Part shown: piece by piece, positions 1 to 64,000 of the stretch
How positions within the stretch are numbered: the first letter of the stretch is position 1
Layout of the letters: each line of letters starts with the position of its first letter
NCBI GenBank assembly: GCA_943788095.1
Contig: CALSOZ010000006.1
Coordinates: 45,559 to 109,558, forward strand
Length of the DNA: 64,000 nucleotides
From: an uncultured Flavobacteriaceae bacterium
Lineage (GTDB): Bacteria > Bacteroidota > Bacteroidia > Flavobacteriales > Flavobacteriaceae
Direction: 5' to 3'
Notes under the pieces: model-generated
What the model was told of the DNA's origin: nothing
What the model saw: the letters and a program-made list of their open reading frames with translations, nothing else
The model's database searches: none
Position numbers and translations under genes: made by a program

Positions 1-1
1 T

Positions 2-154
2 GAGGCAAAAGCTTGGGCCACCATTTGGTCGGCTGGACAAGGCGTGACCAATATTCATGACTCGCCTTCTGTGGCGGAGTTGATCGCTACTATGAAAACG
101 GAGTTTAAACAGGCCATCGAAGCTCAATACAAGCTTTTAGAAACGTATAAATAA
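2..154 (+). CDS. C-terminal fragment of NAD(P)H-dependent flavin oxidoreductase (nitronate monooxygenase-like)
   Basis: An open frame enters from the left edge and stops with TAA at 152-154, giving about 50 residues. The segment WSAGQGV followed by an I-x-D-x-x-x-V-x-E-L helix resembles the end of 2-nitropropane dioxygenase/nitronate monooxygenase family proteins, FMN enzymes that oxidise alkyl nitronates. Only the C-terminus is present, so catalytic residues cannot be checked. The following gene converges on it from the other strand 44 bp away. The frame is clear; the family call rests on a short motif. Confidence 0.55.
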   Translation, partial: EAKAWATIWSAGQGVTNIHDSPSVAELIATMKTEFKQAIEAQYKLLETYK

Positions 155-198
155 TTTTAATAAACGTGGAATTTTAAGCCTGTGAAAACAGCCTTTTT

Positions 199-1197
199 TT
201 AAGACGAATCTCGAACCGATAATGTAGAACTGACCACCACTTGCTGCATCTCTTTCGATTTGGTTCTAATGGACTCCACAATCATACGGGCTGCGGCATT
301 CCCGATCGTATAGCTGTGTTGGTTGATGGTCGTTAATTCTGGCGTAAGGTTGTGTGCCATCCGTTCACTGACATAACCAATAACCGCCACGTCCTTTGGA
401 ATCTGTTTTCCAGAAATCTTCACCGCTTTTAAGGCCGCCAAAGACGCATCGGTGTCCAAGGCAATAATCGCATCAACCGGATGGGCTTTTAAATACTCGG
501 ACATCACGGCACCTGCCTGCTTTTCGTCCGACTCCAAAATAGTAGGCGAAAAACCGCCAGCATTCATGGCTTTTAAATACCCCTGTGTCCGCTGTTTCCC
601 TACATTCAACTTATGAATGGTTGATAATAAAACAATATTTTTTCGATCTGAGCTTATCAGTTTTTGAGTCGCTTCCGACAAGGCCGTAAAATCATTGGTG
701 GTTACTTTTCCACAGTTGACAGATTCAATCACACGGTCAAACATCACAACCGATTTGCCATTTTCCATCACATTCGTAAAATGATCATAATTTTGTAAAC
801 TCTGTGTTTCTTCACAAACCGCTACTATAAAACCATCTACCACACCATTGGACAACATATTAAATGTCTCCACTTCCTTGGCATGTGATTCTTTGGTGAG
901 ACACACTATTATATTAAAATTCGTTTCCGAAATCAAACTTTCAATACCGTACAATGCACGTGCAAAAAAGCTGTTTTGAACACTCGGAATCACCACCGCA
1001 ATGGTATTGGTTTTCCCAGATTTGAGACCTACCGCAATTTTATTAGGTTGATAATTATGTAATTTCGCTAACTCTACAATCCGATTTTTGGTAGCATCAC
1101 TAATCTCGTGACTGTCTTTTAGTGCTTTTGAAATGGTTGAAATAGACACTCCTAAAATAGAAGATAATTGTTTTAATGTAATATTGGATCCCGCCAT
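199..1197 (-). CDS. LacI-family transcriptional regulator
   Basis: A 332-residue repressor of the LacI/GalR family. The N-terminus carries the helix-turn-helix and hinge (ITLKQLSSILGVSISTISKAL, then the hinge helix and NYQPNKIAVGLKSGKT), followed by a periplasmic-binding-protein-like effector domain (from about residue 60, AVVIPSVQNSFFARALYGIE). The ORF-track start lies 18 codons further upstream; the Met at 1197 is preferred because the HTH begins four residues later, as usual in the family. No sugar operon adjoins it here. The only sugar operon in the window, for uronates, is nearly 60 kb away, so the effector is unknown. Confidence 0.9.
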   Translation of the reverse strand: MAGSNITLKQLSSILGVSISTISKALKDSHEISDATKNRIVELAKLHNYQPNKIAVGLKSGKTNTIAVVIPSVQNSFFARALYGIESLISETNFNIIVCLTKESHAKEVETFNMLSNGVVDGFIVAVCEETQSLQNYDHFTNVMENGKSVVMFDRVIESVNCGKVTTNDFTALSEATQKLISSDRKNIVLLSTIHKLNVGKQRTQGYLKAMNAGGFSPTILESDEKQAGAVMSEYLKAHPVDAIIALDTDASLAALKAVKISGKQIPKDVAVIGYVSERMAHNLTPELTTINQHSYTIGNAAARMIVESIRTKSKEMQQVVVSSTLSVRDSS

Positions 1198-1500
1198 ATA
1201 AGCAATGTAGTTATTGAAACCCAAATATACTATAAGCTTAGGTCTCAGCAAAATTTAATTAGTTATCAATACGTTTTCTAACGGAATTGTAAATTAAGAT
1301 TCGAGACCTATTCTTTCAATTTATAAAATTCAACTTTTTCAACCCCATAAATAGGTCTAATACTGTTTTTTGATACTTCAAATTCAGAGATGTATCCATC
1401 GCATATTTGTAGATCTAAAAATGGTTAATAAAACTAAATAGAGTCTCTAGTTTTATCAACTAAAATGGCGTAAGTTAATCTGTTTTTCTATAAGTTCTTG
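1198..1500. other. intergenic region, lacI upstream
   Basis: A+T-rich spacer between lacI and the end of the next leftward gene. I see no gene, RNA or clear terminator in it; it should hold the lacI promoter, but no convincing TTTG/TAnnTTTG pair stands out. Confidence 0.4.
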
Positions 1501-2240
1501 CTATTTTATTCTTTGAAATTCAATGAATACCCTAGTATTGCCCAATGTGGTTTTAAACATATATTCCCTACCCAAACCATCCGTAAATTGAGCCCACTCA
1601 CGAGACCCGCTTGATGTATAATCAAGCGTTTCATCAAGCCATAGCGTGTACCATGTACCTGAAGTCATAGACATCGTTCTTGAAGTGACATTAATCACAC
1701 CATTAGAAGACTTAAAATATCCTACAGTTCCATTCATTGTAATATCGTTGGTGACATTTCGTATCATCATTTGGTCTTTTCCTGAAAAATACAGCTCCCA
1801 TCCCCCATCAAAAGTCGTACTAACCCAATGGTGTAGTGGTCCATCAATCATTGATTTGGCTTCGATACTCGAAACCCCTGTTATTTTTTCCCAGTTTCCA
1901 GCATCGCTATTTGGGCTTGTATTGCTATTGGTTCCTGTGATATTTTTATAAAGACTTCCTTCATAAATTACAAGGTCGTTCGGATCATAAACACCGCCAT
2001 TGGTCGCATTTTGCCAAGCAGTATCAAAGCCGCCTGCTTGTAATTCGTGGGTCGTTTTCCAACGCGTATTGTCGTTTTGAAGTCGTATGTTTCCATTTCC
2101 GTTTGCTAGAATAATATTCCTTGTCAAATTGGCATCAAGCTCTGTTACGTTGGCACCTACTATTGTGTTTTCACTTCCTGTTAAGATGCCTTGACCGGTG
2201 TTAAATCCTATAACTGTGTTTTGTGTGTGTGGTTGGTCAT
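1501..2240 (-). pseudogene. Surface/tail-fibre-like repeat protein, out of frame by one CA repeat unit
   Basis: The track shows a 208-residue ORF from a TTG codon, but the same frame stays open further upstream and encodes repeats of the N-T-x-I/V-G type (NTVIGFNTG, ENTIVGAN), as in trimeric adhesin or tail-fibre head domains, before NIILANGNGNIRLQ. An ATG at 2240 overlaps the stop of the preceding gene (ATGA). Reading from that ATG passes through a (CA)n tract and then hits a stop. Removing one CA unit joins ATG to the conserved repeats as MTNHTQNTVIGFNTG. The likely full gene is therefore 1501-2240, translationally coupled to its neighbour and currently off. No catalytic domain is seen; function is unknown beyond a probable surface location. 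Confidence 0.6.
2222..2231. repeat. (TG)5/(CA)5 dinucleotide tract in the start region of a gene
   Basis: Five TG units on the + strand, CA on the coding strand, five codons after the inferred ATG at 2240. Loss of one unit restores the reading frame of the 1501-2240 gene. It could be a slippage switch or a sequencing error. Confidence 0.55.
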
Positions 2241-2857
2241 GAAAACAGAACCGCTTCTGGAGGAGGCGTGCTGAGATTCATGTAAGGCGTCTGATAAAAA
2301 CAAAACGCAATGCTTTCAAATTTAGAAAGCGGGAGACTTAACCATTGTATGACCTCAATCGTATGGATTGTAGGTGTTACAAAAGGCTGTGCTAATGAGG
2401 GAACAACCACCGCCAATGGAGAATGGTTTTCTGTAATCTGAGACTTATAAATCAATTGACCGGAAGGGGTTGGTACTAACGCCCCATCGTTTGAAAGTTG
2501 AAGGGCAGCCGCATCTTGTAGATATAAATCCTTAGAAAGAACAAGCGTCCCCGACTCTATCATTAAGTCGTGTTTTAGTTCAAGTAATGTTTCAATAGAT
2601 ACCAAATCGGCGTTTTTTAATCTTAAGTTTGGTATTTGGAGTACCGTTTCAGAACTCTTAAGATGCTGTATATCCACTCCATTCAAATAAAGAACACCTT
2701 GTCCTGAAACAGAAGCATTGATAGTATTGATGGATTCTTGGGAGTTAAAAGTCGATTCGGATGAAGGCAATGAAAACACGGCGTCTTTAGCAACATACAG
2801 CTGAGCAAAACCAAAAAAGCTGCATAAAAATAAAAGTGAGGTGAGGTATTGACGCAT
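2237..2857 (-). CDS. Secreted protein of unknown function with signal peptide
   Basis: A 206-residue protein starting MRQYLTSLLFLCSFFGFAQ, a typical flavobacterial Sec signal peptide with cleavage after FA/Q. The mature part is rich in short beta-like stretches (VLYLNGVDIQHL, LVLSKDLYLQD) and ends in a Pro-rich tail (STPPPEAV). I recognise no enzyme motif. The stop codon overlaps the ATG of the next gene (ATGA), so the two form a translationally coupled pair, probably exported together. No C-terminal T9SS sorting domain is present. Confidence 0.7.
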   Translation of the reverse strand: MRQYLTSLLFLCSFFGFAQLYVAKDAVFSLPSSESTFNSQESINTINASVSGQGVLYLNGVDIQHLKSSETVLQIPNLRLKNADLVSIETLLELKHDLMIESGTLVLSKDLYLQDAAALQLSNDGALVPTPSGQLIYKSQITENHSPLAVVVPSLAQPFVTPTIHTIEVIQWLSLPLSKFESIAFCFYQTPYMNLSTPPPEAVLFS

Positions 2858-2918
2858 GTATTATTTGGGTATATTATGCAGCGAAGTTCAATAATAGATC
2901 CGTGACCTGAAAGCACTA

Positions 2919-2936
2919 TGTAACAAACGGCTAATT
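2919..2936. repeat. 18-nt direct repeat, copy 1
   Basis: TGTAACAAACGGCTAATT occurs exactly here and again at 3279-3296; both are followed within 45 bp by an AACGG-T-rich run. Origin unknown; a degenerate duplication is likely. Confidence 0.6.
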
Positions 2937-3094
2937 AACGTAAGGAAAGGGGTTGTTTTAGGAACGAACGGTTTTATTTCTTGTGTTCGTTAGTAGAAAA
3001 TTTTCTAAATCATGAACTTTAGGCAGATAGGCATTCCGAACCAATCCCTGTGGATATAGGAGACAGGCTTAGTTGGGTAACAAACACATAACCC

Positions 3095-3126
3095 TAAAAA
3101 ACCCGTCCAAATAAATGAACGGGTTT
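3095..3126 (-). terminator. Rho-independent terminator, leftward
   Basis: Perfect 8-bp stem AAACCCGT/ACGGGTTT with a 12-nt loop, followed on the minus strand by a T run. It lies about 490 bp beyond metG, so either metG has a long 3' trailer or an unrecognised leftward transcript ends here. Confidence 0.65.
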
Positions 3127-3278
3127 CACCTAGAAAAATGCTAGGACACGTATTGACCCCACATAATAAATACGCGCAAAAAACTACATTATACATTATA
3201 AGAAAATGAGGACTATAAATCCTTACATAATATAGGAAAGCATAAGTTCGTGATTAGATGCCTAAACAAAAAATGTCG

Positions 3279-3296
3279 TGTAACAAACGGCTAATT
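3279..3296. repeat. 18-nt direct repeat, copy 2
   Basis: Exact second copy of the 18-mer at 2919-2936, 360 bp away. The interval between the copies holds a terminator hairpin and no supported gene. Confidence 0.6.
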
Positions 3297-3390
3297 GATG
3301 TATTTAAGTAAGGTAATTGTGTATGGAACGGTTTTTTTGTTGGAAATTTATACGCAACGTGCTCCTAAGGTTTTGTAAATGAATTTTTAG

Positions 3391-3618
3391 AATGCATCGG
3401 AATTTCACATTCGCTATGCTTGTCTTGCTGTCCAAACGTACCCTATATTACTAAATTGGTTCAGCATCTGGTGGAGGGACGGTATCAAGAAAGGCGAGGT
3501 TCGTTTAAACTTCTATAAACGCATCAATAAAGTAGAAAGTCTTTACAACGATCACTCTCCACTCATCACTTATCACTTAAAAACTCACAACACCAAAAGG
3601 ATCAAGAACATTAGCTAA
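3391..3618 (+). pseudogene. Start-less open frame, possible gene remnant
   Basis: A frame of 75 codons between a TAG at 3388 and TAA at 3616-3618 with no start codon near its beginning. It encodes a basic, aromatic-rich segment (WFSIWWRDGIKKGEVR, then FYKRINKVESLYND). The composition looks more protein-like than the flanks, but I do not recognise the family. It runs into the 3' end of metG on the other strand. It may be the tail of a decayed gene in this otherwise gene-free 2858-3610 stretch, or chance. Confidence 0.3.
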
Positions 3619-5662
3619 CTTTCAAACCATTCGTAGTTTCATGAGCGGCATCGGGACTGACAAAAACCAACTTACCCTCAGGAGTTTCGGTCATTAAAAT
3701 CATCCCTTGACTTTCAACGCCACGCAAGGCACGAGGCGCTAAATTGATCAGCACAGTTACACGTTTACCAACCACCTCTTCAGCTGTAAATGTCTCGGCA
3801 ATCCCAGACACAATGGTGCGAACATCCACGCCTGTATCGACTTGAAGTACCAGTAATTTTTTTGCTTTAGGCATTTTTTCGGCCGAAATAATCGTTCCCA
3901 CTCGAATGTCTAACTTTGAAAAATCTTCAAAAGAAACGGTTTCTTTTTGAGGCTCTACCACTTTTTTGGCGAGGAGATTCGCTAATTTGCTTTGAGCTAA
4001 TTTTTCCAACTGAAATTCAATTTCTGAGTCTTCAATTTTTGCAAATAAGAGCGAGGCTTCACCAATTTGATGGGATGGTTTTAACAAGGAATCTCCCCCT
4101 TGAACTGAAGTCCAAGTTGGCGATTCTAAACGAAGCATGGTTTTTAATTTTTTGGAAGACCATGGTAAAAAGGGCTCGGACACCACAGCCAAAGCCGCTG
4201 CGATTTGAAGCGCCACATACAGAATCGTTTGTACGCGTTCAGGATCTGTTTTGATCGCTTTCCAAGGTTCTTCATCGGCCAAATATTTATTTCCAAGTCG
4301 CGCCAAATTCATCAATTCCTGACTGGCTTCACGAAAACGGTAACGCTCGATCGAGTTTGATAAAATTGCTGGATACGACTTTACTTTTTCTAAGGTGTCT
4401 GTATCGATCGGTGACAACGCATTCGGACTTGGTACACTACCGTTGTAATATTTATTGGTCAATACGAGAACTCGGTTGATGAAATTTCCAAAAATAGCGA
4501 CCAATTCGTTATTATTTCGCGCTTGAAAGTCTTTCCACGTAAAATCGTTGTCTTTTGTTTCTGGTGCAGTGGCGGTTAAAACATACCGCAATACATCTTG
4601 TTTTTCAGGAAATTCTTTTAAATACTCGGGCAACCAAACTGCCCAGTTTTTGGAGGTGGATAGTTTTTGACCTTCTAAGTTTAAAAATTCGTTGGCGGGT
4701 ATATTTTCAGGAAGAATATAACTGCCTTCTGCTTTGAGCATCGCAGGAAAAATAATACAGTGAAATACAATATTGTCTTTTCCTATAAAATGAACTAAAG
4801 TGGTGTCATTATCTTTCCAATACGGTTCCCAATCCTTGCCTTCGCGTTGAGCCCATTCCTTGGTGGACGAGATGTAACCGATTGGCGCATCAAACCATAC
4901 ATATAGGACTTTTCCATCGCCGCCTTCCACAGGCACTGGAATGCCCCAATCCAAATCTCGAGTCACCGCACGAGGTCGCAGACCGTCGTCAATCCACGAT
5001 TTGCATTGGCCATACACATTGGGTTTCCAGTCGGCTTTATGACCTTCTAAAATCCATTCTTTTAAAAATGCTTCGTGTTTATCAAGCGGTAAAAACCAGT
5101 GTTTTGTTTCTTTTAGGGTTGGCGTTGCCCCTGTAATGGCAGATTTTGGTTGTATCAAATCCGACGCATTATGAGAGGTTCCACAAGCTTCACATTGATC
5201 GCCATAACTTTCTTCATTGCCACATTTTGGGCAAGTACCTACGACAAATCGATCGGCCAAAAACTGCTCGGCTTCTGCATCGTACAACTGTGCATTTGTT
5301 TCTTCAATAAATTCGCCTTTATCATACAATGTTTTAAAAAATTCAGAAGCGGTTTCATGATGAATTTTTGCAGAGGTTCTGGAATAATTATCAAACGAAA
5401 TCCCAAAGTCTTCAAATGACGTTTTGATGTTTGCATGAAAATGATCCACAATATCTTGAGGCGTCACCCCTTCCTTTTTTGCTTTAATGGTTATGGGCAC
5501 CCCATGTTCATCACTTCCACAAATGAAAGCCACATCATGCCCTTGCAAGCGCAAGTAGCGCGCATAGATATCGGCAGGCACATAGACCCCGGCCAAATGC
5601 CCAATATGAATGGATCCATTGGTATATGGTAAAGCGGCAGTTATGGTAAAACGTTTTGACAT
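3611..5662 (-). CDS. metG: Methionyl-tRNA synthetase
   Basis: Class I aminoacyl-tRNA synthetase charging tRNA-Met. The protein has the HIGH signature ([11 protein letters not shown]) near residue 20, a zinc-binding knuckle ([18 protein letters not shown]), the KMSKS equivalent as KLSTS ([13 protein letters not shown]), the anticodon-binding helical region, and a C-terminal EMAP/Trbp111-type tRNA-binding domain ([20 protein letters not shown]). Length about 683 residues, normal for the long two-domain bacterial form. Start taken at the Met at 5662 ([16 protein letters not shown]), ten codons inside the tracked ORF, because conserved N-termini begin here. It diverges from the LD-carboxypeptidase gene. 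Confidence 0.97.
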
Positions 5663-5706
5663 TGTGTGTGAATTATGCAGGCAAAAATACACAATATTAC
5701 GTCCAA

Positions 5707-5741
5707 TTTGAAACAGAATTTTGGAGAAATTGCTATCTTTA
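5707..5741 (+). promoter_or_regulatory. Bacteroidota-type promoter for LD-carboxypeptidase gene
   Basis: TTTG at 5707-5710, a 23-nt spacer and TATCTTTA at 5734-5741, close to the TTTG-N17-23-TAnnTTTG consensus; the ATG follows 16 nt later. Confidence 0.5.
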
Positions 5742-5757
5742 CAAAAAGCCCTTCAAA

Positions 5758-6783
5758 ATGACTCTTAATACTTTAATATGGTGCCTTTTAATGGTGATCT
5801 ATTCATGTCCAAACAAGACGCTTATGAAACACTCTAAAAAACAGCCTTCTTCCATACTTAATTCTTCTAAAATGATCCGTCCACAATATTTAAAAGCTGG
5901 AGACACCGTGGCCATTGTTGCCACTGCAAGCATTTTAAAAAAAGACGCCGAAGTAATTCAAAAAACCAAAACCCTTCTGAATAGTTGGGGGCTAAAGGTC
6001 CTCTTTAGCGACCACCTTGAAACAAAAGCCAATCATTTTGCAGGCACAGACAAACAGCGGATAAGCGACTTACAAAAAGCCTTAGACCACCCAAATATCA
6101 AAGCCATTTGGTGTGCACGCGGCGGCTATGGCACACTCAGAATTATAGATGATTTAGATTTTGAAGGCTTTAAAAACCATCCCAAATGGGTCGTTGGCTA
6201 CTCCGATGTGACCGTCTTGCATAATGCCTTAAACAATATGGGCTACGAAAGTCTGCACGCCATGATGTGCATCAACCTAACAGAAGATCAAGATGCCATA
6301 AAACCCTCCGTTGAAACTTTAAAAGCAGCCCTTTTTGGGCAGCTAAAAAGCTATGAAATTGATGGACATTCGGACAATAAAGTTGGTACCGCTAGCGGAC
6401 AACTTGTGGGTGGAAACCTCTCGTTATTAACCGCTACATTGGGCAGTAAAACCAGTCTTGACACCAACGGTAAAATTATTTTTATTGAAGAAATTGGCGA
6501 ACATAAGTACCATATCGATCGGCAATTACATAGCTTAAAACGTGCAGGCTATTTTGACCATTGTGCTGGGGTTCTCATTGGCGACATGAGTCAACTCAAA
6601 ACGAACTCGCCGGCTTGGGGGCACTCTATTGAAACGTTGATTTTGAATGTGCTAAAAGACACCTCTGTTCCGGTTGGATTTGGATTTCCAGCAGGGCATG
6701 AGTTAGAGAACCGCGCCCTTTATTTTGGACGTACTATTGAACTCCATGTGACCAAATCAAAAATACGGGTCCTATATTTATAG
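5758..6783 (+). CDS. LD-carboxypeptidase (peptidase S66), possible lipoprotein
   Basis: Serine peptidase of the MccF/LdcA type that trims tetrapeptide stems of murein to tripeptides during recycling. The S66 pattern is present: nucleophile Ser in VGYSDVTVLHNAL, Glu in IFIEEIGEHKYHIDRQL, His in GFGFPAGHELENRALYFG, plus the GGNLSLLTATLGS segment. The start at 5758 gives an N-terminal hydrophobic stretch ending in a lipobox-like VIYSC, suggesting a membrane-anchored form; the tracked upstream start lies before the promoter. An alternative cytoplasmic start (MIRPQYLKAGD) also exists. About 341 residues, normal for the family. Confidence 0.9.
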   Translation: MTLNTLIWCLLMVIYSCPNKTLMKHSKKQPSSILNSSKMIRPQYLKAGDTVAIVATASILKKDAEVIQKTKTLLNSWGLKVLFSDHLETKANHFAGTDKQRISDLQKALDHPNIKAIWCARGGYGTLRIIDDLDFEGFKNHPKWVVGYSDVTVLHNALNNMGYESLHAMMCINLTEDQDAIKPSVETLKAALFGQLKSYEIDGHSDNKVGTASGQLVGGNLSLLTATLGSKTSLDTNGKIIFIEEIGEHKYHIDRQLHSLKRAGYFDHCAGVLIGDMSQLKTNSPAWGHSIETLILNVLKDTSVPVGFGFPAGHELENRALYFGRTIELHVTKSKIRVLYL

Positions 6784-6806
6784 AGTAATTATTTAAGTTT
6801 TTTACT

Positions 6807-7127
6807 ATGCTATCAAACACTCCACCACCACCTTATTATGCGGTGATTTTTAGCTCTCTTAGAACTAAAAACAACGACAACTATGCTGAAACAAATGCCC
6901 TTATGAATCAGCTCGCACTTAAACAAGATGGTTTCCTGGGCATGGAGGAAGCCCGCTCAGAAATTGGTGTTGCTATTTCTTATTGGTCTGATTTAGAAGC
7001 CATCAAAAAATGGAAAGAAAATTTAGCGCATAAAGAGGCGCAAGAAAAAGGTCAACAACTCTGGTATAGCCAGTACAAAGTCCGTATTGCCAAAGTAGAA
7101 CGTGAATATGAGTTTTTGAAAAAATAA
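6807..7127 (+). CDS. Antibiotic biosynthesis monooxygenase (ABM)-like small protein
   Basis: A 106-residue ferredoxin-fold protein with the DUF/ABM pattern: YYAVIFSSLRT strand, central GFLGMEEARSEIGVAISYWSDLEAIKKWK and HKEAQEKGQQLWY. Such proteins act as small heme- or quinone-type monooxygenases or as ligand binders; the specific substrate cannot be told. It follows the LD-carboxypeptidase by 23 bp and precedes yraN by 12 bp, so the three probably form a transcription unit. Confidence 0.8.
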   Translation: MLSNTPPPPYYAVIFSSLRTKNNDNYAETNALMNQLALKQDGFLGMEEARSEIGVAISYWSDLEAIKKWKENLAHKEAQEKGQQLWYSQYKVRIAKVEREYEFLKK

Positions 7128-7139
7128 ACAAAATTTCCA

Positions 7140-7499
7140 ATGTCTGATATCTACAATCGTGGTGTTTTTGGAGAACGGTTGGCAGTCGATTATTTGATCT
7201 CGAAAGGGTATAAAATTTTGGTGCAGAATTATCGCTTTCAAAAAGCAGAAGTTGATATATTGGCACAAAAAGAGTCTTGTTTGGTGGCGATACAAGTGAA
7301 AACACGAAGCTCAACAGACTTTGGATCTCCTGAAGAGTTTTTAAAACCCGCCCAAATACAACGCATCATTAAGGCAGTCGATCATTTTGTAGTCTCAAAG
7401 GATTTAGACTTGGAAGTTCAGTTTGATATTATTGCGATTATACTTTCCTCTAAAACACCAAAAATAGAGCATATTGAAAATGCATTTTATCACTTTTGA
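7140..7499 (+). CDS. YraN family (UPF0102) endonuclease-like protein
   Basis: A 119-residue member of the UPF0102/YraN family, with a restriction-endonuclease-like fold. The core pattern is GERLAVDYLISKGYKIL, then AEVDILAQ and AIQVKTRSS, with a later FDIIAI strand. In the common D-ExK signature the E of ExK is Q here (IQVKTR), which may affect catalysis. The cellular role of the family is not firmly established. Its 3' end overlaps the convergent TlpA-like gene by 10 bp. Confidence 0.9.
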   Translation: MSDIYNRGVFGERLAVDYLISKGYKILVQNYRFQKAEVDILAQKESCLVAIQVKTRSSTDFGSPEEFLKPAQIQRIIKAVDHFVVSKDLDLEVQFDIIAIILSSKTPKIEHIENAFYHF

Positions 7500-8800
7500 T
7501 CTAATACACTTGTAAGATCTTTTAAAAGATAGGGCTTGGATGTGATGGCTTTATTGGCATCTAATATAAAATAACTCGGGGTGGCTTCAACGACATACCG
7601 TTTTGGAAGGTCATTTTCCCATTTACCTTCTGCGAGTACATGTGTAAACTTCGGCCACTGTTTGATCATCTCTTGCCATTTTTCAGTCGTTTTTTCCAAA
7701 CCTACTGCAATCACTTTAAGGTCTTTTTCGGGATGAGATAAAAAATAGGAATAAACTTCAGGAAGTTCATTTAAACAATGGCCACAGTCGCTACTCCAAA
7801 AAATCAACAGATAGTTGGTAGCATCGTCTAAATCATACAGAGATGTTTGATTCTCAATCAAAAAATCTGGGGCTTTAACGCCAATTGCAACTCGAACAAA
7901 ATCTTCTAATTTCACAACTTGATCTAAGTCCTTTAATTGGTGGGCCAATGGCAATATATAGGTCTTGGTGAGATAAACAGCCAAGAATTCTAGTTGAGAG
8001 GCTATCAAAAAATCCTTTAGGGCGACTAAACTCGTGAGTTGAAATTCAGGTTTGGCGATTGAAAACTGCTGGCATACGGCATCAACATTGGCCTTAAAAT
8101 CTTGAAAAGAAGGCGTTTTTGACGTGTGCAGTTGAAGGATATAGTTAAACGACTTATCGATCAAAAAATTCGAGCTTTGAAGCACTGAATCTTGAAAATC
8201 AATGGCCTTAAAATAATGCGCTTTGACATTCTGTGTATAGGTATTAGCATCTTCGGGATTGGAAGGGATATACGGCTGGCTGGCGGTTATAAACTGTGCT
8301 GCAATGGTTCCTTTAGAAAGGGCCGTATAGGTCTTTTGAATACTGTCAATTTTTTGAGAACGCAGCTTATACAATTGAGAATCCATGGGCGATTTTGAAT
8401 ACATTTGCAGCAACTCCTTTTGAGCAGCGTTGATGGCTTGAGTATATGAGTGAAACAGTTGATTTTCTTTAGAATCTATAAATTCAACGCCTGAATCCAT
8501 ATCGAAATTAAAAACAACATCTTCGTTTGCATCGTATATAAATTCAAAATTATGATCGGCTTGTGGCAGAGCATACACTAGCCTGTAAATCCCTGATGGA
8601 ACAGACGCATCAAGCTCAATTTGCATATCTCCTTGTGCATTGACGGTGCCATAACTTACATAGTCAGAACTGCCCCCTGAGAGATGGTACAACATCGTAG
8701 TTTTAAATTCATTTGGGGGTGAAAACGTGCCTTTAATTTGGAGTTGAGAGAAGCCCAAAAATGGAAGCATTACACTAAAACAAAAAAGGTGTTTAATCAT
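7490..8800 (-). CDS. Thiol-disulfide oxidoreductase, TlpA/ResA-like, with long N-terminal region
   Basis: A 436-residue exported protein: signal peptide (MIKHLFCFSVMLPFLGFSQ), an N-terminal beta-rich region of the DUF4369 kind, a middle helical region, and a C-terminal thioredoxin fold from about residue 305 with the redox motif CGHC (FWSSDCGHCLNELPEVYSYF). Such proteins reduce or oxidise periplasmic disulfides; the long N-terminal region is usual in Bacteroidota. It lies just downstream of mfd on the same strand (54 bp gap). Confidence 0.85.
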   Translation of the reverse strand: MIKHLFCFSVMLPFLGFSQLQIKGTFSPPNEFKTTMLYHLSGGSSDYVSYGTVNAQGDMQIELDASVPSGIYRLVYALPQADHNFEFIYDANEDVVFNFDMDSGVEFIDSKENQLFHSYTQAINAAQKELLQMYSKSPMDSQLYKLRSQKIDSIQKTYTALSKGTIAAQFITASQPYIPSNPEDANTYTQNVKAHYFKAIDFQDSVLQSSNFLIDKSFNYILQLHTSKTPSFQDFKANVDAVCQQFSIAKPEFQLTSLVALKDFLIASQLEFLAVYLTKTYILPLAHQLKDLDQVVKLEDFVRVAIGVKAPDFLIENQTSLYDLDDATNYLLIFWSSDCGHCLNELPEVYSYFLSHPEKDLKVIAVGLEKTTEKWQEMIKQWPKFTHVLAEGKWENDLPKRYVVEATPSYFILDANKAITSKPYLLKDLTSVLDQK

Positions 8801-8855
8801 GAGGTTAAGTGTTTTGTAGATTCAAATATAATCATCTTCAAAAGAAAACCAATAG

Positions 8856-11800
8856 TTATGCCAAAATAGGTCTCAAAGCTTCTAAACCTTGTTGAACGGA
8901 CCGAATATCTGAGAAGCTCATTAACAATCGCAGTCCCATGCGCATTCGTTTTTCTTTGACGGTACAGGATTGTGGGTGTGTTTGTACGTATTGTAATACT
9001 TTTGAAAAATGAATGCTTTGATAGAAACGACTCTCTTGATCACTCACAAAATAACCAACCATTTTTTGCTGTTTCAGTACTATTTTTTCAAATCCTAAGT
9101 TCGTTGCCAACCACTTAATTCGAACACTGTCTAAAAGATCCACAACTTGCGTTGGCACCGCTCCAAATCGATCAATTAAATCCCGTTCAAACACCTGCAA
9201 TTCATCTTCATTTTTCAAGGTGTTTAGTTGGGTATAAAGACTTAATCGCTCTGTGATATTATTGATGTAATCATCAGGAAATAAAAGTGAAAAATCCGTG
9301 TCAATCGTCACGTCTCTTACAAATTCTTTGGTATTTATATCTTCATTATAAAGGCTCTTAAACTCTGTTTCTTTGAGTTCTTCAATGGCTTCATTTAGAA
9401 TTTTTTGATAGGTTTCAAACCCAATATCATTGATGAATCCACTTTGTTCACCGCCTAATAAATCACCCGCACCTCGAATTTCTAAATCTTTCATAGCAAT
9501 ATTAAATCCACTGCCCAGCGCGGTGTATTGTTCTAGGGCCGAAATTCGTTTGCGTGCCTCATCGGTCATGGCATGGAAATCTGGGGTAATGAAATAGCAA
9601 AAAGCTTTCTTGTTACTTCGTCCTACACGGCCTCGCATTTGGTGCAAATCACTCAGCCCAAAGTTATTGGCATTATTGATAAAAATCGTGTTGGCATTTG
9701 GCACATCCAACCCACTTTCAACAATAGTCGTACTGACCAAAACATCAAATTCTCCACTCATAAAATCGAGCATCAATTGTTCAAGTTTTCGTCCTTCCAT
9801 TTGTCCATGACCCACCCGAATTTTTGCGTCTGGCACCAAGCGTTGCAACAGCCCTGCAACTTCTTTAATGTTTTCAATACGATTATGAATAAAATAGACT
9901 TGCCCAGCCCGTTGAATTTCATATTGAATGGCATCTCGAATGGTTTCTTCATTCAATCGGATCACGATACTTTCAATCGGGAAACGGTTGGGTGGTGGCG
10001 TTGTAATCACCGATAAATCACGAGCCGCCATTAAACTAAATTGAAGCGTTCTCGGGATGGGTGTTGCAGTGAGCGTGAGCACATCTACGTTGTCTTTGAG
10101 AGTTTTGAGTTTTTCTTTAACAGCAACTCCAAATTTTTGTTCTTCATCGACAATCAACAATCCTAAATCTTTAAAAACAACAGATTTACTAACGAGCTGA
10201 TGCGTTCCAATGATGATATCTAAACGTCCTGACTCCAAGCTCTCCAAAGTCTCTTTTCGTTGTTTGGTCGTTTTAAAACGGTTGATATGATCCACCGTAA
10301 CGGGGAAGTCTTTTAAACGCGCTTTAAAGGTTTTGGCATGCTGAAACGCCAAGATGGTGGTTGGGACTAAAACGGCGACCTGTTTGCCGTTATCCACCGC
10401 TTTAAAAGCGGCTCTTAGCGCCACTTCTGTTTTTCCAAATCCAACATCTCCACAAATCAAACGATCCATCGGGCGTTCACTTTCCATATCAGCTTTGATA
10501 TCGGCCGTCGCCGTCACTTGATCAGGAGTATCTTCAAACACAAACGAGGCTTCTAATTCGAGTTGCATAGACGTGTCTGGTTTGTATTGAAATCCCGTTT
10601 CAAGTTTCCGTTTTGCATAGAGTTTAATCAGATTAAACGCAATTTCTTTGACTCTTGTTTTGGTCTTTTGTTTTAAGACTTTCCAAGCTTTACTACCTAA
10701 CTTATAAACTTTTGGAGTTTTTCCATCTTTACCATTAAATTTAGTAATTTTATGAAGTGCATGAATGCTCAGATATAAAATATCGCGTTCGCCGTAAAAC
10801 AGCTTGATGGCTTCTTGTTTTTTACCCTCTACATCAATTTTTTGTAAGCCTCCAAACTTTCCAATACCGTGGTCAATGTGAGTGATAAAATCGCCTATTT
10901 CGAGTTTGGTTAATTCTTGAAGGGTGATGGATTGCTTTTTGGAAAACCCGTTTTTAAGGTGAAATTTATGATACCGCTCAAATATTTGGTGATCGGTATA
11001 ACACACAATTTTTTTATCATGATCGATAAACCCTTGGTATAAGGATAATACAATGGTTTGACATTGCACGGCTTCGTCGACCGTTTCAAAAATATCGTAA
11101 AATCGTTGCGCTTGTTGGGCATTCGAACAACATATATAATTTTTATAACCCGAATCGTGGTGTGAATTTAAGTCCTCAATAATTAGATTAAACTGCTTGT
11201 TAAATGAGGGTTGAGGACTCACCTCAACTTCCAGATGATTTTCAGCCTTGGAGACTAATACAGGACTACTCCCAAATTCAACGACTGAAAAATCTAAGAG
11301 TTGTGATTTAAAATGCTCTGGGGTGCAAAACAAATCTTCAGGTCGACTGTGATTTAAGGTTTTAGAAAGCTGCTCATAGGCTTCCTTTGCTTTTATTTGA
11401 AGTGCTTCCGTTTTCGACAACAGTCCTTTAATATCTTTGGCAAAAATCACTGTGTTCGAGGAACTATACTCTAAAAAACTTTGACGCGTTTCGTTGCGTA
11501 ACTTATGCTCAATATTGGGGATGATTTGAAGCTTTTTAAGAGGTTTTATAGATAACTGCGATTCAATATCAAAGGTGCGAATGCTATCGACTTCATCCCC
11601 AAAAAACTCAATTCTATAAGGTTCGTCGTGCGAAAATGAAAACACATCTACGATCCCACCACGAACCGAAAATTCTCCAGGTTCAGTCACAAAATCGACT
11701 CGTTTAAAATGGTATTCAAAAAGAACTTCATTGAAAAAATCAAGGACAAGTGTTTCCCCAACAGCCACTCTAAAGGTGGATTTTTCGAGTTCTTTTCTAG

Positions 11801-12200
11801 ATAACACTTTTTCAAAAAGTGCTTCTGGATAGGTGACAATTAAAGCTGGTTTTTTTTGAGAATTAATCCGACTGAGTACCTCAGCACGCATCAAAACATT
11901 GGCATTGTCTGTTTCTTCAATTTGATAGGCCCTTCGATAGCTTCCAGGATAAAACAAAACCTCTTTATCATCCAATAACACCTCAAAATCATTTAGGTGA
12001 TAGGCAGCTTCTTCCTTGGTATCAAAGATTAATAAAAACGGCTGGTTAACTGTTTTAAACACACTCGAAATTGTAAACGATACAGACGACCCTAAAGCAC
12101 CTTTCAAATGTATTTTTTCTTTAGATTTGGATATGAGAGCGCTCAGTTTTTGATGAATCAAAGACTGTTGAAAACGCTGAGAAAGAATCTTTTTACTCAA
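8856..12200 (-). CDS. mfd: Transcription-repair coupling factor
   Basis: Superfamily 2 translocase that removes stalled RNA polymerase and recruits UvrA. At 1114 residues it contains the UvrB-like N-terminal modules, the RNA-polymerase-interacting CarD-like domain (FITHIDHGIGKFGG), the helicase core with Walker A (CGDVGFGKTEVALRAAF), DEEQ box (LLIVDEEQKFGV), TATPIPRTL and MRGRVGRSNK, and the C-terminal TRCF domain. The frame is unbroken over 3.3 kb, unlike several neighbours. The start codon in the track is TTG (12200-12198), eight bases after the position expected for transcription start from the TATATTTG box, so the N-terminus should be treated as uncertain. Confidence 0.96.
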   Translation of the reverse strand: MSKKILSQRFQQSLIHQKLSALISKSKEKIHLKGALGSSVSFTISSVFKTVNQPFLLIFDTKEEAAYHLNDFEVLLDDKEVLFYPGSYRRAYQIEETDNANVLMRAEVLSRINSQKKPALIVTYPEALFEKVLSRKELEKSTFRVAVGETLVLDFFNEVLFEYHFKRVDFVTEPGEFSVRGGIVDVFSFSHDEPYRIEFFGDEVDSIRTFDIESQLSIKPLKKLQIIPNIEHKLRNETRQSFLEYSSSNTVIFAKDIKGLLSKTEALQIKAKEAYEQLSKTLNHSRPEDLFCTPEHFKSQLLDFSVVEFGSSPVLVSKAENHLEVEVSPQPSFNKQFNLIIEDLNSHHDSGYKNYICCSNAQQAQRFYDIFETVDEAVQCQTIVLSLYQGFIDHDKKIVCYTDHQIFERYHKFHLKNGFSKKQSITLQELTKLEIGDFITHIDHGIGKFGGLQKIDVEGKKQEAIKLFYGERDILYLSIHALHKITKFNGKDGKTPKVYKLGSKAWKVLKQKTKTRVKEIAFNLIKLYAKRKLETGFQYKPDTSMQLELEASFVFEDTPDQVTATADIKADMESERPMDRLICGDVGFGKTEVALRAAFKAVDNGKQVAVLVPTTILAFQHAKTFKARLKDFPVTVDHINRFKTTKQRKETLESLESGRLDIIIGTHQLVSKSVVFKDLGLLIVDEEQKFGVAVKEKLKTLKDNVDVLTLTATPIPRTLQFSLMAARDLSVITTPPPNRFPIESIVIRLNEETIRDAIQYEIQRAGQVYFIHNRIENIKEVAGLLQRLVPDAKIRVGHGQMEGRKLEQLMLDFMSGEFDVLVSTTIVESGLDVPNANTIFINNANNFGLSDLHQMRGRVGRSNKKAFCYFITPDFHAMTDEARKRISALEQYTALGSGFNIAMKDLEIRGAGDLLGGEQSGFINDIGFETYQKILNEAIEELKETEFKSLYNEDINTKEFVRDVTIDTDFSLLFPDDYINNITERLSLYTQLNTLKNEDELQVFERDLIDRFGAVPTQVVDLLDSVRIKWLATNLGFEKIVLKQQKMVGYFVSDQESRFYQSIHFSKVLQYVQTHPQSCTVKEKRMRMGLRLLMSFSDIRSVQQGLEALRPILA

Positions 12201-12214
12201 AAAAAATTTTTGTG

Positions 12215-12222
12215 CAAATATA
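12215..12222 (-). promoter_or_regulatory. -7 box upstream of mfd
   Basis: TATATTTG on the minus strand, a perfect TAnnTTTG match 15 nt before the TTG start of mfd. No good TTTG -33 box is seen. Confidence 0.45.
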
Positions 12223-12326
12223 TAATAATACTTTAGGAGTGGACTGTATTAAGGCGTTATAAAACATGAAAATTCTTTATTATGATTTAAAAAAAATGTA
12301 GGTTTGTATCCCAAATTTTAATACTT

Positions 12327-12764
12327 ATGTCGATATCAGATTTATTTAGTAGTGGTTTCAATAAACGAAATCAAGATCATTTTGCTTCCATAGTCAGAGT
12401 TGCCATGAGCGATGGTTCTATAAACGAAGAAGAAAAATTGTTTTTAGACCGGCTTGCTCGAAATTTAAACATCTCAAAAGAAAGCTATGCAGCCATTTTA
12501 AAAGATTACGATACGCATCCGATCAATCCACCCGCAACACAAGAAAGTCGAATTGAGCGTCTTTACGATTTAGCTCGGATGGTTTATTTGGATCATATTA
12601 AAAATGAGGATGAAGTGAAAATTTTATCCAAGTTGGCCATCGGCCTTGGAATTGATTACCATATCGTCTCGGAAGTTGTAGAGAAATCATTAATTTTGGT
12701 TTCAGAAAAAGCAGATTTTGAGACGTTTGAGGAACAACTGAAAAAACTGTTTCGGATTAGATAG
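12327..12764 (+). CDS. TerB-like (tellurite resistance/TerB) protein
   Basis: A 145-residue all-helical protein with the TerB pattern: HFASIVRVAMSDGSINEEEK, where acidic residues follow DG, and a second half with DEVKILSKLAIGLGI. TerB-like proteins bind divalent metals and are linked to stress responses; the precise function in Bacteroidota is not known. Single gene divergent from mfd; its last codons overlap convergently with tesB. Confidence 0.85.
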   Translation: MSISDLFSSGFNKRNQDHFASIVRVAMSDGSINEEEKLFLDRLARNLNISKESYAAILKDYDTHPINPPATQESRIERLYDLARMVYLDHIKNEDEVKILSKLAIGLGIDYHIVSEVVEKSLILVSEKADFETFEEQLKKLFRIR

Positions 12765-13641
12765 TCCCAGGTTTTGATCCATTTACTAAAATACGCATGA
12801 GACCTTCTTGTGCGACTGAAGCGATTAAATTTCCTTTGGAATCAAAGATACTACCCCGTGAAAACCCTCTTGAGTTTGAAGCGCTTGGGCTGTCAATTGC
12901 ATACAAGAGCCAGTCGCTAATATCAAAATCTCTATGAAACCAAAGCGCGTGGTCTAAACTCGTATAAAATACTTCTTTGGTATTCAGAAACTCGCGATGT
13001 GGCATCGATGCTGGACGCAAAATATTATAGTCCGATGCATAGGCTAATAACTGATGCTGAAGTGGGATATTTGTGATGACATCCTCGCAAGTTTTAAACC
13101 ATATATTATCATAAGGTGGGCTGTTTTTAACCAACTTCGTCAGCATATTATCTACGGGTTTAAATTCGAAAATTTTTGGTAAAAACGATTTATAACGTTT
13201 ATAAGTGTCTGGAATGACCTTCTTAAATTCTTCAATTTGCACATGACTATCCATCAATTTTTCAGGTGGAAATACATTGGGCATTGAAATTTGGTGATCG
13301 ACACCTTCCTGTTTTAATTGAAAGGATGCTGACATATTAAAAATAGCCTTTTCATTTTGAAAAGCAACCACACGTCGGGTGGTAAAACTTCCACCATCTC
13401 TGATCACATCCACTTCATATTTTATTGGAACATCAATATTTCCTCCCAAAATAAAGTAGGCATGCATAGAATGTGCAATTCGATCATCTGGAACCGTTTG
13501 ATAGGCCGCGTGTAGCGACTGCGCTAAAACTTGCCCCCCAAATACGCGCCCCCAAGGGGCTTTATAATTTTTACCAATAAAAGTGTGATCGTTCATTTTC
13601 TCGAGGGTTAATAACTCGATAAGTTCAGATAGGGATTTCAT
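12757..13641 (-). CDS. tesB: Acyl-CoA thioesterase II
   Basis: Double-hotdog thioesterase hydrolysing acyl-CoA to fatty acid and CoA. N-terminal hotdog holds the family signature RVFGGQVLAQSLHAA and HSMHAYFILGG; GGSFTTRRVVAFQ follows. The second hotdog carries DYNILRP, SLDHALWFHR and RGFSRGSIFD. 294 residues, normal length. Cytoplasmic. Converges with the TerB-like gene (8-bp overlap). Confidence 0.95.
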   Translation of the reverse strand: MKSLSELIELLTLEKMNDHTFIGKNYKAPWGRVFGGQVLAQSLHAAYQTVPDDRIAHSMHAYFILGGNIDVPIKYEVDVIRDGGSFTTRRVVAFQNEKAIFNMSASFQLKQEGVDHQISMPNVFPPEKLMDSHVQIEEFKKVIPDTYKRYKSFLPKIFEFKPVDNMLTKLVKNSPPYDNIWFKTCEDVITNIPLQHQLLAYASDYNILRPASMPHREFLNTKEVFYTSLDHALWFHRDFDISDWLLYAIDSPSASNSRGFSRGSIFDSKGNLIASVAQEGLMRILVNGSKPGTI

Positions 13642-13761
13642 AGTTTAATGAATTTTGGCAAAAATAGTCTTTTGAAAGTAAAATGGCTTTTTTATACTTT
13701 TAACAATCTGTTAAATTTTTTGTAACATTGACTGAAATTTACAGTCTTATACATAAAGCTT

Positions 13762-14259
13762 ATGGACATTTTTTTAATTTGTATTGCTGCATTCCTAATG
13801 ATTTTAGGAATCATTGGAAGTATTCTTCCGGTATTACCGGGACCACTCACGAGTTGGGTTGGGCTTTTGGTGTTACATTTTACACCCATCATCGAAGTTA
13901 GTCAGAAAACCATCATCATCACACTCATTATTGCTGTTTTAATCTGGATTTTAGACTACATCATTCCAGCTATGGGCACTAAAAAATTTGGTGGATCAAA
14001 AGCGGGAATGATTGGCACAACTGTTGGATTAGTGATTGGAATCCTCGCTCCTATTCCTGGCGGTATTATTATAGGCCCTTTTCTTGGAGCCCTTATCGGT
14101 GAATTTCTAAACAAGGCAGATAGCAAAACAGCCGTTAAAGCGGCGTTTGGGAGTTTACTCGGGTTTTTAACCTCCGCATTTATAAAATTTATCGTCGCCG
14201 TGATTTATTTAGGACTTTTTATTTCGATTCTTTGGGATCATAAATCTGTTGTATTCTAA
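13762..14259 (+). CDS. DUF456 family membrane protein
   Basis: A 165-residue integral membrane protein with the DUF456 pattern: two Gly-rich hydrophobic segments (IIGSILPVLPGPLTSW and GTTVGLVIGILAPIPGGII, then GPFLGALIGEFL) and about five predicted membrane spans. No enzymatic role is known. It stands alone between divergent tesB and the M1 peptidase. Confidence 0.9.
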   Translation: MDIFLICIAAFLMILGIIGSILPVLPGPLTSWVGLLVLHFTPIIEVSQKTIIITLIIAVLIWILDYIIPAMGTKKFGGSKAGMIGTTVGLVIGILAPIPGGIIIGPFLGALIGEFLNKADSKTAVKAAFGSLLGFLTSAFIKFIVAVIYLGLFISILWDHKSVVF

Positions 14260-14345
14260 TACTCAAAGTTTTTAACAAAATTTTTAATCGTTTTTTTTCT
14301 AATTTATCTTAATTTCACAAACTAATCCTAATAATTTATTTCACT

Positions 14346-16582
14346 ATGAACAAGTATATTTCCATTCTATTTTGTGGTTTATTTCTCCTATCGACTGCTG
14401 TTATAGCGCAAGAGGAAGAACCTTCTAACTACAACTATAACGATGCTTTTGGGCACGATTTTTATAGTAAAAACGGAACCGCTACGCGCTCTGCTAGTGG
14501 CAAACCAGGCCATGCCTATTGGCAAAATAGCGCCGATTATTCAATCGATGTTAACTTAAATGAAACGACGAAAGAAATTTCAGGATCTGAAATTATTACC
14601 TATACCAATAACAGTCCCGATACTCTAGAGTTTTTATGGATGCAATTGGATCAAAATTTATTTAAAAAAGACTCTCGTGGAAATGCAATTATCCCAGTAC
14701 GTGGAAGCAGAAACGGCGCTAAAGGTCAAGATTTTGATGGTGGCTATGGCATCAATACCATTAAACTTCTTTACAAAAAGGGCGACGTTCTACAGAAGTT
14801 GATGCGTCTACTCCATTATTGATACTCGTATGAAAATTAACCTTCCAAAAGCCTTAGAGGCAAATGGTGGTTCTGTTGGCATAAAAATTGATTTCTCATT
14901 TACTTCACCAGATTATGGCTCGGATCGAATGGGCGTTCTTGAAACCAAAAATGGACGTATTTTTACTCTTGCACAATGGTATCCAAGGATGTGTGTTTAT
15001 GACGATGTGAGCGGATGGAATACTCTTCCTTACCTTGGTGCTGGCGAGTTCTATTTAGAATACGGAACCTTTGATGTTAACATTACAGCCCCTGCAAGCC
15101 ACCTCGTTGTTTGTTCTGGAGCACTTTTAAACCCATCTGAGGTTTACACGGCTGAACAACAAAATAGATTGAAAAAAGCAGAAAGCAAGTGATGCCACGG
15201 TCATGATTCGATCGGAGGCAGAAGTCACTGATCCGAATTCAAGACCAACGCGCACGTATCTACCTTAACATGGAAGTTTAGAATCGAAAATGCAAGAGAT
15301 GTCGCTTGGGCTTCCTCTGCTTCTTTTATTTTGGATGCTGCACGTATCAACTTACCGAGTGGAAAACCAACCTTAGCCATGTCTGTATACCCTGTAGAAA
15401 GTGTGGGACAAGATGCATGGACACGCTCTACCGAATACACCAAAGCTTCTATTGAACATTACTCTGAGAAATGGCTCGAATACCCGTATCCTGCTGCGAT
15501 TAATGTTGCTGGGAATGAAGGTGGTATGGAATATCCAGGTATTGTATTTTGTAATTATGAATCTAAAGCTGCTTCTTTGTGGGGTGTAACCGATCACGAA
15601 TTTGGTCACATTTGGTTTCCAATGATTGTGGGCTCAAACGAGCGTTTACACGCTTGGATGGATGAAGGTTTTAACACCTTTATCAACTCATTAAGTAGCG
15701 CCGCTTTTAATGACGGAGAATATAAGGATCCCGAACGAAATATGCACCGTTTTTCGAGTGTCCTAGTTAATAACAATCTAGAACCTGTTTATACATCCCC
15801 AGATAATTTAAAAGAAAGAAACTTAGGTATTTTAGCGTACTATAAGCCTGGCGCTGGACTATCACTCCTGCGCGAACATATTTTAGGACCTGAGCGTTTT
15901 GATGAAGCTTTTAAGGCCTACATTAACCGTTGGGCGTACAAACACCCAACGCCAGATGATTTCTATAGAACCATTGAGAATGTAGTCTGGTGAAGACTTA
16001 AGATGGTTTTGGAGAGGCTGGTTTGTAAACAGCTGGAAACTTGACCAAGCCATTACCGAAGTTAAATATGTTAAAAATGATCCAACTCAAGGCGCATTGA
16101 TTACCATAGAAAACTTAGAAAAAATGCCAATGCCGGTCGTTTTAGAATTTAAAACTAAAAGTGGTGAGGTCACAAGACAAACACTTCCAGTTGAAATTTG
16201 GAAGCGTAATACTTCATGGACTTTTAAGCACGATTCTACTGAAGAATTGGCAAAAGTGGTCATTGACCCCGATTATGTCTTACCCGATTCAAATTCAAAA
16301 AATAACAAATGGAAGGCTAGTGACGGCACCGCTATTGTAGAAATATTGACTGGATATACAGGTAACTACAGCTCTCCAGTGTTTCCAATGAAAGTTACTG
16401 TTGTTGAAAACAATGACGTCCTTGAATTACAACTTGAAGGCCAACCCCCGTTGCCTTTAGAAAATGAAGGTGGTGGTGTATTTGTGATGGAAGAGGCTAG
16501 ACTCAAGATTCAATTTAATGAAGAGAAAAATAAATTTAAACTAGACGCAGATGGTCAATCATTTGAGTTTACGAAAGAATAA
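14346..16582 (+). pseudogene. M1 family metallopeptidase, interrupted by about five frame changes
   Basis: Four tracked ORFs (14346-14822, 14830-15192, 15331-15993, 16097-16582) are consecutive pieces of one secreted aminopeptidase-like M1 protein. The signal peptide is MNKYISILFCGLFLLSTAVIAQ. The GxMEN-type loop appears as GGMEYP and the zinc site is HEFGH followed by WMDEGF. Reading the gaps in other frames joins the pieces, with shifts near 14790, 14815, 15188, 15255 and 15980 (for example [13 protein letters not shown] is recovered after 15980). Reconstructed length is about 740 residues, normal for the family. Coding quality is high in every piece, so sequencing indels are more likely than decay. 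Confidence 0.85.
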
Positions 16583-16615
16583 ATAAAGACTAAACTTGGG
16601 TATTAAAACCTAATC

Positions 16616-16646
16616 AACAAAGGCGATCCAATGGGTCGCCTTTGTT
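16616..16646. terminator. Bidirectional terminator between M1 peptidase and DUF1501 genes
   Basis: Perfect 11-bp inverted repeat AACAAAGGCGA/TCGCCTTTGTT with a 9-nt loop, between the converging ends of two genes. Confidence 0.8.
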
Positions 16647-16665
16647 GTATTTAAAACTGTTAAAA

Positions 16666-18303
16666 TCAATACTTGATTAGTTTATGAACAGAAGATTCTA
16701 TGGCGTTAGTTAACGTTAAAACATAGAGTCCATTTTGTAAATTTTGAGTTTGCACTTTTGCGTTTCCGTTTATAAACTCAAGAGTCCCTCTAAGAACGCG
16801 TTGTCCGAGGTAATTCCTTAATTCATACGAGGTCTCTAAATGTTGATTTTCGGACTTCACAAAGAACTCTATTTTAAACGGATTTGGATATACAGACCAT
16901 TCGGCAAGAGTTTCGTTCGGAACATTTAAACTGCCATCATAGCAACTTTCAGGGACCAAAAATTCTGATTTAATCAACTCTGGAATTTTTGAATCTGTAA
17001 AGCTTTCACTGTTCATATTCCCTACAAAAGTGGCGTCTACCATGGCATCATTAGAGCCTAGAAAATCTTGCATAATGGTTGCAAAAGTTTGCCTATAATC
17101 ATATTGAACCGATTGTATTTGAAAATTATTAGATGAAACCGCTTCACTCAAATCAACATTCACCCCAGAAACTCCACTTTTAACCGGTTTTCCAAAAGCA
17201 AAAACAGGCGCAACTTCCCCATGATCTGTTCCTAAACTACCATTTTCTTGGGCTTTTCTTCCAAATTCTGAGAAGGTAATTCCCAAAACATCATCTGCTA
17301 AACTATCGGAATTCAAATCTGACATAAATGCCTCAATAGCTCCCGATAATTCTGCCATTAACTCATAGTGTTTTCCTTGCACATCGCCGGAAGCTTGGTT
17401 TTGATCGTTATGCGTATCAAACCCTCCAATTTTAACCATAAATACTTTAGACTGAATGCCGCCACGCATCAATCTAGCGACCGTTTTTAGCTGATCTGCA
17501 AGATCTGAATCGGGGTAGGTCGTAGCCGCACTGTTGGATCCCGCACTAAATGAATTAGAAATAACTTGTGAGTATTGATTAGAAAGTGCATCGACGTCTA
17601 TTATATGCTGAAGTTCTATTCCGTAGTGTGAATTTGGAATGTTTTCTGGTGGATTTCCTGCCAAACCGCTCAAAACCGAGTAGAAATTTTCCGAATCTTG
17701 ACCATTGATATTTAAAGCCAGTCCGTGCTCGACGACGCCATGAAACCCAAGGTTTGTGTTTTGTGATCCAATTTGAATTCCTAGTGGATAGTTTGCTGGT
17801 ATTAAGTCCGCATAAGTTTGCTCCATAAAACGACCAATCCAACCACTATCCTTTCCATTAGTCCAATTACTACCATCGTTGCCAGTGGCATAAATATCTT
17901 GAGATGCAAAATGACTTTTATTTTGAGATGGGTAGCCTACCGATTGAATAATTCTGAGTTGATCTGCTGCATATAAATCTTTTAATCCTGAAAGCGCAGG
18001 ATGTAATGCAATATCTTGATTTGTACCTGCTAAACTAGAGTCAATCTGATTTAAGGGAAGGTATAAAGATGACGGAATATGAATGTTTGGACGTAAGGTT
18101 TGATAGTCGGTAAAACCACTGATAGGAATGACCGTGTTAAGTCCATCATTTCCACCAGAGAGTTCGATCAAAACTAATTTTCTGTTTGAGACATCACAAT
18201 TAAAAAATGAATTCATTAATTTTAAAGAGGCATTCACTTGAAAAGGCATAAGTCCAATCGCGGAAGCCGTTGATGATAGTTTTATAAATTGTCTTCTTTT
18301 CAT
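16666..18303 (-). CDS. DUF1501 protein with type IX secretion sorting domain
   Basis: A 545-residue DUF1501 protein, related to the alkaline phosphatase/sulfatase-like superfamily. It begins with a Tat-like RR-x-F signal (MKRRQFIKLSS) and has the LIELSGGNDGLNTVIP, HPALSGL, GWIGRF and FSEFGRKAQENGSLGTDHG segments typical of the family. The C-terminal 75 residues form a T9SS type A sorting domain (SVYPNPFKIEF, then LRNYLGQRV and LQNGLYVLTL). It lies immediately downstream of the DUF1800 gene, the usual two-gene partnership; the biochemical role of the pair is not known. Confidence 0.92.
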   Translation of the reverse strand: MKRRQFIKLSSTASAIGLMPFQVNASLKLMNSFFNCDVSNRKLVLIELSGGNDGLNTVIPISGFTDYQTLRPNIHIPSSLYLPLNQIDSSLAGTNQDIALHPALSGLKDLYAADQLRIIQSVGYPSQNKSHFASQDIYATGNDGSNWTNGKDSGWIGRFMEQTYADLIPANYPLGIQIGSQNTNLGFHGVVEHGLALNINGQDSENFYSVLSGLAGNPPENIPNSHYGIELQHIIDVDALSNQYSQVISNSFSAGSNSAATTYPDSDLADQLKTVARLMRGGIQSKVFMVKIGGFDTHNDQNQASGDVQGKHYELMAELSGAIEAFMSDLNSDSLADDVLGITFSEFGRKAQENGSLGTDHGEVAPVFAFGKPVKSGVSGVNVDLSEAVSSNNFQIQSVQYDYRQTFATIMQDFLGSNDAMVDATFVGNMNSESFTDSKIPELIKSEFLVPESCYDGSLNVPNETLAEWSVYPNPFKIEFFVKSENQHLETSYELRNYLGQRVLRGTLEFINGNAKVQTQNLQNGLYVLTLTNAIESSVHKLIKY

Positions 18304-18314
18304 TCGTCTGCGAG

Positions 18315-20005
18315 TTACATCAATTGAAATTCTGGAGCATTAATCATTTTAGAAAATAGGGCATCGAGGCGTATTTTGACTTGCACATCAACACCCGTTT
18401 GGAGGTAGTTAATCCAAGCTGAGTTCCAATATGAGGGATCCAATTCGTTCAGGACCGTCATAAAATAGTCGATTCTGCTTTGGTCTATGGATTCGCAATA
18501 GAGCAATTCTGAAATTTCGGTCACTAAAGTCTGAGCATCACTTGCTAAGGAAAAATTTCCAGAATTATGAACATAATCGACGCTGTTAAACAACACCCAA
18601 ATATTGGTATTTGGGCTGCTAATTTTATTTTTTCCAGAGATAAAGCATTCTATAAGTTTATACCTTGAAATAATAGTATTGGACGAAAACCAACTACGAT
18701 CCAAGTCGGGCGTTTGGTAATCCCCGGATAGCCGGCGACTGTTTCAGGCGAAAATGGATTCATTCCAGCCCCAGCGAAATATCCGAAATAGCAAAAATTA
18801 AAATAAAATTTATAAAAATGTTCGTGGTCGGTAGTCCATGCCAATGGCGGATTTGCACTGCTTGCGGCTGGGTTTGGTAAATCGATTTGTAACAAACTCA
18901 ACGTTTCACTTAAAAGTTGAATCGGGTTTTTGACAATACTTCCTATAATTTCATTTGAACTATCTGAATCGTCTTCATCATAAAAATGTTCTGACTTTAA
19001 AAGCGTTTTAAGAACTTCTAACAAGTTGTAATCAGATGCAATTAACTGAGCTGAGAGCGGACTAATGATATCATCTTCCACTTCTTGATCCCATTCACTT
19101 TTTACAAAATACCTGTAAAGTTTTCTAACATATGCCTTCGCCGTTGCCTCTTGCGCAAATACCATTTCTACAAAATCGTCTAACTCCTGTTTGATGCCAG
19201 CCTCATTGGATTGTCCTGCAATTGTTTGATTGTTAAACGCATTACTGAACGTTTTAGAACCCGAATTATGTTGAGAAACTAAGGCATACCCCATTGGAAT
19301 TCCCGTATCGGGATCGATGACGTCTCTGTTGGGTTTCATTTTAATTCCAGAAAAAACTTTAGCGGTAGTTTGAATATCCGTTTCGTTATAATTCGTGTAA
19401 TCTCCATCGCCTATTTGAGGTCCTTTAAGAATTGTAAAAAGCTCAAGAAATTCGCGGGCATAATTCTCATTTGGATTGTTTTTATTATTAGCCGTATTAT
19501 CTAAATAATTTAGCATTCCATTGTCATAAGTAATTTTTTTGGCGAGTGTTTTAATGTTTCCAAAAGCATAGAACTCTAGCAACTTTAGATAGTCATAAAA
19601 AAAGGAAGACTTCCCAACGCCATTATCCTTTGACACCGTAAAAGTCGTATGTAAAAAAAAGATGAGTTTATGCTTAAGGTTATTTTGTTTATAGGCGTTG
19701 TACCACCACCATCCAGAGAGTATTCCTCGCTTTCGAAACTGTCCAAAAGGAAAATCCGAAGGTACTTTATTAGGCGTGTGTATCCAAAAATCATCCGATA
19801 CACCGGTTTGAGAATTTACTTTCAAGTCATAAGGATCTTCCCAAAAAACAGTTGGTTCTACCGTGAGTTGAACCAATGCTTGCTCGGGAGTCAGCATTGC
19901 GAACTGATCTAACACGGCTTTAGAATATTGGAAACAACTGCGTCTAAGTAAGTGCTTCGCTTTTCTGACGCCTAAAATTGACGTTGAAGAATTTAATGAT
20001 GCCAT
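18315..20005 (-). pseudogene. DUF1800 protein, one frameshift
   Basis: Two ORFs, 18650-20005 and 18315-18704, form one DUF1800 protein of about 560 residues. The N-terminal part has the family hallmarks (AKHLLRRSCFQYSKAVLDQF, KLIFFLHTTFTVSKDN, ENYAREFLELFTI); the C-terminal part continues as WDRSWFSSNTIISRYKLIE. The frame changes near 18695 in TTGGATC, where restoring one G joins both halves. Partner of the DUF1501 gene that follows 11 bp later. The frameshift is probably a homopolymer sequencing error, since both halves are well conserved in style. Confidence 0.88.
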
Positions 20006-20274
20006 TTGTTTTTTGTTGAACCTTTGCTATTAAAATTTACACAATATATGATAAAAAATTATAATAACCATTTGACTACAATTTTGGACAAAGGTTTAAA
20101 GTGATAAAAGAAAAGTTAGAGTGATTGTGACTTTCTGAGAACGTTGAGTCTCTAAATAAAAGAAATGTGTATGCGAACTCTATTGGCGGTCATTTGACTG
20201 TTTCAAGGTTGCCTATTTAGAAGGATTGGATGGCTAGACAACTTTAAAACACGTCGAATCCTTAATATTTAGAT

Positions 20275-20305
20275 ATAAAAAAAGCCCTCCTTTTAAGGAA
20301 AGCTT
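20275..20305 (-). terminator. Terminator downstream of tRNA-Asp
   Basis: On the minus strand AAGCTTTCCTT-AA-AAGGAGGGCTT (11 pairs including two G-T wobbles) is followed by seven T. It is about 90 bp past the tRNA 3' end. Confidence 0.75.
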
Positions 20306-20330
20306 CTCACTGGTTTTGTCACAAACCACG

Positions 20331-20348
20331 GATAATCATATGATTATC
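20331..20348. repeat. 18-bp perfect palindrome
   Basis: GATAATCATATGATTATC is its own reverse complement. It lies between the tRNA-Asp 3' end and its terminator, so it would be transcribed in the precursor or act as a protein-binding site. Confidence 0.6.
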
Positions 20349-20395
20349 ACAACACAACATCTTTTTTACTATTGTATTTACTTAAAAATACTTAG

Positions 20396-20469
20396 CGGTC
20401 TGGACGGGACTCGAACCCGCGACCCCCTGCGTGACAGGCAGGTATTCTAACCAACTGAACTACCAAACC
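20396..20469 (-). tRNA. tRNA-Asp (GTC anticodon)
   Basis: 74-nt tRNA on the minus strand: acceptor GGTTTGG pairs with CCAGACC (one G-T), D-arm AGTTCAGTTGGTTAGAAT, anticodon stem-loop CCTGCCTGTCACGCAGG with GTC, T-loop TTCGAGT, discriminator G. The 3' CCA is not encoded. Confidence 0.97.
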
Positions 20470-20550
20470 GTTGCGTTATTGCGGTGCAAATATACACTGC
20501 ATTTTTCATTTTACAACTATTTTTGACTTTATTTTCAAGTAAAATGAAAA

Positions 20551-21480
20551 TTAAATAAATTTCTGTCGCTCCACCATAAAAGTGGTCAATATTTTATCAA
20601 AACCTTGTTGAATATCCACCCCAACATAGTTGATTTTATACTGCCCACACTTCAAACGTAAGTCCTTGAAATAGGTCGCTATAGCGGCTTCATAATTGGC
20701 TTGCAATGCTTCTGGATATAAATCTACAGACCCTCCAGACTCGACATCCACAAAGCGTTTTGGGGTGTTATCAAACTTAAAATTATATTCTGTGGCTTTG
20801 TCATACACATGAAACAACACCAATTCGTGCTTATTGTGTTTCAAATGGCGTAATGCTTCAAATAGTTTTTGGGCGTCTTGGTCGGGCTGAAGCATGTCTG
20901 TAAACAAAAAAATCAACGAACGACGGTGTAATTTTTCTGCGATTTGATGTAAGACTTCAAACGTTTGGGTTCCCACATCTTTTTGAGGTCGGTTCACAGT
21001 CGTGTTTAAGCGGTCCATCAGCATTTGACGGTGGCGTTCACTTCCCTTTTCTGGGGCATAGGAGTCAATCGCATCCGAATAAATGCTCAACCCGACGGCA
21101 TCGCGTTGTTTTTTTAAAAGCTGCATCATAGCAGCAGCAGCTAAGGCCGAAAAACTAATTTTATTTAAATGACCAATAGAAGGCTGGTCGCATTTTGGAT
21201 AATGCATCGAGCTGCTATTATCCAAAATCAGATGACACCGCAAGTTAGTTTCTTCATCATAACGTTTGGTGTATAATTTGTCCGTTTTGGCAAACAACTT
21301 CCAATCGATATGGCGGGTACTTTCGCCATTATTATAAATTTTATGTTCGGCAAATTCCGCAGAAAACCCATGAAAGGGACTTTTATGCATGCCAGAAATA
21401 AACCCCTCTACAATGGATTTGGCTAATAAATCAAAGTTTAAAAACCCGGAGACTTCTTGTAATTCCTTTTGAATATCCAT
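20551..21480 (-). CDS. DUF58 domain protein
   Basis: A 309-residue DUF58 protein with a degenerate von Willebrand A-like fold. The signature E-x-x-Y-x-G-x-x-x-R-x-I-D-W appears as HKIYNNGESTRHIDWKLFAKTDKLYTKRYDEE, followed by the MIDAS-like LILDNSSSMHYP. Members are usually encoded with MoxR ATPases and act in cell-envelope processes; no MoxR gene is visible here. It lies downstream of dnaE and trxA on the same strand, an order I regard as common in this family. Confidence 0.92.
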   Translation of the reverse strand: MDIQKELQEVSGFLNFDLLAKSIVEGFISGMHKSPFHGFSAEFAEHKIYNNGESTRHIDWKLFAKTDKLYTKRYDEETNLRCHLILDNSSSMHYPKCDQPSIGHLNKISFSALAAAAMMQLLKKQRDAVGLSIYSDAIDSYAPEKGSERHRQMLMDRLNTTVNRPQKDVGTQTFEVLHQIAEKLHRRSLIFLFTDMLQPDQDAQKLFEALRHLKHNKHELVLFHVYDKATEYNFKFDNTPKRFVDVESGGSVDLYPEALQANYEAAIATYFKDLRLKCGQYKINYVGVDIQQGFDKILTTFMVERQKFI

Positions 21481-21493
21481 AGGTCCTAAACTA

Positions 21494-21524
21494 AAAAAGG
21501 TTTATCAATAAGACAAACCTTTTT
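21494..21524 (-). terminator. Terminator-like hairpin after trxA
   Basis: Perfect 10-bp stem AAAAAGGTTT/AAACCTTTTT with an 11-nt loop. A second short hairpin (ACTTCTTT/AAAGAAGT, 21528-21546) sits directly at the trxA stop. Confidence 0.65.
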
Positions 21525-21548
21525 AAACTTCTTTTCAAAAAGAAGTAC

Positions 21549-21866
21549 TTATAGTAATGCGTCAATCGCTTCGGTATATACGTTTTTTGGAGAAACCCCA
21601 ACTTGACGCCCTACCACTTCACCGTTTTGAAACACCAACACGGTTGGAATATTTCGTACGCCATATTTAGCTGCAAATTCTTGGTTTGCATCAACATCTA
21701 CTTTTCCTACAACGGCTTTGTCACCGTATTCAGTACTAATTTCTTCGATGATAGGCCCTACCATTCGACATGGACCACACCATGCTGCCCAAAAATCAAC
21801 TAAAACTGGTTTTGTGCTTTTTAAGACGGTTTCTTCAAAAGTTGCGTCTGTGATTTCTAATGCCAT
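21549..21866 (-). CDS. trxA: Thioredoxin
   Basis: 105-residue cytosolic thioredoxin that reduces protein disulfides. The active site is WCGPC (FWAAWCGPCRMVGPII), with the conserved VDVDANQEFAAKYGVRNIPT containing the cis-Pro, and the GEVVGRQVGV C-terminal strand. Intact and of normal length. Lies between dnaE and the DUF58 gene. Confidence 0.98.
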   Translation of the reverse strand: MALEITDATFEETVLKSTKPVLVDFWAAWCGPCRMVGPIIEEISTEYGDKAVVGKVDVDANQEFAAKYGVRNIPTVLVFQNGEVVGRQVGVSPKNVYTEAIDALL

Positions 21867-21990
21867 ACTCTTTATTTTTTAAATACTATTTATTATTGAT
21901 TGAATGACAAAATTAATTAAAAATATTACCAAATCAACACCCCTTATGATTTGTTTTACTTATAACTGGATTGTTGATCGTTATAAGTCT

Positions 21991-24900
21991 TTAATTTAAT
22001 TTATAATACACCTCTTGCGCTTTCAATTCTTCTAACAGTTCTTGTGAAATCTTTATTTTTTGTAAGCGACTGCTCATTTCTAGTTTCAACTCCTCTTCGT
22101 CATCATAAACCACAAATTTCAGGGTGTGATTACCGGAGTGCATTTGCAAGAGTTCTTTGATGCTTTGCACTTTTTCTTCGTTGATTTCTTTGATATTTAA
22201 TTGGATCGATAGTTTTTTGGCATAGGATTCCATGATGTCATGTAGCAGCTGAAAACTATTGAATTGCAATCGAGGTTCTCCTTTAGCACCCGTATCTCTA
22301 TTGGTCCATCCTTCCCGAATTAAGGCGCGTACAAAGACAAAATTATTGGGCATCAAAAAGTGTCTGAACTTCAAATACTCTTCGCCAAAAATCCGAAATT
22401 CGTGGGTATTCATATAATCTTCAATGGAAAACGTGCCCAAGCCTTTTCCTTGTTTACTCACGCGATGCTGTACATCTGTGACGACACCACCAAAGGAAAT
22501 TTCTCTATTTATAAAGTTGGGCATATCTCTAAACACCGAAATATCGCCATTACAGAAATGTCTGCATTTCGAGTTTAAAATCATCCAAAGGATGGCCAGA
22601 AATATAGATCCCTACTACTTCTTTTTCGCGAGCCAGTTTTTCCATGGTTCCCCAAGTCTTCACAAGGCGGAACTTCTGGTTCTGGATTTGAACATCACTC
22701 GATTCTCCAAACAAACTGACTTGCGCCGAGTTTTCATTTTCTTGGTAACGGTTGGCGTATTTAATGGTTTTTTCTAAAAAGGTGACCCCATCGCCTTCAT
22801 CCTGAAAATATTGTGCTCGGTGGGTGTCTTGAAAAACAATCAAAACCGCCGGCATTGGCCAAATTTTCAAATGCTTTTTTATTGGCGGCTCGTAAATCAA
22901 TACGTTTTGCAAAATCAAAAATAGACTTGTAATGACCTTCTTTTTTTCGTTCCTCAACAATGGTTTTTACAGCACCATGCCCCACACCTTTTATGGCGCC
23001 CATTCCAAAGCGGACGGCATTGTCTTTGTTGACCGAAAATTTATAATAACTCTCATTGACATCGGGACCTAACACATTTAATTTCATACGTTTACATTCT
23101 TCCATAAAGAACGTCACTTGCTTGATGTCATTCATGTTATTGGACAAGACCGCTGCCATATATTCGGCAGGATAATGTGCTTTTAAATAGGCTGTTTGAT
23201 AGGCAATCCAAGCATAACAAGTAGAGTGCGATTTATTAAAAGCATAACTGGCAAATGCTTCCCAATCCTTCCAAATTTTCTCCAATTTATCGCTGCCATG
23301 CCTTTTGCGGCCGCTTGCTTGATAAACTTCGGTTTCATTTTATCAAGGACCGCAATTTGCTTTTTACCCATCGCCTTACGCAACACATCGGCTTCACCTT
23401 TGGTGAAATCTGCCAGCTTTTGAGACAGCAACATTACTTGCTCTTGATAGACCGTAATTCCATAGGTTTCTTTGAGGTATTCTTCCATTTCTGGAAGGTC
23501 ATAACTAATCTCTTCATCGCCATGTTTACGACGAATAAAACTCGGGATATATTCCATTGGTCCTGGACGATACAAGGCATTCATGGCAATTAAATCGGCA
23601 AAAACGGTGGGCTTCAAGTCCCGCATGATGCTTTTGCATCCCTGGAGATTCGTACTGAAATACCCCAACCGTCTCCCCTCTTTGGAACAACTCATACGTC
23701 TTTTCATCATCCAACGGAAACGTATCGGGATCCAGCAAAATATCGTGCTTGGCTTTGACAATTTTGACCGTATCTTTGATTAATGTTAAGGTTTTCAACC
23801 CTAAGAAATCCATCTTTAGCAGTCCTGCATCTTCCACTACCGAGTTATCAAACTGGGTCACATACAGATCGGAATCTTTGGCCGTGGCACATGGGTACAT
23901 AATTGGTGATATCTCCCGGGGTGATAATGACTCCACAGGCATGAATTCCGGTATTTCGTAAGGGAGCCTTCTAAAACTTGTGCTTGGTTGATCGTTTCTG
24001 CCTCTAAGTCGTCCCCTTCCGATAGGTTTAGCAATTGATTAATCAGCTCCATATCTTCGGATCTGAATTTCGCTTTGCAGCTCTTTTTCGGAGGTGTCTA
24101 AATATCTTTATTGAGCTTGGCCATGTTCGGAATCAGTTTCGCAATCCGATCGGCATCACCTAAGGGTAAATCCAACACTCTGGCTGTATCTCGAATCGAC
24201 GATTTGGCCGCCATGGTTCCATACGTAATAATCTGCGCCACTTGATTGGCGCCATATTTTTCAATCACATAATCCATAACACGCCCACGACCTTCATCAT
24301 CAAAATCGATATCAATATCGGGCATACTCACACGATCTGGGTTTAAGAAACGCTCAAAAAGTAAATCGTATTTGATGGGATCAATATTGGTAATCCACAG
24401 ACAATAGGCAACTACCGAACCTGCGGCTGATCCTCGTCCTGGACCCACCGACACATCCATGGTTCTGGCCTCTCGGATGAAATCTTCTACAATCAGGAAA
24501 TACCCTGGATATCCTGTATTTTCAATGGTTCTAAGCTCAAAATCGAGCCGTTCTTTTATGGCGTCTGTGAGTTCTCCATAACGCTTTTCGGCACCCTGAT
24601 AGGTCAAATGTCTTAAATAGGCATTCTCTCCACGATTACTGCCTTGCTATCTTCATCAGCTGGGTTTATAAATTCTTCTGGAATATCAAATGCTGGTAAG
24701 CAGTACATCCCGAGCCAATTCAAACGGTTCAATTTTATCGACCACCTCTTGAATGTTTAAAATCGCTTCTGGAACGTCTTTGAAAAGCAATGCTTCATTT
24801 CCTCAGAGGACTTAAAATAATACTCTTGATTGGGTAGTCCGTAGCGATAACCCGCGCCCGCGCCCAATGGGTGTGGCTTGTTTTTCGCCATCTTTTACAC

Positions 24901-26389
24901 AGAGTAAAATATCATGTGCATTGGCATCTTCCTGATCGATATAATAGGTATTGTTGGTCGCAACTAATTTCACTTGATGCTTTTGAGCAAGCGTGATCAG
25001 CACCGGATTCACTCGATCTTCATCTTCTTGGTGGTGACGCATGATCTCCACATACAAATCGGCGCCAAAAATGGTTTTCCACCACAAGAGGGCTTCTTCG
25101 GCTTGGCGCTCGCCAACGTTTAATATTTTGGAAGGCACTTCGCCGTATAAATTTCCTGTCAGAACGATTAAATCCTCTTTATAGGTTTCGACGATCTTGC
25201 GGTCTATTCGTGGCAAATAATAAAAGCCATCGGTATAGGCCTTGGATGACATTTTTACTAAATTGTGATAGCCTTTTTTGGTTTTGGCTAAGAAAACGAC
25301 CTGATAGCCATTGTCTTTTTGGGACTTATTGGTATGGTCTTCGCAGACGAAAAACTCACAACCGACGATCCCTTTGATTTCCTGAGCATCCGCAGGTTCA
25401 TTGGCGGCTTCTGCGTCTTTATTTTTTTGACGAATGGCTCTGTTATAATTGCCATTTCTTTGACAAAATGAAAAGCACCCATCATATTTCCATGATCGGT
25501 AAGCGCTACGGCTGGCATCTGATTATCGGAGGCAGCTGCTACTAAATTTTTAATACTTATGGTCGATTGTAGTACCGAAAACTGCGAATGGTTATGCAAA
25601 TGCACGACTTTCGCATCATTGAGAATGGCCGGAACTTCTGTGGTAATTTGCTGTGGCGTGACGCTTCTTTTTCTTGTTGAATGCGTCGCCGCTATTTTAG
25701 CCGATTCTTTTTTAAGGTTGACATGCTTTAAACCTATGGGAGTGATTTCGTCAGGATGTTCAGACTGAAATTGTTGGTAATAGTCGTTGGAAGCTTGCAA
25801 TTGATCTATGGTGAATTCCTGACGACGGATTAATTCCAAAAAACAACGGGTGGTGGCTTCCACATCGGCGGTGGCATTGTGCGCTTCTCCAAAGGGTTTA
25901 TGAAATAAAAACTGGTGTAATTCCGTCAGTGTGGGCAGCTTAAATTTACCGCCACGTCCCCCTGGAATTTGACACATGGACGCTGTTTTTTCGGTACAGG
26001 TATCTAAAACAGGCAATTGATTTAAGGCCGTTTGAACTTGCAGGCGGTGAAACTCACAGCCCATAATATTTAAATCGAAGCCCACATTTTGCCCAACCAC
26101 AAAAGTGGTTTTGGAAAGGGCGACATTAAACAATTCTAATACTTCATGCAATAGGCAATCCTTGTTCGGTGGCCAACTCGGTAGAGATGCCATGAATTTT
26201 TTCGGCATCATACGGAATATTGAAGCCGTCTGGACGAATTAGATAATCTTGATGCTCCACACAACGCCCCATATCGTCGTGCAATTGCCAGGCAATTTGA
26301 ATACAGCGAGGCCAGTTGTCCACGTCTGTAACGGGGGCATTCCAACGCTTTGGTAAGCCGGTAGTTTCGGTATCAAAAATTAAATACAT
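21991..26389 (-). pseudogene. dnaE: DNA polymerase III alpha subunit with N-terminal 3'-5' exonuclease, at least nine frame changes
   Basis: Ten consecutive ORF fragments on the minus strand make up one replicative polymerase of about 1460 residues. Order: DEDDh exonuclease domain (FDTETTGLP; VGQNVGFDLNIM; HNATADVEATTRCF), PHP domain (VHLHNHSQFSVLQS, LTDHGNMMGA), polymerase core ([15 protein letters not shown] and catalytic [15 protein letters not shown]), GVFQYES, finger region, helix-hairpin-helix, and OB domain near the C-terminus. Frames change near 26160, 25440, 24860, 24790, 24620, 24090, 23940, 23740, 23270, 22820 and 22570 or close to these. All functional motifs survive, so consensus errors are the likely cause. 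The N-terminal exonuclease would give built-in proofreading. trxA follows downstream. Confidence 0.93.
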
Positions 26390-26808
26390 AGGTGTGTTAT
26401 GTCATGAAAAATAGAACTCTAAATATAAAACTATTTAGGCGTTTGAAGCCTGAAAAATAATTTTAATTATGAACAAAATTATCTAGGGATTTTAAAAATA
26501 GAGCTATTCATGAAATTTTGTTTTTAATTCAATCTTGTTTCGTTATATAAGTCATAAGTTAAACACTATCAATTATTTATGTTAAAATCTGTATTTTTTT
26601 TGGGAATTTCAAATATCTTTTATAGGTTTATGTGGTTTTAGCCCCCAAGTCTGAATCTTCATAAAAACCATTTGACCAAAAGCAAGAACAGGAAGGACTA
26701 AAAATGACCGCTCTTTGCGAGATTTCTTTATTTTATAAATGGGACTCTCACCAGCGAAGCTCTGTTTGGTTTATAAAAAAATGGAAGTTTAAGAGTTAGA
26801 TAAATTGA
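26390..26808. other. Intergenic region between dnaE and the integrase
   Basis: About 420 bp of A+T-rich DNA with no supported gene. It should hold the divergent promoters of dnaE (a TATATTTA box on the minus strand near 26435) and of the integrase. No cassette-type repeat is visible on this side. Confidence 0.5.
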
Positions 26809-27969
26809 ATGAAAACTATACTAATAAGGCCGCATAATTTGAGAAATGAATCCATTATTATGGTTCAGTTTCCTTTTGACAAGGAGCTTACTTGGCTGTG
26901 TCAAAACAATTGAAAATACTCGCTGGAGTCAGACCTTAAGCTCATGGTATGTGAAAAAGAAAGATTTTGATTTACATCGTGTTTTTAATGTCTTTAAAAG
27001 CATCGCCTATGTGGATTACTCGGCGCTTAAAACTACAAAAGACCGCACTCTGCCCAAAGAACGTATTAAACGAAAAGTCATACGCTGAGACGCCGATCCC
27101 CAACAGCCTATATTGAGCATTTAAGACTGAAGCGGTATAGCGAAAACACGATTAAGTCCTATGTCTCCGAATTTAAAAAATTTAGTTCCTATTATATTCC
27201 GAACGTAATTTAGAAACAATCTTGACTAAAGATGATATCGAGGGTTACCTACTAGTATCTTATCCAAAAGCAGAAAGTATCTGCTTCATCACAGAACCAA
27301 GCCATTAATGCTATTAAATTTTATTACGAAAAAGTATTGCAGCAGCCCAAAATGGTTTTTAACATTGAACGCCCTAGGAAAGCGAAGTTACTTCCTAAAG
27401 TACTTTCAAAGGAAGAAGTGTTTGCTATTATATCCACAATTAAAAACCTAAAACACCGCTGTATTATTTCACTAATTTATTCTGCTGGATTGAGAAGAAG
27501 TGAATTACTGAATTTAAAAATCATTGATCTCGACTCTTCTAGAAACCTGATTTTGATTCGAGGTGGTAAAGGAAATAAAGACCGTCAAAGCATTATTTCT
27601 AAGGAATTATTTAAACATCTAAGAGAATACTACAAAAAATACAAGCCAAAAACTTGGCTTTTTGAAGGAGCAAATGGAGGACAATATAGTCCGTCAAGTA
27701 TAGCGAAAGTACTATCGAAAGCGAGCAAAATAGCAGGAATACGAAGAAAGATTACTCCTCATATGCTTCGACACAGTTTTGCAACTCACCTTTTAGAGCA
27801 AGGGGTGAGTTTCAGACATATTCAAACACTTTTAGGGCATGGTAGCTCCAAAACAACGGAGATATACACACAGGTGTCTACGCAAGAAATTGGGAACATA
27901 AAGAATCCTTTAGATGGGTTTTATAAATATTCGAGTGACACAAAATATAAAGGAAATAAACACCACTAG
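26809..27969 (+). pseudogene. Tyrosine recombinase (integron-type position), four frame changes
   Basis: The tracked ORFs 26846-27088 and 27337-27969 are parts of one gene. ATG at 26809 begins MKTILIRPHNLRNESIIMVQFPFD; shifts near 26897, 27085, 27196 and 27253 link it to WSQTLSSWYVKKKDFDL, the core-binding domain YIEHLRLKRYSENTIKSY and the catalytic domain. Catalytic residues are complete: R in GLRRSEL, K in GKGNKDR, HxxR in HMLRH, H in LLGHGS and Y in EIYTQV. Reconstructed length is about 387 residues. There is an extra N-terminal domain of about 80 residues, and between KDR and HMLRH I see no room for the insertion that marks IntI, though the end NPLD recalls IntI. It lies directly before an array of attC-like cassettes and is its likely recombinase. 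Confidence 0.85.
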
Positions 27970-27995
27970 TGGTTTATATACAGTAGTTGTGTGTA
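27963..27995. other. attI-like junction: palindrome at the integrase stop and start of cassette 1
   Basis: CCACTAGTGG (27963-27972), a 10-bp palindrome, spans the integrase stop codon. Cassette 1 begins at 27986 with GTTGTGTGTA, the exact reverse complement of TACACACAAC at 28417-28426. By analogy with integrons the recombination point would be G^TT at 27986/27987. The attI label is inferred. Confidence 0.5.
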
Positions 27996-28045
27996 ATTTA
28001 ACGCAACCAAATCGGAATTTGAACATCTAATAAAAAAATAGAATT

Positions 28046-28411
28046 ATGAAAAATTTAAAAATAATCGCATTACTCTTTTTAGTCGGAATTTACTTTTCTT
28101 GTAATAATGACGACGACAATATCACTCAAACTTTAAGTGGAATTTATTCGGAAACTTCACCTGTAAGTGGACGTTCTCAATTGAATTTTATAAACGGAAA
28201 TACAGTTGTTAAATCAGAACCTGACAACTCAACCGAAGACGAATTTACTTATGAGTTAATCGGAAACGTGATTAGATTAACACCGACTTTGGACAATTCT
28301 ACAACTCAAGAATTTGAAATTGAAATTATGACTAACTCGAAATTTGAGATTGAAAACCTTTATCCAAGTGTAGGAATAAATCCAACTACTTATATGACTT
28401 TTGAAAAATAA
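28046..28411 (+). CDS. Small lipoprotein, cassette 1
   Basis: A 121-residue lipoprotein: MKNLKIIALLFLVGIYFSCNNDDD has a signal peptide, a lipobox ending in Cys, and an Asn/Asp-rich tether typical of surface-exposed lipoproteins of Flavobacteriia. The rest (GIYSETSPVSGRSQLNFINGN, EFTYELIGNVIRLTP) looks like a small lipocalin-type beta-barrel with a C-terminal YMTFEK. I do not recognise a specific family. It is the only gene of the first cassette, 60 bp from the cassette boundary, with its repeat 5 bp after the stop, as in integron cassettes. Confidence 0.75.
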   Translation: MKNLKIIALLFLVGIYFSCNNDDDNITQTLSGIYSETSPVSGRSQLNFINGNTVVKSEPDNSTEDEFTYELIGNVIRLTPTLDNSTTQEFEIEIMTNSKFEIENLYPSVGINPTTYMTFEK

Positions 28412-28416
28412 AAAAC

Positions 28417-28545
28417 TACACACAACACCGTGTAAAATTAATTGCTGGTTTTAGCCAATTTACGAAAGTCCTCTCGGACTTTCTATCTGTGATTTATTTG
28501 CTAACTTTATTGCTTAAAACACGCAACTAATCTTACACAAACACG
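28417..28545 (+). repeat. attC-like site 1
   Basis: A 129-nt site ending cassette 1. The 5' arm CACAAC-ACC-GTGTAA pairs with the 3' arm TTACAC-AAACAC-GTTGTG (6 bp each, separated by unpaired spacers), the R''-L''...L'-R' layout of integron attC sites. Inside is a perfect 8-bp hairpin GAAAGTCC-TCTC-GGACTTTC (28464-28483). The TT after G28545 belongs to the next segment. Confidence 0.75.
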
Positions 28546-28906
28546 TTGTGAATAATAGTTGTTTTTTGTATCTTGTAGACACCTCAAAATCAACACCTAT
28601 GCATCATATCGATCAAGAAATTGATAGATTCCAACTCTCCATGATGGATTTAGAATCTATGGTAGATCAAAACTCTTACGCACGTTTGGTAGATCTGTTT
28701 GTCCAAAGTCTTCCTCTTGAAAAATCAAGAACCTTATTGAATCTATCCGCACAAATCAAGGCATTTGTAGTCGATTTAAAGGACTATTTTGAAAGAGAAA
28801 TTATACAATTACAGTACTTTTTTGAAAGAAAACAACGGCTTAAAAGTGCTGTAAATCGTTATAATATATTAATATTTAACTGAAATGGGGCTTATTGCGA
28901 AGTCTC
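28546..28906 (+). mobile_element. MITE-like element copy A1, left end deleted
   Basis: About 361 bp, some 97% identical by eye to copy A2 (30170-30568) but lacking the first 38 bp including the left inverted repeat. The right end GCGAAGTCTC is followed by CCGTTGTAACC, the start of cassette 2. Its left junction falls exactly at the G^TT point of attC-like site 1. Confidence 0.7.
28599..28883 (+). CDS. Element-borne 94-residue protein of unknown function, copy 1
   Basis: Starts at the ATG at 28599 (MHHIDQEIDRFQLSM); the tracked GTG start at 28548 is at the element edge and unlikely. The protein is helical and charged (MVDQNSYARLVDLFVQSLPLEKS, ... DYFEREIIQLQYFFERKQRL). The N-terminal part faintly recalls the opening of some Bacteroidota transposases (NSYARLVDLFVQSL), so the ORF may be a remnant of an internally deleted insertion sequence. 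Preserved almost unchanged in copy 2, which could reflect recent duplication rather than function. Confidence 0.45.
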   Translation: MHHIDQEIDRFQLSMMDLESMVDQNSYARLVDLFVQSLPLEKSRTLLNLSAQIKAFVVDLKDYFEREIIQLQYFFERKQRLKSAVNRYNILIFN

Positions 28907-28918
28907 CCGTTGTAACCA
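28907..28918 (+). other. Start of cassette 2
   Basis: CCGT followed by TGTAACCA directly after element A1. By comparison with cassette 3 (CCGTTCTACGCA) this is a cassette left edge, GTTGTAACCA. The matching 5' arm TGGTTACAAC of its own repeat is not found, in line with the deletion at the end of this cassette. Confidence 0.45.
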
Positions 28919-28980
28919 ATTTTGAACAAAAATTACGTTAAACCAAAAACAGCGGTGCCAATGAATAAAACAAAAGAAAA

Positions 28981-29472
28981 ATGAAAAACTTAACAAACAA
29001 AAAGAATAGTTTGATAAAAACTATATCTTATTTATTCCTTTTTACAATACTAATTTTTAGCAGTTGTAATAACGATGACTCACCACCTAACTGTGGCTGT
29101 GAATCAGCTACTTTGGACACAGTACCTAGTGAAAACTTCCCTGAAGTTCCAATTGAAGAACAAAAAAGTGGTTTAATATTTTATAAACTTCCTGAAAATA
29201 TAGACCCTATTTTTGATGATGAACATAATGGACAATATAACAATCGTTTTTGGATTTTTCAAGGAACGGAAGGTTGTTACAATTGCCGAAGACATTTCAT
29301 CATTTGTAATGAAAACTTATTAGGTACAGAATATGATTATTTAAAAAACACAAATGACTCAATACCAATAAGTTTTACTGGAGAACTTAAATTTTTATGC
29401 ATAGAACCTTTTGTTACACCAGCTGATTATTTTTATTCAGAAATAAAGCTTACTTCGATTGAGCAACAATAA
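28981..29472 (+). CDS. Lipoprotein with Cys-rich motif, cassette 2
   Basis: A 163-residue lipoprotein: long signal peptide ending in the lipobox LIFSSC, then NNDDSPPNCGCESATL. Further cysteines occur in GCYNCRRHFIICNE and LKFLCIEP, possibly forming disulfides or binding metal. No family recognised. It is followed 17 bp later by a protease-prodomain gene, suggesting one cassette with two genes, the small lipoprotein perhaps an inhibitor or partner of the peptidase; this is a guess from position only. Confidence 0.7.
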   Translation: MKNLTNKKNSLIKTISYLFLFTILIFSSCNNDDSPPNCGCESATLDTVPSENFPEVPIEEQKSGLIFYKLPENIDPIFDDEHNGQYNNRFWIFQGTEGCYNCRRHFIICNENLLGTEYDYLKNTNDSIPISFTGELKFLCIEPFVTPADYFYSEIKLTSIEQQ

Positions 29473-29489
29473 TTTTAAAAAATTTAACA

Positions 29490-30140
29490 ATCAAAAAATT
29501 ACTTACTATAATCTTGTGCTTGTTCTTCTTTTCAATTTATGCACAAAACTACTATTATAATGGTAGTGAAAAAGTAGAAATCTATGAATCTAAAAATTCC
29601 TTTATTTCCTTTGACAACCCTGCTCAAACATTCCTAAAAGAGTTTAAAGATGTTAAAACATTTTCATCAAAAGGGTTTACAATCCTCGAAGACGGAAAAA
29701 CTGATATTTCAGTAAGAAAGTTAAGAGATAAAAAGTTAAATCAAACCATCCCTGCATTGCTATTGGACTCCAATAGTAATTTTAAAATGTTTTCCACAAA
29801 AACCATTCGTATAAAATTAAAGACTAATCATAATAACGATAATGTTTCAAAACTTTTAAAAAATGATGATATTATAGAAACTAAAGAAAAATATGGAATT
29901 TTGCGAGTAAAAGTAAAGAATATTCATAAAGTTTTGGAAATTGCTAATAAAATTTACGAGTCAGGTATCGCAGAATTTTCAATTCCAGACTTTTATATTC
30001 CAATGGAGTTGAACCAAATAGATGACCCTTTGTTTCCTTTTCAGTTTCAAATGCATAATACTGGACAGGTAATAGATGGAGTAGCAGGAAATTCCTACGG
30101 AATTTCCAACTTGGTGTGTACTTGCGAAGTTAAGTACTAA
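29490..30140 (+). pseudogene. Truncated subtilisin-like (S8) peptidase, prodomain only
   Basis: The frame encodes a signal peptide (KKLLTIILCLFFFSIYAQ) and a fervidolysin-type inhibitor prodomain ending in the diagnostic NQIDDPLFPFQFQMHNTGQ that precedes the catalytic domain of secreted S8 peptidases. The catalytic Asp, His and Ser regions are missing: after NSYGIS the sequence runs into LVCTCEVKY and stops, at DNA resembling the middle of the attC-like repeat. The natural start would be ATC at 29490 (expected ATG); the track uses an internal TTG at 29514. So the gene is 3' truncated by a deletion fusing it to repeat site 2. Confidence 0.8.
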
Positions 30141-30169
30141 ACCACGCAACTACTCATACACGAGACCGT
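30120..30169 (+). repeat. attC-like site 2, 3' half only
   Basis: ACGCAACTACTCATACACGAGACCGT matches ACGCAACTAATCTTACACAAACACGT of site 1, including the L' box TACAC and the spacer before G^TT. The 5' arm is missing, deleted together with the S8 catalytic domain. R' is split by element A2, so that TTCTACGC now lies at 30572. Confidence 0.65.
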
Positions 30170-30568
30170 CAGACTGCGCAAAAACCCATGATTTAACAAT
30201 TCTTTTTTTGTGAATAATAGTTGTTTTTTGTATCTTGTAGACACCTCAAAATCAACACCTATGCATCCTATCGATCAAGAAATTGATAGATTCCAACTCT
30301 CCATGATGGATTTAGAATCTATGGTAGATCAAAACTCTTATGCACGTTTGGTAGATCTGTTTGTCCAAAGTCTTCCTCTTGAAAAATCAAGAACCTTATT
30401 GAATCTATCGGCACAAATCAAGGCATTTGTAGTCGATTTAAAGGACTATTTTGAAAGAGAAATTATACAATTACAGTACTTTTTTGAAAGAAAACAACGG
30501 CTTAGAAGTACTGTAAATCGTTATAATATATTAATCTTTAACTGAAATGGGGGGTATTGCGAAGTCTC
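30170..30568 (+). mobile_element. MITE-like element copy A2, complete
   Basis: 399 bp with imperfect terminal inverted repeats: left CAGACTGCGCAAAAACCC, right end reverse-complemented GAGACTTCGCAATACCCC (about 14 of 18 match). It is flanked by a direct CCGT duplication (30166-30169 and 30569-30572). The insertion point is inside the R' box of an attC-like site. It carries one 94-residue ORF and no recognisable full transposase, so it probably moves in trans. Confidence 0.75.
30261..30545 (+). CDS. Element-borne 94-residue protein of unknown function, copy 2
   Basis: Nearly identical to the protein at 28599-28883 (differences include MHPIDQ for MHHIDQ and RLRSTVNRY for RLKSAVNRY). A TATCTTGT box lies about 30 bp before the ATG within the element and may be its promoter. 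Both copies keep the frame open although indels break many other genes of this window. Function unknown; could be a remnant of a transposase or an accessory factor. Confidence 0.45.
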   Translation: MHPIDQEIDRFQLSMMDLESMVDQNSYARLVDLFVQSLPLEKSRTLLNLSAQIKAFVVDLKDYFEREIIQLQYFFERKQRLRSTVNRYNILIFN

Positions 30569-30570
30569 CC

Positions 30571-30580
30571 GTTCTACGCA
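30571..30580 (+). other. Start of cassette 3
   Basis: GTTCTACGCA is the exact reverse complement of TGCGTAGAAC at 31191-31200, the 5' arm of the repeat after parE. This is the R'/R'' relation expected for the two ends of a single integron-type cassette. Confidence 0.7.
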
Positions 30581-30593
30581 ATTTGAGAAAAAT

Positions 30594-30624
30594 TTTGCAT
30601 TTATACCAATTTTTGGTATATTTG
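30594..30624 (+). promoter_or_regulatory. parDE promoter with overlapping palindromic operator
   Basis: TTTG (30594-30597), 19-nt spacer, TATATTTG (30617-30624): an excellent Bacteroidota promoter. The inverted repeat TATACCAA-TTT-TTGGTATA (30602-30620) covers the spacer and the first bases of the -7 box, a natural autorepression site for the ParD antitoxin. Confidence 0.75.
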
Positions 30625-30642
30625 AATTAAATTAGTATCAAA

Positions 30643-30894
30643 ATGAACAAAAACACATCAATATCACTCGGGAATCATTTTGACCAATTCGTACAAAGTA
30701 GCATTAGCGATGGACGATTTAAAAATGTTAGTGAAGTTATTCGTGCAGGATTAAGACTTTTAGAAGAAGAAGAAAGTAAAGTGATTGCTTTGAAAAATGC
30801 AATTCAAGAAGGAATTGACAGCGGAATTGCTCACGATTTTGATCCAAAAAAACATCTTGAATCACTAAAAGTGAAAAAACACTCGAATGCCTAA
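30643..30894 (+). CDS. parD: ParD-type antitoxin, cassette 3
   Basis: An 83-residue type II antitoxin of the ParD/CopG ribbon-helix-helix kind: NTSISLGNHFDQFVQSSISDGRFKNVSEVIRAGLRLLEEEE is the DNA-binding dimer unit, and the C-terminal half (GIDSGIAHDFDPKKHLESL) is the toxin-neutralising tail. It should bind its own promoter palindrome at 30602-30620. It overlaps parE by 8 bp, ensuring coupled translation. Toxin-antitoxin cassettes are common stabilisers of integron arrays. Confidence 0.93.
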   Translation: MNKNTSISLGNHFDQFVQSSISDGRFKNVSEVIRAGLRLLEEEESKVIALKNAIQEGIDSGIAHDFDPKKHLESLKVKKHSNA

Positions 30895-31186
30895 ATATAA
30901 ATTAACCAACAAAGCTGTTGTTGATTTATCAAAGATTTGGGAATACACATTTGAGGTTTGGTCGGAAAAACAAGCCGATAAATATTACGATGGACTAATT
31001 TCTAATTGTGAAGAAATTGCTGAAAATCCAGATTTAGGAAAAAATTATCAAGGAATATCAAAGAAACTCTTGGGAATAAAATCAAATCGACATATAATAT
31101 TCTACAGAACTTTAAACAAAGAATATGTTGAGATAACGAGAATATTACACGAAAGAATGGATTTAAAAAAAAGAATTTCAGAATAA
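30887..31186 (+). CDS. parE: ParE-type toxin, cassette 3
   Basis: A 99-residue RelE/ParE-superfamily toxin: KYKLTNKAVVDLSKIWEYTFEVWSEKQADKYY, then NPDLGKNYQGISKKLLGIKSNRHIIFYR and ITRILHERMDLKKR match the family at every conserved position, including the C-terminal I-x-R-I-L-H-x-R-M-D. Classical ParE poisons DNA gyrase; some relatives cut mRNA, and sequence alone does not decide. Intact and immediately after parD. The attC-like repeat begins 4 bp after the stop. Confidence 0.93.
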   Translation: MPKYKLTNKAVVDLSKIWEYTFEVWSEKQADKYYDGLISNCEEIAENPDLGKNYQGISKKLLGIKSNRHIIFYRTLNKEYVEITRILHERMDLKKRISE

Positions 31187-31190
31187 AAAC

Positions 31191-31221
31191 TGCGTAGAAC
31201 ACCGTTATCCATTGCGCAACC
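31191..31221 (+). repeat. attC-like site 3, 5' half only
   Basis: TGCGTAGAACACCGTTATCC: R'' arm GCGTAGAAC, spacer ACC, then GTTATCC in the L'' place, matching the AAC-ACC-G core of site 1. A pairing L' arm and R' box do not follow, so the array is truncated here. Confidence 0.6.
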
Positions 31222-31596
31222 CTTCTAAAAAAAATAAACCACCTCTTTTAAAAAGAACTGAGCAAAAAAAAACTCTTTTCTTGAAAATTTTAGACACTAT
31301 ATGCCAGGCATAATTTTATAATTAAGCGTTTTTGGTTCATTATTTTTAAACGCCCCCTGTAACGCGCAAAATTGAAGCTTCCAAGACCTCAGTCCTATCG
31401 CGTGAAACCTGCTCCTGCAAATTTTGAAGTCGTCGAGGCTTCAATTTCATGACTTAGAGGAACATTATACACCCCATTTATAGGGCAAAAAAACGGTCCT
31501 ATAAAATTTATTTACAAAAGCGTGTAGAATCGAAAAATATCCTATATTTGCGCTCTCATTAATAACCGAGGTCGAGAACCTCACAAATTAATTATT
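31222..31596. other. Intergenic region before rpsP
   Basis: About 375 bp with no gene. It contains the 13-nt inverted repeat TATGCCAGGCATA (31301-31313), a hairpin TTTATAGG/CCTATAAA (31477-31505) and the rpsP -7 box. It marks the chromosome side of the cassette island. Confidence 0.55.
31543..31550 (+). promoter_or_regulatory. -7 box of the rpsP operon
   Basis: TATATTTG, an exact TAnnTTTG match, 46 bp before the rpsP ATG. A hairpin with an 8-bp stem (31477-31505) lies just upstream. No clear -33 box. Confidence 0.55.
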
Positions 31597-32190
31597 ATGC
31601 CAGTAAAAATTAGATTACAAAGACACGGTAAAAAAGGAAAACCTTTTTACTGGATCGTTGCCGCTGATGCACGATCAAAAAGAGATGGTAAATACCTTGA
31701 AAAATTAGGAACTTACAATCCAAACTTCAACCCTGCACAAATTGAACTAAATGTAGATGGTACTGTAAAATGGCTTCAAAATGGAGCACAACCTACAGAT
31801 ACTGCTAAGTCAATTTTATCTTACAAAGGGGTCATGTTGAAAAATCACCTAGTTGGTGGAGTTCGTAAAGGCGCTTTAACGGAAGAACAAGCAGAAGCGA
31901 AGTTTCAAGCTTGGTTAGAAGATAAAACCAACAAAGTAGACGCTAAGAAAAGTGATTTAGAAAAAGCTAAAGATGCTGAAGCTATTAAAATATTTGAAGC
32001 TGAAAAAGCAACCAATGAAGCTCGTATTGCTGCTGCTGCACCTGTTGTAGAAGAAGTAATTGAAGAAGCAGCTCCTATTGTTGAAGAAGCAGCAACGGAA
32101 GTTGTAGCGGAAGAAGCAGCACCTGCTGTTGAAGAAGCGGCTCCTGCTGAAGAAGCAACTCCGGAAGCACCAGCTGCGGAAGAAAAATAA
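31597..32190 (+). CDS. rpsP: 30S ribosomal protein S16 with acidic Ala/Glu tail
   Basis: Ribosomal protein S16, a 30S assembly protein. Residues 1-80 are the conserved domain (MPVKIRLQRHGKKGKPFYWIV, DGKYLEKLGTYNPN, WLQNGAQPTDTAKSIL). The remaining 110 residues are a helical KA-rich stretch and a low-complexity tail of Glu, Ala, Pro and Val (VVEEVIEEAAPIVEEAA) without known function; such tails are common in Bacteroidota. First gene of rpsP-rimM-trmN6. Confidence 0.97.
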   Translation: MPVKIRLQRHGKKGKPFYWIVAADARSKRDGKYLEKLGTYNPNFNPAQIELNVDGTVKWLQNGAQPTDTAKSILSYKGVMLKNHLVGGVRKGALTEEQAEAKFQAWLEDKTNKVDAKKSDLEKAKDAEAIKIFEAEKATNEARIAAAAPVVEEVIEEAAPIVEEAATEVVAEEAAPAVEEAAPAEEATPEAPAAEEK

Positions 32191-32216
32191 AAAAAATAAA
32201 CTTTTTTTATACCTTT

Positions 32217-32247
32217 AAAACCTGGCACTTTTTGTCAGGTTTTTTTT
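32217..32247 (+). terminator. Terminator/attenuator between rpsP and rimM
   Basis: AAACCTGGCA-CTTTT-TGTCAGGTTT with eight trailing T. Since rimM follows in 35 bp, it probably lowers rimM/trmN6 expression relative to rpsP. Confidence 0.75.
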
Positions 32248-32281
32248 ATGAAACATCCATAACGAAAACTTGAATTGAATC

Positions 32282-32809
32282 ATGACAAAAGAAGACTGTT
32301 TTTATTTAGGGAAAATCGTGAAAAAATATAGTTTCAAAGGGGAACTTTTGGCGAAACTAGACACCGATCAACCAGACATCTATGAAAACTTAGATGCCAT
32401 TTTTATTGAAGTCAATGGTACGTTGATTCCTTTTTTTATTGAAAAATCGCAATTACATAAATCGGATTTACTCCGACTCAAGTTTGATGATGTCACCAAC
32501 GAAGCCGATGCCGATGCGTTGATGAAATGCCACCTCTACTTACCTTTAGATTTACTTCCAAAACTAGAGGGCACGAAGTTTTATTTTCATGAAATTATTG
32601 GCTTTCAACTCAACGATGAAAATTTTGGCCCTGTAGGCACTGTGAAAGGCGTGAATGACACCACTTCTCAAGCCCTGTTTGAGGTGGACCGTGATGGAAT
32701 CGAAATCCTGATTCCTATGAATGACGATTTTATAACAAAATTAGATCGCGCGACCAAAACAATCACGGTCAATACCCCGCCTGGTTTGATCGAATTATAT
32801 TTAGAGTAA
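32282..32809 (+). CDS. rimM: 16S rRNA processing protein RimM
   Basis: A 175-residue RimM, a 30S maturation factor that binds S19. It has the N-terminal barrel (YLGKIVKKYSFKGELLAKLDTD) and the C-terminal PRC-barrel (FYFHEIIGFQLNDENFGPVGTVKGV, ILIPMNDDFITKLDRATKTI, PPGLIELYLE). Downstream of rpsP as in most bacteria. Its stop overlaps the trmN6 start by one base. Confidence 0.95.
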   Translation: MTKEDCFYLGKIVKKYSFKGELLAKLDTDQPDIYENLDAIFIEVNGTLIPFFIEKSQLHKSDLLRLKFDDVTNEADADALMKCHLYLPLDLLPKLEGTKFYFHEIIGFQLNDENFGPVGTVKGVNDTTSQALFEVDRDGIEILIPMNDDFITKLDRATKTITVNTPPGLIELYLE

Positions 32810-33522
32810 TGTCGAAACCTTTTCGATTTAAACACTTTAGCGTTGCGCAAGATCGCTGTGCGATGAAAATTGGAACCGATGCTGTATTATTAGGCGCTTG
32901 GGCAAATATAGACTCGCATCCCAACTCAATCTTAGATATTGGAGCAGGCACTGGGATTTTGGCACTCATGATGGCCCAACGAAGCTCAGCCGAACTAATT
33001 GATGCCATTGAACTTGACGATGCCGCCTATGAGCAATGTGTTCATAATTTTGAAGCTTCGGATTGGGGCGATCGGTTATTTTGCTACCATGCGTCTTTAG
33101 AAGAATTTACAGAAGAAATCGAGGACACCTATGAGCTCATCATTTCGAATCCGCCTTTTTATACCGACTCCTATAAAACCGACAACGACGAACGAAATCG
33201 AGCGCGCTTTGAAGATGCGATGCCCTTCCATGAGTTGCTGAAATCGGTTTCAAGACTACTTTCACAAACGGGTCAATTTAATGTGATCGTTCCATATAGT
33301 GAAGAATCTTCGTTTATCGAGTTGGCAAAAAAAGAGCAGCTCTATCCGAATAATATCTTACATATAAGAGGCCAAAAATCGAGTCCTATAAAACGAAGTT
33401 TGATGCGTTTTACATTTCAAGAAAAGGCAATTGAACGGAGCGAACTCACCATTGAAATCGCACGCCACCAGTACACACAAGAATATACATCGTTGACGAA
33501 AGATTTTTATTTAAAATTGTAA
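32809..33522 (+). CDS. trmN6: tRNA1(Val) (adenine37-N6)-methyltransferase
   Basis: A 237-residue SAM-dependent methyltransferase of the YfiC type. SAM-binding motif I is ILDIGAGTGILALMMAQR; the N6-adenine catalytic motif is NPPFY (ELIISNPPFYTD). N-terminal FKHFSVAQDRCAMKIGTDAVLLGAW is typical for the subgroup. It would methylate A37 of tRNA-Val. Third gene of the rpsP operon, overlapping rimM by one base. Confidence 0.93.
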   Translation: MSKPFRFKHFSVAQDRCAMKIGTDAVLLGAWANIDSHPNSILDIGAGTGILALMMAQRSSAELIDAIELDDAAYEQCVHNFEASDWGDRLFCYHASLEEFTEEIEDTYELIISNPPFYTDSYKTDNDERNRARFEDAMPFHELLKSVSRLLSQTGQFNVIVPYSEESSFIELAKKEQLYPNNILHIRGQKSSPIKRSLMRFTFQEKAIERSELTIEIARHQYTQEYTSLTKDFYLKL

Positions 33523-33611
33523 AATTATCAAGCGGAATAAGTAAATTTGTATAAATGGTATGTAATTCTCATTTATTTTGAATAAAATTGAATTAAACCC
33601 AAAAAAGAACG

Positions 33612-34792
33612 ATGAAAGCAGATTTATTTGAAGCACCCGATTATTACAATTTAGATGATTTATTATCTGAAGAACACAAACTCGTCAGAAGTGCCGCACG
33701 GGATTGGGTTAAAAGAGATGTGTCTCCAATTATAGAAGACTATGCACAAAGGGCCGAATTTCCAACTCAAATTATTGGAGGTTTAGCAGAAATTGGAGCC
33801 TTTGGCCCGTACATCCCCGTCGAATATGGTGGCGCAGGATTGGATCAAATATCCTATGGATTAATTATGCAAGAAATTGAACGTGGCGATTCGGGCGTTC
33901 GAAGTACGGCTTCGGTTCAATCGTCCTTAGTGATGTATCCCATTTGGAAGTATGGAAATGAAGCACAACGCCAAAAATATTTACCAAAACTCGCCAGCGG
34001 CGAATGGATTGGTTGTTTTGGACTGACTGAACCCGACCATGGGAGTAACCCAGGTGGTATGACCACAAATTTTAAGGATATGGGCGACCATTATCTATTA
34101 AATGGTGCTAAAATGTGGATCTCAAATTCCCCAATTGCACAACGTGGCCGTCGTGTGGGCAAAAAATGAAGAAGGTCGAATTCACGGACTCCTAGTAGAA
34201 CGTGGCATGGAAGGATTTACAACCCCTGAAACACACAACAAATGGTCGTTAAGAGCAAGCTCTACAGGCGAACTTATTTTTGATAATGTCAAAATTCCAA
34301 AAGAAAATTTACTCCCTAATAAATCTGGACTCGGCGCACCATTAGGCTGCTTAGATTCTGCACGTTACGGAATCGCTTGGGGTGCCATTGGTGCCGCGAT
34401 GGACTGTTATGACACCGCCTCTAAGATATAGTAAAGAACGGATTCAGTTTGGCAAACCCATCGGTCAATTTCAATTACAACAAAAGAAACTTTCAGAAAT
34501 GATTACCGAAATCACCAAAGCCCAATTATTAACATGGCGCTTAGGAGTTTTAAGAAATGAGGATCGCGCAACGACCGCACAAATATCAATGGCCAAACGA
34601 AATAATGTCGATATGGCGATAAAAATTGCACGTGAAGCCCGTCAGATGTTAGGCGGCATGGGTATTAGCGGAGAATACAGCATTATGCGTCATTCTATGA
34701 ATTTAGAAAGCGTGATTACATACGAAGGCACACACGATATCCATTTATTAATTACCGGATTTGACATCACTGGTTTAAACGCATTTAAGTAA
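33612..34792 (+). pseudogene. Acyl-CoA dehydrogenase, glutaryl-CoA dehydrogenase-like, two frame changes
   Basis: Three ORFs (33612-34169, 34102-34431, 34382-34792) form one FAD enzyme of about 390 residues. It has the signatures GCFGLTEPDHGSNPGGMTT, WISNSPIA...VVWAKNEEG, RASSTGELIFDNVKIP, ERIQFGKPIGQFQ, REARQMLGGMGISGEYS and ESVITYEGTHDIH with the catalytic Glu. The pattern fits glutaryl-CoA dehydrogenase, which oxidises and decarboxylates glutaryl-CoA in lysine and tryptophan breakdown. The extra bases near 34143 and 34427 look like single-base insertions. Stand-alone gene; both shifts are probably sequence errors. Confidence 0.9.
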
Positions 34793-34812
34793 CTTGAGCA
34801 ACCCAAATCTCA

Positions 34813-35702
34813 ATGTCCACAAAACACCGATTAGATAAAGCCTATAACACTGCAAAAATCATCCCGTTTGATGATGACAGTAAATTCATTTTATTCAGCG
34901 ATTGCCACGTGGTGACAATAGTTTTGCGGATGATTTTGCACATAACAGAGATGTATATGTACACGCTTTAACGCATTATTTAGAAGCTGGATTTAGCTAT
35001 TGTGAATTAGGCGATGGCGACGAACTTTGGGAAACTCAAAAGTTTGAGTCTATCTTTCAGGCCCACAAAGACGTTTATCTGTTATTGAAAAAATTTCATG
35101 ACGCCAAGCGGCTGCACATGATTTGGGGAAATCATGACATGGTTTATAAAAACCCATCGTATGTCCAAAAAAATTTATCAACCTATTTTGATAAAGAAAC
35201 TGGAGAAAAAGTCGATTTATTTCCAGGGATTGAATACCATGAAAGCATTCGATTAGAACACAAAATAACCAAACAAATTCTATTTTTAACCCACGGACAT
35301 CAAGCCGATTGGTGGAACTATATTTTTTGGCGATGGAGTCGGTTTTTAGTGCGATTTTTGTGGAAACCGCTGAATCTTATGGGAGTATCTGACCCGACCA
35401 GTCCAGCAAAAAATCACAAAGAATTAATCAAAATAGAACGTCGAGCCAAAAAATGGATCACCGAAAACAAGAATAGTTTCATCATTACTGGACATACCCA
35501 CCGCCCACGATTTCCACAACCCGGAGACATTCCGTTTTTTAATGATGGTAGTTGTGTACACCCAAGAAGTATTACTGGGCTCGAAATTGTGAAAGGTTCA
35601 ATTAGCTTAATCAAGTGGCATGTTTCCGCTAATAAAGAAGGAATTTTACAAATTATAAAAACTACCCTCGAAGGACCCGTGAATTTAAGCGCCTATCAAT
35701 AA
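34813..35702 (+). pseudogene. Metallophosphoesterase, one frameshift near the start
   Basis: The tracked ORF begins at 34902, but ATG at 34813 opens MSTKHRLDKAYNTAKIIPF and FILFSDCH; one base missing near 34905 joins it to RGDNSFADDF, completing the first metal motif D-x-H-R-G-D. Further calcineurin-like motifs are GDGDELWE, WGNHDM, LTHGHQADW and ITGHTHRP. About 296 residues. Substrate unknown; the hydrophobic WWNYIFWRWSRFLVRFLW stretch recalls membrane-associated LpxH-like hydrolases. Converges on the ferredoxin gene with no gap. Confidence 0.85.
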
Positions 35703-36035
35703 CTAGTCCTCTGGCGCTAGTTCAATTTCAAGACCTTCCATTTCGGGGGTGATTTGAATCTGACATCCCAAACGACTGTTGGGTTTGACATTAAACGCTT
35801 CACTGAGCATCGCTTCTTCTTCATCTTGCATTTCGCGCAACGGATGCTCTGTTAAAACATAACATTGACAAGAAGCACACATGGCCATCCCGCCACAAAT
35901 CCCAATGGTGCCTTCAGGAGCTAATTCATATAACCGAACCACTTCCATGATGTTCAAAGCCATATCCGTTGGAGCTGCTATTTGGTGTAATTTCCCATCA
36001 CGATCTGTGATTTTTATTTGTACGTCTTGATCCAT
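35703..36035 (-). CDS. 2Fe-2S ferredoxin
   Basis: A 110-residue adrenodoxin/ISC-type ferredoxin. The cluster ligands are GICGGMAMCASCQCY (C-x5-C-x2-C) plus a fourth Cys in SRLGCQI. It would pass electrons from the ferredoxin reductase whose gene ends one base inside its start. The pair is preceded by nifU and mrp, pointing to Fe-S cluster or respiratory electron supply. Confidence 0.93.
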   Translation of the reverse strand: MDQDVQIKITDRDGKLHQIAAPTDMALNIMEVVRLYELAPEGTIGICGGMAMCASCQCYVLTEHPLREMQDEEEAMLSEAFNVKPNSRLGCQIQITPEMEGLEIELAPED

Positions 36036-37090
36036 TAATTTATTGATTTTACAACGGCTTTGGGGGCTTCTTTACGAGTGCCATCAAAACCATCAATCCC
36101 ACTTACAGTGGTATATTTTAATACATAGCGTTTGCCAGGATTTATAATTTGATAAGCCGCTTGACACATGAGAGTCGCTTCATGAAATCCGCAGAGAATC
36201 AGTTTGAGTTTTCCTGGATAGGTATTCACATCGCCAATCGCAAAGATGCCTGGAATATTGGTTTGATAGTCCAACGCATTATTAACTTTAATGGCATTTT
36301 TTTCAATTTCCAGACCCCAATCGCCAATAGGTCCCAATTTTGGAGACAACCCAAATAGCGGTATAAAGCAATCTGTTTCAATGGTTACAGGCGATTCTCC
36401 TGATTTGGTCACCTCGATCGCTTGGAGTTGTGTCTCACCTATCAATCCTGTGACTTCCGCAGGCGTAATCAGGGTAATGAGTCCTTTATTTTTTAACTCT
36501 TGAACTTTATCTACCGAATCCAAAGCACCACGAAACTCGTTTCGACGGTGGATTAGAGTGACATCACTCGCAACGTCACTCAAAAAAATAGCCCAATCCA
36601 ATGCAGAGTCGCCTCCACCAGAAATAACTACTTTTTTGTTGCGATAGACTTCAGGGTCTTTAATCATATAGGCCACCCCTTTATCTTCATAAAATTCTAT
36701 GTTTTCAAGAAGTGGTTTACGAGGCTCAAAACTTCCAAGTCCTCCAGCAATGGTCACCACAGGTGCGTTGTGTTGCGTGCCTTTATTGGTCGTGACGATA
36801 AAAGAGCCGTCGGTTTGTTTTTCAATGGTTTCAGCGCGTTCGCCCAACGTAAAACCGGGCTCAAATTGTTTGCATTGCTCCAATAGTTTTTCAGTGAGAT
36901 CGCCCGCCAAAATTTCTGGATAAGCTGGAATATCGTATATCGGTTTTTTGGGATAAATTTCAGAACATTGGCCACCTGCTTGTGGCAAAGCATCAATTAA
37001 GTGGCACTTTAACTTTAGAAGACCCGCTTCAAAAACTGTAAATAACCCAGTTGGGCCAGCTCCAATAATTAAGATATCGGTCGTAATCAT
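36035..37090 (-). CDS. Ferredoxin-NAD(P)+ reductase (thioredoxin-reductase-like type)
   Basis: A 351-residue two-dinucleotide-fold flavoprotein. FAD site: IIGAGPTGLFTVFEAGLL; NADPH site: VVISGGGDSALDWAIFLS and HRRNEFRGA; second FAD contact: GIFAIGDVNTYPG. It lacks the CxxC of thioredoxin reductase, and the IDALPQAGGQCSEIYP and YDIPAYP segments match the YumC-type ferredoxin reductase group. Partner of the following ferredoxin (1-bp overlap) and directly follows nifU. Confidence 0.92.
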   Translation of the reverse strand: MITTDILIIGAGPTGLFTVFEAGLLKLKCHLIDALPQAGGQCSEIYPKKPIYDIPAYPEILAGDLTEKLLEQCKQFEPGFTLGERAETIEKQTDGSFIVTTNKGTQHNAPVVTIAGGLGSFEPRKPLLENIEFYEDKGVAYMIKDPEVYRNKKVVISGGGDSALDWAIFLSDVASDVTLIHRRNEFRGALDSVDKVQELKNKGLITLITPAEVTGLIGETQLQAIEVTKSGESPVTIETDCFIPLFGLSPKLGPIGDWGLEIEKNAIKVNNALDYQTNIPGIFAIGDVNTYPGKLKLILCGFHEATLMCQAAYQIINPGKRYVLKYTTVSGIDGFDGTRKEAPKAVVKSIN

Positions 37091-37333
37091 TTAGACTTCA
37101 ATATTTATAACAGATTGTATTTGTGGGGCATATTTTTTGATGGTCATTTCTACCCCCGATTTGAGTGTCATTTGATTGACACTACACGATGAGCAGGCAC
37201 CTACTAACTGCACTTTAACTATTTCGTCATTTTCGATGGCAATAAGGTTGATGTTGCCGCCATCATTTTGCAGAAATGGTCGGATTTCATCCAATGCTTT
37301 TTCAACGTTTAGTCTAAGATCTTCTGAACTCAT
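37091..37333 (-). CDS. NifU-like Fe-S scaffold protein
   Basis: An 80-residue NifU C-terminal-domain protein (Nfu). It has RPFLQNDGGNINLIAIEND and the cluster motif GACSSCSVNQMTLKSGVE (CxxC), and forms a dimer bridging a [4Fe-4S] cluster for delivery to apoproteins. Start chosen at 37333 (MSSEDLRLNVEKAL); the tracked start nine codons upstream overlaps mrp. Directly between mrp and the reductase, suggesting one transcript. Confidence 0.92.
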   Translation of the reverse strand: MSSEDLRLNVEKALDEIRPFLQNDGGNINLIAIENDEIVKVQLVGACSSCSVNQMTLKSGVEMTIKKYAPQIQSVINIEV

Positions 37334-37338
37334 TTGCT

Positions 37339-38478
37339 TTATTTTTTTACCGCAGAACACCCTGCCATCGTGGTTATTTTAATTGCATCTGTCGGAGGTA
37401 ATGCCGTATTTCTACGGACGACTTCTTGCGCTACATTTTGAGTGATTTTATTAAAGGCTTCTTCAATAGGTGTGGATGTTTGCATGGCTGCAGGACGGCC
37501 TAAATCGCCTGCTTCTCGAACACTCTGAACTAAAGGAATTTCGCCTAAAAAAGGAATGTTTAAATCGTCTGCTAAATACTTAGCACCTTCTTTGCCGAAT
37601 ATGAAATATTTGTTATCAGGTAATTCCTTAGGAGTAAAATAGGCCATATTTTCGATGATCCCTAAAACAGGTACATTTATACTTTCTTGCTGAAACATAG
37701 CTACCCCTTTTCGGGCATCGGCAAGCGCCACTGTTTGTGGGGTACTCACCACTACCGCACCAGTAATTGGTAAGGACTGCATGATACTCAGATGAATATC
37801 TCCTGTTCCCGGCGGTAAATCGATGAGAAGGAAATCTAAGTTTCCCCAAGCAGCATCAAAAATCATTTGATTTAATGCTTTGGAAGCCATGGGTCCTCTC
37901 CAAACCACCGCTTGATCGGGTTTGGTGAAAAATCCAATGGATAAAATTTTAACGCCATAATTTTCAACGGGTTTCATTTTAGATTTTCCATCTACATTGA
38001 CTGCCAATGGTTTTTCGTTTTGAACATCAAACATAATGGGAATCGATGGCCCATAAATATCTGCATCTAAAATCCCTACTTTAAATCCCATTTTGGAAAG
38101 TGTAACCGCAAGGTTAGAGGTTACGGTCGATTTACCAACCCCGCCTTTACCTGAAGCAACCGCTATTATATTTTGAATCCCAGGAATTGATTTCCCTTTG
38201 ATTTCATTTTTAGGTTGTGTTGGAGCATCCACTTTTACGTTGACCTGCACCTTAGCTTTGGCATAGACCAACTCGTGAATTGTTTTGAGGATGTCTACTT
38301 CCGTTCGTTTTTTGGCCTGTAAAGTTGGGTTGCTAATGGTGATGTCAATGATTACCTCATCGGCAAAAACCATTATATTTTTGACCGCCTGGCTTTCAAT
38401 CATATTCTGACCTTCGCCTGGGACTGTTATCGTTTTGAGCGCTTGCTCTATGTCTTGTTTGTTAAATTTCAAAGTCAC
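37339..38478 (-). CDS. mrp: Mrp/NBP35-type Fe-S carrier ATPase
   Basis: A 379-residue P-loop ATPase acting as Fe-S cluster carrier (ApbC/Mrp). N-terminal MIP18/DUF59 domain (LKTITVPGEGQNMIESQAVKN), deviant Walker A ASGKGGVGKSTVTSNLAV, switch regions DADIYGPSIPIMF and LIDLPPGTGDIHL. The C-terminal end bears the Cys of TTMAGCSAVKK; the usual CxxC of the ATPase core is not obvious. Followed 5 bp later by nifU. Confidence 0.94.
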   Translation of the reverse strand: MTLKFNKQDIEQALKTITVPGEGQNMIESQAVKNIMVFADEVIIDITISNPTLQAKKRTEVDILKTIHELVYAKAKVQVNVKVDAPTQPKNEIKGKSIPGIQNIIAVASGKGGVGKSTVTSNLAVTLSKMGFKVGILDADIYGPSIPIMFDVQNEKPLAVNVDGKSKMKPVENYGVKILSIGFFTKPDQAVVWRGPMASKALNQMIFDAAWGNLDFLLIDLPPGTGDIHLSIMQSLPITGAVVVSTPQTVALADARKGVAMFQQESINVPVLGIIENMAYFTPKELPDNKYFIFGKEGAKYLADDLNIPFLGEIPLVQSVREAGDLGRPAAMQTSTPIEEAFNKITQNVAQEVVRRNTALPPTDAIKITTMAGCSAVKK

Positions 38479-38562
38479 TAATTTAGATGGATTCTAAAGT
38501 ACAAATATACTGTGAAATGTTTTAAAATAGAAGAGGATTATAGGAAATGATGCTCTTTGAGA

Positions 38563-38889
38563 CTAGAGTTCTTTGGCAGGGTCCCAAAACACAGAATCAA
38601 ATTGTTGAATTTGATTCTTAATAACCTCAACACCTTCGTTTTCTAACAACTGCTGCATCAGGTTTGTCCCCTCAAAATGATGTTTCCCTGTGAGCAGTCC
38701 TTTGCGATTCACTACGCGGTGTGCCGGAACGTCTTTGCCATGGGAGGCCGTCATTGCATAGCCAACCATTCGAGCACTACGGGCTGCACCAAGATAAGTG
38801 GCAATAGCACCATAACTGGTCACACGACCCACTGGAATTTGACGTGCAACGTCGTAGCATTTATCAAAAAAATGAGGCGCCTTTGACAT
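38563..38889 (-). CDS. Alkyltransferase-like protein (MGMT family without active Cys)
   Basis: A 108-residue small protein of the O6-alkylguanine-DNA alkyltransferase family: FDKCYDVARQIPVGRVTSYGAIATYLG is the winged HTH and PAHRVVNRKG replaces the catalytic PCHRV, so Cys is Ala. Such ATL proteins bind O6-alkylguanine and direct it to nucleotide excision repair. Start at 38889 (MSKAPHFF) avoids overlap with the upstream lysE-like gene. Confidence 0.92.
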   Translation of the reverse strand: MSKAPHFFDKCYDVARQIPVGRVTSYGAIATYLGAARSARMVGYAMTASHGKDVPAHRVVNRKGLLTGKHHFEGTNLMQQLLENEGVEVIKNQIQQFDSVFWDPAKEL

Positions 38890-38894
38890 ACAAA

Positions 38895-39524
38895 CTATGG
38901 GGTTTTTAGAATATTTATCAACGTAGTGATCGCAATCACCGCTGTAATAATTCCTATGCTGTAATTCATCCATTTTTGAGATGATATTTTAGAATTTTTA
39001 ATTTTGTCAAAAAACAAAATATAAATATAAAGGGTGATAAAGGTTCCCGTCATGGCCCCGGCTACATAGGTAGAAATCGATATGTTATCTAAATAAAGCC
39101 ATTGATACGACACCAAGGTCGTCACCATATAGGCTTGGTAAGGAATCGGAAAAACGTTTAACGCAGACATCAATAACCCCTGAAAAAAACGACTTTTTTT
39201 ACTTTTTGAAGCCCCCATTTCATGGATATTATCCTCGCTTTTAGCGACGAGAAAAAAGTAAATTGAGATTAAAATAAAAAGAACCAATGCAACACGCTTT
39301 AATATATCGATCACATCGGGGTGTTGACTTAAGTACTTCGCAAAAACTGCTGCTAAATAGGTTTGAACAGCCACAATCAAACAAACGCCGATTGAAAAGA
39401 CAAAGCCTCTAGTATGGCCTTCTTTTAAACTAATTTTAGCCGCCGTCATATTGAGCATTCCAGGTGGAATGACTCCAATAAAGGCGATGCATAAGCCCAA
39501 CATAAATACAATTGAAATCGACAC
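38895..39524 (-). CDS. LysE family amino-acid exporter-like protein
   Basis: A 209-residue membrane protein with about six spans and the LysE/RhtB N-terminal pattern (GLCIAFIGVIPPGMLNMTAAKISLKEG), followed by GFVFSIGVCLIVAVQ. It probably exports an amino acid or related metabolite; substrate not predictable. Located between trmB (3 bp upstream) and the ATL gene (5 bp downstream), so it shares their transcript. Confidence 0.88.
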   Translation of the reverse strand: MSISIVFMLGLCIAFIGVIPPGMLNMTAAKISLKEGHTRGFVFSIGVCLIVAVQTYLAAVFAKYLSQHPDVIDILKRVALVLFILISIYFFLVAKSEDNIHEMGASKSKKSRFFQGLLMSALNVFPIPYQAYMVTTLVSYQWLYLDNISISTYVAGAMTGTFITLYIYILFFDKIKNSKISSQKWMNYSIGIITAVIAITTLINILKTP

Positions 39525-39527
39525 GCT

Positions 39528-40202
39528 TTATTTAATTTTGAATCTAATATACGTAATTGCTTTTTGAGTCGCTAAATACTGATTTTCATAAAATGTTTGA
39601 ATGGCCGTTACTTCTTCGGGACTGCCTTCCTGACGGTACACATCGTGATTGGCATATTGCACTTCATGCCCCTGACCATGCAAAAGCCCCAAGGTGTAGC
39701 CATGCATAAATTCGCTGTCCGTTTTTAGATGCACAATTCCGGCATCATTTAAAATATTTTTATAGCGTTTCAAAAACAAATCGTTGGTCATTCGATGTTT
39801 GGTTCGCTTGTATTTTATTTGAGGATCTGGAAATGTAATCCATATTTCATCAATTTCATTGGTGGCAAATAGGTTTTCAACCAGTTCTATTTGGGCACGA
39901 ATAAAAGCCACATTGGGAAGTTCATTTTCAATGGCGGTCTTAGCTCCTCTCCAAAATCGAGCGCCTTTGATATCAATACCGATAAAATTTTTGTTTGGAT
40001 ACCGCTCGGCTAGGCCAACGGTGTACTCGCCTTTCCCACAACCCAATTCTAAAACTAATGGATTTTTGTTTTTAAAAAACTGCTCATTCCATTGCCCTTT
40101 TAACGGATATTCTGCATCGACCAATTCTTCGCGTTTGGGTTGAAACACATTGTGAAAGGTGTTGTTTTCGTTGAATCGTTTGAGTTTATTTTTACTGCCC
40201 AC
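39528..40202 (-). CDS. trmB: tRNA (guanine46-N7)-methyltransferase
   Basis: A 224-residue TrmB that makes m7G46 in tRNA variable loops. Family motifs: LVLELGCGKGEYTVGLAE (SAM), NFIGIDIKGARFWRGA, DEIWITFPDPQIKYKRTKHRMT, and a terminal YIRFKIK. Intact. First gene of a tight leftward run reaching the ferredoxin gene at 35703. Confidence 0.96.
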   Translation of the reverse strand: MGSKNKLKRFNENNTFHNVFQPKREELVDAEYPLKGQWNEQFFKNKNPLVLELGCGKGEYTVGLAERYPNKNFIGIDIKGARFWRGAKTAIENELPNVAFIRAQIELVENLFATNEIDEIWITFPDPQIKYKRTKHRMTNDLFLKRYKNILNDAGIVHLKTDSEFMHGYTLGLLHGQGHEVQYANHDVYRQEGSPEEVTAIQTFYENQYLATQKAITYIRFKIK

Positions 40203-40243
40203 TTGAATTGATTTTTGTCAAAAATACGGAAAAGAACGCTGGA

Positions 40244-41281
40244 TTATTGGTTTTGTTTTTGAAGTGTGAAAGAAAATTCACTCCCAATACCAAATTTACT
40301 TTCGACATAGATTTTTTCGTCGTGTGCTTCGATGATATGTTTCACAATCGACAATCCAAGACCGGAACCCCCTTCTTTTCTAGAACCACTTTTGTCGACT
40401 CGATAAAATCGTTCAAACAAACGCGTCAAATGCTTGGCTTCAACCCCTTCCCCATTATCGGTTACACGAACAATCATTTTTTCCGAGTTCAAATCTTCCA
40501 CACTAATTTCGGTGGTGCCATTTTGATGTCCATATTTAATAGAGTTGACCACCAGATTGGAAAGCACTTGCTGAATGCGATCGCGATCGGCATGTACCAT
40601 CACTGGAGCAGGATAGTCTTTATCTAATATTAAGGAAATGTTTTTTTTCTCTGCTTTAATTTCGAGTAAATCAAACACATTGGTGATCGTCTCAAGAATA
40701 TTAAAGGTTTCAATTGTCAGATTTGCATCTCCTACTTCGAGCTTGGTGATCATATCTAAATCCTTTACAATATAAATCAATCGATCGACCCCTTTATCGG
40801 CGCGTTTTAGATATTTATCTCTTATTTTTGGATCGTCGGCAGCGCCTTCTATTAAGGTCGAAATATAGCCTTGAACTGTAAAAAGAGGGGTTTTGAGTTC
40901 ATGAGAGACATTGCCAATAAACTCTTTTCGATATTCCTCTCGAATTTTTAAAGCTTCGAATTCTAATTTCTTATTTTTAGCATAGGAGTCTATTTCCTTC
41001 GACAAACTGGCCATATCGGTGGTGATTGGACTTTGGTTAAAAGGAGCCGATTCTAAAAGTGTAAGATCTTTATAAATATTTTTAATGCTATTAAAGATAA
41101 AAGTTTCGAGTCGTAAATGAAGGATGAAAAAGGTGAAAATATAGGAACAAATAAACCAGTAAAAAAGAAAGGATGCATCAATTTCATAAAACATATACAG
41201 AAAAATACTCAATAAAAATGTGTGTAAGCCTGTGATGAATAAGGCGGTAACCATCGAGAATTTATGCGAATTTTTAGTCAT
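40244..41281 (-). CDS. Sensor histidine kinase, PhoR-like
   Basis: A 345-residue membrane kinase. Two N-terminal spans (about 9-30 and 36-56) with almost no periplasmic loop, a HisKA domain with phosphoacceptor His in FIGNVSHELKTPLFTVQGY, and the ATPase with N-box QVLSNLVVNSIKYG, G1 VTDNGEGV and G2 KEGGSGLGLSIVKHII. No HAMP or PAS is evident. It overlaps the upstream response regulator by one base. The pair resembles PhoR/PhoB, but phosphate sensing is inference. Confidence 0.93.
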   Translation of the reverse strand: MTKNSHKFSMVTALFITGLHTFLLSIFLYMFYEIDASFLFYWFICSYIFTFFILHLRLETFIFNSIKNIYKDLTLLESAPFNQSPITTDMASLSKEIDSYAKNKKLEFEALKIREEYRKEFIGNVSHELKTPLFTVQGYISTLIEGAADDPKIRDKYLKRADKGVDRLIYIVKDLDMITKLEVGDANLTIETFNILETITNVFDLLEIKAEKKNISLILDKDYPAPVMVHADRDRIQQVLSNLVVNSIKYGHQNGTTEISVEDLNSEKMIVRVTDNGEGVEAKHLTRLFERFYRVDKSGSRKEGGSGLGLSIVKHIIEAHDEKIYVESKFGIGSEFSFTLQKQNQ

Positions 41282-41970
41282 CAGAATTGAAACTTATAGC
41301 CGACCCCTTTGATTGTTTTAAAGGAATCATCTCCGATTTTTTCACGTAGTTTTCGGATGTGCACATCAATGGTTCTGCCGCCTACTACGACTTCATTTCC
41401 CCAGACTTTATCGAGAATCTCTTCTCTTTTAAATACTTTCCCAGGCTTAGAGGCGAGTAACGACAGCAATTCAAACTCTTTTCGTGGCAACACAATTTCG
41501 ACGTCTTTGTGTATAATTTTATAGGCTTCTCTATCAATTGTGAGGTCACCAAGAGTTAGAACCTCCGAGTTTTCAACAGGCGGTGACCCATGGCGTCTTC
41601 TTAATAACGACTTAATTTTACTGACCAACACTTTGGGCTTGATGGGCTTTGTGATGTAATCATCGGCACCCGCTTCAAATCCAGCGACTTGAGAATAATC
41701 TTCGCCACGTGCGGTTAAAAAAGTAATGATGGTTTCTTTTATTTCGGGAATGGTTCGGATTTGTGCGCACGCTTCAATGCCATCCATTTCAGGCATCATC
41801 ACATCCATGATAATTAAATGAGGTTGGTTTTTTTTGGCTTGTTTTACCGCTTCTAAACCATTTGCAGCGGTTAAAACAGTGTAGCCTTCTGCCAAAAGAT
41901 TATAACTCAGAATTTCTAAGATGTCTGGCTCGTCATCAACCAACAAAATTTTAATGGATTCGTTGCTCAT
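41281..41970 (-). CDS. Response regulator, OmpR/PhoB family
   Basis: A 229-residue regulator. Receiver domain with acidic pocket LLVDDEPD and phospho-Asp in LIIMDVMMPEMDG, Thr/Lys in FLTARGE and YITKPIKP; then a winged-helix DNA-binding domain (LPRKEFELLSLLASKPGKVF, VGGRTIDVHIRKLREKIG, IKGVGYKF). Paired with the histidine kinase that follows with a 1-bp overlap. Confidence 0.95.
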   Translation of the reverse strand: MSNESIKILLVDDEPDILEILSYNLLAEGYTVLTAANGLEAVKQAKKNQPHLIIMDVMMPEMDGIEACAQIRTIPEIKETIITFLTARGEDYSQVAGFEAGADDYITKPIKPKVLVSKIKSLLRRRHGSPPVENSEVLTLGDLTIDREAYKIIHKDVEIVLPRKEFELLSLLASKPGKVFKREEILDKVWGNEVVVGGRTIDVHIRKLREKIGDDSFKTIKGVGYKFQF

Positions 41971-42129
41971 TATAATGTATCTAATTAGTTCATAAAGATA
42001 TAAAAATTAAATCCTGTAACGAAACATATAAATTTAATAACCATTTAGTAACAACTTCGTAATGTTAATATAACGAACCCAGAATCTCATAAATTGTTGA
42101 CAGTTACTTAATAAGTAAGTATAAACTAA

Positions 42130-42160
42130 TTTAATATTTGTTTAATATTTCATACATTTG
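42130..42160 (+). promoter_or_regulatory. Promoter of the T9SS protein gene
   Basis: TTTA (42130-42133), 19-nt spacer, TACATTTG (42153-42160): near-consensus. The ATG follows 25 nt after. Confidence 0.5.
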
Positions 42161-42185
42161 GGTAAACAAAATTAAACCAATAATT

Positions 42186-43976
42186 ATGAAAAAAATTTAC
42201 GTATTACTTTTATCATTGACTATTACGAGCTTGTCTTTTGGGCAGACGACTGGAGACATCGCGTTTATAGGCTTCAATGCAGATGGATCGGATGATATAG
42301 CTATTGTAGTCTTAGCTGATATCGCTGCAAACACAACTATTTACATTACTGACAACGAAGTTAATGGACTAGCCCTCGCTGACACAAACGAAGGTGAACT
42401 CACTTGGGTAACAGGTGCAGATATAATTACTTCAGGAACGGTAGTCACTTTTACAGACTTATCCACAGGAACTAGTTCTGTGGTCTCTCACGGTTCAATT
42501 TCAGAAGGTAATTCATTTAATTTATCAGGTGGTGGAGATGCCGTTTTTATGTTCTTAGGAACTGACGCCAGTACCCCTACTGTATTTTTAGCAGGAGTTC
42601 AAAACGCATCTGGAGTTGCAGGCACACTTGAAGGATCTGGACTCACTGATGGATCAACTTTTTTTACTTTCACAAATTCTGGTAGTCCCGATGGAGGATA
42701 CTACTCAGGAGATAGAGATACCCAAGCAGCGTTCACAGATTATATCAACCTAATTTCTATTCCAGCTAACTGGACAACAGAAACCTCTAATGGAGAATTA
42801 GTTTTACCGTTTGTAAATACTCCTTTTACATTAGGCACACCATCACCAACAATTGTAATAACTTCCCCAGCTGACTCGACAGTTTATATCCCTGAGACTT
42901 CCACTGTTGAAGTTACATGGAGTTCTCTTAACGCCTCTGCAAGCGATACAGTGACTGTAACCGTAATTGAGGGTATGTCGTATACGGACACTCCCAACGC
43001 TACCAGTCCTTTTAGCATCACTGTTCAAGAAGGTGGGGCTTATACGGTTACTACAGAGTTAAAAAACAGTCTTGGAGACGTGCTTGACACGGACACTACC
43101 AGCTTTAGCGTCGGAGTTCTACAAGTCGTTGCAAACATCACAGCTCTAAGAGCAGATGTAGTCGCTAACGGTCCAGATGGTTTTTATGAAATTACCGAGG
43201 GGTCGTTACTAACACACAAAGATGGATATAAAGGTAAAAAATGGTTTCAAGATGCTACGCCATCTGGAATTTATATTTATGATGCAGAAGACGTAATTGC
43301 AACTACTTACAACGTAGGAGACATGGTTTCTGGATTAAAAGGTAAGGCCGTAATTGTAAATGGAGTCCTTCAATTACATCCTACAGAAGATTCTGGAGTA
43401 ATTGCTTCTTCTGATAATGCTGTGGTTGCACAAACAGTCACTATTGCAGGCTTCAATGCAGCTCCTAGCGATTATGAATCAACATTCATTAACTTTGAGA
43501 ATGTCACGTTTAGTGCTGGAGATGGTGCCGCTGTTTTTGCAACTGGACAAAATTACGTTTTGGCTCAAGGACAAGCAGAAACTGTTGTTCGTACTGAATT
43601 TTACGGCGCAGATTATATTGGTGAGATCATCCCATCAACAGAACTTGCGAATGTTTCAGGAATCGCTGGCGCATATAATGGAACTGCACAATTGTATGTT
43701 AGAAATCTTGCAGACCTTACAACACTATCTGCAGGACAATTTGAAGTTTCGAAATTTAACTTATTCCCTAACCCATCTAAAAGTGATTTTGTAAACATCA
43801 CTTCAACTGGTTCCGGAGCAATGCAAGCCGCTATATTTGACATTCTTGGAAAACAAGTGATCAATACAACGGTATCAAACAAGCGTATAAATATTTCTAC
43901 GCTTCATACAGGGATTTATATTGTAAAGCTGACGCAAGGGGCAGCAACAACGACTAAAAAATTGATTATCCAATAA
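42186..43976 (+). CDS. Secreted multidomain protein with T9SS type A sorting domain
   Basis: About 596 residues from the Met at 42186 (signal MKKIYVLLLSLTITSLSFGQ); the tracked start 16 codons upstream lies over the promoter. Domains in order: an N-terminal beta domain (GDIAFIGFNADGSDDIAIV) often seen before nuclease or esterase parts, an Ig-like segment (IVITSPADSTVYIPETSTVEV), a DUF5689-like OB domain (GFYEITEGSLLTHKDGYKGK to LYVRNLADLTTL) and the T9SS C-terminal domain (FNLFPNPSKSDFV, IFDILGKQVI, LHTGIYIVKL). No catalytic motif recognised. Exported to the cell surface or medium. Confidence 0.88.
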   Translation: MKKIYVLLLSLTITSLSFGQTTGDIAFIGFNADGSDDIAIVVLADIAANTTIYITDNEVNGLALADTNEGELTWVTGADIITSGTVVTFTDLSTGTSSVVSHGSISEGNSFNLSGGGDAVFMFLGTDASTPTVFLAGVQNASGVAGTLEGSGLTDGSTFFTFTNSGSPDGGYYSGDRDTQAAFTDYINLISIPANWTTETSNGELVLPFVNTPFTLGTPSPTIVITSPADSTVYIPETSTVEVTWSSLNASASDTVTVTVIEGMSYTDTPNATSPFSITVQEGGAYTVTTELKNSLGDVLDTDTTSFSVGVLQVVANITALRADVVANGPDGFYEITEGSLLTHKDGYKGKKWFQDATPSGIYIYDAEDVIATTYNVGDMVSGLKGKAVIVNGVLQLHPTEDSGVIASSDNAVVAQTVTIAGFNAAPSDYESTFINFENVTFSAGDGAAVFATGQNYVLAQGQAETVVRTEFYGADYIGEIIPSTELANVSGIAGAYNGTAQLYVRNLADLTTLSAGQFEVSKFNLFPNPSKSDFVNITSTGSGAMQAAIFDILGKQVINTTVSNKRINISTLHTGIYIVKLTQGAATTTKKLIIQ

Positions 43977-43999
43977 TCTCATTTTTATAATACTCAAAA

Positions 44000-44036
44000 A
44001 GAGCGTTGCCAAATGGTAACGCTCTTTTTATTTTTA
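44000..44036 (+). terminator. Terminator after the T9SS gene
   Basis: AGAGCGTTGCC-AAAT-GGTAACGCTCT (11 pairs, one G-T) followed by TTTTTATTTTT. Confidence 0.88.
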
Positions 44037-44065
44037 GCTATTTTTGTGATGGACTATTTCACAAT

Positions 44066-45046
44066 ATGAGCATCAACGATTCAATTTTTAACATCCAATC
44101 CGAAGCCGATTTTAAAGCCGTTGCTTTAAACGTTTTCAAATTTCAATTTGAACACAATACAGTGTATCGTTCCTTTTGTGATTTACTCTACAAACATCCG
44201 AGCGATGTGACCACCATAGAACAGATTCCATTTTTACCAATTGAATTTTTTAAAACTCGTAACATTGTATCTACCAAGCAACTCGCAGAAGCTACCTTTA
44301 CAAGCAGCGGCACCACTGGAAGTCGTGTGAGTAAGCATTTTGTGAGTGATTTAGCCATTTACAAACAGAGCTTTAGACGAGGTTTTGAATCGTTTTACGG
44401 CCCCATTAAAGACTATACTGTATTGGCTTTACTCCCTTCTTATTTGGAACGAGAAGGCTCGTCTTTGGTTTACATGGCAAATGACATGATTGAACAGTCC
44501 AAACAGCCTGAAAGCGGATTTTATTTGCATGATTTAGAAGCCTTAAAAAACACCTTATTGAAGCTGGAGTCCAAAGGTCAAAAAACCTTACTTGTGGGAG
44601 TTTCGTATGCCTTATTAGATTTGATGGAAGCATATTCATTCAACTTAAAACACACCATTGTCATGGAAACCGGCGGCATGAAAGGCCAACGTAAAGAACT
44701 GGTAAAATCGGAGTTACATGCGCTTTTAAAAAATGGATTTGGCGTGGACACGATTCATAGCGAATACGGGATGACGGAGTTGTTGTCACAAGCCTACTCT
44801 AAAGGAAATGGCGTGTTTGAGACGCCCCCATGGATGAAAATTTTAACAAGAGACCCCGAAGATGCACTTTGCATTCAGCCGATTGGAAAATCGGGCGGTA
44901 TTAATGTGATTGATTTGGCAAATATTAATTCGTGTGCGTTTATTGCCACGCAAGATTTAGGTAAAATGAAGCCAGATGGGACTTTTGAAGTTTTAGGCCG
45001 ATTTGATCAATCCGATATTAGAGGCTGTAATTTGATGGTGCTTTAA
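44066..45046 (+). CDS. LuxE/acyl-protein synthetase-like AMP-forming enzyme
   Basis: A 326-residue adenylate-forming protein similar to LuxE acyl-protein synthetases and small phenylacetate-CoA-ligase-like enzymes. The P-loop-like TFTSSGTTGSRVSKHFV and VMETGGMKGQRKELV, HSEYGMTELLSQAYS, and C-terminal DLGKMKPDGTFEVLGRFDQSDIRG support it. The start at 44066 (MSINDSIF) follows the terminator; the tracked start is within it. The substrate is unknown; a carboxylate is probably activated for transfer. Overlaps the convergent tyrS end by 4 bp. Confidence 0.85.
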   Translation: MSINDSIFNIQSEADFKAVALNVFKFQFEHNTVYRSFCDLLYKHPSDVTTIEQIPFLPIEFFKTRNIVSTKQLAEATFTSSGTTGSRVSKHFVSDLAIYKQSFRRGFESFYGPIKDYTVLALLPSYLEREGSSLVYMANDMIEQSKQPESGFYLHDLEALKNTLLKLESKGQKTLLVGVSYALLDLMEAYSFNLKHTIVMETGGMKGQRKELVKSELHALLKNGFGVDTIHSEYGMTELLSQAYSKGNGVFETPPWMKILTRDPEDALCIQPIGKSGGINVIDLANINSCAFIATQDLGKMKPDGTFEVLGRFDQSDIRGCNLMVL

Positions 45047-46338
45047 ACTACTCGGATAATAAAAGTGCTACGTTTTCCGCGATTGATAATCACATACGTA
45101 TCATTAATCAAGTCCGTGCTAGAAATTTTATAGGCCTCCCCTACTTTTTCTTTGTTTACTGAAATCGAATTCTCTTTTAAGGCGCGACGTGCTTCGCCAT
45201 TAGAGGCTAAAAAGTTGGTTTCTGCCGACAACGCAGCAATCATATCCAATCCAGATTCTAAAAGTGATTTTGAAATATCGGCCGTTGGCACGCCTTCAAA
45301 AACATCTAAAAACGTGGCTTCATCCAAAGTTTGAATGTCTGCTTTAAACGATTTACTGTATAAAATAGTGGATGCTTTTTCGGCATTTTCAAAATCTGCC
45401 TGACTGTGAACCATGGTGGTGATTTCTTGAGCCAGTCGTTTTTGAAGCTGTCTTAAATGCGGTTGTTCTGTATGGGTTTCAATAAGCGATTTGATCTCTT
45501 CTTCCCCTAAAAACGTAAATATTTTAATATACTTTTCAGCATCATCATCGCTGGAGTTTAACCAATATTGATAAAATTTATAAGGCGAAGTTCGTTTGGC
45601 ATCTAGCCACACGTTTCCGCCTTCACTTTTACCAAACTTAGACCCATCCGATTTGGTGATTAAAGGACAAGTAATGGCAAATCCTTTTCCATTCCCCACC
45701 CGTCTGATCAGTTCTGTTCCAGTGGTGATGTTTCCCCATTGGTCGCTTCCTCCCATTTGAATGGTACAGTCATGCGCTTTGAATAAATGCAGAAAATCAT
45801 AGCCTTGCACCAATTGATAGGTGAATTCGGTAAAACTCATTCCGTCCGAACTTTCGGCTGAAATTCTATTTTTAACAGAATCTTTGGCCATCATATAATT
45901 GACGGTGATGTGTTTTCCAACATCTCTAATAAACTCTAAAAATGAAAAATCTTTCATCCAGTCGTAATTATTGACAAGGACAGCGGCATTGGTTTCGCCG
46001 TTATCAAAATCTAAAAAATGAGCGAGTTGTTTTTTGATGGCTTCTTGATTGTGACGCAGTGTTTTTTCATCCAAAAAGTTGCGTTCTGTCGATTTTCCTG
46101 AGGGATCTCCAATCATTCCCGTTGCACCGCCAACCAATGCAAACGGCTTATGACCACATTGTTGGTAATGTGCCAAGAGCATAATTGGGACCAGGTTTCC
46201 AATGTGTAGCGAATCGGCAGTTGGGTCAAAACCCACATAAGCACTTCTCATTTGTTCTAATAAATGTGCTTCTGCGCCGGGCATCACATCATGAATCATT
46301 CCTCTCCAACGCAATACTTCAATAAAATTACTGGCCAT
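45043..46338 (-). CDS. tyrS: Tyrosyl-tRNA synthetase
   Basis: Class I synthetase charging tRNA-Tyr. HIGH equivalent DSLHIGNLVPIMLLAHYQ, tyrosine pocket MGGSDQWGNITTG, KMSKS equivalent SDGSKFGKSEGGNVWL and a C-terminal S4-like domain (NSISVNKEKVGEAYKI, YVIINRGKR). About 431 residues, intact. The Met at 46338 is chosen over the tracked one two codons earlier. Confidence 0.97.
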   Translation of the reverse strand: MASNFIEVLRWRGMIHDVMPGAEAHLLEQMRSAYVGFDPTADSLHIGNLVPIMLLAHYQQCGHKPFALVGGATGMIGDPSGKSTERNFLDEKTLRHNQEAIKKQLAHFLDFDNGETNAAVLVNNYDWMKDFSFLEFIRDVGKHITVNYMMAKDSVKNRISAESSDGMSFTEFTYQLVQGYDFLHLFKAHDCTIQMGGSDQWGNITTGTELIRRVGNGKGFAITCPLITKSDGSKFGKSEGGNVWLDAKRTSPYKFYQYWLNSSDDDAEKYIKIFTFLGEEEIKSLIETHTEQPHLRQLQKRLAQEITTMVHSQADFENAEKASTILYSKSFKADIQTLDEATFLDVFEGVPTADISKSLLESGLDMIAALSAETNFLASNGEARRALKENSISVNKEKVGEAYKISSTDLINDTYVIINRGKRSTFIIRVV

Positions 46339-46412
46339 TATCATATATTTAATTAAGACAAAGATAACAGATTCATTAGTGATCAGAAAAGAAAAAATAG
46401 TAATTTAGTGGT

Positions 46413-47417
46413 ATGATATTAGTCACCGGAGGCACAGGGTTAGTAGGAAGTCATTTGTTGTTTGAACTCAGCAAATCTCAACAAAAAATTCGCGCCATCT
46501 ATCGTCGTAAAGAAACCATTGAAAAAGTTCGAACCATTTTCTCTTATTATACGGATACTATTGACGAGCAATTTAACAGGATTGAATGGGTGGAAGCCGA
46601 TTTAAATGACATCCCACAACTTACGGAAGCATTTGTAGGCATCACGCATGTGTACCATTGTGCGGCGCTGATTTCATTTGCGCCAAACGATTATTATCTC
46701 CTGAGAAGTACCAATGTTGTTGGGACACAAAACATTGTCAATCTTTGCATCCTTAACGCCATTCAAAAGCTTTGCTATGTCAGTTCAGTAGCGACGATGG
46801 GGCATGATCCTGTGAAAATAACAGAGGAAACTACCTGGTATTCAGACGAAATTAAAAACGTGTATGCCATTACAAAACAGGAAGCCGAAATGGAAGTTTG
46901 GCGAGGGATTCAAGAAGGAGTTCCGAGTGTGATTGTAAATCCAGGGGTGATTATTGGGCCTGGCTTTTTCAAATCTGGAAGTGGACTTTTGTTTAAGCTA
47001 GTCCACAAAGGACTCAAATACAATACTGCCGGGGTTTCTGGGTATGTCGATGTGATTGATGTCATAAAAAGCATGTTGCTATTAATGAATAGCGAGATCG
47101 AAAATGAGCGTTATATTTTGGTAGGTGAAAATATTTCGTTTTTAGATTTCACAGCGCTGATCTCAAAAGAATTTGGCATGATTCCTCCCAAAAAAATAGT
47201 GCCTAGTTGGATGCTTTCTATCGGATGGAATCTCGATTGGCTGAAGCATAAATTAACAGGTAAAAAGCGACATTTAACTAAAAACCTTTGTAAAACTTTA
47301 GGTCAGAAAAATTATTACAGCGCTGAGAAATTTTTAGAAAACCAGAGGGGTTTTAAATTCAAACCTATTTCAGTGGCCGTTTCAGAAGTGTGTCAAATTT
47401 TTTTAGAGGACGTTTGA
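46413..47417 (+). CDS. NAD-dependent epimerase/dehydratase (extended SDR)
   Basis: A 334-residue extended short-chain dehydrogenase. Rossmann motif ILVTGGTGLVGSHLLFEL; catalytic Ser in LCYVSSVATMG and Y-x3-K in YAITKQEAEMEVWR; downstream VNPGVIIGPG. It resembles dihydroflavonol reductase/NAD-dependent epimerases acting on nucleotide sugars or related ketones; the substrate is unknown. Its last 53 bp overlap the convergent DUF4296 gene. Confidence 0.9.
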   Translation: MILVTGGTGLVGSHLLFELSKSQQKIRAIYRRKETIEKVRTIFSYYTDTIDEQFNRIEWVEADLNDIPQLTEAFVGITHVYHCAALISFAPNDYYLLRSTNVVGTQNIVNLCILNAIQKLCYVSSVATMGHDPVKITEETTWYSDEIKNVYAITKQEAEMEVWRGIQEGVPSVIVNPGVIIGPGFFKSGSGLLFKLVHKGLKYNTAGVSGYVDVIDVIKSMLLLMNSEIENERYILVGENISFLDFTALISKEFGMIPPKKIVPSWMLSIGWNLDWLKHKLTGKKRHLTKNLCKTLGQKNYYSAEKFLENQRGFKFKPISVAVSEVCQIFLEDV

Positions 47418-47850
47418 GTTTAGATTCCAGTTTTAGTTTCCGATCACGTCTTAGACTGTCTGAACTTTCTTCAATACTTTTTTTGATAGAATCTTTTATG
47501 CGTTTCTGATTTTCAATTATGGTTTCATAAGCCGTTTTCTTGGCGTTCAACTTCAAATCCAATCGATCGTAAATAGACTTATAGGCTTCTCTTTTATTAG
47601 TGTAATAATTATTACTTTCAGCAAACTGAAGACTGTCAATCTTATATTTAGTGTAAATATACTCTTTGGGGTTTTGGATGTTATTTTCGAGCAGTTGTTT
47701 ATTCACGCCTTTGGCAGAATTTATAATCATGACATCATACAAAATATCGACCATTTGATCCTCAGAAATCAAATTATTTGGTTTTTTTATCGCTGTATTT
47801 CCACAAGACATAAAAATGAAGAAACTTCCTATGATAATCGATTTTTTCAT
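47365..47850 (-). CDS. DUF4296 lipoprotein
   Basis: A 161-residue lipoprotein with the DUF4296 pattern: lipobox FIFMSCGN, then LISEDQMVDILYDVMIINSAKGV and YIYTKYKIDSLQFAESNNYY. The C-terminal third is highly basic and helical. Function unknown. It overlaps the dihydroorotase stop by 4 bp (ATGA), continuing the GT2-pyrC operon, an order usual in Flavobacteriaceae. Confidence 0.92.
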   Translation of the reverse strand: MKKSIIIGSFFIFMSCGNTAIKKPNNLISEDQMVDILYDVMIINSAKGVNKQLLENNIQNPKEYIYTKYKIDSLQFAESNNYYTNKREAYKSIYDRLDLKLNAKKTAYETIIENQKRIKDSIKKSIEESSDSLRRDRKLKLESKLKRPLKKFDTLLKRPLK

Positions 47851-49193
47851 CTGTTAAATGTTAAACGCATAGCTGCTTTTTGATTTGTAAAATTCCCGTT
47901 TTCATACACAATCGTCCCATTTAAAATGGTATGAGTCACTCGCGATTTAAAGGTCGAGCTTTCAAATGGCGACCATCCACATTTATATAGAATATTGTCT
48001 TTATTGACCGTCCATGGGTTGTTTGGTTTTATCAAAACTAAATCGGCAAAATACCCTTCTCTGATATACCCTCTTTTTTCAATTTGAAATAAAATTGCTG
48101 GATTATGACACATTTTTTCAACCATCTTTTCGATCGAAATTTTACCATTATGATGGGCTTCCATCATAGCGACTAAACCATGTTGCACTAAAGGACCACC
48201 AGACGGTGCTTTGATATAATTATTTGACTTTTCTTCTAATGTATGCGGCGCATGATCGGTTGCAATGACATCAATTTTATCATTTAGAAGGGCCTTCCAT
48301 AGCGCAGCTCTGTCTTTGGCTGTTTTTACGGCTGGATTCCACTTGATTAAAGTGCCCTTTTTATCATAGTCTTCATCAGAAAACCAAAGGTGGTGTATAC
48401 AAACCTCAGCGGTAATTTTTTTGTCTTTTAAGGCTTTTTTATTTGAAAACAAGGCCGTCTCTTTGGCGGTTGACAGGTGAAAAACATGCAATCGAGCGCC
48501 TGTTTTTTTTGCCAAGGCAATTGCTTTTGACGATGAAATATAACAAGCCTCAGCGCTTCTAATTTCGGGATGAAATTTCACTGGAATGTCATCACCATAG
48601 GTTTCCATATAGCGCGCCGTGTTTTGTTTGATGGTATCTTCATCCTCACAATGCACCGAAATTAATAAATCTGTACTTTTAAAAATTTTCTCTAAAACTT
48701 CTGGATTATCGACCAACATGTTCCCTGTAGAAGATCCTAAAAAGAGTTTTAATCCTGCAACTTTTAGGGGGTCTACTTTTAGAATTTCGTCCAAATTGTC
48801 ATTGGTGCCACCAAACATAAAAGAATAGTTTGCAGAGGATGTTTTTTGGGCGATCTGAAATTTAGCTTCTAATTTATCAATCGTAGTGGCTTGTGGATTG
48901 GTATTTGGCATTTCGATAAAAGAAGTGATTCCTCCTGCAATGGCTGCTCTAGATTCCGTTTCAATCGTAGCTTTGTGCGTTAAGCCAGGCTCTCTAAAGT
49001 GCACTTGGTCATCAATGACTCCAGGAATAAGATAATTATTCTCGGCATCAATCACCGTAACGTTGGAGTTTTTGACACTAATAGAGCTTGAAATTTCTTT
49101 GATGATTTGATCCTCAATTAACACATCGCCTTCGAAAATGGTTCCTTCGTTAACAATACGCGCATTTTTTATGAGTAGTGTTTGTTTATGCAT
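47847..49193 (-). CDS. pyrC: Dihydroorotase
   Basis: A 448-residue amidohydrolase of the class I dihydroorotase group, third step of pyrimidine synthesis. Metal motif IPGVIDDQVHFREPGLTHK, later VHCEDEDTI, HVFHLSTAKE, and the final metal-binding IATDHAPHTLEEK. Intact, in an operon directly after the glycosyltransferase and before the DUF4296 gene. Confidence 0.93.
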   Translation of the reverse strand: MHKQTLLIKNARIVNEGTIFEGDVLIEDQIIKEISSSISVKNSNVTVIDAENNYLIPGVIDDQVHFREPGLTHKATIETESRAAIAGGITSFIEMPNTNPQATTIDKLEAKFQIAQKTSSANYSFMFGGTNDNLDEILKVDPLKVAGLKLFLGSSTGNMLVDNPEVLEKIFKSTDLLISVHCEDEDTIKQNTARYMETYGDDIPVKFHPEIRSAEACYISSSKAIALAKKTGARLHVFHLSTAKETALFSNKKALKDKKITAEVCIHHLWFSDEDYDKKGTLIKWNPAVKTAKDRAALWKALLNDKIDVIATDHAPHTLEEKSNNYIKAPSGGPLVQHGLVAMMEAHHNGKISIEKMVEKMCHNPAILFQIEKRGYIREGYFADLVLIKPNNPWTVNKDNILYKCGWSPFESSTFKSRVTHTILNGTIVYENGNFTNQKAAMRLTFNR

Positions 49194-49919
49194 TTATGAT
49201 GTTCCTAAAATTGTTTTTAATCGCATTTGAACAACGCCAAATACAGCTTCTGATATTATGCCTTTACTTAGCTTGGAAACTCCGTAGCGTCGATCGGTAA
49301 AGATAATTGGGATTTCTTGGATATTAAAGTTTTTCTTGTAAACGTTGTATTTCATTTCAATTTGAAATGCATAGCCTATAAATTTGATCGCCTCTAAATC
49401 GAGTGCTTCTAAAACAGAACGCTTATAACACACAAAACCGGCCGTCGGGTCGAGAATTTTCATTCCAGTGATGAGTCGAACGTATAAAGAGGCGCCATAG
49501 GAGAGTAAGACTCTAGACAAAGGCCAATTAACAACATTCACCCCTTTGATGTATCGAGAACCTACCGTCATATCTGCTTTTTGATCCTTACAAGCTTTGT
49601 AGAGTCGAATTAAATCCTTCGGGTCGTGAGAAAAATCTGCGTCCATCTCAAAAATAAATTCGTAATCACGTTCTAAACTCCATTTAAAACCCTCAATATA
49701 TGCAGTTCCTAGACCCTGCTTTCCACTTCGTTTTAGTAAAAAGATACGGTTGGCGTATTTTTGTTGAAGCGCTTCTACTTTTTGAGCCGTTTGATCGGGT
49801 GAATTATCATCCACAATCAAAACATGAACCTGATTATTCTGGGAAAATACAGCATGTATAATTGCTTCAATATTTTCAATCTCGTTGTAAGTAGGGATGA
49901 TGACAACAGCGTCTTTCAT
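49194..49919 (-). CDS. Polyprenyl-phosphate mannosyl/glucosyltransferase (GT2)
   Basis: A 241-residue GT2 enzyme of the dolichyl-phosphate mannose synthase type. The signature AVVIIPTYNEIENI, DDNSPDQTAQKVE and the DxD-like EMDADFSHDPKDL are clear, with GSRYIKGV and YKRSVLEAL later. It transfers a sugar from a nucleotide donor to a lipid phosphate at the membrane. No C-terminal membrane domain. Heads the leftward transcript with pyrC, with no gap. Confidence 0.92.
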   Translation of the reverse strand: MKDAVVIIPTYNEIENIEAIIHAVFSQNNQVHVLIVDDNSPDQTAQKVEALQQKYANRIFLLKRSGKQGLGTAYIEGFKWSLERDYEFIFEMDADFSHDPKDLIRLYKACKDQKADMTVGSRYIKGVNVVNWPLSRVLLSYGASLYVRLITGMKILDPTAGFVCYKRSVLEALDLEAIKFIGYAFQIEMKYNVYKKNFNIQEIPIIFTDRRYGVSKLSKGIISEAVFGVVQMRLKTILGTS

Positions 49920-49992
49920 TCAGCAGAAATTTTAGCAAAAGTAAGTTATTTTTAGCTCACTCATTTTATAAATATTCTTCTTAGCTTTGTAT

Positions 49993-50634
49993 ATGCTTAG
50001 AGAAGTCTTATTTAACGATTGGTACACTACAGTTATTGTGGCTAGCTTAGCCATCGTTGTAAGTGCAAAATTACTCAATGTAAATCGATTTTCAGACTTT
50101 TTAAGACTCATTGGAAACTCAAATTACTTGAGAATATATTTAAAAGATCACAAATTTCTGGATCCTTTTGATGTGTTATTGTTTTTAAATTTTTGCATAA
50201 ACGCGGTACTAATTGCCATATGCATTTACAGTAATTTTATAGGGAACATCGAATTAAATGGGGCATTATTTTTTCGATTATTAGTGTTTTTTATGGGGGG
50301 CATCTTACTGAAGATTTTAATAGAACTAGGGGTTGGCTATTTATTTGAAATTAAAAAATTGATTCATGGTTATGTGTTTCAGCAAATTAGTTTTATCAAC
50401 TTCTTAGGCGTTGTTTTACTTCCTTTAAATTCTTTGATGATTTTTGGCTTTCCTAATAACAGAGCTCTTTTAATTGGAATTTTAATACTTTCCGGCCTAA
50501 TTCTCTTAGTCGGATTCATTAAATCAATCAAATTCTATCAAAAACTACTTATGGATAATTTCTTTTATTTTATTTTGTATCTTTGCACTCTCGAAATTGG
50601 ACCATACATATTAATGTGGAAGCTGTTTTCGTAA
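49993..50634 (+). CDS. DUF4271 membrane protein
   Basis: A 213-residue membrane protein with six or so spans and the DUF4271 pattern (REVLFNDWYTTVIVASLAI; FNFC..L; LGVVLLPLNSLMIFG). Function unknown, but a gene of this family regularly precedes hemD in Bacteroidota, as here (32-bp gap). A TAGCTTTG box overlaps the tracked start at 49987, so the second Met at 49993 is preferred and the message may be almost leaderless. Confidence 0.85.
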   Translation: MLREVLFNDWYTTVIVASLAIVVSAKLLNVNRFSDFLRLIGNSNYLRIYLKDHKFLDPFDVLLFLNFCINAVLIAICIYSNFIGNIELNGALFFRLLVFFMGGILLKILIELGVGYLFEIKKLIHGYVFQQISFINFLGVVLLPLNSLMIFGFPNNRALLIGILILSGLILLVGFIKSIKFYQKLLMDNFFYFILYLCTLEIGPYILMWKLFS

Positions 50635-50666
50635 GACATAAATTAACATTTTAGAGTAATTGATCT

Positions 50667-51413
50667 ATGAAAGTAAAAACCATTTTGGTGTCTCAACCCG
50701 AACCAAAAGTTGAAAACTCTCCATACTTTGACTTACAAGATAGTCAAAAAGTGAAAATTGATTTTCGTCCTTTTATTCATGTCGAAGGACTCACAGCTAA
50801 ACAGGTTCGATTACAAAAAGTTGATTTTTCAAGTTATTCTGCTATAATTTTGACCAGTAGAAATGCTGTAGATCATTTTTTTAGAGTTGCAGAAGAAATG
50901 CGTTTTAAAGTTCCAGACAGTATGAAGTATTTCTGTCAATCGGAAGCTGTGGCGTTTTATTTACAAAAATACGTCGTTTACCGTAAGCGGAAAATTTATG
51001 TTGGAAAGCGTAATTTCCAAGATCTTGCTCCATTAATTAAAAAATATAATGAAGAAAAGTTTTTATTACCATCGTCCGATAAATTAAAGCCTATCGTTCC
51101 TAAAATGCTGGACGAACTTGGCGTTAAATGGAAACAGGCCGTGTTTTATAACACTGTCATAAGTGATTTATCTGACTTAGCTGATGTGTATTATGACATC
51201 CTCGTCTTTTTTAGTCCTTCTGGAATTGACTCCTTATTTCATAATTTTCCAGACTTTAAACAAAATGATACGCGTATCGCTGTTTTTGGAAATACAACAG
51301 TTAAAGCCGTTGAAAACAAAGGACTTCGTGTCGACATTTCAGCTCCAACCATTGAAATGCCATCGATGACCATGGCACTGGAGAAGTATCTCAAAAACGT
51401 TAATAAAAAATAA
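50667..51413 (+). CDS. hemD: Uroporphyrinogen-III synthase
   Basis: A 248-residue HemD-family protein that closes and inverts ring D in tetrapyrrole synthesis. The two-lobed pattern is visible: ILVSQPEPKVENSPYFDL, SAIILTSRNAVDHFFRV, FLLPSSDKLKP, DILVFFSPSGIDSLF and RIAVFGNTTVKAVENKGLRVD. The divergence of HemD makes the assignment rest on overall pattern and on DUF4271 next to it. Confidence 0.88.
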   Translation: MKVKTILVSQPEPKVENSPYFDLQDSQKVKIDFRPFIHVEGLTAKQVRLQKVDFSSYSAIILTSRNAVDHFFRVAEEMRFKVPDSMKYFCQSEAVAFYLQKYVVYRKRKIYVGKRNFQDLAPLIKKYNEEKFLLPSSDKLKPIVPKMLDELGVKWKQAVFYNTVISDLSDLADVYYDILVFFSPSGIDSLFHNFPDFKQNDTRIAVFGNTTVKAVENKGLRVDISAPTIEMPSMTMALEKYLKNVNKK

Positions 51414-51515
51414 TTTATACTTAAGAAAAATCAATAATAAAATTATTTAATACAATAATACTATTGATAACTTCGATAAATCGTCATATAGAAAATCTAC
51501 AAGAATAAGAATCCT

Positions 51516-51707
51516 TTACAAATTACAACTCATATCAGCTCCACAGCACATCGGTGATTTAATTTTACCTTCACATTCTGGACATTTAGAGACTTGTACT
51601 TGTGAGCCATCGGGTAGGTCTATCTTCCCATTTTCTAAAGGGACATCGCAGTTTCCACAAGTTGCTTTGACTGCCATTCCACATTGTTTACATTCATAAG
51701 TATTCAT
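51516..51707 (-). CDS. Small zinc-ribbon protein
   Basis: A 63-residue protein with three Cys pairs: YECKQCGM, TCGNCDVP, VSKCPECEG, plus MCCGADMSC at the C-terminus, consistent with one or two zinc sites. No known enzyme domain. Standalone gene. Confidence 0.8.
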   Translation of the reverse strand: MNTYECKQCGMAVKATCGNCDVPLENGKIDLPDGSQVQVSKCPECEGKIKSPMCCGADMSCNL

Positions 51708-51749
51708 ACTGTTTTTATTTAAATTGATGATTCTAAAATTAGTGATTTT

Positions 51750-52694
51750 TTAGGATATAAAGGCCAAATAAATAAAAATTCCGTACATAAAAATTAAGAC
51801 AAATCCTTCGGTTTTTTTTAATTCATGCCGTTTCAATACCAATGCAAATGGTGCTAAAATGACTGCGAACACTAACATCCAAATAATATCTCTCGATAGA
51901 ATTTGTGTGTCTTCGACAATAATCGGTTTAATCATTGCGGTCAATCCAAGTACAGAGCCAATATTAAAAATATTGGACCCAATTAGATTCCCTAAAGAGA
52001 TGGCTTTTTCTTTTCGAATCACTGCAATGACAGAAGCGGCAAGTTCTGGAACACTTGTTCCCACTGCAATTATGGACACCGAAATGACCGCTTCACTAAC
52101 GCCTATTTGTTTTGCAATGACAATCGCACCATTGACCAACCAATCCGCCCCAAAATACAAAGCGACCCCACCGATGACAAACCAAATCATTAGTTTAAAA
52201 TTAGAAGTAATTGTGAGGGCCTCCAAGGATTCATCATGATCCTCTTTTGCTCCTTTTGATTTTTTAAGTAATAATATCACAAAGACTATTAATCCAAGAA
52301 ATAAAATAGCGCCTTCAAATGCGGTTAATTGCTGGTCATTACTTAAAAAATAATAAAAGGCAAGCGAAAAAAGCATCAATGCAGGCCAGTTAAATTTATA
52401 AAAAGAGGTATCCACATAGATGGTTCCTATAAAGGCTGTGATTCCAAGGACCAACCCAATATTGGCGATGTTAGATCCAATCACATTATTGATTGCAATG
52501 GATGAAGACCCGTTAAATGCGGCATTTAAACTGACTCAAAGCTCCGGAAAAGAGGTTGCAAAAGAAACCACCGTTAAGCCAACTACCATCTTGGAGATGT
52601 TGAGTTTGAACGATAATGCTACAGAGGCTCGCACCAAAAACTCACCTCCAATAACCAATAATACAAATCCAAGCAGCATCAAAACAATATCCAT
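51750..52694 (-). pseudogene. Na+/Ca2+ antiporter (CaCA, YrbG type), in-frame TGA
   Basis: A CaCA exchanger of about 314 residues reading from ATG at 52694 (MDIVLMLLGFVLLVIGGEF). The first alpha repeat reads VVSFATSFPEL, then TGA, then VSLNAAFNGSSSIAINNVIGSNIANIG in the same frame. The second repeat is intact (IIAVGTSVPELAASVIAVIRKEKAISLGNLIGSNIFNIG). Only one codon is abnormal, PEL-TGA-VSL, where relatives have a hydrophobic residue. Unlike the indels elsewhere this is a substitution. The downstream GTG at 52484 is what the ORF track uses as a start. Confidence 0.85.
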
Positions 52695-52772
52695 AACTAA
52701 ATTTTTTTACGAAGATAAATCTTAGATATGAAATTTTCCTAAAATTAGAAGAAGAATCTCTATTTTTGGACT

Positions 52773-52928
52773 ATGAATTCAAAAACTGTTTTTAAAATCA
52801 TCGCAAAAGTCAATCAACTGATACTTCCTAGTTTGACCAAAAAACGAGTAGACCTCAGCAAAGCAACTAAAATACAAATGGCGTTGTTTGGATGGCGACT
52901 CTATATAACTAAAAAAGCGTTGGATTAA
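52773..52928 (+). CDS. Short basic protein, 51 residues
   Basis: Too short for the track. ATG at 52773 opens MNSKTVFKIIAKVNQLILPS, continuing LSKATKIQMALFGWRLYITKKALD and TAA. I recall similar small proteins in Flavobacteriaceae that databases sometimes mislabel SsrA-binding protein; they lack the SmpB fold. Function unknown. Confidence 0.65.
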   Translation: MNSKTVFKIIAKVNQLILPSLTKKRVDLSKATKIQMALFGWRLYITKKALD

Positions 52929-53001
52929 TAACTAACCGCCGCATAGACAGGAAAGGGCTCTATTTTTTTTGAGCCTTCAAGAAAGTCGAGTTTCATAATA
53001 A

Positions 53002-53244
53002 AATTACACTGCACAACTTGTGCTGTTTGGACTGGGGACCGTGCCGTTAATGACCGTTGCCATTTATCTTGGAAATTTTTTAAAAGGAAAAGCGAAGCGA
53101 AACATCATGAGAGCAATCCCAATGTTTGTGGTCGTCATCGGTTTGTTATTTATTTTACGCGGCATGGGGCTCGGCATTAAATACATCTCCCCATCAAATA
53201 TGGTCACAAAGCCACAAGTCGATGCACGTTATGACTGTCATTAA
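53002..53244 (+). pseudogene. C-terminal remnant of a TauE/SafE-type sulfite exporter-like membrane protein
   Basis: The last roughly 80 residues of a membrane protein: LVLFGLGTVPLMTVAIYLGNFL, then VVVIGLLFILRGMGLGIKYISP. This matches the end of the small TauE/SafE-like proteins (heavy-metal transport, UreH-like) found near cytochrome oxidase genes. The first two thirds are missing and the preceding DNA is unrelated. Only a GTG at 53020 could start it. Decayed gene. Confidence 0.7.
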
Positions 53245-53273
53245 TGTCGTTGAAAATAAACTTATTGTACTGA

Positions 53274-54305
53274 TTATTTGAGCTCGTTTCTAAGGTTTTG
53301 TTCCCAAGTCCATGAGGATTGAATCATGTCTTTTAAATTACGACTTGCTTCCCATTTTAAAACGTCTTTAGCCAGAGCTGTGGAAGCAAACATTTCAGGA
53401 ACATCGCCAGGTCTTCGCTCTGTGATTTCATAGTTTAATGGGCTTCCGCTCACCGCTTCAAAGGCTTTGATCATTTCGAGTACCGAAAACCCTTTTCCAG
53501 TTCCCAAATTAAAAACTTCTAAGGGTTGAGTGAACGTTGGGTCTAAAAGTCTCTGGAGCGCTTTTAAGTGGGCTTCCGCTAAATCCACCACGTGGATATA
53601 ATCTCTGATGGGCGTGCCATCTTTGGTTGGGTAATCATTTCCAAAAACCATCAGTTTTTCTCTGATACCTGCAGCAGTTTGGGTAATATAAGGCATTAAG
53701 TTATTAGGAACTCCGCTTGGAAACTCCCCTATTTTCCCAGAAGCATGCGCGCCAATTGGGTTAAAATACCGCAATGAAATGACGGATATTTCGGACTGAG
53801 ATTTTGTGAAATCCTCTAAGATCTCTTCCGCAATTTTTTTGGTGTTTCCATAAGGGGAAGAGGACCGCTGGGTGGGTGCATCTTCTGTAATTGGCATTTT
53901 GGAAGGGTTTCCATAAACGGTTGCTGAGGAAGAAAAAATAAGGTGATTGATGCTATTTTCCTGCTGGGCTTTCAATACATTTAATAATGAAAAAAGATTG
54001 TTTTGATAATACATCAATGGATTCTGAATGGATTCCGCCACTGCTTTATGGGCAGCAAAATGAATCACAGCCTTCGCATCTTTATGGGTTTTAAAAACCG
54101 CTTGAGTTGCTTCAAATGATTTCAAATCGACTTGTTCAAAATGGGGCCTTACGCCAGAAATAGTTTCAATACGATCTAAAATTTGAGGGCTTGAGTTTGA
54201 TAAATCATCAAGGATCACCACATCAAAATTATGATGAATCAATGTGATTACTGTATGGGAGCCAATATATCCACAACCACCAGTAACAATAATTTTTTCT
54301 TTCAT
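53274..54305 (-). CDS. galE: UDP-glucose 4-epimerase
   Basis: A 343-residue extended SDR interconverting UDP-glucose and UDP-galactose. NAD-binding VTGGCGYIGSHTVITL; substrate and catalytic motifs LIFSSSATVYGNP and SPYGNTKKIAEEIL (Y-x3-K); RYFNPIGAH and GTPIRDYIHVVDLAEAH are diagnostic for GalE. Intact. Feeds surface polysaccharide synthesis. A TATATTTG box lies on the minus strand 19 nt upstream of its ATG. Confidence 0.95.
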   Translation of the reverse strand: MKEKIIVTGGCGYIGSHTVITLIHHNFDVVILDDLSNSSPQILDRIETISGVRPHFEQVDLKSFEATQAVFKTHKDAKAVIHFAAHKAVAESIQNPLMYYQNNLFSLLNVLKAQQENSINHLIFSSSATVYGNPSKMPITEDAPTQRSSSPYGNTKKIAEEILEDFTKSQSEISVISLRYFNPIGAHASGKIGEFPSGVPNNLMPYITQTAAGIREKLMVFGNDYPTKDGTPIRDYIHVVDLAEAHLKALQRLLDPTFTQPLEVFNLGTGKGFSVLEMIKAFEAVSGSPLNYEITERRPGDVPEMFASTALAKDVLKWEASRNLKDMIQSSWTWEQNLRNELK

Positions 54306-54323
54306 TAGTTTGATTTAAAAGAT

Positions 54324-54331
54324 CAAATATA
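54324..54331 (-). promoter_or_regulatory. -7 box of galE
   Basis: TATATTTG on the minus strand, exact TAnnTTTG match, 19 nt before the galE start. Confidence 0.5.
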
Positions 54332-54398
54332 ACTAACTCGTTTTGCATTTTTAAGAAAAATCATTAATTCGAATGGATTTGTGAGAATAAAGAACTTC

Positions 54399-54749
54399 TT
54401 AGTCCATTTTTTTTAAGTCCTCCATAATTTTCAGCAAGAATTTATTTTCGGACTTTAATTTTAAATTTTCTTCTATTTGTTCATATAGTAAATCCTTAAC
54501 ATCTTTTCTATACGTAGATCTAGGTTCATTTAAATGATTAGGGGCCGACAAAAGCATTTCCCCTTCATCAAACAGCAACCATTTTACGTTTAAATCTAGA
54601 TAATTAACTAAAATAATGGCTAATTTATCTGTTCCAAATGATTTTCCAGAGTCTAAAAACCCATTGGAAAACTTACAAGTTCTGTAAAATGCTGAAGGCT
54701 TTATCTTCTTATATTCAAGGTATTTTAATATTTTTTCTTTATGTGTCAT
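54399..54749 (-). CDS. Phage-repressor-like small HTH protein
   Basis: A 116-residue protein with an N-terminal helix-turn-helix-like region (KILKYLEYKKIKPSAFYRTCKF then GFLDSGKSFGTDKLAIILVNYLDLNVKWLLFDEGEMLL), like the Bacteroidota repressors annotated as cI-type, and a C-terminal coiled coil (YEQIEENLKLKSENKFLLKIME). Divergent from the small gene at 54858, as in a cI/cro switch. No other phage genes are seen, so any element is vestigial or the pair works alone. Confidence 0.7.
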   Translation of the reverse strand: MTHKEKILKYLEYKKIKPSAFYRTCKFSNGFLDSGKSFGTDKLAIILVNYLDLNVKWLLFDEGEMLLSAPNHLNEPRSTYRKDVKDLLYEQIEENLKLKSENKFLLKIMEDLKKMD

Positions 54750-54857
54750 TAAAAAACTAGATAATTATTGCTTTTTATTAGATATTTATTTTAAATTTAT
54801 AACAGTAATGTGACAGAAAATTAATAGAAAAAAACGACATATCAAAACAGAGCATCT

Positions 54858-55112
54858 ATGATTAGTAAAACGGCAAAAGAGTCCATAAAGAGAATTATTG
54901 GACATCGGTGTGCCCCTATCATTCAAAAGGAATTAATTGATAGTAAGGAATACAATAAATACGGTGAGCCATACTCTACAGGACATATCACTAATGTCAT
55001 GAACGGCGAAAGCCATAATGTCATTGAAGCGGCTATTTTTAGGGTTTTCGAAAATCGCTTAGATATCCAAAAAAAAAGAGACAAGCTAATCTATAAAAAA
55101 CCAAAAAACTAA
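54858..55112 (+). CDS. Small DNA-binding-type protein, divergent from the repressor
   Basis: An 84-residue basic protein (KRIIGHRCAPIIQKELIDSK, GEPYSTGHITNVMNGESHNVIEAAIF, FENRLDIQKKRDKLIYKK). The pattern G-x-x-Y-S-x-x-x-I-x-x-V-x-x-G recalls small HTH proteins of Flavobacteriia. Together with the preceding gene it gives a divergent pair sharing a 108-bp control region. Function unknown. Confidence 0.6.
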   Translation: MISKTAKESIKRIIGHRCAPIIQKELIDSKEYNKYGEPYSTGHITNVMNGESHNVIEAAIFRVFENRLDIQKKRDKLIYKKPKN

Positions 55113-55264
55113 ACTGAAAATTAGTGATTTTTAATGATTCAAAAAACAGTATAGCGATGGATATCAAATACAAACTTACATCCTCCTGTTTTCTGTCATA
55201 AGCCGTTGGGCTGATTTCAAAATAACTTAAATTTAAGTTTGCTGAAATTTATAAAAATAAATAC

Positions 55265-55420
55265 ATGAAATTAATTGCTTGCATGGTATTACTTATAGGC
55301 TACGGCATTTTAACGAGACTCTATTATAAAGAGAAAAAGTATATAATGGCGTCTATATGGGGTCTACTGTCTATTTGTATTCTTTATTTAATGTTCGTAA
55401 TATACCTCGATGAATATTAA
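55265..55420 (+). CDS. Two-span membrane peptide, 51 residues
   Basis: Too short for the track. MKLIACMVLLIGYGILTRLY, then KEKKY and a second hydrophobic segment (ASIWGLLSICILYLMFVIYL) ending DEY-TAA. The two membrane spans with a basic loop look like a real small membrane protein; there is no homologue I can name. Confidence 0.5.
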   Translation: MKLIACMVLLIGYGILTRLYYKEKKYIMASIWGLLSICILYLMFVIYLDEY

Positions 55421-55470
55421 AATCATCGATTTCATAAAAACGAAAGAACCCCTTGTTCCCCAACCCAAAT

Positions 55471-55557
55471 CAAACAAAAAAAACGCTCAAGCAAGCTTGG
55501 CGTTTTTTCTTATTGTACTATTTATTCGTGACCCAAAGTTATAAAAATTCGAACTTT
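55471..55557. repeat. Direct repeat flanking BspA-like gene, copy 1
   Basis: 87 bp, about 95% identical to 58891-58976. Begins with a hairpin AAACGC-T-CAAG/CTTG-GCGTTT able to terminate in both directions (T runs on each side), followed by 45 bp of conserved sequence ending TTCGAACTTT. It lies 110 bp downstream of the BspA-like gene. Confidence 0.85.
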
Positions 55558-55666
55558 TTAAGTAGTTTAAAAAAGCTATTTAAGTCTGAAAATTGTAAAA
55601 AATAAAATCCAATTAATTGCGATTACTCTAGGACGTCACAAGAATAATTAAGCAAGGTTTTTATCC

Positions 55667-58516
55667 CTATCTTTTAATCACTCTTTTTAGTATATTTTTA
55701 TTCATTTTTAGCATATAAACGCCTGCTTTCAAGTTGTTGGCGTCAATGTTTACTTTCGTGTCATTGACTGTTTGATCTAATACTTTTTGACCTAATAAAT
55801 TAAAAAGTGTGAGAGTATTAATTACCCTTGAAGACTCAATAGTCCACTTAGAAGCTGTTGGGTTTGGATATATACTCACACTATTAATTTCTGTAGAACC
55901 TAACCCTAAAACTTCTGTGACAGTTACCGTACGTGTTACTTCAGTGGCTTCATTGCCAGAGACATCGCTAACATTATAAGTTACGGAGTAAGTACCTACA
56001 ATAGCTGTATCTACTGTATCTCCTCCAACAACAACCGTGAGTGTAGTGTCGTAGTTGTCTGTCGCTGTGGCGCCTTGCTCAGTATACGTTGCTCCAACTT
56101 CAATCGTCTCAATGTCGTTTCCTACCAAAGTGATTTCTGGAGCAGTTGTATCTATAACCAGCGATTTGTTTTCGCCAAGTGAATTTGTGGTTCCAGGACT
56201 CACTAAAGTTAAAGTAGCATTATTTGTAGCTGCATCTAAAATAGTGCCTGAGTTTAATGCAAGTGAGCTCGTATCTACATATTCTAAATCAATAGAGCTG
56301 TGGCCAGCTGCTACTGTATAATTGAAAGTTAATATATTACTGCCTGATCCAGAACTATAGTTTAAAACCGCATCACTGCTTCCGGTCTCTAAAGTTAATG
56401 TTGGAGTTTGTGTTACGTTGACTATTTCACTAAAAGTAACCGTAATTGGTATGACCTCATCTATTGTGTAAGAACCGTCTGTCTTGGTAGAAGTTACATT
56501 ATTTACCGTTGGAGCTACGCTATCAAACGTCCAGTTAAATTGACTAGCAGCAATATTATTGTTGTTATTAGAACTGTCTGTAAAAGTACCTGCGGCAACA
56601 TCTATAGTACAAACTCCCTGCTCAGTTGGAGTAAAGATAACTGTGTAAGTTGTTCCACTTCCAACAAAGGAACTTAAAGTGCCATTACTCACAGTAATAT
56701 CGTTTTCCTCAAAATTAGAAGTTGATAATCCAGTAGTAAAGGTCAAAGTTATCGCAGCAGCATTTGTGGTAAACCCATCCGTTACTCCACTAATATTACT
56801 TGCTATTCCAATAGTGGGCACTTGACCAAGATCCGTAATATTCCAGTTTTTTGTTCCTGTGAGATAAGTTCTTGAGGGAGCATCAATGTATCTACTAGAA
56901 ACAGTAATCGTAATATTTGAATTAATAGCACTGTTATTGGCTTGACTGTAAAGGAAAACATCATAATTTTCTGTAGATAATCCCGCATTAGAAAACATAT
57001 CTATCATATTAGTCACATTCGTTAGGTTCCAAGAATTCCCATTGTGGGCAAGCGGTTGATTAAAAGCAGAAGCATTATAAAACATCGCATACATGGAATT
57101 AACTGCAGCGGTATTCCAAGAGGATATATCTTGATTAAAAGCAGAAGCTTCATTAAACATATAAATCATATTGGTCACATTACTTGTGTCCCAAGTTGAT
57201 ATATTTCCATTAAAAATATCATTAAGCCAAAACATACCGTGCATCGAAGTAACTGCAGATGTATCCCATAAAGATATATCTCCATCAAAAGCAGAATTAT
57301 TCGCAAACATCTGCATCATAGTGGTCACACTAGATGTATCCCATAAAGATATATCTCCATCAAAAGCAGAAGCCCCATTAAACATACTTCTCATAGTAGT
57401 CACATTACTTGTGTCCCAAGTTGATATATTTCCATTAAAAGAAGTAGCATTATTAAACATAAAGCTCATATTAGTAACAGAAGAAGTAATCCAAGTTGAT
57501 ATATTTCCATTAAAAGAACTTCCAGAATTATACGAAATAAACATATATGAAAGATCCACCCCTGCTGTTCTAAGTGTCCAATTATTAAGATCTTGATTAA
57601 AAGAAGTAGCATAACCAAACATATAATGCATATCAGATACATTACTTACATCCCAACCATTAAGATCTCCATTAAAAGCAGTAGCCTGTTTAAACATATT
57701 ATCCATTTCTGTCACATTAGAAGTATCCCAATTACTAAGATCTTGATTAAAAAGAGTAGCCCCCAAAAACATACCACTTGTTCTAGTAACAGCAGAAGTA
57801 ACCCAACTAGAACCACTTGTGTTAATATCTCTATTAAAAGAAGAAGCACCACTAAACATAGAGCCCAAGTCAGTAATATTAGTTGTATCCCATAAAGATA
57901 TATCTCCATTAAAACTTTCAGCATTATAAAACGTCCCCATTAAAGATGTTACATTAGAAACATCCCAATCATTAAAAGTTAAGCCCACTAAACTTGTGCA
58001 GTTTCTAAAAGCATAATTCATTTGAGTTACTAAAGAAAGATCTGGCTCGTCAGTTGCAGGAATGGTTAGATTAGCAGCGTCATAATAAGATTGGTAAAAA
58101 GATTCCCATTTCCCTTCTCCCCATTGTTCTATAGTTCTTAATAGAGTCCTAGAAACATGATTTTTAACATATATTTTCCCTATATCTTTATCTGTGTCAT
58201 TTACAGTAACGCTAATTGTGTAAGTCTCAGTAGAAGCGTAAGTATGGCTTTGCATGGCACCACCAGTATGGGTTGTAGGCGCACTTCCATCTCCCCAGTC
58301 AATAGTAATGTTGGTATAATCTTTTAAAGGCAGTTCAAAAAAGCCAGAAGAAACAGACCAAGTAGAAATAAAGTTGGAAGGGTTTTGAATAGGCGAAGTA
58401 AGAGTTTTTGAGCCAATGTCAAAAGTAGTTCTTTCAAGACCAATGACTTGTTTGGAAATACTTGGATTGAACGCTGACAGACTGACTAGCAAAAAAGCTA
58501 AAATAAAATAGCGCAT
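55667..58516 (-). CDS. BspA-like surface protein (DUF285 repeats) with T9SS sorting domain
   Basis: A 949-residue exported protein. Signal peptide (MRYFILAFLLVSLSAF), a PKD-like domain at about 60-110 (IDWGDGSAPTTHTGG), then some 14 units of a 26-residue DUF285 repeat at about 160-540 (WDTSNVTNMIYMFNEASAFN kind), Ig-like domains (FEENDITVSNGTLSSF; VTFSEIVNVTQTPTLTL), a DUF5011 domain (APEITLVGNDIETIEVGATY) and a T9SS type A domain (SVSIYPNPTASKW, LFNLLGQKVL, LKAGVYMLKM). Such proteins act in adhesion or binding of matrix polymers. Bracketed by direct repeats, so possibly an acquired cargo. Confidence 0.92.
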   Translation of the reverse strand: MRYFILAFLLVSLSAFNPSISKQVIGLERTTFDIGSKTLTSPIQNPSNFISTWSVSSGFFELPLKDYTNITIDWGDGSAPTTHTGGAMQSHTYASTETYTISVTVNDTDKDIGKIYVKNHVSRTLLRTIEQWGEGKWESFYQSYYDAANLTIPATDEPDLSLVTQMNYAFRNCTSLVGLTFNDWDVSNVTSLMGTFYNAESFNGDISLWDTTNITDLGSMFSGASSFNRDINTSGSSWVTSAVTRTSGMFLGATLFNQDLSNWDTSNVTEMDNMFKQATAFNGDLNGWDVSNVSDMHYMFGYATSFNQDLNNWTLRTAGVDLSYMFISYNSGSSFNGNISTWITSSVTNMSFMFNNATSFNGNISTWDTSNVTTMRSMFNGASAFDGDISLWDTSSVTTMMQMFANNSAFDGDISLWDTSAVTSMHGMFWLNDIFNGNISTWDTSNVTNMIYMFNEASAFNQDISSWNTAAVNSMYAMFYNASAFNQPLAHNGNSWNLTNVTNMIDMFSNAGLSTENYDVFLYSQANNSAINSNITITVSSRYIDAPSRTYLTGTKNWNITDLGQVPTIGIASNISGVTDGFTTNAAAITLTFTTGLSTSNFEENDITVSNGTLSSFVGSGTTYTVIFTPTEQGVCTIDVAAGTFTDSSNNNNNIAASQFNWTFDSVAPTVNNVTSTKTDGSYTIDEVIPITVTFSEIVNVTQTPTLTLETGSSDAVLNYSSGSGSNILTFNYTVAAGHSSIDLEYVDTSSLALNSGTILDAATNNATLTLVSPGTTNSLGENKSLVIDTTAPEITLVGNDIETIEVGATYTEQGATATDNYDTTLTVVVGGDTVDTAIVGTYSVTYNVSDVSGNEATEVTRTVTVTEVLGLGSTEINSVSIYPNPTASKWTIESSRVINTLTLFNLLGQKVLDQTVNDTKVNIDANNLKAGVYMLKMNKNILKRVIKR

Positions 58517-58689
58517 ATGTTAAATTGGTTAATGCTACGAATATAGTGAACTATTTACTTAAAAATATTTCACTTTGGGATAGTTATTAAGAATCTAGAA
58601 AATCCACCTAAAACATAGGCATATCTTCTTCCTTTAAATTAACTATTCCTAAATTTTCTACGGAAATGAGTAAACTTAAAAGATACACA

Positions 58690-58717
58690 AAAGCCTTACT
58701 ATTTCTAGTAAGGCTTT
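58690..58717. terminator. 12-bp hairpin, terminator-like, next to a GAGGTCA tail
   Basis: AAAGCCTTACTA-TTTC-TAGTAAGGCTTT, perfect. On the minus strand it directly follows GAGGTCACTT, as a tRNA terminator would. Confidence 0.7.
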
Positions 58718-58797
58718 AAGTGACCTCTACATGTAAAACGTCTAACTTTTTAGAAGATATTCAACATATTTTATCATCTGATTTTTTAAAAAAAAAG

Positions 58798-58831
58798 TAT
58801 TCCCAAAAATAAAAAATTATTCTTGGGAATA
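58798..58831. terminator. 9-bp hairpin, terminator-like
   Basis: TATTCCCAA/TTGGGAATA, perfect, loop of 16 nt. On the minus strand it follows the tRNA-tail fragment 58837-58852. Confidence 0.6.
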
Positions 58832-58836
58832 AAAAG

Positions 58837-58852
58837 TGACCTCGGCAGGATT
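58837..58852 (-). pseudogene. 3'-end fragment of a tRNA gene
   Basis: Minus strand AATCCTGCCGAGGTCA equals the last 16 nt of a tRNA: end of the T-loop (AAT), T-stem (CCTGC), acceptor 3' strand (CGAGGTC) and discriminator A. Upstream sequence has no TTC or the rest of a tRNA. This is the usual scar of an element integrated in a tRNA 3' end. Confidence 0.45.
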
Positions 58853-58890
58853 ACTTTGTGATCCTAGAAAGCTCCGCTTTGAAAATAGCA

Positions 58891-58976
58891 CAAACAGAAA
58901 AACGCTCAAGCAAGCTTGGCGTTTTTCCCTATTGTACTATTTATTCGTGACCCAAACTTATAAAAGTTCGAACTTT
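58891..58976. repeat. Direct repeat flanking BspA-like gene, copy 2
   Basis: 86 bp, second copy of 55471-55557 in the same orientation. Contains the same hairpin (58900-58924) and ends in the 14-bp palindrome AAAGTTCGAACTTT. It lies 200 bp beyond eda and could be the terminator of the uronate operon. Confidence 0.85.
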
Positions 58977-59177
58977 ATGGCAGAACTCAATTTAATTTTT
59001 GAAACTCATTTTAGGTTAAAAATTAACCCACAACTTTATGGGTTGAGGGTTCGCTTATAGACTCTATTGACCTTTATTCAAAACAAAATTTGCAATTTAT
59101 TAAGAAGATAAGGGAGTAAAATCGAACTCTTTTGAAGATGATTTGAATAAACAAAACCAAACATGAACCCTAATCGA

Positions 59178-59846
59178 TTATTTTCGAAAAGAAGATATAA
59201 GTAGCAATGTTTTTTTAGTCTGTTGTTCAATTTTATTATAATCAAAAGAACCATCGGTATGTTTAGCCATGAGTTTTGAGCCCATCCCAACGCAAGTAAC
59301 ACCAGCTTCAAACCAGCTTTTGAGGTTTTCTTCAGTTGGTGATACGCCACCTGTTGGCATGATACTGGTCCATGGTTGGGGTGCTAGCACTCCTTTGACA
59401 AAGCTAGGTCCATAAGTGCTACCGGGAAATAACTTTACAATTTCTGCGCCCATTTCTTCAGCCTTTGCAATCTCCGTTAGTGAGCCACATCCTGGAGACC
59501 AAAGCACTTTTCTGCGGTTGCAAACAATCGCAATGTCTTCTCTGAATACAGGCGTTACTACAAAATTTGCGCCGTTAAGCATATAAGCGGATGCAGCAGC
59601 TGCATCTGTAACCGAGCCTACACCCATAATCATCCCAGGGAGTTCTTTCACGGCATATTTGGTAAGCGCTGTAAATACCTCAAGAGCAAAATCACCACGG
59701 TTGGTAAACTCCATTAAGCGTGCACCGCCGTCATAACAGGCTTTGAGCACCTTTTTAGCTACTGATACATCGCTGTGGAAGAAAAGGGGCACCATGCCGC
59801 TCTCTTTCATCGTTTGTGCTACTTCTATTCTTGTAAACTGTGCCAT
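59178..59846 (-). CDS. eda: KDPG aldolase (2-keto-3-deoxy-6-phosphogluconate aldolase)
   Basis: A 222-residue class I aldolase cleaving KDPG to pyruvate and glyceraldehyde-3-phosphate. The Schiff-base Lys is in AEIVKLFPGSTYGPSFVKG, with GARLMEFTNRGD (Glu of E-x-T-x-R), GVGSVTDAAAASAYMLNGANFVVTP and MPTGGVSPTEENL. Last gene of the uronate operon, 10 bp after kdgK. Confidence 0.96.
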   Translation of the reverse strand: MAQFTRIEVAQTMKESGMVPLFFHSDVSVAKKVLKACYDGGARLMEFTNRGDFALEVFTALTKYAVKELPGMIMGVGSVTDAAAASAYMLNGANFVVTPVFREDIAIVCNRRKVLWSPGCGSLTEIAKAEEMGAEIVKLFPGSTYGPSFVKGVLAPQPWTSIMPTGGVSPTEENLKSWFEAGVTCVGMGSKLMAKHTDGSFDYNKIEQQTKKTLLLISSFRK

Positions 59847-59856
59847 ATCTTTTGTT

Positions 59857-60903
59857 TTATCGGGCTACACGACCTGATGCGTCGCCACCCATGAGTTTTT
59901 CTACTTCTGCAACTGTCACAAGGTTGGCATCGCCTTTTATGGTGTGCTTCAAGCATGATGCTGCCACAGCAAAGTCCAGTGCATGTTGGTCGTTGTCTGG
60001 ATATTTTAGTAGTCCATAAATAAGACCACCCATAAACGAGTCGCCACCACCTACACGGTCTACAATGTCTGTGATTTGATACTGCGTGGAGTCATACATG
60101 GTCTTTCCATCATATAACACCCCAGCCCATGTATTGTGTGATGCCGATATTGAACCGCGAAGGGTTGTTATTACTTTTTTAGCCTTTGGGAACTTCTCCA
60201 TCATTTGCTTGCACACAGACAAAAAAGCTTCTGCTTTTACATCATGACCTTGCGTTTGTACTGTTAAGCCTTCGGGCTTTATGCCAAAGTGCATCTCCGC
60301 ATCTTCTTCATTACCCAATACAATGTCGCAGAAGGAGGTAAGCTCTGTCATGATTTTTTCACGGTGCGCATCGTCGCAATACTTCCAAAGCTTGGCACGG
60401 TAGTTCAAGTCCGTAGAAATCGTAATTCCTTTTTCACTAGCGATCTTCACTGCTTCAAGACAAGCATCTGCTGCAGATTGTGAAATGGCCGGCGTAATCC
60501 CTGTCCAATGGAACCATTCCACGCCCTCAAAGGCTTTGTCCCAATCCACCATTCCGGGCTCAATCTCAGACATGGCCGAATGAGCTCTGTCATATACCAC
60601 TTTACTGCCCCGACTTACAGCACCTGTCTCTAGAAAATAAATCCCCAAACGGTCTCCTCCACGAAGCATAAAATCAGTTTCAACACCACGCTTTCGCATT
60701 TCCATAAGCGCACATTCTCCAATATCGTTTCTAGGAACACGCGTGACATAACGTACAGGAACGCCATAGTTGGCAAGCGATACCGCTACGTTGGACTCGC
60801 CACCACCATAGATGACATCGAAAGAATTGGTTTGAGAGAAACGCAAATATCCAGGGGGCGCTAAGCGCAACATGATTTCACCAAATGTGACTACTTTTTC
60901 CAT
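59857..60903 (-). CDS. kdgK: 2-Keto-3-deoxygluconate kinase
   Basis: A 348-residue PfkB/ribokinase-family kinase phosphorylating KDG to KDPG. N-terminal FGEIMLRLAPPGYLRFSQTN and GGGESNVAVSLANYGV, the ATP-binding and catalytic DRVGGGDSFMGGLIYGLL near the C-terminus (Asp is the base). DLNYRAKLWK and GNEEDAEMHFG are usual for KdgK. Sits between exuT and eda, fixing the substrate by context. Confidence 0.94.
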   Translation of the reverse strand: MEKVVTFGEIMLRLAPPGYLRFSQTNSFDVIYGGGESNVAVSLANYGVPVRYVTRVPRNDIGECALMEMRKRGVETDFMLRGGDRLGIYFLETGAVSRGSKVVYDRAHSAMSEIEPGMVDWDKAFEGVEWFHWTGITPAISQSAADACLEAVKIASEKGITISTDLNYRAKLWKYCDDAHREKIMTELTSFCDIVLGNEEDAEMHFGIKPEGLTVQTQGHDVKAEAFLSVCKQMMEKFPKAKKVITTLRGSISASHNTWAGVLYDGKTMYDSTQYQITDIVDRVGGGDSFMGGLIYGLLKYPDNDQHALDFAVAASCLKHTIKGDANLVTVAEVEKLMGGDASGRVAR

Positions 60904-60940
60904 TTGTTTAATAGTATTTAATTAACAACTTAAATTATAT

Positions 60941-62239
60941 TTAATTGTTTACAGGTTTTAAATTCTCATCTAAAGGAATCATTTTCGGCATTAATGCATG
61001 CACTATACCTAAGACTATGATATATGATGATCCGGCTATAAGAAATGCCCAGAAGTAGCCACTATTACCCGCTGAATCTAAAACCGACCCCAATACCAAG
61101 TCTGCAAGAATACCAGCTATCATGCCAACCATACCACCTATACCAACTACAGAGGCTATTGCCTTTTTAGGGAATACGTCAGAAACTAATGTAAATACAT
61201 TAGCAGACCAAGCCTGATGACCTGCCGCAGCAAGACCTATAAGGAAAACAGCTACCCATTTACTTTCTGTAAAGGCCACAAAACTAACCGGCAGTATAAT
61301 TAATGCACAAATCAATAATGTTCTTTTCCTGGCCTTATTGACGGTCCATCCTTTTCGTATGAAAGCGCCTGAGAGATACCCCCCCCAAACACTTCCAACA
61401 TCTGCCAAAATATAAATAATAAAAAAGGGTAAGGCAATGTTTTTAATGTTCACCCCAAAGGAGTCTGCTAAGAATTTAGCTCCCCAAAAAAGATAAAACC
61501 ACCATACTGCATCTGTAATTTTCGCTATAGAAAAAGCCCAAGTCTGACGTTTGTTAAGAACACTTTTCCATGGGAGTTTTTCTTCATTTTCCACTTCTAA
61601 ATCTTCTTGAATATACGCTAGCTCCTCTTTAGTTACATTTGGATGAACTTCAGGTTTTTTATAGGTTCTAAGCCATAAAACAACCCAAATTGTACTTAAG
61701 ACTCCAGTAATTAAAAATGGAATTTGCCAGTTTTTACCGTTTTCGTGAACAATCCATCCAATTACGAATGGAGCAGCAATAGCCCCAATACTTGTTGCAG
61801 CATTAAAAAGGCCTGTTGCAAAAGCACGATCTTTTTTTGGAAACCATTCAGCAGTAGTTTTTATTGCAGCTGGAAAACTTCCAGCCTCTCCAATTCCTAA
61901 TCCAAATCGTGCAGCAGCAAACCCAATCACACTAAACCCAGGACGCACCAATGCATGTAACATTCCAAAAACACTCCAGATTACAATGGATAATGTATAT
62001 CCTTTTTTAGTCCCTATGCGATCTATAATACCACCCATTGTCAAAAGTCCAATTGCATAGGCTACTTTAAAAGAAATCATAATATTAGCATAATCACTAT
62101 TGGTCCATTCAAACATTTTTTCTAATGTTGGCGCCATCACACCTATAAGACTTCGATCAAAATAGTTGATAGTTGTTGCAAACATCAAAAGTCCTAATAT
62201 TCTATAGCGATAGTTACCTATTTCTTGCTTCTTGTTCAT
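60941..62239 (-). CDS. exuT: Hexuronate MFS transporter
   Basis: A 432-residue major-facilitator permease of the anion:cation symporter/ExuT group with 12 predicted spans. NYRYRILGLLMFATTINYFDRSLIGV is the typical beginning (INYFDR), followed by GGIIDRIGTKKGYTLS and RFGLGIGEAGSFPAAIKTTAEWFPKKDRA. Imports glucuronate or galacturonate at the inner membrane. Six bases separate it from uxaC. Confidence 0.93.
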   Translation of the reverse strand: MNKKQEIGNYRYRILGLLMFATTINYFDRSLIGVMAPTLEKMFEWTNSDYANIMISFKVAYAIGLLTMGGIIDRIGTKKGYTLSIVIWSVFGMLHALVRPGFSVIGFAAARFGLGIGEAGSFPAAIKTTAEWFPKKDRAFATGLFNAATSIGAIAAPFVIGWIVHENGKNWQIPFLITGVLSTIWVVLWLRTYKKPEVHPNVTKEELAYIQEDLEVENEEKLPWKSVLNKRQTWAFSIAKITDAVWWFYLFWGAKFLADSFGVNIKNIALPFFIIYILADVGSVWGGYLSGAFIRKGWTVNKARKRTLLICALIILPVSFVAFTESKWVAVFLIGLAAAGHQAWSANVFTLVSDVFPKKAIASVVGIGGMVGMIAGILADLVLGSVLDSAGNSGYFWAFLIAGSSYIIVLGIVHALMPKMIPLDENLKPVNN

Positions 62240-62245
62240 GAAAAT

Positions 62246-63667
62246 TTATTTGTAATTATTAAATTGAAAATAATTGACGGCATTGTTATAACAGATGTTT
62301 TCGATCATTTTCCCAATAAAAGAAATGTCATTGGGGACCAACCCTTTTCTAATGTCTTCTGCCATCAAATCACACAATATTCTTCTAAAGTATTCGTGCC
62401 TTGGAAAAGACAAAAAGCTTCTACTGTCTGTGAGCATTCCTATAAACTTACTTAGTAATCCCATATTTGAAAGTACATTGAGTTGTTTTTCAATACCGTC
62501 TTTTTGGTCTAAAAACCACCAAGCAGCGCCCCATTGCATTTTACCGGAAACACCTCCGGTATTAAAATTTCCCATCATGGTTGCAAAAACTTCGTTCTGT
62601 GCTGGATTTAAATTGTAGGTAATGGTTTTTGCCAATTGATCTGTACGATCCAAAGCATTTAAAAACTTCGACAATGATTCAATAATTGGATAATCTGCTA
62701 TAGAGTCACAGCCAGCATCAGCACCAACAAGTTCATTTAATCGATCATTATTGTTTCTTATGACTCCTAAATGAAATTGTTGCACCCAACCTTTTTCGTG
62801 ATACTTTTTGCTTAAATGCATTAAAAGACTTGACCTGTATTGTTGTATTTCAAGTTCTGTCAGTTTTACTCCCCTTAGGTTTTTATCAAAAACCGATTGT
62901 ATTTCATCGTCATTAAAATCCACGAAAGAAAAAACACCACTAATTCCGTAATCTGATAGTTTACAGCCATTTTCATGGAAGAAATCTATTCTGTTATCAA
63001 TGGCTTTTAAAAGATTTGAATAATTACTGATAGAGAAATTGACACAATCTTCAAGTTTTCCTAAATAGGTATCAAATTTTTGTTCTCCAATAAAAAACAA
63101 GTTATCCGGTCTGAAGGTGGGGTAAACTTTTGTGAAAAATCTAGCCTTTGCTATTTGTTTATGATATCTTAAGTCATCTGTGGGATCATCTGTTGTGCAG
63201 ATTACTTCAACCTTCATCTGCTCTAACAATTGGGCAGGTGTCTTTGTTTCTAAAACCCTATTCGTTTTTGAATAAATCTCCAAAGCATTATTGGGTTGTA
63301 ATATTTCATCAATATTAAAATAACGCTTCAACTCTAACTGTGTCCAGTGAAATAATGGATTTCTTAAGGTGTTAGGAACTGTTTCTGCCCATTTCATAAA
63401 CTTTTTTTCTTTAGAAGCATCTCCGGAAATAAAGTTTTCTTCAACTCCATTGGCACGCATTCCCCGCCATTTATAATGATCTTCACTCAACCAAGCATTG
63501 GTTATGTTATTTACTGGTTTGTTTTCTGCAATTTGTTGAGCCGACAAATGATTGTGATAATCTATGATAGGCAAATCTTTTGCATATTCATGATACAGCA
63601 CTTCTGCCTCCTGGGAGTTTAAGAGAAAATTGTCTGTTATAAAGTTTTTTGAATTTATTTGGCTCAT
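62246..63667 (-). CDS. uxaC: Glucuronate isomerase
   Basis: A 473-residue uronate isomerase (amidohydrolase fold) turning D-glucuronate to fructuronate and D-galacturonate to tagaturonate. Metal/substrate motifs: [18 protein letters not shown] (HxH type), [48 protein letters not shown]. Intact, normal length. Overlaps uxuA by 4 bp (ATGA), so the two are translationally coupled. Confidence 0.96.
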
Positions 63668-64000
63668 AAGTTCAAACTGGTTTTAATTCCTAATTCCAAA
63701 CCTCTAAGCTCTGCTAAACCTCTTAACCTTCCAATCCCTGAATATCCCGGATTGGTTTTTTTATGCAAATCATCTAACATTTGGTGGCCATGATCCGGAC
63801 GCATGGGGATTTTCGTATCTTTTCTACCTGTTTCTAAACGTCTTTTTTGTTCCGTCAATACTTCCTTTATTACAGCATACATATCTACATCACCTTCAAG
63901 GTGATTGGCTTCATAAAAATTACCTTGTTCATCCCGCTTTGTGCTTCTTAAGTGCAAAAAGTGAACACGGTCTGCAAATCGTTTTAAAATTTGTATCAAG
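63664..64000 (-). CDS. uxuA: Mannonate dehydratase, C-terminal part
   Basis: The last 112 residues of UxuA, which dehydrates D-mannonate to KDG. Visible: [29 protein letters not shown] and [12 protein letters not shown] (metal/substrate-binding His), [20 protein letters not shown]. The gene continues past the right edge; the tracked start is internal. First visible gene of the uronate operon; the fructuronate reductase UxuB that should link it to UxaC is not in the window. Confidence 0.95.

What the first reader, a model, noticed from the sequence alone, without database searches (positions are those of the whole stretch)
30571..31200. Cassette 3 (parDE): a second, different pair of complementary ends
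GTTCTACGCA (30571-30580) and TGCGTAGAAC (31191-31200) are perfect reverse complements, with a sequence unlike that of cassette 1. Two independent cassettes each with private 10-nt complementarity are hard to explain by chance or by a plain dispersed repeat.
Basis: seen in the sequence. Interest (0 to 1): 0.8.

Follow-up and report, generated by a model that had tools for sequence, protein, structure and literature searches.

The report
Integron-like gene cassette in Flavobacteria
The matching ends around a toxin-antitoxin gene pair mark it as a movable gene cassette of an integron-like system that is found in most Flavobacteriaceae genomes sampled here, but whose recombinase is not the known integron integrase, so standard integron searches would be expected to miss it.

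Summary
GTTCTACGCA/TGCGTAGAAC flank parDE as stated, and the 10-mer occurs in the held genome only as this pair. The complementarity is really 14 nt: 10 Watson-Crick pairs, an A/C position, then 3 pairs. The window meets that rule twice (this cassette and cassette 1), against 0.005 per shuffle.

The ends are the R'/R'' cores of an attC-like site. Relatives of the adjacent tyrosine recombinase head arrays of head-to-tail cassettes; 256 of 272 intervals have such private ends (shuffle mean 10). The sites fold as hairpins on the bottom strand with strong covariation. 254 of 301 Flavobacteriaceae genomes have them. Near-identical cassettes recur in different neighbourhoods, identity mostly ending at GTT.

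It works like an integron, but the recombinase lies outside the IntI clade, lacks the IntI insertion and has an extra N-terminal domain. The literature held here reports integrons as nearly absent from Bacteroidetes (PMC9024848).

The window's copy is damaged: the integrase reads as broken, an IS1182-type remnant sits exactly at the 5' boundary of cassette 3, and most of the attC after parDE is missing.

The parts
26861..27088 (+). Remnant of the N-terminal ~100-aa extra domain of the integrase
   Evidence: Profile of the domain matches G000:C6:72419-72646 at 8.5e-14, 1 stop inside
27088..27969 (+). Tyrosine recombinase (integrase), reading frame interrupted; open frame from 27337
   Evidence: Pfam PF00589 4e-40; NF040815 190 bits, TIGR02249 150 bits with cut-off 265; 1 TGA and 2 TAG inside
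27972..27988 (+). attI-like site (GTTTATATACAGTA-GTT) just downstream of the integrase stop
   Evidence: Same position and similar sequence (TATATCCAATT-GTT, ATATAACTA-GTT) after related integrases
27986..28426 (+). Cassette 1 (lipoprotein-like ORF 28046-28411) with private ends GTTGTGTGTAATTT / AAACTACACACAAC
28417..28552 (-). Intact attC-like site of cassette 1; the bottom strand folds as a long hairpin
   Evidence: Model R1 132 bits at 28421-28550 (-); bottom-strand fold -23.4 kcal/mol, z -5.1
28546..28908 (+). Copy A of a repeated IS1182-type remnant (left end missing), ending exactly at the GTT of cassette 2
   Evidence: 98-99% identical to copy B; terminal repeat AGACTTCGCAA
28909..30140 (+). 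Cassette 2: start GTTGTAACCAATT, lipoprotein-like ORF 28981-29472 and ORF 29514-30140; its R'' end is not found
30054..30167 (-). Degraded attC-like site of cassette 2; only the right half (30138-30167) is recognisable
   Evidence: Model R1 39.3 bits at 30054-30173; right half aligns with cassette 1's site (D6)
30168..30570 (+). Copy B of the IS1182-type remnant: left end GTCAGACTGCGCAAAA, right end TTGCGAAGTCTCCC, inserted between the L' side of the site and the GTT of cassette 3
   Evidence: joining its flanks gives catacacgagacc|GTTCTACGCAATTTG, a normal site/cassette junction
30571..30584 (+). R' end of cassette 3: GTTCTACGCA A TTT
30643..30894 (+). parD antitoxin, 83 aa
   Evidence: PF03693 5e-26; TIGR02606 1.5e-26
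30887..31186 (+). parE toxin, 99 aa
   Evidence: PF05016 7e-16
31187..31200 (+). R'' end of cassette 3: AAA C TGCGTAGAAC
31201..31206 (+). ACCGTT: all that is recognisable of the site's left half after cassette 3; no hairpin or L'/R' follows
   Evidence: No model hit there; 31191-31340 folds no better than shuffles (z 0.1 to 0.5)

Best explanation
The parDE segment is a gene cassette of an integron-like system of Bacteroidota. The two complementary ends are the R' and R'' cores of its attC-like site: in the excised circle the cassette's first 14 nt join the end of its ~130-nt site and pair with R''. The adjacent tyrosine recombinase most likely recombines the folded bottom strand of that site, cutting at or within GTT, and inserts cassettes at the attI-like site just after its own stop codon. 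In this window the system is damaged: the integrase frame is broken, an IS1182-type remnant is inserted at the C|GTT boundary of cassette 3, and the site of cassette 3 has lost all but its left core. Shown by sequence: private ends, head-to-tail arrays, hairpin with covariation, bottom-strand bias, adjacency to the integrase, identity of moved cassettes ending at or near GTT. Inferred: that this integrase is the catalyst, single-stranded recombination, the circular intermediate, the exact cleavage position.
For: Private ends in 256/272 intervals, and in 75/88 in loci chosen later by their integrase. Covarying hairpin: 97.5% of cells paired, 318 double changes against 69 shuffled. Bottom-strand consensus -22.2 kcal/mol against -5.9 for the top strand; 826 G.T against 60 A.C cells on the bottom strand. 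Of 20 loci taken by the integrase's N-terminal domain, 10 of the 13 in which the integrase stop was located have the first private-ended cassette 42-131 nt behind it, and 6 of the other 7 have it at a comparable position. Of 201 cassettes with an ORF of at least 40 aa, 194 have the longest one on the same strand, with the start codon a median 25 nt after R'. Near-identical cassettes at different places, alignments ending mostly at the last T of GTT or one base on, 100% over 562 bp in one genome. IS1182-type elements in other genomes sit directly after an ACC like the one that precedes GTT. Canonical integrons of the same phylum show private ends of 9-13 nt.
Against: No experiment. The window's integrase belongs to a subclade with L003 and L004 whose downstream arrays could not be seen because the held sequence ends near the integrase. 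Only about half of the family's genomes gave a hit to the integrase's N-terminal domain (92/201) against 254/301 with sites, so many arrays act in trans, are relics, or have integrases that the search missed. In L163, L171 and L174 no private-ended cassette was detected right behind the integrase. Cassette 3 itself lacks a complete site.
Confidence: 0.87

Rival explanations
1. It is an ordinary integron with a canonical IntI integrase.
For: Same logic: private core ends, attC-like hairpins, attI-like site beside the integrase. Canonical IntI does occur in other classes of the phylum (46/148 genomes over the TIGR02249 cut-off).
Against: 20 IntI proteins form one fully supported clade, separate from the array-linked integrases except for the long-branched L028, whose place is unsure. 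TIGR02249 scores 150-200, below the cut-off of 265, and the match to IntI4 is split by a ~50-residue segment absent here. Only 12 of 201 R' cores fit GTTRRRY.
Confidence: 0.06
2. The complementary ends are terminal inverted repeats or target duplications of a transposable element carrying parDE.
For: A repeated IS1182-type remnant directly abuts the left end.
Against: The element has its own, different ends (AGACTKCGCAA) and stops exactly at GTT. The same kind of private ends occurs on hundreds of cassettes without it. Ends differ between cassettes, unlike transposon ends.
Confidence: 0.02
3. The ends are a chance inverted repeat or a transcription terminator.
For: Pairs of 10-nt complements at such spacing are not rare in this AT-rich window: 14 against 6.5 expected, maximum 15.
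Against: The 14-nt rule, 2 against 0.005 per shuffle; the arms are 610 bp apart; the same rule holds in arrays of relatives.
Confidence: 0.01
4. The cassettes are real, but are moved in trans by another recombinase (for example host XerC/XerD), the adjacent integrase being only a neighbour.
For: Sites are found in more genomes than the N-terminal-domain integrase (254/301; 92/201). One cassette of this genome sits between housekeeping genes with no integrase beside it.
Against: Arrays repeatedly start right behind this integrase. Clusters of sites without an integrase are common in canonical integrons too (CALINs, PMC9024848).
Confidence: 0.08

Closest known systems
Integron (IntI integrase, attI, attC gene cassettes; sedentary chromosomal integrons)
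   Same: Head-to-tail cassettes with genes in one direction, private R'/R'' core complementarity, bottom-strand-biased imperfect hairpin, asymmetric unpaired spacer between R and L stems, array start beside the integrase, GTT at the boundary, a toxin-antitoxin cassette.
   Different: Recombinase outside IntI and without its insertion, with an extra N-terminal domain. The integrase gene runs in the same direction as the array, its 3' end at the attI-like site. Core is GTT plus 7 private nt, a wobble position and 3 pairs instead of GTTRRRY.
XerA/XerC/XerD recombinases
   Same: Closest solved relatives of the catalytic domain: XerA-type 4a8e and 5hxy; NF040815 225 bits, over its cut-off of 220, for the L014 protein.
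   Different: Xer enzymes act on one dif site (general knowledge); these lie at the head of cassette arrays and carry a ~100-residue N-terminal domain.
IS elements that insert in attC sites (IS1111-attC group; from general knowledge)
   Same: IS1182-type elements here lie at the site/cassette boundary.
   Different: Different transposase type (DUF772/DDE).

Membership tests
Integron (canonical) | IntI integrase with its specific additional domain around patch III (PMC9668308) | tested here: not met
   Residues of IntI4 between 198 and 249 have no counterpart; tree separates them from IntI; TIGR02249 below cut-off
Integron (canonical) | attC sites: imperfect palindromes that fold on the bottom strand | tested here: met
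   Bottom-strand fold, covariation and G.T bias; in cassette 3 itself the site is truncated
Integron (canonical) | Recombination of the bottom strand as single-stranded DNA (PMC8946536) | not testable with these tools
   Needs an experiment
Integron (canonical) | Core sites RYYYAAC / GTTRRRY | tested here: not met
   GTT/AAC kept, but only 12 of 201 fit GTTRRRY
Integron (canonical) | R' and R'' of one cassette complementary to each other | tested here: met
   256/272; positive control in canonical arrays L196 and L200
Integron (canonical) | attI site next to the integrase where the array begins | tested here: met
   Array start 42-131 nt behind the integrase stop in 10 of 13 loci with a located stop; attI function not tested
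Integron (canonical) | Tandem gene cassettes, genes in one orientation | tested here: met
   194 same strand, 7 opposite; all sites of a locus on one strand
Integron (canonical) | Pc promoter expressing the first cassettes | not tested
   No promoter analysis was made
HARP / XPB damage-recognition-like domain (N-terminal domain of the integrase) | Fold similarity to solved HARP or XPB domains | tested here: inconclusive
   Foldseek: XPB 2fwr E 0.25 prob 0.82, SMARCAL1 HARP 4o66 E 1.0 prob 0.25; no Pfam match

The most novel reading that the evidence does not exclude
Bacteroidota have an integron system of their own, built on a recombinase outside IntI, that arose separately from (or split very early from) IntI integrons. 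Its N-terminal domain, perhaps HARP/XPB-like, would do the hairpin-recognition job of the IntI insertion. It is the main cassette-capture system of Flavobacteriaceae and has been overlooked because detection tools look for IntI and its cores.
Probability: 0.5. Interest if true: 0.92.

Novelty: new variant of a known kind. Interest (0 to 1): 0.83.

Why it matters
A survey of complete genomes found integrons almost absent from Bacteroidetes (only In0, later one complete integron in Salinibacter ruber; PMC9024848) and called the absence from large clades intriguing. If this holds, most Flavobacteriaceae carry cassette arrays, some dense (23-25 sites in 18-20 kb), an adaptive gene pool so far uncounted. 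It would also give a second enzyme solution for recombining folded DNA, so that what is special to IntI and what is generic can be compared, and a practical model with which to find such arrays.

Tried and rejected
Rfam: no attC-type family hit in the window. Folding of the sequence after cassette 3: no hairpin, so its site is truncated. This cassette in plasmids: no match. The repeat before cassettes 2 and 3 was at first considered a cassette; its ORF matches the N-terminus of ~500-aa transposases and its ends match those of complete elements. Profile search of the N-terminal domain against solved structures: nothing significant. Ten literature searches found no description of this system; two searches were too broad to be informative, and the library lacks preprints and most subscription journals, so a prior description cannot be excluded. 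A notebook entry of mine that counts 20 of 20 integrases with an array start right behind them is too high; the counts given in this report are the corrected ones.

Full report
OBSERVATION. In the held genome (1.74 Mb, about 75% complete) GTTCTACGCA occurs once in each direction, at exactly these two places. By itself a 10-nt match means little in this AT-rich window: 14 such GTT-initiated pairs exist against 6.5 per shuffle, maximum 15 of 200. The real signal is longer. After the ten paired bases comes an A opposite a C, then three more paired bases. Only cassette 1 and cassette 3 in the window do this, against 0.005 expected. That rule was read from arrays in other genomes, which were reached through this window's integrase and site.

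WHAT SURROUNDS IT. Upstream lies a tyrosine recombinase whose frame is interrupted, then cassette 1, a complete site of about 135 nt (132 bits with the model built here), cassette 2 with a degraded site (39 bits), and cassette 3. Between site and cassette, twice, lies a repeat of about 360-400 bp. Its ORF matches the N-terminus of ~500-aa proteins in other Flavobacteriaceae, one of which is a DDE/DUF772 transposase; I take it to be of the IS1182 type from general knowledge. Copy B has both ends (GTCAGACTGCGCAAAA and, reversed, GGGAGACTTCGCAATA). Joining its flanks gives catacacgagacc|GTTCTACGCAATTTG, an ordinary site/cassette junction. Elements with the same left end in other genomes also sit directly behind an ACC, in several cases behind what looks like the right half of a site (L207, L210, L214). 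After cassette 3 only ACCGTT of the site is left; there is no model hit and no fold. Beyond it comes rpsP with its known leader.

RELATIVES. A scan of bacterial and archaeal genomes with the recombinase gave loci in many Bacteroidota. Without any site model, private-ended cassettes line up head to tail behind the integrase in Flavobacteriaceae and, with different site sequences, in Prolixibacteraceae (L011), Cytophagales (L018) and Carboxylicivirga (L028); in a Flammeovirgaceae locus (L033) they lie upstream of the match. Twenty-two sites aligned share R''-ACC-GTGTAT...TTGC // GCAA...ATACAC-spacer-GTT. The top strand gives a poor consensus fold (-5.9 kcal/mol) and the bottom strand a strong one (-22.2). 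On 150 sites 97.5% of cells are paired, with 318 double changes against 69 in shuffles. These rows were fitted to the model, which favours the structure, but sliding the partners by one to three columns drops pairing to 34-51%. Non-Watson-Crick cells are mostly G.T on the bottom strand (826) rather than A.C (60).

PRIVATE ENDS. Of 272 intervals between consecutive sites, 256 have at least 8 nt of complementarity starting at GTT/AAC; shuffled partners give 10.3 on average, and 34 when shuffled within a locus, maximum 53. Complementarity is gone at position 15. Position 11 is A/C in 219 of 256, which is a T.G wobble on the bottom strand. Loci chosen later by the integrase's N-terminal domain gave 75 of 88; a few of these overlap earlier loci. 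The ends form a shared vocabulary (94 different in 253 unrelated cassettes, 194 expected if positions were independent), and the very end of cassette 3 is found on an unrelated cassette in L178.

MOBILITY. Near-identical cassettes occur in different neighbourhoods within and between genomes. The alignments end most often at the last T of GTT or one base later, and often begin one base before GTT, though others run on into the conserved part of the site. One 562-bp unit is 100% identical at two places of L131; a 428-bp unit is 98.6% identical between L144 and L163, which come from different genera by the tool's labels (G161 and G062). This is what site-specific movement predicts. It is inference from sequence, not observed recombination.

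THE INTEGRASE. The catalytic domain is nearest XerA/XerC-type enzymes. The segment that IntI4 has between residues 198 and 249 is missing. In a tree of 80 proteins all 20 IntI fall in one fully supported clade and the array-linked Bacteroidota enzymes elsewhere; the long-branched L028 falls nearer IntI, but its place is unsure. The family has a conserved ~100-residue N-terminal domain without a Pfam match. Its model resembles XPB and HARP DNA-recognition domains only weakly, so its role is a hypothesis. Of 20 loci taken by that domain, the stop codon of the integrase was located in 13: ten have the first private-ended cassette 42-131 nt behind it, L163 and L174 show one only further downstream, and L162 ends at a contig edge. 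Of the other seven, six have it at a comparable position and L171 only further on.

DISTRIBUTION. 254 of 301 Flavobacteriaceae genomes have sites at E <= 0.001, counts per genome being capped by the tool. In a phylum-wide sample 30 of 148 genomes have sites by this family-trained model. Canonical IntI exceeds its cut-off in 46 of 148 genomes; in the rows listed as same family, order or class only one of these (G335) does.

CAVEATS. The window is from an incomplete assembly. Other conserved genes in it, such as an acyl-CoA dehydrogenase (33612-34792) and a DNA polymerase III-like gene (25288-26389), are also split by frame changes, so the broken integrase may be sequencing error rather than decay. 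The missing site halves of cassettes 2 and 3 cannot be explained that way. The window's integrase groups with L003, whose array is not visible. Novelty rests on a limited literature library; PMC9024848, PMC8618304 and PMC9668308 mention integrons in Bacteroidota only as rare or as detected.

VERDICT. Cassette 3 is a real, partly degraded gene cassette of an integron-like system with a recombinase other than IntI. It works like an integron; by the tested features it is not a member of the canonical IntI integrons.

Noticed in passing
window 30168-30570 and 28546-28908; L207, L210, L214: IS1182-type elements and remnants inserted directly behind the ACC that precedes a cassette's GTT, suggesting a transposon family that targets these sites.
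   Followed up: partly
L143 8305-8752 (own genome C1:150304-150751): A cassette with cassette 1's ends (GTTGTGTGTA) and an attI-like upstream motif (TATATACACTA-GTT), between an acyltransferase-like gene and a trpS-like gene with no integrase nearby, resembling an off-site insertion.
   Followed up: partly
L131-L180: Cassette ends form a limited vocabulary shared by cassettes of unrelated content (94 distinct 9-mers in 253, 194 expected).
   Followed up: partly
L131 6833-7394 and 8873-9434 (coordinates in array orientation): The same 562-bp cassette unit at 100% identity at two places of one array.
   Followed up: partly
window 33612-34792 and 25288-26389: An acyl-CoA dehydrogenase and a DNA polymerase III-like gene are split into overlapping frames, suggesting indel errors in the assembly.
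   Followed up: no
L133 886-1079, 1890-2083, 7168-7360, 8171-8364, 13470-13663, 17472-17666: A longer class of sites (~190 nt) recurs with near-identical cassettes in one array.
   Followed up: no
window 31558-31592: S16-Flavobacteria ribosomal protein leader upstream of rpsP (Rfam RF03138), ordinary.
   Followed up: no
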